Source: Candidatus Altimarinus sp. (GTDB lineage Bacteria; Patescibacteriota; Gracilibacteria; BD1-5; UBA6164). From it: a stretch of 38,966 nucleotides of DNA. Of this stretch, positions 1 to 38,966 are shown one piece after another. How positions within the stretch are numbered: position 1 is the stretch's first letter; each line of letters begins with the position of its first letter. Below the pieces are notes generated by a model. That model was not told the DNA's origin, made no database searches, and saw nothing but the letters and a program-made list of their open reading frames with translations. The translations under genes and the position numbers were made by a program. The DNA is taken from positions 1 through 38,966 of the forward strand of contig DYHI01000008.1 of NCBI GenBank assembly GCA_020724225.1. The letters run 5' to 3'.

Positions 1-35
1 GTTTAGCTTATTTTATTTTTTTAGATTTTTACAAT

Positions 36-66
36 TCTAAACTCTAATCTATAAACTATAATCTCC
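36..66. repeat. Short AT-rich degenerate repeat tract upstream of pth
   Basis: A run of units of the type CTAAACTCTAATCTATAAAC lies directly before the pth start. A very similar tract of permuted units lies before the flippase gene at 28519-28560. Both have the look of a slipped simple repeat. Function unknown. The first 67 bases of the window hold nothing else that I can see. Confidence 0.5.
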
Positions 67-67
67 C

Positions 68-592
68 ATGAAATTAATTATCTGACTTTGAAATCCATGA
101 ATTCAATATGAAAAAACCAGACATAATTTAGGTTTTTTGTTTCTTGATTATTTAAAAGAAAAAGAGAAATTTAGTGACTTTAAATCAGAGTCAAAGTTTA
201 AGTGAGAAATTTCAACATGAATTATTAGATGAGAAAAGGCTATATTATTGAAGCCTATTACTTATATGAATCTTTCAGGTGAATCTGTTAGAAAAGTGGT
301 TGATTTTTATAAAGTGGATTTAGGAGATATAGTTGTAGTTTATGATGATATAAGTATGGATTTTTGAAAAATCAGATTTAGAGATACATGAAGTGCATGA
401 GGTCATAATTGAGTTAAGAGTATTATATCTCATTTTTGAGATAAGTGGAATAGAATCAAAGTTTGAGTTTGATTTAATTCAAGTTTTGATGTATCTGACT
501 GGGTTCTGAGTAAGTTTACTAGTGATGAATTAGATAAACTAGAAAAGGATTTATTCTCAAATATATATAATTTATTAATAGAAAAAATCTAG
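68..592 (+). CDS. pth: Peptidyl-tRNA hydrolase
   Basis: Pth releases peptidyl-tRNA that falls off stalled ribosomes by cutting the ester bond, recycling tRNA in the cytoplasm. Read with UGA as Gly the gene gives 174 aa, close to the usual 180-200. It opens with MKLIIGLGNPG and continues [11 protein letters not shown], which holds the catalytic His and a substrate-binding Asn. The mid-region has the family VVYDDI segment with its catalytic-region Asp, followed by GSAGGHNGVKSI, the family signature. Three glycines of the first motif are encoded by TGA, which is direct evidence for recoding. The stop lies one base before the murC start, so the two are probably cotranscribed. No clear ribosome binding site is seen. 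Confidence 0.96.
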
Positions 593-593
593 T

Positions 594-2147
594 ATGAAAA
601 AAATTTATGTAATCTGAGTTGGTTGAATATGAGTTTCTGCAATAGCTAGGTATTATAATAAGATGTGATACCAAGTTTATTGAAGTGATAAATTTGATTC
701 AGAATTAATACATAATCTTAGAGATGAATGAATTGATATAATGATTTGAGAGGATGAAAAAAGATTAGAAGAATTTTTTAATAGTTATGTCATTCCTGCA
801 AAAGCAGGAATCTATAGTAAGGAGAAACGATTAGAAATAGGTAAAGATGCAGAATATTTTGAAAGTAATTATTCAAAAGAAAAAACTATAGGTTATGATG
901 AAAAGATAGATTCCTGATCAGGTCAGGAATGACATATTGTTATATATACTGAGGCAATTCCTCTAATGCAAAGTGAATTAAAAAAAGCAAATGAGCTTTG
1001 AATTAGAGCTATTTCCTACCCTGTTGCACTTTCAGAAATTGCGAATAGTAAAAAGTTAATTGCTATTTCATGAACTCATGGTAAATCAACTACCACAAGT
1101 TTGGTAAGTATTGTTTTAAAGAATTCTGAAATTTGAGTTAATAGTGTTGTTTGAAGTATTTTAAAAGAATTTTGAAATAAAAATGCATATTTTTCAGATA
1201 GTGATTACTTTGTAATTGAAGCTTGTGAGTATAAAAGAAGTTTCTTGAAATATAAACCATTTATTGCTATTATCACAAATATAGATTTAGATCATCTTGA
1301 TTATTACAAAGATTTAGATGATTATTTAAGTGCATTTCAAAGTTTTATAGAAAATGTTATTCCTTGATGATATGCAATATTAAATTGAAATTGTAGCAAT
1401 TCTATGAGACTTTTGTGATTAAGAGATGATGTAAACTATATAGTAGTTACGAACAATTCCTTCTCTGTCATTCCTGCGAAGGCAGGAATATATAAAAATG
1501 TTTTACCCCCTTTTGTAAAGGGGGCTAGGGGGTTTTTGTTCTCAATTCACGAATGACAAGTATTTTTATTTCCTCAAATTAATATGCAAATTCCTTGAGA
1601 ACATATACTTTTTGATGCAAAATTTGCTTTTACAGTTTGAAAAATATTAAATCTAGAAGATAATGAAATTATAAAAAGTCTAGAAAACTATAATTGAATC
1701 TGGAGAAGAAGTGAAATTGTTTGAACTACTTTAAATTGAAATATTTTGATGAGTGATTACTGACATCATCCAACAGAAATAGTACTAAATACAAAAGCAA
1801 TAAAAGAAAAGTATAGAGATAAAAAAATAATATGTATATTTCAACCACATCAGTATAATAGAACTCTGGAGCTACTTGAAGACTTCAAAAATTGTTTTAT
1901 TTATGTTGATAAATTGGTTATTCCTGATATATATGAATCAAGAGACACTGAAGAAGATAAAAGAAAGATAAATAGTGAAAAGTTAGTTAAATATATAAAT
2001 CATAGTGATAAGCTAGATTGAAAATGACTTGAAAATACTCTGAATTGGATTATTGAATATGATAAAAATAATCCAAATTCATCTGTAATTATTCTGCAAT
2101 GAGCATGAAATATAGATGATTTGAGATACAAAATAAAGACTGTTTAA
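594..2147 (+). CDS. murC: UDP-N-acetylmuramate--L-alanine ligase
   Basis: MurC adds L-Ala to UDP-MurNAc in the cytoplasm, using ATP, as the first amino acid step of the peptidoglycan stem peptide. The 517-aa product has the N-terminal Rossmann start ([17 protein letters not shown]), VIYTEAIP, the ATP loop [11 protein letters not shown] near residue 159, [12 protein letters not shown], and the C-terminal SDYGHHPTEI and FQPHQYNRT motifs. It is longer than the usual 450-480 aa because two repeat elements are inserted in frame, at about residues 65-114 and 291-322. Both begin with the peptide VIPAKAGIY and both sit in loops between family motifs. All catalytic motifs remain intact, so I expect a working enzyme. 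Translation follows pth by one base. The stop codon is inside a terminator hairpin. Confidence 0.95.
788..934. repeat. Fold-back repeat element inside murC, copy 1 (147 bp)
   Basis: The element has terminal inverted repeats TGTCATTCCTG and CAGGAATGACA, each the outer arm of a hairpin (left arm pair CCTGC/GCAGG, right arm pair CCTG/CAGG). Its length is a multiple of three, so the murC frame stays open across it; it adds about 49 residues between the N-terminal Rossmann domain and the VIYTEAIP strand. The 150-bp copy at 12865-13014 has the same architecture. This resembles a MITE that is tolerated in coding sequence, as known for Rickettsia palindromic elements. Confidence 0.8.
1466..1558. repeat. 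Fold-back repeat element inside murC, copy 2 (93 bp)
   Basis: Bounded by TGTCATTC and GAATGACA. It starts with a GTCATTCCTGCGAAGGCAGG hairpin and contains a second palindrome, CCCCCTTTTGTAAAGGGGG. It is 31 codons long and in frame, encoding VIPAKAGI and then a PPFVKGARG-type peptide. Its right end shares TTGTTCTCAAT-CACGA with the 5' part of rlmN on the other strand, so both genes received related DNA. Confidence 0.8.
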
Positions 2148-2165
2148 CAGTCTTTATTTTTATTT
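2133..2165. terminator. Hairpin terminator between murC and the convergent pilin gene
   Basis: Stem AAAGACTG/CAGTCTTT with a TTTAA loop, followed by a T-rich tail. The murC stop codon lies in the loop and the stop of the convergent gene just beyond the tail, so it can serve both directions. Confidence 0.8.
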
Positions 2166-4695
2166 AAGGTTTATCATTAGTTGAACATATGTATCTTGTT
2201 GTAGAATACATACAACTACCATCATTTATCAAAATCGTTCAATTATTTATAGCTGTAGTATTGAATCAAGTATTCCAAGAGTATAATCATAACCGACATC
2301 AAGCAGTATAATCTCAATTTGGTTCACTATATGTTGAATCTCTTACCCACCATTTTCATCATCATAATGCAGTCCAATTTGAACATCAAGATGCATGATG
2401 TGCAGGACTTCTCATTATACAAGTTGTATAATTTCATGCAACTAATGAATAAATTCAAGGTAAAGCATTAAAGTATGTAGCTCAATATAAGTTAAACATA
2501 GATAACCAATGATTTTTACTACGAGGAACAACCATATCCATACCTAAAGATTTACAAGAATTATTTGCAGAATAGCTTGCTGTAGATATTCAAGATGCAA
2601 CCGGATAATATGTATATCATCATCAATCTGTTTGCATATCACAATATACTGTAAATGGACTTATAGCTCAAGCTCAATCTGGGTCAATTGTATAGTTTCA
2701 ATTTGCAAATACGGTTCAATTCCATGGTGATGATGTTCATACTTTATAATCAGGATTTGAAGATATTAATAAATTATAACAACTAGTTGGATATGTAAGA
2801 GTACCAGAAGGATTTATAAATGTATAAGGAGTTGTTGTTCAATTTCATGACCATTGTAAAACACAACTACTTCAATTCCAATAATATCAAGTTTGGCATT
2901 TAAATTGACAAGTATTTACTGTAGGTGAAGCATTGTATCATGCAGATGTAGCACTTAAAGTTGTTCAATTAAGTGCATTTACTAGAGTATATGATGTAGT
3001 ATTATTGTGATACCAAGCATTTGCAGGTAAACTTGTACATGCTCAGTTAACATATTGTAAACAACTACTTCATCACCAATATGATGAAGTGTTACACTTA
3101 TATTGACAAGTATTTACTGTAGGTGAAGCATTGTATCATGCAGATGTAGCACTTAAAGTTGTTCAATTAAGTGCATTTACTAGAGTATATGATGTAGTAT
3201 TATTGTGATACCAAGCATTTGCAGGTAAACTTGTACATGCTCAGTTAACATATTGTAAACAACTACTTCAATTCCAATATGAACTACTATTACATACATA
3301 TCTACAACTATTACTAGCTCCAGTAATATTATAGGTAGTAGTTGTATCAATAGGAGTCCATGATGTTCAATTCCAAGTTTGAATATATCATGAAACAGTG
3401 TTCCGACTAGAATTAGCTGGTTTAGCATTACATACATAAACTCTACTATTTGGAACACAAGATGTTCAATTCCAAGTATAGTTTGTATTACAAGTAAATC
3501 TACATTCAGTTGTACTTGGTGATATATTAAAAACTCATACATTTGAAGGTATCCAAGTAGTTCAATTCCAATTTTGAGTTATATTTGAAACTGTATTCCA
3601 TGATGCATTTGTAGGTAATCATGTACAAACTACATTTTGAGTATTTGAAACACAAATAGATCAATTCCAAGTATATCAAGTTGCACATATAAATCTACAT
3701 GAATTTATTGATGATGTTATGTTATATTCTGTTACTGAATCATCAGCTGGAGTCCATGATGTTCAATTCCAAGTTTGAGTGTAGTTAGATACAGTGTTCC
3801 AAATTGTTCAAACTTCTGGTTTTGCTCAACATGTGTATGTTCTACTATTTATACATGATGTTCAATTCCATGTATAACCTATTTTACAATTCCATGTACA
3901 AGTTCAAGGAGTATCAGACCTAGTCCAATTTACATATGTAACTTCACTTAGAGCAGTGCTTATTCAGTTAATATCATTTATAGTTCATGCACATCAAGTT
4001 CATGTCTCATTTGAAACCACTGCTACACTAGATATTTTTAAAGATTCTTTGATTTTATTTGTAAGTACTAACATATCATTTGATGTTATTACTTCATTAT
4101 TTTTAAATCATAGGTTGAAATCTCATATCAAACTTCATGTAAAATTTATGTATCATTGTGATTTATATGTATTTAATTCTTGAATTGGAGTATTAGTTCA
4201 ACTTTGAGTTATTATTCATAGTTGATCTCAATAGTATGTTAAATATCTTTTACTATAATCAATTCAATCAGAATATGCTCAATTTAAAAAATATGCAGTT
4301 TTTGATTGATTTTCTAAAAATCACATTAATTGAAATCTTTTTAAATCTTTTGTTAGATAGTATGTATAATAAACTCAGTCTTTTGGATCTTTTCCCCTAT
4401 TTTTTCAACTTGCTCAATAATTTATCAAATCAAGTATAGATTCAGATAAATATCATTGATATGATACCAAGTTTCAATTTAATTGTATATCAACTTTATT
4501 GTCCGGAATTGGAAGTTTTAACTTTATTCTAAAAACTCCCATACTTTTTTTGATTTTAGAAAGTCATTCAAGTCTGCTTGCATCTCTTGAATCAGGTAAG
4601 TATGAAGTAAATGAAACAAATCATATTGTTCATAAAATTCATATAATAGTAGCTACAAACAATAATTCTACAAGTGTAAATGCTTTTTTATTCAT
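2164..4695 (-). CDS. Prepilin-like surface protein with Cys/Trp repeats and fibrinogen-like C-terminal domain
   Basis: 843 aa. The N-terminus MNKKAFTLVELLFVATIIGI is a class III prepilin signal (cleavage after Ala, Glu at mature position 5, hydrophobic helix), so the protein should be processed by prepilin peptidase and built into or attached to a type IV pilus-like fibre. Residues about 30-270 are a non-repetitive pilin-like body. Residues about 270-615 contain five Cys-rich segments of the type C-x3-C-x5-YxWNGxSC, with TWNGTSW between them in the first units. From about 635 a fibrinogen-related domain follows: YPTSCYNLL, YTIDPDGAG, FTVYCDMQTDGGGYT around residues 682-695, then CKSLGMDMVVP. 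The GGG of the hallmark is three TGA codons. The ATG is the only in-frame Met before an upstream stop; AAGGAAG lies 17 bases upstream. Likely an adhesin; the role is inferred, the domains are seen. Confidence 0.9.
2904..3072. repeat. Direct repeat in the pilin gene, copy A (169 bp)
   Basis: Identical over 169 bp to 3102-3270, with a period of 198 bp (66 codons). It encodes one Cys-rich repeat unit, residues about 542-598. Perfect identity at DNA level shows a very recent in-frame duplication. Confidence 0.95.
3102..3270. repeat. Direct repeat in the pilin gene, copy B (169 bp)
   Basis: Identical to 2904-3072. It encodes residues about 476-532. The sequences outside the two copies differ, so the ends of the duplicated block are clear. 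Confidence 0.95.
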
Positions 4696-4815
4696 GTTTA
4701 AATTTATTTTTACTTCCTTTTATTATATAAATATTTTTATATAATAAAAGAAATCAGTAAAAAAACACTTGCATACTGTAAAAATATTGTATAAATAATA
4801 TATCTATTTGATATG
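4696..4815. other. Intergenic region between pilin and beta-CASP genes
   Basis: Both flanking genes read leftwards. The 120 bases are AT-rich and probably carry the pilin promoter: on the minus strand a TTTTTACAGTATGCAAG region precedes AT-rich boxes. I see no strong terminator and no gene. Confidence 0.4.
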
Positions 4816-7191
4816 TTATTTATAGTACTTTATTTTTTTTGGTGGAACTCTTTTTGTTCTCTTTTTACTTATTTCATTAAATTCAATTGTAATTGTATCA
4901 CCTAATTTTGGAATAATTATATCAACTTCTTTTTTTATGCTAGCAAATAATTCATTTAAATCTTTTGCAAGTTTGATCCTTGAATCACCTCAATGAGTTA
5001 ATACAATAATTGGTTTCTTATTTTTTGATCATTTTTTTATTTTTAATTTATTTAGTAAATAATTTTTTATTTCATCATCATCTGGATGTCAAGAAAATCA
5101 TCAAATATCTACAACATTACAATTTAATTTATATGGCTCTCAATCAATAGATATATAATCTTCTCTTAATTTTATTTTTCATCATCTTGTATTATCCGGG
5201 CAATATCAAATAAAAACTATGGTAGATTTATGATTTATAAGATTTTCCTTTAAATGTCATAAAATTGCACCTCATTCACACATTCATGAGGATGATATTA
5301 CCACCTCTTTTTTATTAATTCTTTTATCTGTGTATAATGTTTTATATTGTCTAGGATCATCTAGAATTTTTATTACTTCTTTTCAAAATATTTCTTCTTG
5401 TACTTTTGGATCAAGTAAATAATATTTAGTTCATAACTTTTTAATATATATATCAGTTATTTTTCTACTTAATGGACTATCTAATACAATATCATAATCA
5501 AATAAGTTTTTTGTTAACTCATTTATTTTATTTTCTATATTTGCAATTTCTTTTTTTAAATTTGCTTTTAATCTACTTGGATTTGTTTTATTTAATTTTC
5601 ATATAAGTTTTGTTTTTTCATAATTAAGTTTTCATATTTCTTCATGAATTTTTTTAGATTTTAATTTTTCTTCTAATAATATCATTAAAATTTCTTGAGT
5701 TCTTTGCATTGAAAATGCTGGAATAAGAATTTTTCAAGGAGCTTCTTGTATTGATTTTATTAGAGTGTTAATGCTTTCTTGTTTTTCAGGATGTAACCTT
5801 CAAGCATATGTTGATTCCATTTGTCAATAATCTATAGATAATGGTTCTCAATTAATATTTGGTATATCTGGAGTTCACGATATATTTGGATCTTTTGATC
5901 TTCATGAATCTCATGAAAAAAATAAATTTACGTATGAATTGACTGCATTTTCCACTCATTCTTTTGTCTGAGTTATTACTGCTGTTATTGTTATTCATAC
6001 ACTTCATTCTATATGTCAGGCATCAGATAATATTACATTTATTTCTTCTATATTGGGTTTACTTTTATCTATCTCTATTCAGTGTAATAAATTTATCGCT
6101 TTATCTATATCATCTTCTGTATAGTTAATTTCATGTAGTGGTTTTAGTGCTTTACTAATATCATCAGCATTATAGACTTTGTATTTTTCAACTAATTCTT
6201 TAGCATTTAAATAAATATTTAAATTAGATAAGTCATATGATTCTTTTAATTCATCATACATTTTTATTGTTGATATAGCTTCAGTCAAAATTTTTCTAAG
6301 TTTTTCATTTTCTTCTTTTATTTTTTTATTTTCATTTAAATGTTTTCTTAATTTGTTTTTTAGTGATTTTAAAACTGAAGTAACAGTTGGTTTAATAAAT
6401 TTTGCAACTTTAACAGGTTTATTAAATCATTGTGATACAAGTTCAGGAAGTTTGTATATAAATGGATCATTTCAAATTGTAATTGGATGAAACTTGTTTA
6501 ATTTTCTTTTTGTTCAAGTTTCTTGTATTGTTACCATTTTTAATGTTTTAAAAACATCTTCCTCATCATAAAGAAGTACTGGAGGAGTTTCTAGTACTGA
6601 TTCTATATCTTTTTCATCATTTAAATTATATTCTCTAACTAAAAATTTTGCTTCCTCAAAAGCTTCTTCTCTGCTTTTATTTCATATTTTACTTATTAAT
6701 TGAGTCTTTAGTTTGTTTCATTTTTCATCAAGTTTTCTACTTTTCAAATAATTTATTGTTTTTATTATAAAAAATGCTTCCTTTAATTTTTCTCTAACTT
6801 TTTTATTTTTATTTTCTATTCTTTCAATTTCATGTTTTGTTAAATTTATATAATCAAGCCACATATGTATTCATTGCTCTTTGGTTAATCATGTCATTAT
6901 TATTTCTCATGTAAATCAATTTTTTACTAAATAAGGTACTCTTCATATATGATCCATATGAGCATGAGATACATATAAATAACTTGCATTTTTGACTCTT
7001 TCATCTATTTGTATATTGGCTTCCATATCTTTTTTTGATCATTGAAACATTCAAAAATCAATAACAATATTTCACATATTTTCTCATCATACATTTACTC
7101 ATACATTAGTACAAGAACCAGTTAATGTAACTCATTTTTCTTTGTCATCAATTCATCCTATATAAGAAATATTAACACTTGAATTAGACAT
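4816..7191 (-). CDS. Metallo-beta-lactamase/beta-CASP ribonuclease-like protein with large helical insertions
   Basis: 791 aa, cytoplasmic. Family members process or degrade RNA with two zinc ions. Seen in order: TLTGSC and IVIDFGMFQG (residues 22-51), the zinc motif SHAHMDHIG (His76, His78, Asp80, His81), LSDAGHIEGS near residue 400, the beta-CASP segment PAFSMQRTQEIL, DSPLSRKITDIY, SSSGMCEGGAILGHL, FIGYCPDNTRGGKI, and the C-terminal FSGHPDDDEI and LTHGGDSR motifs of the RNA-specificity domain. Usual members have about 450 aa. Here a lysine/glutamate-rich, mostly helical insertion of some 250 residues separates the HxHxDH motif from the DAGH motif, and a second coiled-coil-like insertion lies after QRTQEIL. 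Catalytic residues appear complete. Whether it is an endo- or exonuclease cannot be told from sequence. Confidence 0.88.
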
Positions 7192-7270
7192 AAATATTTA
7201 AAATTGTAAATAAATTACTTAATTTATATAGTAAAATATATTATTGTCAAACTAATTTTATATATATTTC

Positions 7271-7298
7271 TTGATTTTAAAATTATCACCTATATAAT
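7271..7298 (+). promoter_or_regulatory. Promoter of groES-groEL
   Basis: TTGATT (7271-7276) and TATAAT (7293-7298) are separated by 16 bases, a good sigma-70-type match, about 90 bases before the groES start. The -10 box lies within the CIRCE-like palindrome. Confidence 0.7.
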
Positions 7299-7309
7299 AT
7301 AAGTGCTAA
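7283..7309. promoter_or_regulatory. Degenerate CIRCE operator (HrcA binding site)
   Basis: TTATCACCT, a spacer of exactly 9 bases, and AAGTGCTAA. The known CIRCE element is TTAGCACTC-N9-GAGTGCTAA; 7 of 9 and 8 of 9 bases agree. It overlaps the -10 box and stands before groES, as expected for HrcA repression of the chaperonin operon. An hrcA gene is not in the window. Confidence 0.75.
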
Positions 7310-7387
7310 TAAATTATTTTAGTTTTGTTTATTGGTAATTAAATATATAATTTTTTTATATTTTATTTTTTAATAATTTACTAAAAT

Positions 7388-7663
7388 ATGCTTAAACCTT
7401 TAAGTGATAGAGTGGTTTTGAAAGCCGTAGAAAAAGAAAGTATTACAAAAAGTGGTATATATATACCAGAAAGTGCAAACAAAGAAAAGCCTTATATGTA
7501 TGAAGTTGTTGCTATATGACCTGGTAAAAAAGATAGTGATATGTGAAGTATAAAAGTTTGAAACAAAGTACTTTGCAGTCAATATGCCTGAGATGATGTT
7601 AAACTAGATTGAGAGGAATATAAAATAATTTGAATAGACTATATATTAGCTATTGTTGAATAA
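7388..7663 (+). CDS. groES: Co-chaperonin GroES
   Basis: 91 aa. GroES forms the heptameric lid of the GroEL folding chamber in the cytoplasm. The start MLKPLSDRVVLKAVEKE is typical, followed by a mobile loop (TKSGIYIPESAN), then GPGKKD, and near the end YKIIGIDYILAIVE. Six glycines are encoded by TGA. The length is slightly below the usual 94-97 aa. It is the first gene of the operon with groEL, which begins 178 bases downstream; the gap is filled by repeat elements. There is no clear ribosome binding site. Confidence 0.96.
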
Positions 7664-7672
7664 TAGCGATTA

Positions 7673-7764
7673 TGTCATCCTGAATTTATTTCAGGATCTT
7701 TTATGCAGAAAATTATAGTAAAAACTTAAAATATCAAAGATGCTGAAACAAGTTCAGCATGACA
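7673..7764. repeat. Fold-back repeat element between groES and groEL
   Basis: It runs from TGTCATCCTG to GCATGACA with two internal hairpins (TCCTGAATTTATTTCAGGA on the left, TGCTGAAACAAGTTCAGCA on the right). It has the same build as the murC elements but different hairpin cores. In the transcript these hairpins lie between the two cistrons and could affect the groES to groEL ratio. A further half-copy (AGATTCCTGG...AGAATGATA) follows at about 7781-7809. Confidence 0.7.
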
Positions 7765-7841
7765 ACATAGAAAAATATAATGTAGATTCCTGGTCAAACC
7801 TAGAATGATAAAAAATATTTACTTTTTAACTTTAATAACCT

Positions 7842-9500
7842 ATGTCAAAACAAATAAAATTTAGCGATGATGCTAGACAAAAGATATTTAGTTGAATAGA
7901 AAAAGTTGCAAAAGTTGTAACTGTTACTATGTGACCAAAATGAAGAAATGTAATTTTGGATAAATGATTTTGATCTCCACAAGTTACAAATGATTGAGTA
8001 ACTATAGCAAAAGAAATAGATCTAGAGGATAAATTTGAAAGTCTATGAGCAGAACTTGTAAAAGAAGCTGCAGAAAAGACAAATAAACTAGCTTGAGATG
8101 GTACTACTACTGCTACTCTACTTACTTATGCTCTAGCAAAAGAATGACTTAGATATATAAAAAATTGAGTAAATTCTGTGGAACTTAAAAATGGTATGAA
8201 AAAAGCTTGAGCTAAAATAAATGAAGAATTAGTAAAAAATGCAAAGATTATTTCTACAAAAGAAGAAATAGCACAAGTTGCTACAATTTCAGCTCAAGAT
8301 GAAGAAGTAGGTAAAATCATAGCCGATGCAATGGAAAAAGTTTGAAATAATTGAGTTATAACAGTTGAAGAAGGTCAGACTTTTGGTATGGAAGTTGAAG
8401 TAACTGATGGTATGCAGTTTGATCAAGGATATGTAAGTCCATATATGGTTACAAATACTGAAAAAATGGAATCTTCTATAAAAGATGCTCCTATTTTGAT
8501 AACTGATAGTAAAATTTCTTCTATGAAAGATTTGTTACCAGTTTTAGAACAACTTGTACAATCTGGTAGAAAAGATTTAGTTATAATAGCTGATGATGTT
8601 GATTGAGAAGCATTAACTACAATTATATTAAATAAACTTAAATGAGTATTAAATATACTTGCTATAAAAGCTCCATGATTTGGTGATAGAAAAAAAGAGA
8701 TGTTGAAAGATATTGCTGTATTGACTTGAGCAAATGTGATAACTGGAGAACTTGGGTTAAAACTAGAAAATGCTAGTTTAGAAGACCTATGACATGCAGA
8801 TAATGTAGTTGCTTCAAAAGATAAAACTATAATCGTATGATGACAATGAGAATGAAGAGATATTATGGATAGAGTATCTCAAATCAGACAAGAAATTGAA
8901 AACTCATCAAGTGATTATGATAAAGAAAAGCTTATGGAAAGACTTGCTAAACTTTCATGAGGTGTTGCTGTTATAAAAGTATGAGCTGCAAGTGAAGTTG
9001 AGATGAAAGAAAAGAAACTTAGAATAGAAGATGCTCTAAATGCTACTCGTGCTGCAGTTGAAGAATGAGTTGTTGCTTGAGGATGAGTTGCTTTGCTAAA
9101 GGCATCAAAAGTGCTTGAAAATCTAGATTTATGAAATGAAGACCAAAATACTTGAGTATCTATAGTGAAACAAGCTCTTTCTTACCCTATCAGACAAATA
9201 GTTGAAAATGCTTGAAAAGAATGATCTGTAGTTATAAATAAAATAGTAGAAGAAAAATCAGTAAATTTTGGTTACAATGCTGCAAATGATACTTATGTAG
9301 ATATGATATCTAGCTGAATTATAGACCCAAAGAAAGTAGAAAGAGTTGCTTTAGAAGAAGCTATAAGTCTTGCTTGAATGTTTTTGACAACTGAAGCTGC
9401 TGTTACAGAATTACCAAAAAAAGATGGATGATGTAGTGGAGCTTGAGCTCATGATCATTGAGGAGGTATGTGATGAATGTGAATGCCAGGTATGTACTAG
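7842..9500 (+). CDS. groEL: Chaperonin GroEL
   Basis: 552 aa, full length for the family (about 540-550). GroEL forms the 14-subunit cage that folds proteins using ATP. Recognisable stretches include VTMGPKGRNVILDK, TNDGVTIAKE, the ATP-site motif [44 protein letters not shown] and a C-terminal Gly-Met tail (GGGMGGMGMPGMY) that also carries an unusual HDH. Many invariant glycines (MGPKG, NDGVT, GDGTTT, APGFGD) are TGA, while others are GGT or GGA, so both codon types are read as Gly in one protein. The Arg of the conserved ATRAAVEEG motif is CGT. Start: ATG followed by [11 protein letters not shown]. Confidence 0.98.
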
Positions 9501-9502
9501 AG

Positions 9503-9535
9503 AAAAAGTGGATTTTTATAATCCACTTTTTATTT
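9503..9535. terminator. Bidirectional terminator after groEL
   Basis: Stem AAAAAGTGGAT/ATCCACTTTTT with an AT-rich loop and T-runs on both strands. It ends groEL and overlaps the 3' end of the convergent DUF1538 gene. Confidence 0.85.
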
Positions 9536-11122
9536 GTCTATCAATGTTTTTTCATCAATTAGTTCGGTATATTTTTCTTTATGTAATATTTTTTTAACAT
9601 TGAATAAATACTTGAATTTAAATAATATAGTTTGAGTACTATAATTGTTTTTATATGTTCAGTAAATAGCATATAAACTTACAGTAATCATAGGAAACAG
9701 AGATGCAAATGCTATTAATCAAAATCAATCAATTAATGGATCTCTTCAAGGTATATTTGTTGCTAATCAAACTCAAATTGCTGTTATAAGAGGAACACTA
9801 ACAGTTGAAGTTGTTACTCATCAACTATCATAAGCTATTGGCATTATGTATTTTGGTCAGACTATAGTTAAAATAATCGCTATTATATATCAAAACATTA
9901 TATAATACTGTATAGAATCTCATACTATTATTCTATGGGTTCAAATTGTTATTCAGATTGCAACTCATAGTGCTACAAAGATTCTAAGCATAACAGGGGT
10001 AATTTTTCAAAACGATATTTCACTAACTTTTTTTGCTATTGCAGTTAAACTAGGTTCTGCCATAGTTGTTGAAAATCCTATAGTAAATGCAAATACATAT
10101 ATCATTGTATTTTGATTCATTTTTGTGAGTTGATAAGCTATTTCTTTTCATATTTCAATTATTCAAACTTCCAATCATAATATAAAAGTATACAATCAAA
10201 TTATTACTAAAAATAATCACAAAAATATTTTTTTAAGCTCAATTAATGGGATTTTTTCTTTTAATATCAAATATTGAAAAACAAAAATTCATAATATAAG
10301 AGGTAGAATATTTCAGATTGTATTAATTATTCAACTTAATATATTTTTTAATTCAAAATTAAGAATTATCTCACTTCCTTTGCTTACTATTCAAGATATT
10401 TCTTTTTGTGTTCAAAATTCATAAATATATATACCATATAATTGTGCAAAAATCATTGGAGTTAATGAAGCTAGTGCTATAATTCAAAATCAATCAATTA
10501 TTGGGTTTCTTCAATTAATTTTACTTGCCAATCATATTCATAATGCTGCAACAAGAGGAACTGTTACATCAGCTGCAACTACTCATCATAAATCATAAGC
10601 AAGTCATATAATTTCCTTTGGTGTAAAATAAGTCAATAAAACTACCGCTATATATCAACCTATTATCAAATAGTGAATTGAAAATCCATAAATTATTCTC
10701 CAGACTCATAAAACTAAAGCTATTCAAACTGAAAAAGAAATAATATATCTCATTATATCAGGATCAATTCTTCATAAACTTATACTTCAAGCTTCATGTG
10801 CAACTACATTTAATGCTGGTTCTGCAATAGTTGTTCAAAATCAGATCAAAAAACTAAAAACATATAACCAAAATTTTCATTTTCTATTTATAAAACTGTC
10901 AGTAACTTTTTCTCAGATTGGAAATATTCAGTATTGTAATCATAATAAAAATGATCAAAGTCAAAACCATAAAATTAATATTCAAAAGATTATTGTTCCT
11001 AAATTTTCTGGGATTTTTTGAAAAATAAAAGCTTGAAAAAATATTATTACTCATAATATAGGAATAATATCAAATAAACTTCATCTCATTATTTTTAAAA
11101 AGTCCTTTAAAATATGAAACAT
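9530..11122 (-). CDS. DUF1538 family multi-span membrane protein
   Basis: 530 aa, built from two homologous halves. Each half ends in the family pattern: AYDLGGVVAADVTVPLVAAL with NGRNPIIDGFGIIALAS in the first, and AYDSGGVTTSTVSVPLITA with PGRDPLIDGFGLIAFAS in the second. Each half also has a GFGTTIAEPAL or GFSTTMAEPSL segment. About a dozen hydrophobic spans are visible. DUF1538 proteins are thought to be transport-related, but no substrate is established; I do not assign one. The start ATG (MFHILKDFLKIM) follows an AT-rich leader, and the stop lies within the bidirectional terminator shared with groEL. It is divergent from the pseudopilin gene at 11248. Confidence 0.85.
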
Positions 11123-11247
11123 AAATAAAAAATTGAATTATTTTTAATCAGATTAATATTATCATACTATTGATTATATTGCAAGAATTGATTTTTTTTA
11201 GTTTATGTATAAAGTAGTGAGTAAATATAGATTTTTATTATTAAAAA
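11123..11247. other. Divergent promoter region, DUF1538 and pseudopilin genes
   Basis: 125 AT-rich bases with TTGATT-like and TATAAA-like boxes for the rightward gene (around 11192-11217, spacing shorter than ideal). No gene or stable hairpin seen. Confidence 0.35.
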
Positions 11248-11682
11248 ATGAAGTATTTAAATAAAAAGTCTGGGTTCTCTTTGATAGAAGTAGTTGTATC
11301 ATCAATAATACTTAGTTTAACTGTATTTTGAGTTTATAAACTTATTGCAGAAAATAACAAGATAATAAATAATTCAAATAATTATCTTGATGCAAATATG
11401 CTTATCTCAAATACTATTTCTTGTATAGAAAATCTATCATGAAGTTTGTATCCAACATTTACAAATACTTGAAGTTTTTATTTTGAAAATACTCTAACAT
11501 GAAGATGTATGACTTGAAGTTATAATACTAATTACAATTTTTCATGAGTTACATTAAATAATATAGATTTTAAATTGTACTGAAAAATAATCACTTCATG
11601 AAGTGATTATAATGATTGGAATATATGAGTTTGGAGTGATGTAACTTGAAAGATTGAGAAGGAGTATAGAGAGATGAAGTAG
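11248..11682 (+). CDS. Pseudopilin-like protein with type IV prepilin signal
   Basis: 144 aa. The N-terminus has a short basic leader and the processing site SG/FSLIEVVVSSIILSLTV with the required Glu at mature position 5 and a hydrophobic helix of about 20 residues. The remainder is rich in Asn, Ser and Thr with two Cys (SCIENLSG and GRCMTG), which may pair. Size and build fit a minor pilin or pseudopilin that primes pilus assembly at the inner membrane. I cannot place it in a named subfamily. The distant neighbours at 13146 (another minor pilin) and 2164 (large pilin) suggest parts of one pilus system spread over the window. Confidence 0.85.
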
Positions 11683-11700
11683 GAAGTAAAGCAGTATATT

Positions 11701-11753
11701 AAAGATTCCTGAATCGAGTTCAGGACAGGCTCTGAATCAAGTTCAGGATGACA
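11701..11753. repeat. Fold-back repeat fragment between pseudopilin and rlmN
   Basis: AGATTCCTGAATCGAGTTCAGGA and CTGAATCAAGTTCAGGATGACA form two adjacent hairpins ending in GGATGACA, the right-end signature of the same repeat family. It sits between two convergent genes and may act as a terminator. Confidence 0.65.
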
Positions 11754-11759
11754 ATAGAA

Positions 11760-12920
11760 TTACTCATCTTTTTTCTTGTTTGCAAGTTGTCAGCAGGCTG
11801 CATCTATATCATCTCACATAGTTGCTCTAATAGTTGAGACTACTCAGTATTTTTCAAGAATATTTTGAAATTTTTCTATTATAAATCTTGGAGTAGGTTT
11901 GTAAGTCCCTCAAGTTCCTTCTCAGGCATTGTACGGTATAAAGTTGACATGAGCTAATTTCCCTTTCAGAAGTTCTCAAAGTTCTTTTGCAAGTATCAAA
12001 TTATCATTTACTCAGTTTATCATTATATATTCATAAAATACTTTTTTGTTTGTTTTTTGTACATATTCATCAAGTGATTCCATAAGTTTCTCAAGTGTAT
12101 ATGTATGATCTACTGGCATTATTCCCTTTCTTATCTCATCATTTGGAGCATGAAGACTTATGGCAAGGCTTGTTTGTGGAAAATCGTTTCAAAACTTTTT
12201 AATTCCTGGAACTATTCAACAAGTCGAAACTGTTACTCTTCTATTTGCTAGATTTAGTTTTTTTTGTTCACAAATTATTTCGATTGATTTTTTTACATTT
12301 TCATAGTTTAAAAATGGTTCTCACATCCCCATATATACTACATTTCTTAAAACTGATTGTTCATCGTTTAAAAGTTTTGCAGCATAATATACTTGTTCTA
12401 CTATTTCATAAAATTCTAGATTTCTAAGTAATCCAAGTTTACCAGTAGCACAAAAAGTACATCACATAGGACATCAGGCTTGGCTAGAGACACATAGTGT
12501 ATTTCTCCCTGTTAGATGTCTCATAATTACACTCTCTATATACAATCAGTCCCTTGTTTTGAAAAGTATTTTTGTTGTTTGTCAGTTATCAGATGTAACT
12601 ATATGATCTATTTCAAGTGAATAGTAAAAAAAATTTTCCTTTAATTTTTCTCTCAAATCTTTAGGAATTGTTTGTATATCATCAAAATCAACTACATAAT
12701 TTTTATATATAGCATTTTCGATTTGTCAGTATCTAAATGGAGGAATTTTGCTTTCTTTTAAGAAATCTTTTAAAGCTGTTTCATCGTGGATTGAGAACAA
12801 AATAGGTAAAGTTAAAAAGGTAAAATAGAGAGGTAAAAGGTTAAAGTGTAAAGTTGTTCCTTGTTGTCATTCCTTGCTTGACAAGGAATCTATCAATTCA
12901 TAAGAATTTATTCATTTCAT
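11760..12920 (-). CDS. rlmN: 23S rRNA (adenine2503-C2)-methyltransferase RlmN
   Basis: 386 aa. This radical-SAM enzyme methylates C2 of A2503 in 23S rRNA (and A37 of some tRNAs) in the cytoplasm. Seen: PFRYGQIENAIYKNY near the N-terminus, the cluster motif QAGCPMGCTFCATGKLG (three Cys spaced CxxxCxxC), VVYMGMGEPFLNY, VTVSTCGIVPGI, SLAISLHAPNDEIR, VNFIPYN, and the C-terminal DDIDAACGQL with the second catalytic Cys. The only ATG before an upstream stop gives an N-terminus (MKGINSYELIDSL and about 40 more residues) that is derived from repeat-element DNA, so family homology starts only at about residue 50. The native start may have been replaced, or a non-ATG start such as the TTG near 12808 may be used. 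Confidence 0.93.
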
Positions 12921-13014
12921 TTTTGAGTAATTTCTTTCTAAATTATTTGCATCTTATTTATTTTTATAAGTTTTTTATATATTATAGATTCCTGGTCTAT
13001 CGCCAGGAATGACA
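12865..13014. repeat. Fold-back repeat element covering the 5' end of rlmN (150 bp)
   Basis: Terminal inverted repeats TGTCATTCCTTG and CCAGGAATGACA; left hairpin TTCCTTGCTTGACAAGGAA, right hairpin TTCCTGGTCTATCGCCAGGAA. The predicted rlmN ATG (12918-12920) lies inside it. Next to it, inside rlmN (about 12790-12860), is a tract of GGTAAAG/GGTTAAAG-type units and a TTGTTCTCAAT end shared with murC copy 2. Confidence 0.75.
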
Positions 13015-13145
13015 GAGAGTGTTAATTCTTTTATACTTTTTCCTTATCACTTTATTCTTTTTTCTATATATTTATTATAAAAAAATTTTGAAAAAAGAAA
13101 GTTTATTGTAAAATATCTTAAATTTTTATTGATAATAAATTAATT
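13015..13145. promoter_or_regulatory. Leader and probable promoter of the PilV-like gene
   Basis: TTGAAA (13088-13093) and TAAAAT (13109-13114) are separated by 15 bases. The block TTTTGAAAAAAGAAAGTTT (13086-13104) recurs exactly at 23737-23755, upstream of the SpoT-like gene. No gene is visible. Confidence 0.45.
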
Positions 13146-13775
13146 ATGTTTTATTCAAAATCATGAACTTCTATAATTGAGGCTATGATAGCATTGTCTA
13201 TTGTGATGATTTGAATTACATGACTTTACAATATATATGATAGGTCACAGAAACTAGAAACAGCAACAGAAAATAGAATAAAAGCTATATCAATAGCTCG
13301 CGAGTGAATTGAAGTAATGCAAAATATAAGAGATACAAATTGGATACTTTTTTGAGCAGATACAAAAAATTGTTGGAATTCATTTAATTATGATGTAAAT
13401 TGTCTTTGAAGTACTGATCCAAATCACAAAATTGCTCCATGAAATTACAAAATCTATAAAGATGTTGATAATAGATGGAAGTTGGTTTTATGATCTTTAT
13501 GATTTGATTATACAGATATTTCATTGAGAAATGAATATAGAATTAAATTAGACTCTAATTGATTATATTCACAAAGTTGATGAATAGATTTTAATCCTAT
13601 ATTTACTAGAGTTTTAGAAATAAGTTATCCAGAGGATACAAATTCTGATTGAAATTTTGATGTAAATGATGAAAAGATACTTATTAAATCAATTGTATAT
13701 TGGAAAGATAATACAAAAGATACTCCTTATAATATAGTTCTTGAAAACATACTTACTAATTGGAAGAGAAATTAA
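13146..13775 (+). CDS. PilV-like minor pseudopilin
   Basis: 209 aa. The N-terminus has the prepilin-type site SG/TSIIEAMIALSIVMIGITGL with Glu at mature position 5 and a hydrophobic helix, followed by RIKAISIAREGIEVMQNIRD, a stretch typical of PilV/type II-secretion minor pilins. The C-terminal part is a mixed globular region with DTNSDGNFDVNDE, an acidic Asp-rich loop of the kind that binds calcium in some pseudopilins (inference). It would be processed by prepilin peptidase and initiate fibre assembly. Its neighbours are rlmN (divergent) and the 1386-aa gene (convergent, sharing the terminator), so it is transcribed alone. Confidence 0.87.
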
Positions 13776-13811
13776 AAAAAGAAATCTGGATTTATCCAGA
13801 TTTCTTTTTTT
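13774..13811. terminator. Bidirectional terminator
   Basis: Long perfect stem with arms at 13774-13791 and 13794-13811 (core GAAATCTGGAT/ATCCAGATTTC), flanked by A-run and T-run. It serves the PilV-like gene and the convergent 1386-aa gene, whose stop codon lies in the outer arm. Confidence 0.9.
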
Positions 13812-16800
13812 AGGCAACTTTTTGAAAATCTTCATCATTTATAGGTTCTTTTTTTAATGCATCTGCAATTGATCATCAGGTAAAGTTGATAACTCAAGTA
13901 ACTCATCTGTCTACACTGTGATCTTTTCAATCAAGTCAGTTATTTATATATCTCTCTAAAATTCTTTCAGCTTTTATATTTTTTCATTCTAATAATTGTT
14001 CAGCATTGATGTTGTTATTTCTAAACTCAGTTAAATCAATTCAAAATTTATCAAATATTTTTGAAAAATGACTTCAAGGCTTATTTATTGCTTCTATTGC
14101 ATTTTGGTTTCAAGCATGACTTGCTAATATTCAAGAAAGAAACTCTCTTAAATTTTGTTTTAAAATTGTTTTTTTTATGTTTATATCTTCATTTTTTTCG
14201 TTACTATAGTTTCTTTTTAGTAGTGTTAAAAACTCAGTTTCAACTTCTTCTAATGCAAAATGTCAAAACTTAGATTTATAAAATCATCATCATTGATTAT
14301 ATGATAGAGCTTCTTTTGTAAATTTAAATAAATCTAATCATGAAATTCATTTATCTACAAATGCATCTGACATATAATCATCAACAGTAAAATTTGCATC
14401 AGATTTGTTATAATTTCTGAATAAATCATAGTATTTTTTAAATACTGGATTAGAATCTTTTTCTAAGAATATTATTTTATTTGAAAGACTGTATTCATCA
14501 TTTTTTCAGTCATTTAACATGTACATTGACTTTGTTAGTATTTCTCAATAATCATCAAAAAAGCTTACAGTAGCATCAATTTGATCAGGTTCATTTTTTG
14601 ATCATTGATTATTAATTATTTTTTCTGCTCTAGATAGCATATTTTTATATTTTTCTTCTTTATCTCAGTACAAATCCTTAAATCTTTTTGATAGCTCTAA
14701 TACAGTTTGGTTAAATAAATCAATATCACTTGTTAGAGATATAAATCTAGCTGCTGGTATAATTCTTCATTCACTCATAGAGTTTTTAAATTCATCTGCC
14801 ATTTTTTGATTGAAGTTATATGCTATTCAAGAAAATAACATAACAAAAGGCAATTTATTCATTTTATGCATTGGTCATCATTTTCATATAATTCATTCAA
14901 ACCATCACATTGCATTTGGATATGTTCATCATTTCAATTCATCAATTCATCATGCAATTCTTCAATCTACAGTCCTTTTTCATTTAGAGTCTTCTAATCA
15001 TTTTTCTTTATCTTTTTTCATTCATCATTTCCAAGATCATTCAAACTCTTTATGTATCCTTGATCTTCTGTGTATATGTGTTTTTGGATCTCATCATGGT
15101 TTACATTGCAGTTTTAGTAGAGTATGAACTAATTCTTCTTCACTAAATTGTATTCATGCTTTTTTTGCTTTTTCTTCAGTTTCTCTATATAATTCATCTC
15201 ATATATGTCATCCTAAAGCTTCATACCACAAAAATTTTCATTTATATTTGTATAATTTCTTTGCATAAAGTGTTCAATAACTCTCCATCATAAAAAGTAA
15301 TCATGCTTCTTTTTTATGATTTGGAGTATTACTTGTAAGTAACCACTTTTCTATCATTCAAGTGGCAATTGGAGAATCAACTGATTTAAGTTTTCATATA
15401 TATTCATCCATATGCTTTTTTTCTCATTGTTCTACTCTTGTTCTTAAATCACTTTCTAATTCAATAGGTAAAAACTTACCAAAAACTGATAATGCTACTG
15501 CATTTGCATGCTCTTCATTTCACTCCTTTAAATAATGTTGAATAGAATCAAATCATATTTTTACTCATTTAATTATTTCTGCTACAGATTTGTTTGAAAA
15601 AAGCCATTTTGAAAAACTCCATTTTCTGTCGACTCAGTCAGGAAGTTTTCCTTTTTTCTTATCATTCGCTTCATTTAATGCTCTTGGTTCAAGTTTTTTT
15701 GATTTAATATAATCTTCTAAGAAACTTACACTTACTTCATAAGTTTCATTTTCTGTTTCAAATATTTCTCACTTTTTTTCTTTTTTTTCTTTTTCCGCAT
15801 AATCATCAGTTTTTACTTCTTTTTCATCAAGTATTTTTCAGAAGCTTATTTTAACTTTATTTCAGTTTACTGAGTGAATTTTAACTAATTCATCTTTTCC
15901 ATCTTTTGTAGCTACTAGATAATCATATGTAATTCATGTCTCACTTTCTTTTTTAACTATTTTATCATTTTTTACCTCAAAATCTCACCACATTTTTAAT
16001 TTTTCATTTTTTGTAGCAAGTTCTGGAATTTTTGAAAAATCTGTATTATTAGATATTCTTTTTATATCGTGATCTTTAAAAAGTGAATAAAATTCTTCAA
16101 AAGATCAAGTAGATAATTGTCAAATAGCATTTTCAACTGTTATTTTTTTTGTATTTTTATCAATTTCTGTTATAGTAAATATGTCTCATTCTAATTTGCT
16201 TCATGATTTGCTTGCTTTTATAGTCACTCATTCTTTTAGTCAAAAATCTTTTCAATTTGGATCTAATAAATCGATTTTTTCTAATAAGAAATTAAAATTA
16301 TATGATTCTAAATTAATTCATAATTTATTATCAATATCATCTAATTCATAAATTAAATTTGTAACTTCTTTATTTGCTTCAAGTTCATCTAATGTTTTTC
16401 AATGTGACATTTTATTTAATTCTTCTTTTATTTCATTTTTTCTTGCAGTTAAAAAATCAAAATCACTTTGATCTTTAAAATTAATATCATCTCATGATTC
16501 ATTAATTTCTCAAGAATTTATTTTTGATTTTATTTCTTTAGATGTAAAAAAATCTATTTTTGTTACTAAATTATTATTTATTATATAAAATAGTGATGCA
16601 TAATATCATGTTGAAATTTCTAATGTGCTAGAATTGTTATAACTATTTTCTTTTGAAGATCTATCACAAAAAGTAAATGTTCAATCATCTTGAAAAGATT
16701 TTATCTCTAAGTATGTGTAGCTTTCTTCCTTGCTTCTCTCATTATCTTTGGTAGATAATCTTATAATAATTCAATCATTTAGTAAAGTATCAATATTTTT

Positions 16801-17970
16801 ATAATCTTGACTTGAAATTTTTCTTTGAATTTGAGGGGTTGAGTGTATTTTTTCTTTAAATAGAGCTAAGTTATCAATACTATTTAGATAAGATTCTCTA
16901 AGTCACTCAAGTGATTTGTTGTAAGTGTCTACAAATGTTTTTGCTATACTAATATTTCATGCTAAACTATCTAATTGGTTTGAGTTTAGGTAATTTATTA
17001 TATCGCTTGATTTAACTATATAATCATTAAAATCAATATTTTCAATGATATAATTTATTTCATTTTCTGATTTATTTCAGTGTTTTATTAAATCATCTTT
17101 TATTTTATCTTTTCATTGAATTTCGCTATATATTCATGTTTTAATTAAATCTCATAGAGATAAAAATGGAACAAATTTTGATAAAAAAAATTTTTTATCA
17201 TCTTCTGAAAATATATCTTTTTCAAATAAATCAAAAACTATACTTAAATCAATTTTTTTAAGTGACTTTAATCTGTTAAATAATTCTCTTAACTCTTCAA
17301 TTGAATTATTATAAGAATTTACTCAAATTTTGTTTACAATTCTATTTTTTATTTCTTCTGAAATATCTACTCATGATAATATGTCTTTAATTTCTCTGTT
17401 TTTTATTTCTTCTGAAATATCTGTTCATGATAATATTTCTTTAATTTCTCTTTTTACATCTACTTTTTTTAATTTAACTTTACTTTTTCAAAAAAGGTTT
17501 ATTAACACTTCTTCTCTTTTTTTATCTATTCCTTTAATTAACTCATTAATTTCCCCTTCACTAAATAAATCTAATTGATTATTTAATTTTTTTATTTTAG
17601 TATCATCTAATTCATATTTACTTATATAATAATTTTGTAATTCATTTTTTCTATTTTCTATTTGAAATGATAATACTCTAATTTCATCACTAAACATACT
17701 AAATAATTCATCAATTTTTGTTGAATCTATTGAATCAATTAATTTTTCGTATTTATTTTTTTCTGTTTCACTTAAACTATCAAATAACTCTCATTTAAAG
17801 TCATTTGAAGTATATTTATTTCATTTGAATTTTGGATAAAATCAATCTTCTTTGATTTTATCCTTTGCTAATTTTTTTGTTTTTCTTTTAATTAAATCAT
17901 TAAAAGAGTTCTCTCTTTTTTGAAGTTCTTCTTTTGATTCATTTTGATTTGAAGAATTTATATCTGTCAT
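13810..17970 (-). CDS. Giant 1386-residue protein of unknown function
   Basis: I do not recognise this protein. It is one continuous UGA=Gly frame with no signal peptide and no clear membrane span. Residues 1-420 are charged and look helical or coiled-coil; an 18-residue unit (REIKEILSGTDISEEIKN and its near-copy) is repeated in tandem at about 17346-17453. A middle part (about 560-760) contains beta-rich segments with GVTIKASKSGSKL and ATKDGKDELVKIHSVNGN, which look like small barrel or SH3-like modules. From about 800 to 1200 a compact region has LPDGVDRKWSFSKWLFS, GLLFMMESYGTLY, CKPGGDPKTHIHRRSRIH and FEGIIGKGGPMHKMNKLP. The rest is helical and ends in INDEDFQKVA. It is monocistronic, starts with MTDINSSNQNESKEEL and ends in the bidirectional terminator. 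Possibly a large cytoplasmic or leaderless-secreted protein. Confidence 0.9.
17346..17453. repeat. Two tandem 54-bp units inside the 1386-aa gene
   Basis: The coded units REIKEILSGTDISEEIKN and REIKDILSGVDISEEIKN differ at two residues. The DNA copies are near-identical, showing a fairly recent in-frame duplication. Confidence 0.8.
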
Positions 17971-18118
17971 AGTAAATATTTAAATCATAAAAATTTTATC
18001 AATTATAACATAAAAATTATTAAAAACCAAATTTTTCCAATTTTTACTTTACAAAGTTTTTAATCTTGATAAACTTATTACAACTTTTACAAATAGTTAT
18101 TATTTAACTTTTAAAAAT
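17971..18118. other. Divergent promoter region, 1386-aa protein and RseP-like protease
   Basis: 148 AT-rich bases between two divergent starts. Several TTTACA/TTGATA-like boxes are present but none stands out. No hairpin or gene. Confidence 0.4.
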
Positions 18119-19438
18119 ATGATTTTCCTTTGAATACTTGTTGCAATTGTGATGTTTTCTGTAATTGTTATGATTCATGAATTTGGACATTTTAAAACTG
18201 CTCGTTTGTTTTGAGTAAAAGTTTATGAATTTTGACTTGGTATCCCCCCAAAAGCAAAAAAACTTTTTACAGATAAACTTTGAACTGAATATACTCTAAA
18301 CTGGTTACCTATTTGAGGGTTTGTAAGAATGAAATGAGAAAATCTAAATTATTTTCTTGTTTTTGATAAAAATAAAATACAGATTAAACAAGAAAATATA
18401 GAAAAAATTTTGAAATCTGATAAAAAAGTTTTTGATAAAGACTGAGATGAAATTAGTGAATTAAACAAAAAAGAGATATTAAAACAATTAAAAGAAAATA
18501 AAGATAATGATAATCTTGTAAATAAACCTTATTGGCAACAAAGTATAGTGATACTTGCTTGAGTATTTATGAACTTTTTATTAGCAATATTTATTTTTAC
18601 TATTCTTTTTACTGTTTGATTAAAACCGGTTTGAATAAATAGTGCAATTAAAACAGATTTAGATATAAAAGTCTTTCCTACTTTTGAACAAGCAGTAAAG
18701 GATTGACTATTAATACAAAAAGAGTGAATTATATTGTATCCTATGACCTGATCAATTGCATATAATGCTTGAATTAAAAATGAAGATTTACTCCAAAAAG
18801 TTAATTGAATAGTTGTTAATTCTCCAGATGATGTTAAAAATATTATTTGAGAAAATAGTAAAAAAGAATTGTTATTTGATATAAATAGATGATGAGAAAA
18901 TATTGGTATATATATAACCCCATCACAAGATTGAAAAATAGGATCTTATTTAGCTCCAAATATAGAGTACAATAAGGAATTTGAATATAAATATAATCTA
19001 TGAACTTCATTTGTAATAGCTTCAAAAGAAACATTTAATCAGTCATTACTCACACTTAAGGCATTAGGAATTTTTGTTCGTAAACTTGTAATTCCTACAA
19101 CAAAAGAAGAAAGAAGTGAAGCAATAAATAGTGTAAGTTGACCAGTATGAATAGTATCAATTGTTACAGATTCTATAAAATCTTGAATTACTATTTTATT
19201 TATATTATGAGCTATTATAAGTATAAGTTTATGAGTATTTAACCTACTTCCATTACCTGCTCTTGATTGATGAAGATTTGCTTTAATGTCAATAAATGAA
19301 CTAATTAGAAAAGTTACATGAAAAAAACTTATTTCACCACATATAGAATGAGTAATCCATCTAAGTTTTTTTGTAATTTTAATTTTTTTGAGTATAATTG
19401 TTACATACAACGATGTAATAAAGATAATTAATAAATAA
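18119..19438 (+). CDS. rseP: RseP-type site-2 intramembrane metalloprotease
   Basis: 439 aa, membrane-embedded zinc protease of the M50 family; relatives cut anti-sigma factors and leftover signal peptides within the membrane. The first span ends in VMIHEFGHFKTARLFGVKV (HExxH zinc site), followed by FGLGIPPKAKKL and LNWLPIGGFVRMKGE. A charged, lysine-rich stretch of about 60 residues precedes the second span. The PDZ-like region is around residues 190-300. The C-terminal FNLLPLPALDGGRF, containing the third zinc ligand Asp, is followed by a last span. All catalytic residues are present. It is followed 11 bases later by the HD hydrolase gene, so the two may be cotranscribed with tgt further on. 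The substrate is unknown here. Confidence 0.92.
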
Positions 19439-19449
19439 AAATTTAATAT

Positions 19450-20073
19450 ATGATTGAAACAAAACTCATATTAGATGCAAAAAACTATGTTAACTCTATT
19501 TTGATGCCACTTGAAAATTTTTATTATCATCAATATGAGCATGCATTAGATGTAATGCATAGAGCTAGTTATTTATGAGAAAAAGAATGATTAAATTCAG
19601 AGGATGTTGAAATGATTGCATTGGCATGATTGTTTCATGATACTTGATTTACAATTCAGTATGATGCAAATGAATTTATTTGAGCAAAAATCGCAAGAAA
19701 CTATTTGAAATCAAAATTATATCCAGAAAACAAAATAGATATAATTGAAAGAATTATTTTGGCTACTGATCCTTTTTATACTATACCTAAGGATATTTAC
19801 GAAAGTATTATAAAAGATGCGGATTTAGATAATTTATGAAGAGATGATTTTTTTGATAAATGAGAAAAATTAAAAATGGAACTTGAAACTATCAAAAAAA
19901 TTAAAATCAAAGATCCAGATTGGCATCATTCTTCACTTGACTTTTTATGGAAACATAAATATTACACAAAAACTCAAGAAATCGAAAGATGATTAAAGAA
20001 AACAGAAAATGCAGAAATGCTAAAACAACTTATAAAAGAAGAATGAAGTGTTGTAATACAACCAAATTATTAA
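19450..20073 (+). CDS. HD-domain phosphohydrolase
   Basis: 207 aa, soluble. The HD metal-binding set is visible: His in YHQYEHALDVMHRA (about residues 27-40), the HD pair in LAGLFHDTGF (about 67-76) and a later Asp in IKDADLDNLGRDDF. HD proteins of this size cleave phosphate esters of nucleotides or cyclic dinucleotides; the exact substrate cannot be told. The closest pattern I recall is that of small 'HD domain-containing' proteins related to RelA/cyanamide hydratase-like folds, without a second domain. It follows the site-2 protease gene by 11 bases and precedes tgt by 98. Confidence 0.85.
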
Positions 20074-20171
20074 GAGTATTAAGTATTAAGTATTAAATCT
20101 AATTGTATCCACTGCTAACAATCTTTTAAATACTTATTACTTACTACCTACTACTTATTACTTATTATCAA
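20074..20171. repeat. AT-rich simple repeat tract before tgt
   Basis: Slipped units of TAAGTATTAAG at 20076-20096 and of TACTTATTACTTACTACC at about 20132-20168 face each other as imperfect inverted repeats and could fold. It could be a terminator or simply repeat expansion. No gene. Confidence 0.5.
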
Positions 20172-21335
20172 ATGTTTGAATATAAATTATTAGCAAAAAA
20201 CTGAAAAGCAAAAGCAGGAGTTTTTAATACGGCACATTGAAGTATTGAAACCCCTATTTTTATGCCTGTTTGAACAAAGTCTACAGTAAAAGCAATCACA
20301 AAGGAAGATCTGGAAAGTATGTGAGCACAAATTATATTAAATAATACATATCATTTATATCTTAGACCATGAGATGATATAGTTAAGCATTTTTGATGAG
20401 TACATAAATTTCAAAATTATGATAAACCTATTTTAACTGATAGTTGATGATTTCAAGTATTTTCATTAGGACAATGAATGAGAGAAAATTGAAAAAGTTT
20501 AGTTAAAATAACTGAAGATTGAGTTTATTTTAGAAGTTATATTGATTGAAGTAAACATTTTTTTACTCCTGAAAAAGTAATGGATATACAAGATAATCTA
20601 TGAGCTGATATAATTATGGCTTTTGACGAATGTGCACATTGAGATAGTACAAAAGAATATGCTAGAAAAGCTATGGAGAGAACTCATAGATGGGCGATAA
20701 GAAGCAAAGAACAATATTTGAAAAATAATGCAAAAAGAATAAAAAATTGAGATTATCCTCAGGCTCTATTCCCTATTATTCAGTGAGTAATTTATGATGA
20801 TTTAAGAATTGAATCAACAAACTTCATAAAAAATCTTGATTTACCTTGAATTGCAATAGGTTGACTATCAGTTTGAGAAAGCAAAGAAGATATGTATAGA
20901 ATACTCGATGTTGTATCTGATAACTTAGCTGATATTGAAAAGCCAATTTACTTGATGTGAGTCTGAACTCCAGAAGATTTAATAGAATGAATATATAGAT
21001 GAGTTGATATGTTTGACTGTGTATTACCTACTCGTGTATGAAGACATTGACTTGCATTTTCAACATATGGAAATGTAAAAATAAAAAATGAAAAATATAA
21101 ACTAAGTAAAGAAAAACTTGATCCAAACTGTGATTGTAAGGTTTGTAGAAATTATACTTTATGATATCTTAGACATCTTATATTAGAAGATGAGATTTTA
21201 TGAATGCATCTTTTGTCTTATCATAATCTTTACTTTTTAATAAGTCTAGCAAAAAAATCTAGACTTGCAATAATTGATTGAAAATTCGAAGAATTTAGAG
21301 CAGATTTTTGGAAAAAGTATAATAGTAAAAAATAA
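20172..21335 (+). CDS. tgt: tRNA-guanine transglycosylase
   Basis: 387 aa, usual length. Tgt swaps guanine 34 of Asp, Asn, His and Tyr tRNAs for preQ1 as part of queuosine synthesis. Seen: PIFMPVGTKSTVKAI, ILNNTYHLYLRPG, the active-site LTDSGGFQVFSLG, MAFDECAHG, IIQGVIYDDLR, GIAIGGLSVGES, the loop VLPTRVGRHG (usually LPTRNARNG) and the zinc site CDCKVC followed by YLRHL and LLSYHNLYF. The conserved Arg in LPTR is CGT. Many invariant glycines, including both of DSGGFQ, are TGA. No other queuosine genes are in the window, so preQ1 may be salvaged or made elsewhere. Confidence 0.96.
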
Positions 21336-21395
21336 TTTTGATTTTTGTAAATATATTAATATACTATAACTTATTATTATATTATTAATATATTT

Positions 21396-21764
21396 ATGTG
21401 AAATGAATCTTTATCGGTTGATGTAAAGTTAAGAGATTGATTAAATATCTGAGATTCATTAAAAGATAATTTTTCATTTGATTTATCAAATGCATCAGAT
21501 GATGTAAAAAATGCAATTGATATGATTTTATCAAATGATAATACACATGATATAATTGATCAAATTGAATTTGTTATTTCAAGCGTAATTCAAATATTAT
21601 CTGAGTCATATTGATATGATAATGAAATAGAGGTTAAAAAAATAACATTTAAATTAGGAAATAAAGAAAAAAGTATAAAAGTATGAGAATGAAATTTATT
21701 TTCTGATTTTATCGATAAATTTTTCAAGAAAAAAAAGAAAAAACATAAAAAATGAGAGAAATAA
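21396..21764 (+). CDS. Small hypothetical protein with Lys-rich tail
   Basis: 122 aa. I do not recognise it. The start is Met-TGA(Gly)-Asn-Glu. Residues 1-75 are acidic with amphipathic helices (DDVKNAIDMILSNDN, IIDQIEFVISSVIQIL). Then comes a short beta-like part (EIEVKKITFKLGNKEKSIKV) and a strongly basic end (KFFKKKKKKHKKGEK) that could bind nucleic acid or membrane lipid. No signal peptide or span. The stop codon lies in the loop of a strong terminator, which supports this reading frame. It stands 60 bases after tgt, which has no terminator, so it is probably in the same transcript. Confidence 0.7.
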
Positions 21765-21783
21765 TTTTCTCTCATTTTTTATG
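21744..21783. terminator. Bidirectional terminator
   Basis: Nearly perfect stem of about 18 bp (core AAAAAATGAGAGAAA paired with TTTCTCTCATTTTTT) with the stop codon TAA of the small protein in the loop. It faces the 3' end of the convergent lipoprotein gene. Confidence 0.9.
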
Positions 21784-21786
21784 TTT

Positions 21787-23097
21787 TTAGTAAGCACTTA
21801 TTGAGTCAGTATCACAATTTGCAGGGTCATCAAAACATTTTTCAAGAGAAGTTGATCTTTCTGCTCTTTTTTTTGCAAGTTTTATAACAGTATCAAATGT
21901 TTCTTTACTTACTTTTGACATAGTACTTCAAAATACAGGAACATATTCAAGAGTATATTCTAGTCATTTATCAAGTAAAACTGCTCATTTTAATACATTT
22001 GCTTTTCATTGATCAATTTTTCATTGAGCAAGCATTTTATTTACCTCATCGACTTTGTTATATATTCACATGACTTCATCATAAGTTTTTTTTAATTTAT
22101 TGTATTTTTCCATTGCATCTTCATACATTTTTGATCATTTTTCATATTTTTCCATTGCCCATTCATAGTTTTTTAGAGTCCATTTAAGTTTTTCTCAACC
22201 ATTTTCTTCTATCCATTTTTTTGCATTATCTCACATCTTTTCAATTATCTCATCTTGCTTATTATTAACAAGTCATTCAAGTTGTTCTTTTATTGTATCT
22301 GTTAATTGATTTGCTTCTTCATCAAGCCTTTTTAAAGTTTTTTGTTTTTCAGTTACTTCTTCTAGTTTTTCTAACATCTTATTTATATTTGTTTCTCACT
22401 GTCTGTATGCTGTAAATTCTTTTGAGATAGCTGACTTTACATCATCATCATCTATATCAGCCATTACAGATTCTCTTTTTTCTTTGAAATAATTTGTTTT
22501 GTCTGAATCAGACATCATCTCGTATGTTGTTTGTTTAAGATTTTGAAGTTTTTGTAATTCTTTTTGTAGATCTTTATCTTTTGGATTATTTTTTAACTCT
22601 TCAATTAAATTATCAATTTTTTCATCATTTGATTTTATTTTTGATATATTAGCTAATTTTGTTTTACAATCATTATATTGAGATTGATATCAAGATGGGA
22701 ATTTTTCGAGTTTTTTACATCAGCTTATATCATCATCACTTATTGCTTTATCAAGTATTTTTTGTCAAACAGAATTTATACACTCATCTTGTGTATATGA
22801 CATTGCTCATCATTTTATATTTTTGCAAATATTATAGTCCCCTTTATTTATAGCTACTTGAAGATAACATTTATCTCTTGGTGGATTTGATCAAATATCT
22901 TTAAATTTTGTTCACTTTATACTTTCACATTTACTTGGGCTTCAAGATTGAACTGCAATAAATTGTGTACAATGATCTGTATCAGGAGCATAAGTACAAA
23001 CCATATTACCAGCAAACGAAAATATTCAATCCCAATTACATGAACTAAGCACAAATGGTAAACTTACCATTAAAATTATATTAATTATTTTTTTCAT
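21787..23097 (-). CDS. Predicted lipoprotein, Cys-rich N-terminal part and long coiled coil
   Basis: 436 aa. MKKIINIILMVSLPFVLSSC is a lipoprotein signal with lipobox LSSC, so the mature protein should be anchored by lipidated Cys20 on the outer face of the membrane. Residues 30-150 hold about ten Cys in pairs (CTYAPDTDHC, CESIKG, CYLQ, CKNIK), probably disulfides. Residues about 160-400 are Glu/Lys-rich helices and coiled coil with spaced WTLKNYEWAMEKYEKGSK-like repeats. The end has CFDDPANCDTD. I do not recognise the family. Its ATG lies inside the 3' end of the upstream membrane-protein gene (17-base overlap), so the two are translationally coupled and may work together. Confidence 0.85.
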
Positions 23098-23671
23098 TTT
23101 CTTTTTTGTTAGAAAATAAACTTCTAAAAATTTGTATTTTTACCGTAGAGATAATTATAACTAAAAAATAGAAACTTATAAGAGTTATCGGATGACCTAA
23201 AAACTGGACCATTAATACTCAGGTTTCAGTAAATCTTGGTTCCCAATAAAGAAAATTTAATCAAAGCATAAAGACTAATAAATATCACAGTATTAAACTA
23301 ACTACATTTAAAAATTTATATTTTCATAGTCATATTATAAATTTAAATCAATAAAGAATAAAAATTATTATCATAGCTAATAATCAAACAATAATTCATA
23401 AATATTTACCATATTTATTTATGAAATTGTATGTTTTACTTCAATTTTGAAGTGTAATTGTTGTATTTATTTTTTCATCATCATTTTTTGGAACTATTTT
23501 GTCAAAAATAATTTTTTCTATATGTGTTTTACATAGTTCTTGTTTAGAATTATCACTTGCACAAATTATTAAATTATCGTGGTTAATTAATACATACAGA
23601 AAAGATAATATAGAAAACACTAAAAATAGTATAATATTTACATACCATTTATTTAGAATACAGTTTTTCAT
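23081..23671 (-). CDS. Four-span membrane protein of unknown function
   Basis: 196 aa. A hydrophobic span at residues 10-30 (IILFLVFSILSFLYVLI) is followed by a polar, likely extracytoplasmic part of about 60 residues with a Cys pair (CASDNSKQELC), then three further spans (IIVGLLAMIIIFILYGF; VVSLILGYLLVFMLGL; PITLISFYFLVIIISTV) and a Lys/Asn-rich cytoplasmic end. No family recognised. It overlaps the start of the downstream lipoprotein gene, suggesting one operon and perhaps one membrane complex. The start is the first ATG after an AT-rich leader. Confidence 0.78.
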
Positions 23672-23848
23672 AGTGAAATAATTAGAGGATAAATTATAGA
23701 TTGGTTAGAAAGTAAACTTATATAATATAGACCATTTTTTGAAAAAAGAAAGTTTTTTTATAGATTTTTATAATATAGTCTGAAAAATTATATTTGACAA
23801 TATGAAATTATTATTTATTATATCTACCAATAAATTTAAAAAAATATT
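23672..23848. promoter_or_regulatory. Divergent promoter region, membrane protein and SpoT-like gene
   Basis: 177 AT-rich bases. TTTTGAAAAAAGAAAGTTT at 23737-23755 is identical to the block before the PilV-like gene. TATAAT boxes occur at 23720-23725 and 23769-23774. No gene is seen. Confidence 0.45.
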
Positions 23849-25018
23849 ATGTCAAATAATTGAATCAATCAAATTAATTTTTATTCTAAAGATAAATACA
23901 TGAATTCTATTTGAGAATTTCGTGATATTTATTGAAAAAAGAAATTATCACCTGAAAGACATATAGAAGTTATGTGGAACGAAGCAAGAAAACAAATTTT
24001 TTGAGAAAATACAATATCATTAAGAGAAAAAAAATTACTTCAAAAATTCTTATGAACATATTGAATGACAAAATCATTATTTCAAGAAAGTTCAAGAAAT
24101 AGTTGAGAAAGATATTTTGATCATTTGCTTAGAGTTGCATATAGTATATTGTATAAATCAAATAAACCAACATTGAGAAAATTTTTGATTGCTATGCGGC
24201 ATGATTGAATAGAAGATACAAATAAAGATTTTATATGACTAGCACAAGATATATGAGAAGATATATCGCTATGAGTATTGCTAATAAGTAAACCGCCTTT
24301 TGCTGATTTTATAGATAATGAAACAGATAAAAATGATTTTAATACAGTTAAGTCAAGTTGAATTTTAAATAGAAAATGAACACTAAGAGATAGTTTTAAG
24401 GTAAAACTTAAATGATGAGAAAAACTTAGAAATAGAGAAAAAAATGCTTTAAAAATATATAATCAACTTGAATTAAAATATAAATGAGTTAGAAATGATG
24501 TATATTTTTCTCATATGAGTAACTTATATGCATTTTTTACTCATGCAAGGAAATTGATATCAAAACATAAAATACATATAGAAGTTCCAATTGAAATTTC
24601 AGATGAAAATGAAGCTTTCGAAAGAGAAAATATTATAAATCAAATTTGTTATGATGCATTAGAAGTTAAATTTTTTGATAGAATAGATAATTTATCAACA
24701 ACTGAAGTTTATTGAAATTTTAATGAATCAAATATAAGAAAAGCAAAGAGAAAAATAGAAGAAACAAAAAAATATTTTTATTGAATCTCAATTGAATTTG
24801 ATGAAATTCATTGAACAAATTTTTTTGAACAAATTGTAAATCAAGTAGAATCATTAGAAAAATATATTGCAGATGCTTCATATAGAAATGTAATTGATGA
24901 AAGTAGAAATAAAATTAAAAAAATAATTGAAAGTATGAGTATTTCTGATGATGAAAATCCTTTTCCACATACACTACCTAGATATGCACATTTAGTTTCT
25001 CCTTGATTAATAATATAA
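23849..25018 (+). CDS. SpoT-like HD hydrolase domain protein (possible small alarmone hydrolase)
   Basis: 389 aa, cytoplasmic. The pattern of RelA/SpoT-type (p)ppGpp hydrolase domains is visible: FDHLLRVAYSILY (metal His, about residue 91), a HDGIEDT segment (His118-Asp119 and the Glu-Asp pair) and, much later, VKFFDRIDNLST, matching the family K-x2-DR-x2-N segment with its catalytic Asp and Asn. The synthetase, TGS and ACT domains are absent. Between the HDGIEDT helix and the last motif there are about 150 residues rather than the usual 60-70, so it is enlarged. Residue 117, next to the HD pair, is one of the rare CGG codons. Known single-domain hydrolases of this type break down ppGpp; that role is inferred. 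It is transcribed alone and ends in a strong terminator. Confidence 0.72.
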
Positions 25019-25050
25019 AAAGCTAAATTCAATTGAATTTAGCTTTTTAT
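25017..25050. terminator. Bidirectional terminator
   Basis: Perfect 32-bp palindrome with 16-base arms (AAAAAGCTAAATTCAA and its complement) between convergent genes, with A and T runs at the ends. Confidence 0.9.
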
Positions 25051-25051
25051 A

Positions 25052-28000
25052 TTATTCTTTTATCTTAAATAGAGCTTTATATCATGCAGGGATTTTACTA
25101 TACATATATCTATATTTTTCTTCTTCATTTGCAAAATTTTTCTCTTGTAATTCTTTTTTAATTCATTGTAGATAATTGAATTCTCATTCGTTAATCAAAT
25201 CATTTGCAATCAAATAATTTATCACATCATAACATTTTATCAATTTTTCTCATCTGTTTATTTTTTTATCATCTTTATCGTAGCTTTCAAAGTTTACTCA
25301 TGCAAGTCTTACATAGTTTTCTAAATCTAGATCAGTTTTATTTGATTTATTGTAAAGCTCAATTGCTGTTTTTAAACATATACTATCACTTTCAATTAGT
25401 TCTAACCTAGGAGAAGTATAGATTTTAAGTAAATTTTCAAATCTATTTGTTAGTTCATGTTTTGGATCTTGATCAATTGTAGGGGTATTTAGATCCATTA
25501 AGATATACTTTGTTCATATTGTTTTAAATCTATCAACCATTTTATCTATATTTTCATCATATATGTAATCTTGAAAAGAAAATATAAGAGAATCTTCGAT
25601 TAATCTTGTATTGTTTTTTATTATAAAATATCTTAAAAATGTTCACATTCTATATACAACTGCATCACTATTAAATTCTTCATTTGGAGATTTTATTTCT
25701 CTATATATATTTGTTCTTATAGTTGATAATTTGTTAATCATATTTTTACTATCGAGTGGTTTCATATTTTTTCTGATTTCTTGTGAATTTACAAAAAATG
25801 TAAGTATATCATTTAATCAGTTAATATTATTTATTTGTTCAACTGCTTGTCAAAACTCTTTAGGATAATTATTCATAGAAAAGAAATCATATACTTCTTT
25901 TTTATATTTTGTTAGAAATTCTTTTTTCTTTTCATCTTTTATATTTAATTCAAAAAGTACTTTTAAGTAATCAGCATGATAAGCAAATATTGCATCATCA
26001 GAATTTACTATTCAAGATTTATAATGCATATAACTATCCTCTTTAAAATTCGCATATATATGAGGTATACTTGATTTTAAAAAGTAGATTGAAATAATAA
26101 TAAAAATTATAAAAAAGTTAATTGCTTTCAACATATAAAAATTATCGTTATTATCTATTTCTTTATCTTCTTTTGTAACATAATGTAATCAAATTCATAT
26201 AAATATCAAAAATGCAAAATACATTGTTATACCATACCAAACAATACCAAATGCTGCGATATTCCATAAAAATACATAAAATGTAGTAAATACAAGGTTT
26301 ATAATAAATAATTTTAACATCTTATCATTTCTCCAATCTAAAGCAAATTTAAAAAATCATAATGTAGCTAAAAATCATCAAAGGATAAAAACATATCATA
26401 ATGGTAGTTCTATATTATTCACTACTCAAGTTAAAACTTCTTTTGTTCAAGGAAATGAAAAATAAAGTATTTCTAGTATCAAAACTAGATATATAGGGAT
26501 ATAAAACCATTTATTTCTAAGAGGTAAAAATAAAAGTAAAACAGGAAGTAATGCAAAAAATATATATGTTATATCAGTATATTCCCCTCTTTGATTTGTT
26601 TGCATTGTCAAATTATATGGAAGTTTCAGATAATTATTAATTCACTTTTCATAACCAAAATATCTTCACATATCTGCATTTGCAGCTTGTCAATTTTCAT
26701 CTAGATTTTGTCTAGACTTAATTATTTCATCTATCTTTTTTAGTTCATCACTTGAATGAATTTTACTATAATCTGCTTTATAATATTCTGCTTTTCATCC
26801 AAGTATAGATCAAACAGATATGTTACTAATTCATGCTTCAGATATATTTTTTGTAAACCAAGGAATAAGTGCTATAAAAACTCATAATAAAAATATACCT
26901 AAAATAGAAAAAGTTTTTATGAAATATTCTCTATTATGTTTTACATAAGTATAAGCAATTAAAGTAGCTCAAATTAAAAATGATATAATAGAAAAATAGT
27001 TTACAAATTCTATATCATTTTTCGGATAAACTACATTCATCATTGACCATAAATCTAGTTTAGTAAAAACAGAAAAATAAATTGCTAAGTATCATAAAAA
27101 TGCTAGTATTCATATTCTATTAAATATAATTATTCAAATAATTGCTGATATAAGCATCAATGTAGTCATCTTGATTGCAAATGCAAATCATACGATTATT
27201 CAAGCTATAAATATATAGAAAAAATCTTCTTTTTTGAAAAATTCTTTTTTTGCAATAAAACTTTTTATTTTATCAATTATTCATTCATCTTTAGTTTCTT
27301 CTCATACAAATTCTTCCTTTTTTACAAATATATAATAAATCATATAAAGAGCTATAACACTCATAGAAAAAAGTCATATATCTAGTTTCATATCTTTACC
27401 AAGTTGAAATATAACCATCGGCATAGATATAAAAATAGTTGTTAGAAGTAGAGGTATGTTTATAAATTCATTTTTATTGTTAAAAAAACTTTTACTAGCT
27501 AAATATATAACAAATGCAGCTAAAAATCATGAGAAAGTATTTAGGTAAAATGCTTGAGTCATAGATCCAAAAAGGTATCAAACTCAAGTGTATAATTCCC
27601 ATGCTTGCATTCATCATAGAGAAACTATTTGTCATGCTGCTGCAAATAAATTTGGAGTGTTCATATACGATCATAAATCATCCCACCCTATTGGAAATGG
27701 TCTAAAAACAAGTATGAGATTTGTAGCAATAAGTGCAGTAAGTATTACAAATAAAAACTCAGATGTATATAGATTTATATCTTTTTCAATTGTAATTTTT
27801 TTACTAAAAAATCATGAGAAAAGAGAAAATATTTCTTTATATGAAAATCATATAAATCAAGCAATTATTATAAAAAATGTGAAAAGATTATAAAATCAGA
27901 AAAATCATGCTATATAAAAAAGAGCTATAAAAGAAAAAAATCAAAATCAAATAGATGATAAAGTTTTAAAAATAGTTTCTTCCTTTATAAATCAGTTTAC

Positions 28001-28399
28001 ATAGGATAAAACTTTATATCAAAATCAGTATGATGCAATAAATATTATGATAGGCAGAATTAAAAATCAAATTATTTTCATAAATAATCAAATTCCCTGA
28101 GTTCAAGAAAATCATTCTTTTGTAGCAAAATAGACTATACAAAGTAAAAATAGATTGAGTAGTCAGTATCAAAGTATAGATGTATATGATATTTCTACTT
28201 TTGTATCTTCTGGATTATTAAATACAAAATAACTCAAAACTTTGTACAATGAGTAGATAATAAATAAAGGAATAATGTAATAGAGAAGTTGAGTTCATGG
28301 ATATGTTTCATTATGAAATGAAAATAAACTATAGTAACTATATATAGTAAAAAATCAAAATATAGCAAGGGTAACAAGCTTTGTTATGTAGGAAATCAT
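25052..28399 (-). CDS. Large multi-span membrane protein, GT-C glycosyltransferase-like
   Basis: 1115 aa. Roughly the first 840 residues are hydrophobic spans separated by short loops. Between early spans there is an extracytoplasmic loop with FRPFPIGWDDLGSYMN; an acidic DD pair at this place resembles the catalytic loop of GT-C enzymes that transfer sugars from lipid carriers. A second long loop (LGGKAEYYKADYSKIHSSDE and following) lies near residue 590. The last 270 residues are soluble with TKYILMDLNTPTID, RFENLLKIYTSP, ELIESDSICLKTAIELY and a helical tail. No exact family is recognised, and the enzymatic role is inferred from build and from the polysaccharide cluster that follows on the other strand. 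The start ATG (MISYITKLVTLA) is preceded at once by an in-frame stop. Confidence 0.8.
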
Positions 28400-28561
28400 A
28401 AATATTTAATTAATAGTTAATAATTAATAGTTAATAATTAAGGATTTTCCCTTAAAATTAAAAATATGTTTGATTATAAAAAAATTACAATAAAATACAA
28501 GTAAAAATAGTATTCTTATTCTAACTCTAAACTATAAACTATAAACTCTAATCTTAAACCT
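28400..28561. promoter_or_regulatory. Divergent region with AT-rich tandem repeats before the flippase gene
   Basis: At 28407-28441 TTAATAGTTAATAATTAATAG-like units are repeated; at 28519-28560 CTAAACTATAAACTATAAAC-like units match the tract before pth. Promoters for both divergent genes must lie here, but I cannot name the boxes with confidence. Confidence 0.45.
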
Positions 28562-30082
28562 ATGATTGAACAACACGGAAGCTTGGCTGAGAAATTTATA
28601 AAAAAATGATTTTGGTTATATTTGTTTAGCTTTATTATTGCTCCACTATGATATATAATCAAGATTATTTTATCTACAGATTTATCAGTATCTGAAGTTT
28701 GAATAATTTATTGAGTTATTAGTTTAATTGTTCTTATTTCAGCTTATCATGATTTATGAGTTACTGAGAGTATAAATTATTTTGTTCCTAAATTCATATC
28801 TGAAAATAGATATGATAAAGTAAAATTTTTGCTTAGTTATTGAATACTCATACAGATTATATCATGAGTATTAATTACTTCATTTTTCTTTTTTTGAGCT
28901 GATTACCTTGCTTTAAATTATTTCAAATCGCCAGAGGCAATTGAGATAATAAAAATATTTGCTTTTTTCTTCTTGATTATCAATTTTTTTCAGATAATCA
29001 CAACTTTTTTCATGTCTGTTCAAAACACATTTTATACCAAAATAATAGATTTTATAAGAATGTGATTCACTCTTTTAACTACTGCTTTGCTCTTTGTTTT
29101 AGATTATTGAAATTTAGTTACTTATTCATATGCATGGTTATTTTGACTTATCATTGCGACAATTATTTCTATCATAATATTTTATAAAAAATACTATAAT
29201 CAATACTTTAGATGAGTTTCATATAGTTTAGATAAAAATTTATTTAAAGAGATTATTAAATACTCATTACTTGTATTTTTATCTGCACAAGCTGCTACTA
29301 TTTTGTGACAAATAGATATGCAGATGATTATTCTTATGATATGAACTGAGGCAGCTTGATACTATACAAATTATTTAAGTATTATATGAATACCATTTAT
29401 GATTATTTGACCTATTTTTTGATTTCTATTTCCTGTTATCTCTGAATTGTATGGAAAAAAAGATATTGCAAAAATCAGACTTATAAAAACAATTTTCAAT
29501 AAAAATTTCTTAAGTATCTGATTATCGATTAATATTTTATTCTTTGTATTTGCTACAACTATTGCATATATACTTTTTGGTGAAAAATTTATGATGTCTT
29601 GAGTTATATTACAGTATTCTGTTTTATTTTTATTATTTAACTATTTATTGCATATAAATTTTCAGATCATGTCTGGAATATGAAAAGTTAGTTATAAATT
29701 TAAAATTATGCTAATTTGAATAGTTGCAAATGTAATAATGAATTATTTTTTAATAAAATCTATTTGAGTTGTTTGAGCATCGCTAGCAACTTGAATTTGA
29801 TGGTTAATTATATATGTATTGTCTGAAATATTTTTATGAAAAGAATATAGAGTAAAATTTGAATTTTTAAGTTTTGCAAAAAATCTTTTTATATTTTCTA
29901 TTTTGTGATTGATTAGTTTTTACTATATATTGCCAAATTTTGATTGATTATCTAGGATTAATTCAATGTTATTTTTGATACTTATTAGCTTGTTATATAT
30001 GGTTATTTTTGTATTAACAAATTTTTCTGAGATGAAAAAGTTTGTGTATGAAATAAAAATGGTTAAAAAAAGTTTGAAATAA
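28562..30082 (+). CDS. Oligosaccharide flippase (Wzx/MATE-like)
   Basis: 506 aa with about 12-14 hydrophobic spans. Members of the polysaccharide transporter family flip lipid-linked sugar units across the cytoplasmic membrane. Typical points are the N-terminal SLAEKFIKKGFWLYLFS, EVGIIYGVISLIVLIS, HDLGVTESINYFVPK, ILGQIDMQMIILMIGT with AAGYYTNYLSI, and FPVISELYGKKD. The glycines of span turns are mostly TGA. It opens the rightward polysaccharide operon: ugd starts 42 bases later. The substrate is unknown, but uronic acid-containing units are likely given the two dehydrogenases downstream. Confidence 0.9.
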
Positions 30083-30124
30083 TTAAAATATTTGTAAACT
30101 TCATATATAATATTAATTTTTATT

Positions 30125-31441
30125 ATGAAAATATCTGTAATTTGAACTTGATATATATGATTGATTCAATCAGTTTGACTTGCAAAGTTATGATTTAAAG
30201 TAACTTCTTTAGATGTGTTTCAAGATAAAATAGATAAGCTTAAGGATTGAATTCCAACTATTTATGAAGATTGACTTGAAGAAGTTTTAAAAGAGACATT
30301 ATCAAACATAAATTTTACAACAAATAAAAAAGAAATCATCTGAAGTGATATAATTTTTCTTTGTGTTTGAACTCCACAAGACGATGAATGAAAAACAGAC
30401 TTATGATATATTTATGGTGCTATTGATGATATAAAGCCATTGCTTAATTGAAATGAAATAATAGTAGTTAAATCAACTGTTCCAGTATGAACAAATGAAA
30501 GTATTTACAATATGCTTTGATGAAAAAATTCTGTTGTTTCAAATCCTGAATTTTTAAGAGAGTGAGTTGCAATAGATGATTTTTTTAATCCTGATAGAAT
30601 TGTTTTAGGATTTAAAAATGATGAGAAAATAGAAGTTAAAGATAAGATATTTTTACTTTATGAGTATTTTAAAAATAAAAATATACCATTAATAGAAACA
30701 AATTGGCAAACAGCTGAACTTATAAAGTATAGTGCTAATAGTTTTTTAGCAACTAAAATCAGTTTCATAAATGAGATTGCAAAGCTTGCTGATAGTGTAT
30801 GAGCTAATGTAAAAGATATAGCAAAATCTATAGGTATAGATAGTAGAATCTGACAAAAGTTTTTAAATGCTTGAATATGATACGGTTGATCTTGCTTCCC
30901 TAAAGATGTAAAATCATTGATTCATCAATTTAAAGAACATCAATTAACTTGAGAAATAATTACAAAGGTTGACTTCGTTAATCATACACAAACAGATTAT
31001 TTTTTGGATAAGATTTTTAAAAAATATAAAAACTACTTACACTGAAAAACTATTTGAGTTTTGTGAGTAGCATTTAAACCTGATACTGATGATTTGAGAG
31101 AGTCAAAATGACTTGAAATAATTAAAAAGCTATTATATGCTTGAGCTAAATTAAAAATTTATGATTACAATGAAAAAGCATTAGAAAATTTTAAAAGATA
31201 CTATGAATGATTGATGCTTTCAAATAGTAGATGATTCTTCCCTATCACTATCTGAAAAGATTTTTCAGATATATGTGATAATGCTGATTTTTTGGTTGTA
31301 ACTTTGGAAGATACAAGGATAACAAAAGAAGATTTTGCAAAAATAAGATTAAAAGATAATATTATTTTTGATTGAAAAAATATACTTGATAAAAATAGAA
31401 TAAAAAAATTAGGTATTGATTATATTTGAGTTTGATATTAA
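30125..31441 (+). CDS. ugd: UDP-glucose 6-dehydrogenase
   Basis: 438 aa. It oxidises UDP-glucose to UDP-glucuronate with two NAD+ in the cytoplasm. Seen: Rossmann start [89 protein letters not shown], the catalytic-Cys segment GYGGSCFPKD and the second domain LGVAFKPDTDDLRESK. Length is normal. Its last 116 bases are present a second time at 32812-32927, behind an inserted toxin-antitoxin pair, which suggests that DNA entered exactly at the gene's 3' end while leaving a complete gene. Confidence 0.95.
31326..31441. repeat. 116-bp direct repeat, copy 1 (3' end of ugd)
   Basis: It matches 32812-32927 with three mismatches: one T/A, and TGA here versus GGG there at a Gly codon. Both copies end at the ugd stop codon. 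Confidence 0.95.
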
Positions 31442-31448
31442 AAAAAAT

Positions 31449-31476
31449 TTGCATTTAAATATAAAAATGATATACT
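31449..31476 (+). promoter_or_regulatory. Promoter of the AbiE-type pair
   Basis: TTGCAT (31449-31454) and TATACT (31471-31476) with a 16-base spacer, 31 bases before the antitoxin start. The palindrome ATATAC-A-GTATAT (31496-31508) overlaps the start codon and could be an operator for self-repression, as known for AbiEi; this is inferred. Confidence 0.55.
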
Positions 31477-31506
31477 AGATATGTGATATTATAATATATA
31501 CAGTAT

Positions 31507-32103
31507 ATGAAAAATTTTACATTAAACATTTGAGTGACAAAAAATACAGTTTTTAGTGTAAATGAATTATCTCAAATTATAACTAATACTTCAGATAACT
31601 CATTAAGACAAAAGATAACAAATTATGTAAAAAATTGATATATAGAAAAAATTTATAGATGAATTTATTCTATTCCAAATATGAAAGTAAATCTTTTTGA
31701 ACTTTCAAATAAAATATATTCTCCCAGTTATATTTCATTTTTTTCAGCTTTATACCACTACTGAATAATTTTTCAAGTAAATCCATCAGAAATTGATATT
31801 GCATATAAGAAATCCCAATCTATAAAAATAGAAAATCTTTGAATAAATATTCATTTAAGATGTTTAAAACAAGATATTTTACTAAATCCTGAATGATTAA
31901 TTATAAATGATACCTACACTATTGCATCGCCTGAGAGAGCTTTTTTAGATACAATTTATTTATATAATAATATTTATTTTGATAATATTGAACCTCTAGA
32001 TACAAATAAAATAATAGAACTTATTCCAATCTATAAAAAAGATGCAATGATGAAGAAAAGGGTTATAAAATATTTTCCTAATTTAAATTTATGAATGCTA
32101 TAA
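31507..32103 (+). CDS. AbiEi-type antitoxin / transcriptional regulator
   Basis: 198 aa. The N-terminal winged helix (FSVNELSQIITN, SLRQKITNYVKNGYIEKIYRGIYSIP) and the following SPSYISFFSALYHYGI and ASPERAFLDTIYLY are the marks of the AbiEi antitoxin family. AbiEi represses its own operon and counters the AbiEii nucleotidyltransferase in a type IV toxin-antitoxin system that can protect against phage. The 3' end overlaps the toxin start by 13 bases, as usual for this module. It contains several TGA Gly codons, so the pair is adapted to the recoded genome rather than newly arrived from a standard-code host. Confidence 0.85.
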
Positions 32104-32792
32104 TAGCAAAATTAGATAGACAAACTCATAGGAGTATTATGCTGAATATTTTGTTAAAAATTTCTCAAGATCCAATATTGGCTAGAAACCTTGTTTTTAA
32201 ATGATGAACTGCTCTATACTTTATTTATAAGCTACCTAGATTTTCTACTGACTTAGACTTTGATTTAGTTGATACAAAATTAGAAAATGATATTTTAAAA
32301 AAAATAAATAATATATTGAAACAATATTGAGATGTAAAAGATTTAAGGATTAAAAAATATACTATTTTTGCATTGCTTTCGTATTGAGATATAGACCATA
32401 ATATAAAAATTGAGATAAATCGTAGATGAGTTATGTGAAATTTTGGTTTTAAAAATTTTATGTGAATACAACTAAATATAATGAATTTAGAAGATATGTT
32501 TGCAAATAAGCTTATTGCTTTAACAACAAGAAATAGATTGGCAAATAGAGACATTTTTGATATTCATTTTATGTTAAGTAATTCATTTAAAATAAATGAA
32601 AAACTTATTTTGAAAGAAACTTGAAAGAACTTACAGGAATATGCGAAATATTGTATAGATTTTTTACAAAAATTACCTAAAAATCACTCTATTTTGGATT
32701 GATTATGAGAAGTTTTGGATGAAAAACAAAAGGTCTTTGTAAAAAATAGCTTAATTAATGAAACTATATTTCTATTGCATAGTTTGATTTAG
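32091..32792 (+). CDS. AbiEii-type nucleotidyltransferase toxin
   Basis: 233 aa. VFKGGTALYFIYKLPRFSTD followed by LDFDLV is the GG-T-AL and D-x-D core of the AbiEii/DUF1814 nucleotidyltransferase family (about residues 37-60). The later segment MNLEDMFANKLIALTTRNRLANRD contains the family's catalytic-region Lys and the RD-x-FDI motif. Length is somewhat short for AbiEii (about 250-300) but all core motifs are present. Such toxins add nucleotides to tRNA 3' ends or other targets and stop growth. The start ATG lies within the antitoxin gene. Confidence 0.87.
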
Positions 32793-32811
32793 TAATTTTT
32801 TCTTTTTTTAC

Positions 32812-32927
32812 AAGAAGATTTTGCAAAAATAAGATTAAAAGATAATATAATTTTTGATGGGAAAAATATACTTGATAAAAATAGAATAAAAAAATTAGGT
32901 ATTGATTATATTTGAGTTTGATATTAA
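32812..32927. pseudogene. 116-bp direct repeat, copy 2: orphan duplicate of the ugd 3' end
   Basis: It repeats the last 38 codons and the stop of ugd in the same orientation, without a start. Three bases differ from copy 1. It separates the AbiE-type pair from the next dehydrogenase gene and marks the right end of the inserted segment (31442-32927). It is probably not translated. Confidence 0.9.
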
Positions 32928-32941
32928 TTAATAAAATATTT

Positions 32942-34234
32942 ATGTTTAAAGATTTTAAAGTAAAAATTGCTATAATTTGACTTGGTTATGTAGGATTACC
33001 TCTTGCACATGCCTTTGTAAAAGAATGATTTGATGTTATTGGATTTGATATAAATAAAAATAGATTAGAGGAATTAAAAAAATGATTTGATGCTACAAAT
33101 GAAATAACTTGAGATGAAACCAAATATTTAAAATATATAAAATATTCTTCTGATGAGAAAGATTTAAATGATTATAATTTCTTTATTGTTACAGTACCAA
33201 CACCAATAAATATATATAAAAAACCCGATTTAACTCCTGTAATCAAAGCTACAGAAACTGTTGCAAGAAATTTAAAATCTTGAAGTATTGTTGTATATGA
33301 ATCAACTGTATATCCTTGAGTTACAGATGAAGTTTGTTTACCAATAATAGAAAAAATTTCATGATTAAAATATCAAAGTGATTTTAAACTTTGATATAGT
33401 CCAGAAAGAATAAATCCTGGTGATAAAGAACATACTGTTACAAAAATATTAAAAATAGTTTCATGAAGTGATGATGAATCATTAGAAATAATTAATAATG
33501 TATATTCAACAATAATAAAAGCTGGTACTTTTAAAGCTAGTTCAATAAAAGTTGCTGAAGCTGCAAAAGTAATAGAAAATACTCAAAGAGATGTAAATAT
33601 AGCTTTAATAAATGAATTATCACTGATATTTAACAAAATAGGAATAAATACTTTTGATGTTTTAGAAGCAGCATGAACAAAATGGAATTTTTTAAAATTT
33701 ACACCTTGACTTGTATGAGGACATTGTATTTGAGTAGATCCTTATTACTTAGTGCAAAAATCTGAAGAATTAGGTTATTATCCAGAAATTATATCTTCAG
33801 CTAGAAGAATAAATGAATGAATGTGAATTTTTATATCAAATCAAATAGCAAAACAATTAATAAAAACTTGAAATAAAGTTGTGTGAGCAAATATACTTGT
33901 ACTTGGTTTAACTTTTAAAGAAAATGTTCCTGATTTCAGAAATAGTAAAATATGAGATGTAATAAAAGAATTAAAAGATTTTTGAGTAAAAATATCATGA
34001 TTTGACCCTTATTCTTACAATTTAAATAAACATATATTAGAGGAGATTAACTTAGAAGAAAATGAAATAATAAAAGATTATACTAATATTAAATTTGATG
34101 GAGTAATTATAGCAATTAATCACAAGGAATATGATGAATTAGATTTAAGTGATTTAATAAAAGAAAATTGAATTATTTTTGATATAAAATGAAAATATAG
34201 AAAAAAATGATATAAAAATTATAATAGTTTATAA
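32942..34234 (+). CDS. UDP-N-acetyl-hexosamine 6-dehydrogenase (WbpO/TviB-like)
   Basis: 430 aa. Enzymes of this group oxidise UDP-GalNAc or UDP-GlcNAc/ManNAc to the uronic acid with NAD+. Motifs: [94 protein letters not shown] with the catalytic Cys, and [16 protein letters not shown]. The [16 protein letters not shown] and GHCIGVDPYYL patterns separate it from the UDP-glucose enzyme at 30125. It begins 15 bases after the orphan ugd tail, so before the insertion it directly followed ugd; the methyltransferase follows 6 bases later. Confidence 0.92.
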
Positions 34235-34240
34235 AAAGTT

Positions 34241-35026
34241 ATGAAAAATAGATTATCTAAAAAATCACATTGGGATGAAGTTCATAAAAATTGAATATCT
34301 TTTAGTAATATAATAAATAATTATCCCCTACTTTATTGATTAGAAACATATCAATTTATATATTCCTGTAAAAAATATATAAATTTCAAATACAAAAATA
34401 TATTTGAAATTTGATGTGCCCCTGGTAATTATTTAATAAAATTTAACAAACTATTTAATCTTTCTATAAATTGAATAGAATACTCTAAAGAGTGAATTAA
34501 TTCTTTAGAAATGAACTTTAAAAATAATAATTTAAAAAATAATATTATTTTTTGAGATTTTTTTGATAAAAAATTTCTAAATGATAATCAAGAAAAATAT
34601 GATGTTGTTTATTCAGTATGATTTATTGAACATTTTGATAATCCTGAAGAATCTATAAATAACCACTTCAAAATAACAAAAAAATGAGGGCTTGTAATTA
34701 TAGCTATTCCTAATTTTAAGTATTTAAATAAATATTTAACTGAAAAAAGTATTATTGATATTCATAATTTAAACATAATGAATACATCAGAACTTAAAAA
34801 ATATTTTAAAGATTTTGATGTATTGGAAATTAAATATAATTGAGGATTATTTAATATAGGTTTATTTAGTTACAAAAATATAATATTAGAAAAAATTAGA
34901 TTTATTATATTTTTAATACAAAGATTTATTATTGATCCAATATTTATCTTATTTTTAAGATTATGATTAGATTTATCTAATAAATATACATCCCCACAAA
35001 TACTTATTATTTGTAGAAAAAATTAA
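34241..35026 (+). CDS. Class I SAM-dependent methyltransferase
   Basis: 261 aa, mostly cytoplasmic. SAM-binding motif I is IFEIGCAPGNYLIKF; then come INGIEYSKEGI (acidic end of strand 2), IFGDFFD, YDVVYSVGFIEHFDNPEE (motif near strand 4) and KKGGLVIIAIPN. A hydrophobic stretch near the C-terminus (LEKIRFIIFLIQRFIIDPIFILFLRLG) could attach it to the membrane. In this cluster it probably methylates a sugar or lipid-linked sugar; the target is not known. It follows the dehydrogenase by 6 bases, and its stop codon overlaps the stop of the convergent glycosyltransferase gene. Confidence 0.87.
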
Positions 35027-36003
35027 ATATAAAGCTTATAAATTAATAAAATTATACTTCTACTAAATATAGATAAGAAATAAATTAATTTATTTCTTAT
35101 CTTTTTATCATATCTTAATGACTTTTTTAAAAAAAATAATCATTTATTTTTTTCTCAAAATAAAATCCGATTAATTCATGCTCTAAATAAAATTTCTCAG
35201 TAGTTATTATTATATCAGTATTTTAACAAGTCATTTCATATAATTTCTAAAACTTGTTCATTTCAAATTGCATTTTTTTTAAATCTTTCTTTTGATATAG
35301 TTTTAGTTATTTTAAGCTCTCAATTATGATTTATATTATATAATCTTCATATATAATCATACAACAATATTTTAAGTCAGTTATTATCCATAAATTGCCA
35401 CATTTTTGACCGCATAACTGTCTCTGTTACAACATCTTCAGGAAATCTTAATTTAGGAAAGTTTAAAAAAATATTACTTTTAAGCATTATTCACATCTCC
35501 ACATTTATCTCTCAATTTAAATAATTTTTATAACCAAAGCTTATTTCTTTTTTACTTGATAATATTTTTTTATTTCAAATTACATTTCATAATTCATCTT
35601 CACATAAAAAGTAAAATCACAAAACATTGTCATACTCATTATTTTTTATTAATTTTTCACACTTATCTAAAAAAAATACTATTAAATTATCCTTTAATTC
35701 ATCATCGCTATCAAGAAAAATAGTATAATCACTATTTTTACTCATATTATCAATTCATATATTCCTAGCCTTTCAAACTCATGAATTTTTTTGATAAAAA
35801 TATTTTATATTACTTTTATATTTATCCAAATATTTTTGAATATATTCCTTTGTTCAATCAACACTTCAATCATCAACTATTAAAAGTTCCCATTCGAATG
35901 GTATATCTTTTTTTTGATTTATAACTGATAAAATTGCCTTTTCTAAAAGCTCTTTTCTATTGTATGTTGGAGTAATTATTGAAATTAAAGGTAATTTATT
36001 CAT
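35023..36003 (-). CDS. GT2 family glycosyltransferase
   Basis: 326 aa. GT-A fold enzyme that transfers sugar from a nucleotide-sugar donor, working at the cytoplasmic face. Seen: ISIITPTYNRKELLEKAILS, LLIVDDGSVDGTKEYI, NSGVGKARNIGIDNM and IFLDSDDEL with the metal-binding acidic residues. The C-terminal 70 residues are basic and hydrophobic. Two of the rare CGG codons are here (35167-35169 and 35410-35412). The gene ends inside the 3' end of the convergent methyltransferase gene, and the hairpin at 35072-35107 lies in its coding sequence. Its start is 1 base after the stop of the next upstream glycosyltransferase. Confidence 0.9.
35071..35107. terminator. Hairpin within the 3' end of the glycosyltransferase gene, terminator for the rightward operon
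   Basis: Palindrome AGATAAGAAATAAATT/AATTTATTTCTTATCT followed by TTTTT on the plus strand, 45 bases after the methyltransferase stop. On the minus strand it is coding (last 27 codons region), so transcription from the left must pass it without stopping. Confidence 0.7.
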
Positions 36004-36004
36004 A

Positions 36005-37003
36005 TTATTCTGCTTTATTTTTTATTTTTAAAGTTTCTAAAAGTAATTTTACTTCGCTAATTGTAGTGAAATATTTTGAATATTTTTTTATGTTAGTATC
36101 TAATTCATATTTTTTTACTTGTTTAATTAAGTTATTTTTTAAGTTTTCTTCTCTATTTCAACATCAAAAATCTTTTTTTAAAAATTTTAAATGTAAAAAT
36201 AATTCTCAAAATCTACAATATAAGTAAGGATGATATAACATCTCTGCATTTAAAAATTGGTCAAAATATGTAAATTTTGAAATAGGAAAAATTCAGTGAT
36301 CGGCATATTTTCAACTATAAGGTAATTGTTTCGGAACTCAAATTATTGATTTTTTTTGTAGTAGATTTATTCAGTAGTAATAATAATATCTATTTTTTGG
36401 ATTTGATAAAATTTTATTTCTTAAATTTTTTCATAGATCTGGTACAATTATATTATCATCATCAACTTTTATTATATATTTATATTTTGATTTCGACATT
36501 GTCCAATTACTTTGATAAGCAAATGAATGTAAACTATTAGCAGGACAGTTTAAGAATTCATTTGATCATATTGGATATACTTCATATGGATATTCAAAAT
36601 ATATAACTCTTCAGGGATATTTTCCTTGTAGTTTTAATGATATTTCTTTTGTTTTATCTGTAGATAAATTATCTCAAATAATTATTTCATCACATAATAC
36701 TAAATGACTTTCAATTGTTTGTTCTAAAAAGTCATCTCAATTTTTTATTCTACAAATTCATGATATTCATAGTGGTTTATTTTCATTCCACCAGTTATAG
36801 TCAATATTAGCTTCTTTAATTCATTCTATATTTATACAAAAGTTTTCTGATATTGGTTTAATTGGATTTATTATCTTTTTTATGTATACAATAAAATCTA
36901 CAACTAACATTAGTTTATATGGTAAATAATCTGTAGCTAAAACAAAAAGTCTATTAACAATATAACTAATAACTTGTTTCAAAGTACTATTTAATTTTTT
37001 CAT
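36005..37003 (-). CDS. Glycosyltransferase, GT2-like
   Basis: 332 aa. After an N-terminal amphipathic or hydrophobic region (LPYKLMLVVDFIVYIKKIIN) comes ISGICRIKNGDDFLEQTIES, EIIIGDNLSTDKTKEI and IIKVDDDNIIVPDL, which are the donor-binding and DxD-like parts of a GT-A enzyme. The segment between them (PIGSNEFLNCPANSLHSFAY) is unlike common GT2 proteins. Acceptor and donor are unknown. It is packed between asnB (2-base gap) and the next glycosyltransferase (1-base gap), so the three are one operon. Confidence 0.83.
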
Positions 37004-37005
37004 TT

Positions 37006-38799
37006 TTAATTATTATCTATAAACTTTTCAAACCAAATTGAGTTTATCAAAACTGACATTAAATAAGACTTATTAACTTTTTTTCACTCAATATAAATAT
37101 TATATAAATCCAAAACTTTTTTATTATCATAAATTCCTATTTTAGGAGAAATTTGTTTTATATAGTATTCAGTTTTTTTATTTTTTAAAACTTTATCTAT
37201 CCAATCAATTCAATATCAGAATCACATTTTTTTATTATAAATAAGTTCATTTGGTAAGTATTTTTCTAACACCTTTTTTAATAGATATTTGTTATATTTT
37301 TTATCAGTAAAAGATTTTACTTTATATGAATCTTCTAAATTACAAGAAAAATTTATAATATCTTTATTTAAAAAAGGAGTTCTTAATTCCATCCCATTTA
37401 TTGATCCAACTAAATCATTTACAATTGTAATAGAATGTTCATTTTCTATCCTAAGTCAAATCCAAGAAAAAATATCAATAAGTTTTTTTGAAACTATTTC
37501 ACTTGAATATTCTTTTAATTTTCAAGTGTAGATAAATTTCTTATATTTACTTAAAAGTATAATATTTTTTAATAAATAATATTTATAAATAAAAACTTTT
37601 AATAAATAATTTGGAATTAATTTTCATATATATACTTTATCTAATTTTTCCTTTAATTCACTTATTTTATAAAGTAAATTCATTCCATCATATCAATAAA
37701 ACATTTCATCAGCTCAGTTTCATCAAACAGCAACGATTATTCCATCTTTTTTCATTTCTTTTAAAATCAAATCAGAATAAACAATTTGCATTAGATTTAT
37801 TGGTTCTCAGTATTTTTCTATTACTTTTTCTATTACTTTAACTAAATCAACTTTTTCTAAATATTCTTTAAAATATAGCCTTTTATTTTTTACTCATAAA
37901 TATTTTGCTATTTTATCAGCTCTTATTACCTCAGGGTCATTTTCATCATATCATAGAGAATATGTTGTTATATCTCTATTTTTCATAATTGAAGCTATAA
38001 GTGATGAATCAATTCATCAAGATAAAAAAATTCAAACTGGAACATCAGCAAAACAAGTATTTTCTACAGATTTTTTAAATAAATTATTAAATTGATTTAT
38101 TTTATCTTTTTCTAATTTAAGTTTATCTATTTTAAAATACTTATATTTGTTTAATTTATTTGAATACATTTCAAAAATTAAATTATATCATGGTTCTAAC
38201 TTGAAAATATTTTCAAAAGCAGTAAAAGGAGATGGAATATGTCTAAAATTATATAGATCAAAATTTGATAAAGCTAAATTATTTTGTCTAATTTCTCTTT
38301 TATCTAAAAAACAAATTAAAGCATTTATTTCAGATCAAAATATAAATTTATTATCATCTCTGTAATATAAAAGTGGTTTTTCTCAAATTCTATCTCTTGA
38401 TAAAAAAAGTTTATTATTTCATTTATCAAAAATACAAAAAGCCCACATTCAATCAAGATATTTTGTACAATTTTCTCACCAAAAAATATATGAATACAAT
38501 AAAACTTCAGTATCAGAACTTGTGCTAAAAATAAATCACTCTTTTAATAAAATTTCTTTTATTTCTCTAAAATTATAAATTTCTCAATTAAATATTAAAA
38601 CATAATCTTTATAAATAAATGGTTGATTTGCTCTAGAATCAATATCTATAATAGATAATCTTGTATGTCATAAATACAGATTTTCATCATTAAAAATTCA
38701 ATGACTATCTGGTCATCTAGAATTAAGTTTTAATAAATTGTTTTCAAAATCTTTATTATCAATTTTAGTTTTAGAAACTATTCACAGAATTCAACACAT
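37006..38799 (-). CDS. asnB: Asparagine synthase-like glutamine amidotransferase (AsnB family)
   Basis: 597 aa. N-terminal class II glutaminase with nucleophile Cys2 (MCGILGIVSK), LNSRGPDSHG, HTRLSIID, FNGEIYNF and SSDTEVLLYS. The C-terminal synthetase half has the pyrophosphatase loop FLSGGIDSSLIAS, TTYSLGYDENDP and GGNGADEMFYGY. All key residues are present. It may simply make asparagine, but its place among glycosyltransferases and opposite a UDP-HexNAc dehydrogenase fits the AsnB-like amidotransferases (WbpS type) that convert the carboxyl of a uronic acid sugar to an amide. This second role is inferred from context. Confidence 0.93.
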
Positions 38800-38805
38800 A
38801 ATTTT

Positions 38806-38946
38806 TTATTTAAAAATATCTAAAAATGATTTTTCCCAAGCTTTTTCACTAAATTTATCTTCATATATTTTTTTAGAGTTTTCTTTCCATTCTTTATAAT
38901 CACTTATGCTAATTTGTAAAACATAAACAGGTTGTGTAGAAAGTAC
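38806..38946 (-). pseudogene. 3' end of a glycosyltransferase-like gene, broken or cut at the window edge
   Basis: The last 46 codons end in SDYKEWKENSKKIYEDKF and then SEKAWEKSFLDIFK, a pattern typical of the C-terminus of GT4-type glycosyltransferases. Reading further upstream, an in-frame TAA occurs at 38947-38949 and there is no start codon in between, so either a frameshift lies just at the edge or the gene is a remnant. It stands 6 bases before asnB, as a normal operon member would. The remaining 17 bases of the window cannot settle this. Confidence 0.5.
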
Positions 38947-38966
38947 TTATGAATAAAATTACTCGG

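Follow-up and report, generated by a model that had tools for sequence, protein, structure and literature searches.

We propose that an 843-amino-acid prepilin of a Candidatus Altimarinus sp. genome is a minor type IV pilin of modular build, acting as a pilus adhesin with a receptor-binding head, a reading to which we assign a probability of roughly 70%. It is encoded on the minus strand at positions 2164..4695 of the window, by which we mean the whole stretch of 38,966 nucleotides that was analysed. The initial annotation had named a pilus tip adhesin as a plausible role; its prepilin signal, stalk and GGGWT motif are supported below, and a pilus adhesin is the likeliest role. The C-terminal head belongs in part to a protein family of cyanophage virions, and pilins with related architectures form a large gene family in the order, some members of which are targets of diversity-generating retroelements (DGRs).

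Gene and genomic context

The source genome comprises 1.17 Mb on 54 contigs and is approximately 95% complete. The gene is an open frame under genetic code 25, in which TGA encodes glycine, and contains 70 in-frame TGA codons that are read in this way; its previously assigned limits, 2164-4695, proved exact, and the strand is minus. It is convergent with a murC-like gene (594-2147) and follows a beta-CASP RNase gene that has the same orientation. The gene is solitary and outside any pilus operon, which counts against the adhesin reading. Since homologues from the same and from other genomes span every part of the protein, a chance open reading frame is ruled out.

Several other features of the window were recorded. 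The murC-like gene carries in-frame inserts at 785-815 and 1465-1545 that read VIPAKAGIY and represent a dispersed palindromic repeat, similar stretches of which occur within other genes of the source genome (L013). Two more small prepilins, PilV/ComGE-like, are encoded on the plus strand (11248-11682 and 13146-13775). Judged by reading alone, a 1,386-aa protein on the minus strand (13810-17970) has no obvious assignment, and a gene pair on the plus strand (31507-32792) resembles an AbiEi/AbiEii-type toxin-antitoxin or abortive-infection pair.

Prepilin signal, pilin module and stalk

The protein starts with MNKKA followed by FTLVELLFVATIIGILG. Residues 1-30 (4606..4695, minus strand) form a class III (type IV prepilin) signal, MNKKA/FTLVE, with a hydrophobic helix, as indicated by Pfam N_methyl (21.7 bits, cut-off 21.2), TIGR02532 (18.8 bits, cut-off 16.3) and matches to geopilin and PilA in the PDB. 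Both profiles score above their cut-offs, which bears out the type IV prepilin signal that had been noticed from the letters of the sequence. The glutamate at +5 is present, and alanine stands at -1 in place of the usual glycine. The signal is part of a pilin module (residues 1-228; 4012..4695, minus strand) that recurs in many of the large pilins found in this genome and its order. It shares 43% identity over approximately 280 residues with the pilins on contigs C8 and C14, and the closest modules among named relatives stem from 'Candidatus Gracilibacteria' genomes. The source genome encodes three T2SSE ATPases, a T2SSF platform protein and an A24 prepilin peptidase (28.5 bits, cut-off 26.5) as pilus machinery. 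With a pilin module joined to a C-terminal domain that is not pilus-specific, the protein is a modular pilin.

Repeat analysis resolved a stalk of six cysteine-rich repeats of approximately 66 aa between residues 229 and 612 (2860..4011, minus strand), in agreement with the repeat stalk of the initial annotation. The first unit is shorter (54 aa); each of the five full units has four cysteines, and all end with a W[NG]G[TS][SI]C-type motif. Units 5 and 6 (2860..3255, minus strand) reflect a recent duplication of 198 nt with 94% identity. Residues 229-625 contain 29 N-x-S/T sequons. The annotations DUF6087 and DUF5874 for the stalk were discarded, as their scores were far below cut-off. Cys/Trp repeats of this kind also occur in the C16 pilin of the source genome, and the same repeats were seen in a 2,458-aa surface protein with SLH, Kelch and RCC1 repeats (L014 1199-8575, contig C23).

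A head composed of a GGGWT subdomain and a phage-shared domain

The C-terminal head (residues 635-843) includes a fibrinogen-type GGGWT subdomain, CDMQTDGGGYT, at residues 639-695 (2611..2781, minus strand). The NCBIfam model GGGWT_bact (NF040941) matches residues 664-695 with 45.4 bits (cut-off 30), and Pfam Fibrinogen_C, with a cut-off of 22, reaches 18.0 bits on the full protein and 27.0 bits on the isolated head, in both cases over approximately 31 residues. The whole of 635-843 had been taken for a fibrinogen-like domain. Profile searches uphold this for the start of the region, namely the GGGWT motif within the first approximately 45 residues, and not beyond it; the remainder of the head is shared with phages, and its predicted fold is C-type-lectin-like. 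An ordinary fibrinogen C domain over 635-843 was rejected as the best description and is treated below as a rival. A eukaryotic origin as signalled by the GGGWT motif was also set aside, since related domains occur in Myxococcota, Bacteroidota and phages.

The PHROGs family phrog_15727 matches residues 661-843, up to the last residue, with E 4e-34 for the whole protein and E 8.5e-36 for the isolated head (profile positions 120-308 of 308). A tblastn search retrieved 11 cyanophage records with 34-38% identity (best E 4e-23). These homologues are annotated as virion structural proteins. In S-PM2 and S-CAM4, the respective gene immediately follows a tail-fibre gene; in P-RSM6 a single gene separates the two, which puts it two genes downstream. 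More relatives were found in IMG/VR; a single-sequence scan of viral contigs with the head gave no confirmed relative. On the bacterial side, G045 has the same head on a stalkless 414-aa pilin, G058 has it on a secreted protein that is not a pilin, and another copy was found in G040. One IMG/VR contig (L086) carries adjoining genes with pilin-like N-termini and GGGW domains, which resemble PilV-type adhesins of a mobile element.

Predicted fold of the head

An AlphaFold2 model of residues 654-843 (2167..2736, minus strand), based on an alignment of 24 more diverse rows, reached a pLDDT of 85.3 and a pTM of 0.83; a first model of residues 625-843 from a 20-row alignment had a pLDDT of 33.6 and was discarded. 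According to this model, the head looks like a C-type-lectin-like fold. The best 50 structural matches in VIA-align were all C-type-lectin-like (Z 7.4-6.3, rmsd 3.1-4.0), the best of them with an rmsd of 3.2 over 125 residues and a Z of 7.4, which is below the level where a shared arrangement would be beyond doubt. In Foldseek, the superposition on C-type lectin domains covered the greater part of these domains, with TM scores by target of 0.43-0.58. Fibrinogen chains were matched only locally, with TM scores that did not exceed 0.25 and an rmsd of mostly 10-15 Å. The best BFVD match was M4SKW9 (TM 0.83 by query, 33% identity), a protein of 419 aa, the same length as the P-RSM6 virion protein.

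Motif conservation was compared in 24 aligned bacterial and phage heads. The EPN motif at residues 791-793 (2317..2325, minus strand) appears as EP[NS] or DPS in 24/24 heads, and the ND of a WND-like motif at residues 824-825 (2221..2226, minus strand) is invariant; the tryptophan is replaced by I, F or Y. Framework cysteines are found at 714, 800, 828 and 837, and probably pair as disulphides. All four bacterial heads contain the pattern EP[NS]...C...ND...C...Y[IV]C. Most cysteines are absent from the phage heads, which keep E/D-P, the following D, and ND. The head does not match the pattern of PROSITE PS00615, and we see in it no clear counterpart of the calcium-site glutamate and the tryptophan that classical sugar-binding C-type lectins have. 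For this reason, we regard sugar binding as a candidate activity.

Alternatively, the head could be a genuine fibrinogen-related domain similar to those of ficolins and tenascins, and the lectin likeness of the model an artefact of a shallow alignment. The GGGWT_bact and Fibrinogen_C matches would fit this, as would a profile of the head that finds FIBCD1 (E 5e-6) and, over positions 7-148 including WW...NG.Y, tenascin-R (E 1.7e-4). A further profile (A1), in which other heads of the order predominate, reaches E 1e-10 to 1e-14 against tenascin, ficolin and tachylectin, with alignments that span most of the domain. However, the superposition on fibrinogen chains is local and that on C-type lectin domains extensive, the 50 best VIA-align matches are without exception C-type-lectin-like, and the four cysteines together with EPN and ND fit a lectin pattern. 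Moreover, the calcium-site DxD...NCA stretch visible in FIBCD1 is absent from the head, where the aligned stretch reads MRSPAHHASGCS. A fibrinogen-related head is hence unlikely for the 843-aa prepilin. Across the order, fibrinogen-type and lectin-type heads may exist side by side; another possibility is a GGGWT subdomain that serves as a common adaptor.

An order-wide family of GGGWT pilins

GGGWT_bact scores at or above cut-off in 51/77 genomes of the order, and in 4/380 genomes sampled across the phylum, the source genome being one of the four. A survey for the same fusion in related genomes, as suggested earlier, thus found it lineage-wide in the order, and the view that the architecture is uncommon does not hold there: it belongs to a large and often tandem gene family. 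From the genome stretches that were fetched, we parsed approximately 45 distinct proteins that combine a GGGWT motif with an N-terminus of the prepilin type. Many have a size of 400-450 aa, and several genomes contain tandem arrays of three to five genes. Outside the order, one fusion of 329 aa was detected in the same class (G336) and one more in a record named Patescibacteria (L097). Some members of the order bear GGGWT on secreted non-pilins; at L057 (contig C11 of G060), such proteins have a signal peptide in place of the prepilin signal, and one of them contains three GGGWT motifs.

Among 39 of the GGGWT pilins, mean pairwise identity was highest in the GGGWT subdomain (0.51), lower in the pilin module (0.35) and lowest in the rest (0.17), and similarity of the pilin modules was uncorrelated with that of the heads (Spearman rho -0.001). 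Within tandem arrays, pilin modules are 36-60% identical and the regions after GGGWT 12-23%, the values in array L060 being 60% for the pilin modules and 14% for the rest; alignments at such low identity are near noise, so that most heads are as good as unrelated and the values do not measure a rate. In the source genome, the heads on the other large pilins comprise GGGWT (C16 and C22), FGE-sulfatase (C33), LamG (C6), a propeller (C20) and a List_Bact repeat (C8).

Diversity-generating retroelements on sibling pilins

Contig C33 of the source genome (L017) contains a complete DGR that targets a modular pilin with an FGE-sulfatase head. FGE-sulfatase heads have a C-type-lectin fold. The pilin (59-1627) has 522 aa and the same pilin module as the 843-aa prepilin, and the reverse transcriptase (3133-4182; RVT_1, 73.4 bits) is encoded downstream. 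The variable repeat (1511-1616) spans 106 nt and ends 8 nt before the stop codon, and 8/9 mismatches are located at adenines of the template repeat (4163-4268), which overlaps the end of the reverse transcriptase gene and extends past it.

Related reverse transcriptases are present in 18/77 genomes of the order, and 10 of the 14 stretches examined contain a pair of template and variable repeat. Besides C33, these are L287, L290, L291, L292, L294, L295, L297, L298 and L299. Over the ten loci, 159/165 mismatches occur at template adenines, a fraction to be read in light of a screen that kept pairs with an adenine fraction of at least 0.7 and could miss other kinds of pair; the segment limits are almost independent of which base is favoured, and the p-values of single loci serve as a rough guide. 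Of the ten targets, contig ends truncate two. The other eight, for which the upstream part is on the contig, all have a prepilin signal or pilin module: seven are full-length with a prepilin start, and in one the pilin module is recognisable. DGR targets of CPR clade 2 are reported to be typically without recognisable domains (PMC8144416).

For the 843-aa prepilin gene itself, neither a template repeat nor a second copy of 2164-2500 was found in the approximately 95% complete assembly, and we therefore do not claim it as a DGR target. An IUPAC scan for the codon pattern of WWxR..EPxGDY gave no match.

Proposed role

On processing by the prepilin peptidase, which would cut off the MNKKA leader, the N-terminal helix and pilin module may allow the pilus machinery to insert the protein into the filament. 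Given the bulk of the protein, the tip is its most likely position. The cysteine-rich repeats could keep the head at a distance from the filament, and the head, a GGGWT hairpin followed by the C-type-lectin-like domain, would bind a ligand at a surface, for which a glycan of another microbe is the most likely candidate. The genome-wide set of pilins with a shared module and different heads might thereby provide a repertoire of binding specificities. The adhesin may be used on host or prey bacteria, which we infer from lifestyle reports for the group (PMC11452946). The phage homology, the hypermutated heads of sibling pilins and the fact that heads diversify independently of the pilin modules lend further weight to host contact.

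A different cause of this variation would be escape, with the pilus serving as a phage receptor or exposed antigen and binding not being what drives the heads apart. Pili are common phage receptors. It has also been proposed that cellular DGR targets may diversify in virus-host arms races (PMC8144416), but the variation is located in C-terminal folds of the binding type and the pilin module is comparatively conserved, and escape is an improbable explanation. There is similarly little to recommend a pseudopilin or a subunit for secretion or DNA uptake whose head binds DNA or a secreted substrate and no other cell: type IV filaments of the group have also been proposed for these functions (PMC11452946) and the N-terminus has weak GspG/GspH/ComG similarity, yet the lectin-like, phage-shared head, the diversification of heads and the hypermutation seen in siblings suggest ligands that are external and changing.

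In a broader and tentative extension of the adhesin reading, for which we see slightly less than even odds, this order of Gracilibacteria-type Patescibacteria with code 25, episymbionts or predators, would recognise other bacteria through a large set of swappable pilin tips, some with heads of a phage family and some hypermutated by DGRs, as a changeable, phage-like host-range system on pili. One conserved pilin carrier would hold exchangeable heads, which in some genomes a retroelement keeps changing. For the question of how ultrasmall Patescibacteria choose and attach to their hosts, these pilins offer specific candidate receptor-binding proteins. The common head connects cellular pilus adhesion with virion proteins encoded beside phage tail fibres, and because of this kinship the heads are testable on co-occurring bacteria.

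Comparison with known systems

Taken singly, modular pilins, GGGWT domains and DGRs have precedents. The fusion, the phage-shared head, the order-wide expansion and the repeated targeting of modular pilins by DGRs were not found in the open-access literature searched, which is an incomplete selection and leaves room for an earlier description.

Bdellovibrio, an attacker of bacteria, has a repertoire of phage-like mosaic adhesive fibres with swapped tips, which differ from modular pilins in being trimeric and not pilins, and for which no common sequence has been demonstrated (PMC10769870). DGR variable proteins have C-type-lectin heads; the sibling pilins are such targets, and the 843-aa prepilin shares a C-type-lectin-like head but has no template repeat. 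With GGGWT_bact and Fibrinogen_C domains, the prepilin shares the GGGWT subdomain (residues 639-695), whereas the rest of its head belongs to another family with another predicted fold. The phrog_15727 proteins of T4-like cyanophages (S-PM2p092 and others) share the head domain to the C-terminus; they differ in being located on virions, in having genes next to tail-fibre genes, in mostly having no framework cysteines and in having no pilin module.

PilX2 of Saccharibacteria, from an episymbiotic patescibacterium, is a minor pilin that carries an additional C-terminal domain, as does the 843-aa prepilin, and is needed for full host binding; its head is a propeller, and the accessible part of the report describes neither a head repertoire nor a phage-shared head (PMC12206443). 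As a class, modular pilins are established (PMC8179133). The modular adhesive pilins PilB and PilC of Streptococcus sanguinis resemble the 843-aa prepilin in their N-terminal pilin module, large C-terminal module and predicted tip position (PMC8179133, PMC9934059). PilB and PilC are shown adhesins, and the 843-aa prepilin is a proposed one. Compared with PilB and PilC, the 843-aa prepilin is distinguished by its GGGWT/C-type-lectin-like head, its long cysteine-rich stalk and the multigene family to which it belongs within an order of Patescibacteria (CPR).

What the first reader, a model, noticed from the sequence alone, without database searches (positions are those of the whole stretch)
13810..17970. 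1386-residue protein with no recognisable family
It is the largest gene of the window (4.2 kb in a small-genome lineage), intact, monocistronic and with its own terminator. It combines a helical N-terminus with an 18-residue tandem repeat, small beta modules and a conserved-looking Gly/His/Lys/Trp-rich central region (about residues 800-1000). A large, maintained gene of unknown function may be lineage-specific biology, such as host interaction.
Basis: partly seen in the sequence, partly recalled or inferred. Interest (0 to 1): 0.7.

Follow-up and report, generated by a model that had tools for sequence, protein, structure and literature searches.

The report
Giant protein linked to bacterial secretion
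A very large protein in a tiny, probably host-dependent bacterium turns out to belong to a family found across its whole class, often encoded right beside a membrane protein that looks like the missing channel part of the class's secretion machine, so it may help these bacteria pass material to other cells.

Summary
The gene is real. With TGA read as Gly, window 13810-17970 (-) is an intact 1386-residue, single-copy, monocistronic gene; no Pfam, NCBIfam, PHROGs, PADLOC or PDB family reached a credible score. It is not an orphan. Full-length relatives occur in most genomes of two families of its order, and profile-profile comparison ties them to 1.1-2.0-kilo-residue proteins elsewhere: together 256 of 353 genomes of the class, with no hit outside the class in a 379-genome phylum sample.

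AlphaFold gives a helical N-terminus, three SH3-like barrels and a conserved helical core (residues about 786-1385) without a convincing PDB match. No membrane span.

The main clue is the neighbour. In 17 families of the class, including one genus of the window's own order, the gene sits beside a polytopic membrane protein whose relatives in other Patescibacteria lie just upstream of prgI-virB4. It is the best candidate for the VirB6 that a 2025 survey found absent from Gracilibacteria. The window genome has it on another contig, plus a virB4.

Best reading: a class-specific cytoplasmic partner of a dispersed type IV secretion system, adaptor or substrate. The link is by gene context; the biochemical role is inferred.

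The parts
13810..17970 (-). the 1386-residue gene (called FAM in this report), table 25
   Evidence: family
16783..17934 (-). helical N-terminal region, residues about 13-396
   Evidence: AlphaFold model m05128bfe5a94, mean pLDDT 84.5
17345..17455 (-). two copies of a 54-bp (18-residue) repeat, specific to this genome among those aligned
   Evidence: TRF; missing from nearest relative
16546..16788 (-). SH3-like module 1, residues about 395-475
   Evidence: strands 402-408, 416-426, 431-436, 452-456, 469-475 in the model
16048..16233 (-). SH3-like module 2, residues about 580-641
   Evidence: matches SH3-like barrels at Z 5-6.3
15682..15981 (-). beta module 3, residues about 664-763
   Evidence: model maac8686f8e15
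13813..15615 (-). all-helical C-terminal region, residues about 786-1385; most conserved at about 800-1060 (in 51 aligned sequences E944, G991, G1022 are invariant)
13772..13813 (.). bidirectional terminator-like hairpin shared with the convergent prepilin-like gene
18119..19438 (+). divergent neighbour, RseP-like site-2 protease (name recalled from sequence); adjacent in 19 of 28 loci of the window's family
13146..13775 (+). convergent neighbour, prepilin-like (N-terminal motif, recalled); adjacent in 24 of 28 loci of the window's family

Best explanation
FAM is a cytoplasmic protein, specific to this class of Patescibacteria, that works with a dispersed type IV secretion system (T4SS). SHOWN by computation: one class-wide family with a conserved helical core and SH3-like modules; no membrane span; in 17 families of the class the gene stands next to, and mostly directly downstream of, a polytopic membrane gene (MEM); MEM relatives in other classes stand just upstream of prgI-virB4; the window genome carries MEM and a VirB4. 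INFERRED: MEM is the VirB6-type channel protein of the class, and FAM binds its cytoplasmic side or tail through the SH3-like modules and helical core, as an inner-face adaptor/scaffold that organises or feeds the channel. I put the adaptor reading above the substrate reading because FAM is nearly always single-copy, is kept across the class and has a conserved core.
For: Orthology across the class: the profile of the window's order against the profile of families f25-f32 scores 71.1 (probability 89, 438 columns, colinear) and against 26 diverse members 62.6; the reversed profiles, 12 column permutations and two reversed self-comparisons score at most 28.2. In the window's order FAM is adjacent to MEM, divergently, in 5 of the 12 f3 loci read, all five of one genus (G022, G023, G024, G026, G027; searches identify the neighbour as MEM; short spurious ORFs intervene in three, so the strict index count gives 2). 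Elsewhere MEM lies on the same strand directly upstream in 58 of 84 genomes for which both places were printed, 25 on different contigs, 1 at 39 kb (57 by script, G258 added by hand because its two matches overlap by 19 bases). In 10 of 10 loci read in full (L140-L149) the strand is the same, and in 9 of 10 the gap is 153 bp or less. The pair persists in different surroundings: thrS-recF, ATP synthase, and the divergent f3 setting. MEM: N-terminal hydrophobic stretch plus 5-7 further spans, found in 316 of 353 class genomes and in 72 of 106 phylum genomes, 65 of them outside the class. Of 20 out-of-class MEM loci read, 14 hold a PrgI-cluster gene and 11 a VirB4-cluster gene nearby, representatives confirmed by Pfam: PrgI 39.8 bits, P-loop_TraG 94.7, T4SS_pilin 46.4, and one MEM with TrbL/VirB6 at E 5e-4, below cut-off. 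Quinonero-Coronel 2025 (PMC12102498; abstract, two sections and passages seen) reports VirB6 homologues scarce or absent in Microgenomatia and Gracilibacteria, 'suggesting extreme sequence divergence'. VirB4 is present in 12 of 12 class genomes tested, the window's included.
Against: In the window's own family FAM is not next to MEM (0 of 28 loci), nor is it next to virB4 in any of 9 virB4 loci of the class. MEM occurs without detectable FAM in family f5 (MEM 44 of 49, FAM 0 of 49) and f2 (2 of 2 MEM, 0 FAM), so the pair is not obligatory or FAM is there beyond detection. TrbL/VirB6 (PF04610) does not match MEM inside the class (0 of 11 genomes over cut-off; no Pfam hit in 4 MEM). Conserved adjacency can outlive function: thrS and recF are also conserved neighbours. 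No interaction was tested. No FAM relative was found among the ORFs of 20 T4SS loci of other classes.
Confidence: 0.42

Rival explanations
1. FAM is a protein substrate (effector) of the T4SS: made in the cytoplasm beside the channel gene, recognised by its barrels or N-terminus, and passed to the host or prey cell, where the helical core acts.
For: Soluble, very large, encoded directly after the channel candidate. The best structural matches of the barrels are the TraI translocation-signal region, Z 6.0-6.3 over 63-71 residues, and the window protein alone has a sub-threshold TraI_2B hit at the same place (E 0.073). Members outside f1/f3 share a short N-terminal motif, [RKNW]-hydrophobic-hydrophobic-[YF]: 12 of 20 against 7 of 199 soluble-start background proteins (the pattern was chosen after seeing the sequences).
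Against: The TraI matches are tied (within about 1 Z) with Spindlin, MscS and similar barrels and lie below the level that means much. TraI_2B hits 1 of 29 members, below cut-off. One conserved, nearly always single-copy effector across a class would be unusual. The N-terminal motif is missing in the window's family.
Confidence: 0.22
2. FAM is a class-specific cytoplasmic housekeeping factor, for example a nucleic-acid or ribosome-associated scaffold with KOW/Tudor-like barrels, and its neighbours reflect conserved gene order only.
For: The barrels also resemble NusG/Spt5 KOW and Tudor domains. Neighbours across the class include ssb, rpsR, thrS, recF, ATP synthase, RseP, Tgt and RlmN (names recalled). 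Kept in 184 of 236 genomes at least 90% complete and at most 5% contaminated.
Against: The FAM-MEM pair is kept while the other neighbours change. FAM evolves fast (about 26-38% identity within its own family), unusual for a housekeeping factor.
Confidence: 0.22
3. FAM belongs to type IV pilus biology: its convergent neighbour in the window's family is a prepilin.
For: Prepilin adjacent in 24 of 28 loci of the window's family.
Against: Convergent, not co-directional; 0 of 12 in f3, and a different neighbour in other families.
Confidence: 0.05
4. FAM is a surface protein that touches the host.
For: Giant proteins of the related Vampirococcus are inferred to be membrane-located (PMC8080830, passages seen).
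Against: No signal or membrane span by hydropathy in 12 of 13 family members scanned (the exception, L061, is a start-codon artefact by its length) and in 10 of 10 f25-f32 members; conserved core without secreted-domain hits.
Confidence: 0.04

Closest known systems
Patescibacterial T4SS with VirB6/TrbL, PrgI (VirB3), VirB4 and T4SS pilins (MPF-FATA type; PMC12102498)
   Same: The gene's usual neighbour MEM has relatives that sit in exactly these clusters in other classes
   Different: FAM itself has no counterpart in the 20 other-class loci read; in this class MEM-FAM and virB4 are on separate loci
TraI relaxase 2B/2B-like translocation-signal region (PDB 4l0j, 5n8o, 9f0x)
   Same: Small barrel with similar topology, Z about 6, rmsd 2.6-3.5 A over 63-71 residues
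   Different: No relaxase or helicase domain; sequence match below cut-off in 1 of 29 members; other barrels score almost as high
KOW/Tudor/SH3-like barrels (NusG, Spt5, Spindlin, MscS beta domain)
   Same: Barrel fold of modules 2 and 3
   Different: Z 4-5.6 only; no sequence family match
(d)CMP kinase (TIGR00017, PF02224)
   Same: Best sequence hit of the window protein, E 3.5e-4 over residues 145-215
   Different: 20.3 bits against a cut-off of 135.6, partial, in a helical/repeat stretch; PF02224 in 1 of 29 relatives: chance

Membership tests
FAM superfamily (defined here) | Full-length colinear relatives in the order | tested here: met
   52 of 77 genomes by single sequence; 68 of 77 by profile
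FAM superfamily (defined here) | Window's order and the rest of the class share one profile above controls | tested here: met
   Scores 62.6 and 71.1; controls at most 28.2
T4SS VirB6/TrbL (for the neighbour MEM) | Polytopic membrane protein | tested here: met
   Several predicted spans in 11 of 11 MEM scanned (hydropathy only)
T4SS VirB6/TrbL (for the neighbour MEM) | Match to PF04610 above cut-off | tested here: not met
   0 of 11 class genomes over cut-off; out of class 1 of 4 MEM at E 5e-4, below cut-off. So MEM is called VirB6-like by context, not a member
T4SS VirB6/TrbL (for the neighbour MEM) | Relatives encoded with prgI/virB4 | tested here: met
   14 of 20 and 11 of 20 out-of-class loci; inside the class not met, 0 of 9 virB4 loci
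T4SS component (for FAM) | Physical or functional dependence on the T4SS | not testable with these tools
   Only gene neighbourhood and co-occurrence are available
TraI_2B / T4SS translocation-signal domain | Sequence match to PF18340 above cut-off | tested here: not met
   13.4 bits, cut-off 26.7; 1 of 29 members
TraI_2B / T4SS translocation-signal domain | Fold match standing clear of unrelated barrels | tested here: inconclusive
   Z 6.0-6.3 against 5.2-5.6 for Spindlin
(d)CMP kinase | Full-length match above cut-off | tested here: not met
   20.3 bits, cut-off 135.55
Known anti-phage or phage families | PADLOC or PHROGs match | tested here: not met
   0 families at E 0.01; no relative in viral contigs

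The most novel reading that the evidence does not exclude
The class has taken its type IV secretion machine apart on the chromosome and rebuilt it around a class-specific giant cytoplasmic protein: MEM is the supposedly absent VirB6, and FAM is its dedicated partner, perhaps a loading platform or a large translocated effector used on host or prey cells.
Probability: 0.35. Interest if true: 0.82.

Novelty: new variant of a known kind. Interest (0 to 1): 0.6.

Why it matters
Gracilibacteria and relatives are hardly cultivable and probably live on other cells; how they do it is unknown. A T4SS is the best-supported contact machine of Patescibacteria, but its channel protein had been reported absent in this class. 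The work here names a testable candidate for that channel and a large partner protein kept across the class and unknown outside it, and gives the loci in which both lie together.

Tried and rejected
Library searches with the window protein: Pfam, NCBIfam, PDB, PHROGs and PADLOC gave no credible family. The cmk hit was rejected as chance: partial, far below cut-off, PF02224 in 1 of 29 relatives. Pfam on 29 members gave no family in more than 2. PDB by profile: A1 nothing; A4 only coiled-coil type hits, E 0.0018 and weaker; A5 nothing credible.

Foldseek against PDB and viral models: no match at E 0.001. One viral entry at E 0.002 (rank 1, no name) was not followed.

Exact-pattern search of genome contigs with the single sequence found one relative, which gives the only organism name: a Candidatus Gracilibacteria MAG, the same place as G033, a same-genus genome. 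The A4 pattern scan of viral contigs failed; A1 found none.

Not in print, as far as searched: paper searches list no paper that names this family or a VirB6 for Gracilibacteria; only open-licence PMC is held. Papers: PMC12102498 abstract, sections 12 and 14, passages; PMC11452946, PMC8080830, PMC6744442, PMC9132574 passages only; others search listing only.

Counting choices: the 84-genome adjacency table holds only genomes whose FAM and MEM places were both printed in the cut lists, one pair per genome; the gap limit was 7 kb between matched spans, because matches often miss FAM's N-terminus. G319, adjacent, was left out since its place was not printed. The union 256 of 353 is 187 plus 68 in f1/f3 plus G215 (G289 is in both). 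A2 omitted L092 (contig end); A3 omitted short or cut rows (L007, L016, L027, L082, L092). Row 1 of A1 lacks the start Met (coordinate choice). One search was a failed first synteny run, repeated. One search left out code-25 loci.

Ka/Ks was not computed (only codon-position differences). Co-evolution of FAM and MEM trees was not tested.

Full report
What is there. The window is AT-rich (GC 0.18-0.30) and reads well only with TGA=Gly. The nearest named relative of the gene lies in a Candidatus Gracilibacteria MAG of the same genus (same place as G033). The reported gene, window:13810-17970(-), is an intact 1386-residue frame, the longest of the window, single copy, flanked by a divergent RseP-like gene and a convergent prepilin-like gene (names recalled from the sequences), with a hairpin at 13772-13813 that serves both convergent ends.

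Not an orphan. With the single sequence, 52 of 77 genomes of the order match, mostly full length at about 28-39% identity (57% in the nearest genome) and mostly once per genome. With a 29-row profile, 68 of 77 match, plus weak single-stretch hits in two other families of the class, G215 and G289. The 1265-residue G289 protein in turn finds 162 of 353 class genomes. A profile of 26 such proteins finds 187 of 353, none of them in the window's order. The two sets are joined by profile-profile comparison: 71.1 (438 columns) and 62.6 (245 columns), colinear from the barrels through the core, against at most 28.2 in reversed and permuted controls. Union: 256 of 353 genomes; 184 of 236 of those at least 90% complete and at most 5% contaminated. 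In a phylum sample all 31 hits of 379 genomes lie in the class. Families without a hit include f5 (0 of 49) and f2 (0 of 2).

Anatomy. Two AlphaFold models from 47- and 51-row alignments are mostly confident (mean pLDDT 84.5 and 85.9): helical residues 13-396 with a poor stretch at 172-204 that holds the short repeat; barrels at about 395-475, 580-641 and 664-763; helices from about 786 to the end. The core at 800-1060 is the most conserved part, with E944, G991 and G1022 invariant in 51 sequences. Hydropathy shows no membrane span. The barrels match SH3-like folds. TraI 2B-like regions come first at Z 6.0-6.3, tied with Spindlin and others. The helical core has no convincing match, but it could not be folded alone.

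Neighbours. In the window's family the setting is RseP and prepilin (adjacent in 19 and 24 of 28 loci). RseP also lies a few genes from FAM in two of the f15 loci read (L100, L132), which supports orthology. In genus g33 of family f3, the same order, FAM's divergent neighbour is a large membrane protein, MEM. In fifteen further families MEM lies directly upstream on the same strand: 58 of 84 genomes with both places printed, 25 split over contigs, 1 apart; f21 adds another. The pair survives in different surroundings (thrS-recF, ATP synthase). In one genome (G257) there are two MEM-FAM pairs. Upstream of MEM are usually a short two-span protein and one or two soluble, poorly conserved proteins.

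What MEM is. It is found in 316 of 353 class genomes, the window's own included (contig 44), and in 65 genomes outside the class. I read 20 of those outside loci: 14 carry a PrgI-cluster gene and 11 a VirB4-cluster gene close by, with representatives confirmed by Pfam. One outside MEM touches TrbL/VirB6 at E 5e-4, below its cut-off; inside the class PF04610 finds nothing over its cut-off. A 2025 survey (PMC12102498, passages) found VirB6 scarce or absent in Microgenomatia and Gracilibacteria and suspected extreme divergence, and found Gracilibacteria VirB3 and T4CP homologues mostly away from virB4. The class's virB4 loci read here (9 of 9) have no MEM beside virB4, which fits a dispersed system. 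So MEM is VirB6-like by context; membership by profile is not met.

How it most likely works. Given a soluble giant protein made from the same transcript as a channel candidate (10 of 10 loci read on the same strand, 9 of 10 with gaps of 153 bp or less), the simplest idea is that FAM acts at the cytoplasmic face of that channel. Whether it is a platform or the cargo is open. Near-universal presence, mostly single copy, and a conserved core favour a platform; the TraI-like barrels (not significant) and a short N-terminal motif outside f1/f3 (12 of 20 against 7 of 199; post hoc) would favour cargo. A housekeeping factor remains possible.

Limits. In the window's family itself FAM and MEM are apart (0 of 28), so the link there rests on orthology. 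FAM is undetected in f5 although MEM is present (44 of 49). No interaction, localisation or expression was tested. Taxon letters such as f1 and f25 are handles of the tool; names of neighbouring genes without a Pfam call are recalled.

Noticed in passing
L152:8144-10456 (G000:C44, the window's own genome): The own-genome copy of MEM is split into two ORFs (331 and 437 aa) by one in-frame TAA; G060 also shows one TAA in MEM. Real loss or assembly error is not known.
   Followed up: partly
window 789-812, 1467-1490, 7673-7699; L152:2304-2330, 3400-3426, 10388-10411: A short near-palindromic element is scattered in this genome and read in frame inside MurC-like, ArgS-like, methyltransferase-like and MEM genes as VIPAKAGI or CHPELDSGS-like peptides; none in 39 other loci scanned.
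   Followed up: partly
window 2164-4695: 843-residue protein with prepilin-like start and Cys/Trp-rich modules, two of them in a 198-bp tandem repeat (2863-3282, 93% matches).
   Followed up: no
window 31507-32792: Two overlapping genes resemble an AbiEi/AbiEii toxin-antitoxin pair (recalled from sequence).
   Followed up: no
L131-L150, N-terminal 45 residues of FAM: Short N-terminal motif [RKNW]-hydrophobic-hydrophobic-[YF] in 12 of 20 FAM starts and in 2 of 19 other MEM-cassette proteins (L230, L227); absent in the window's family.
   Followed up: partly
L212-L220: virB4 stands without prgI or a MEM gene in all nine loci of the class that were read.
   Followed up: partly
L196, L198, L202, L203, L206 and others: In other Patescibacteria classes virB4 appears split, a 220-310-aa N-terminal ORF before a 590-660-aa ATPase ORF, just downstream of prgI.
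   Followed up: no
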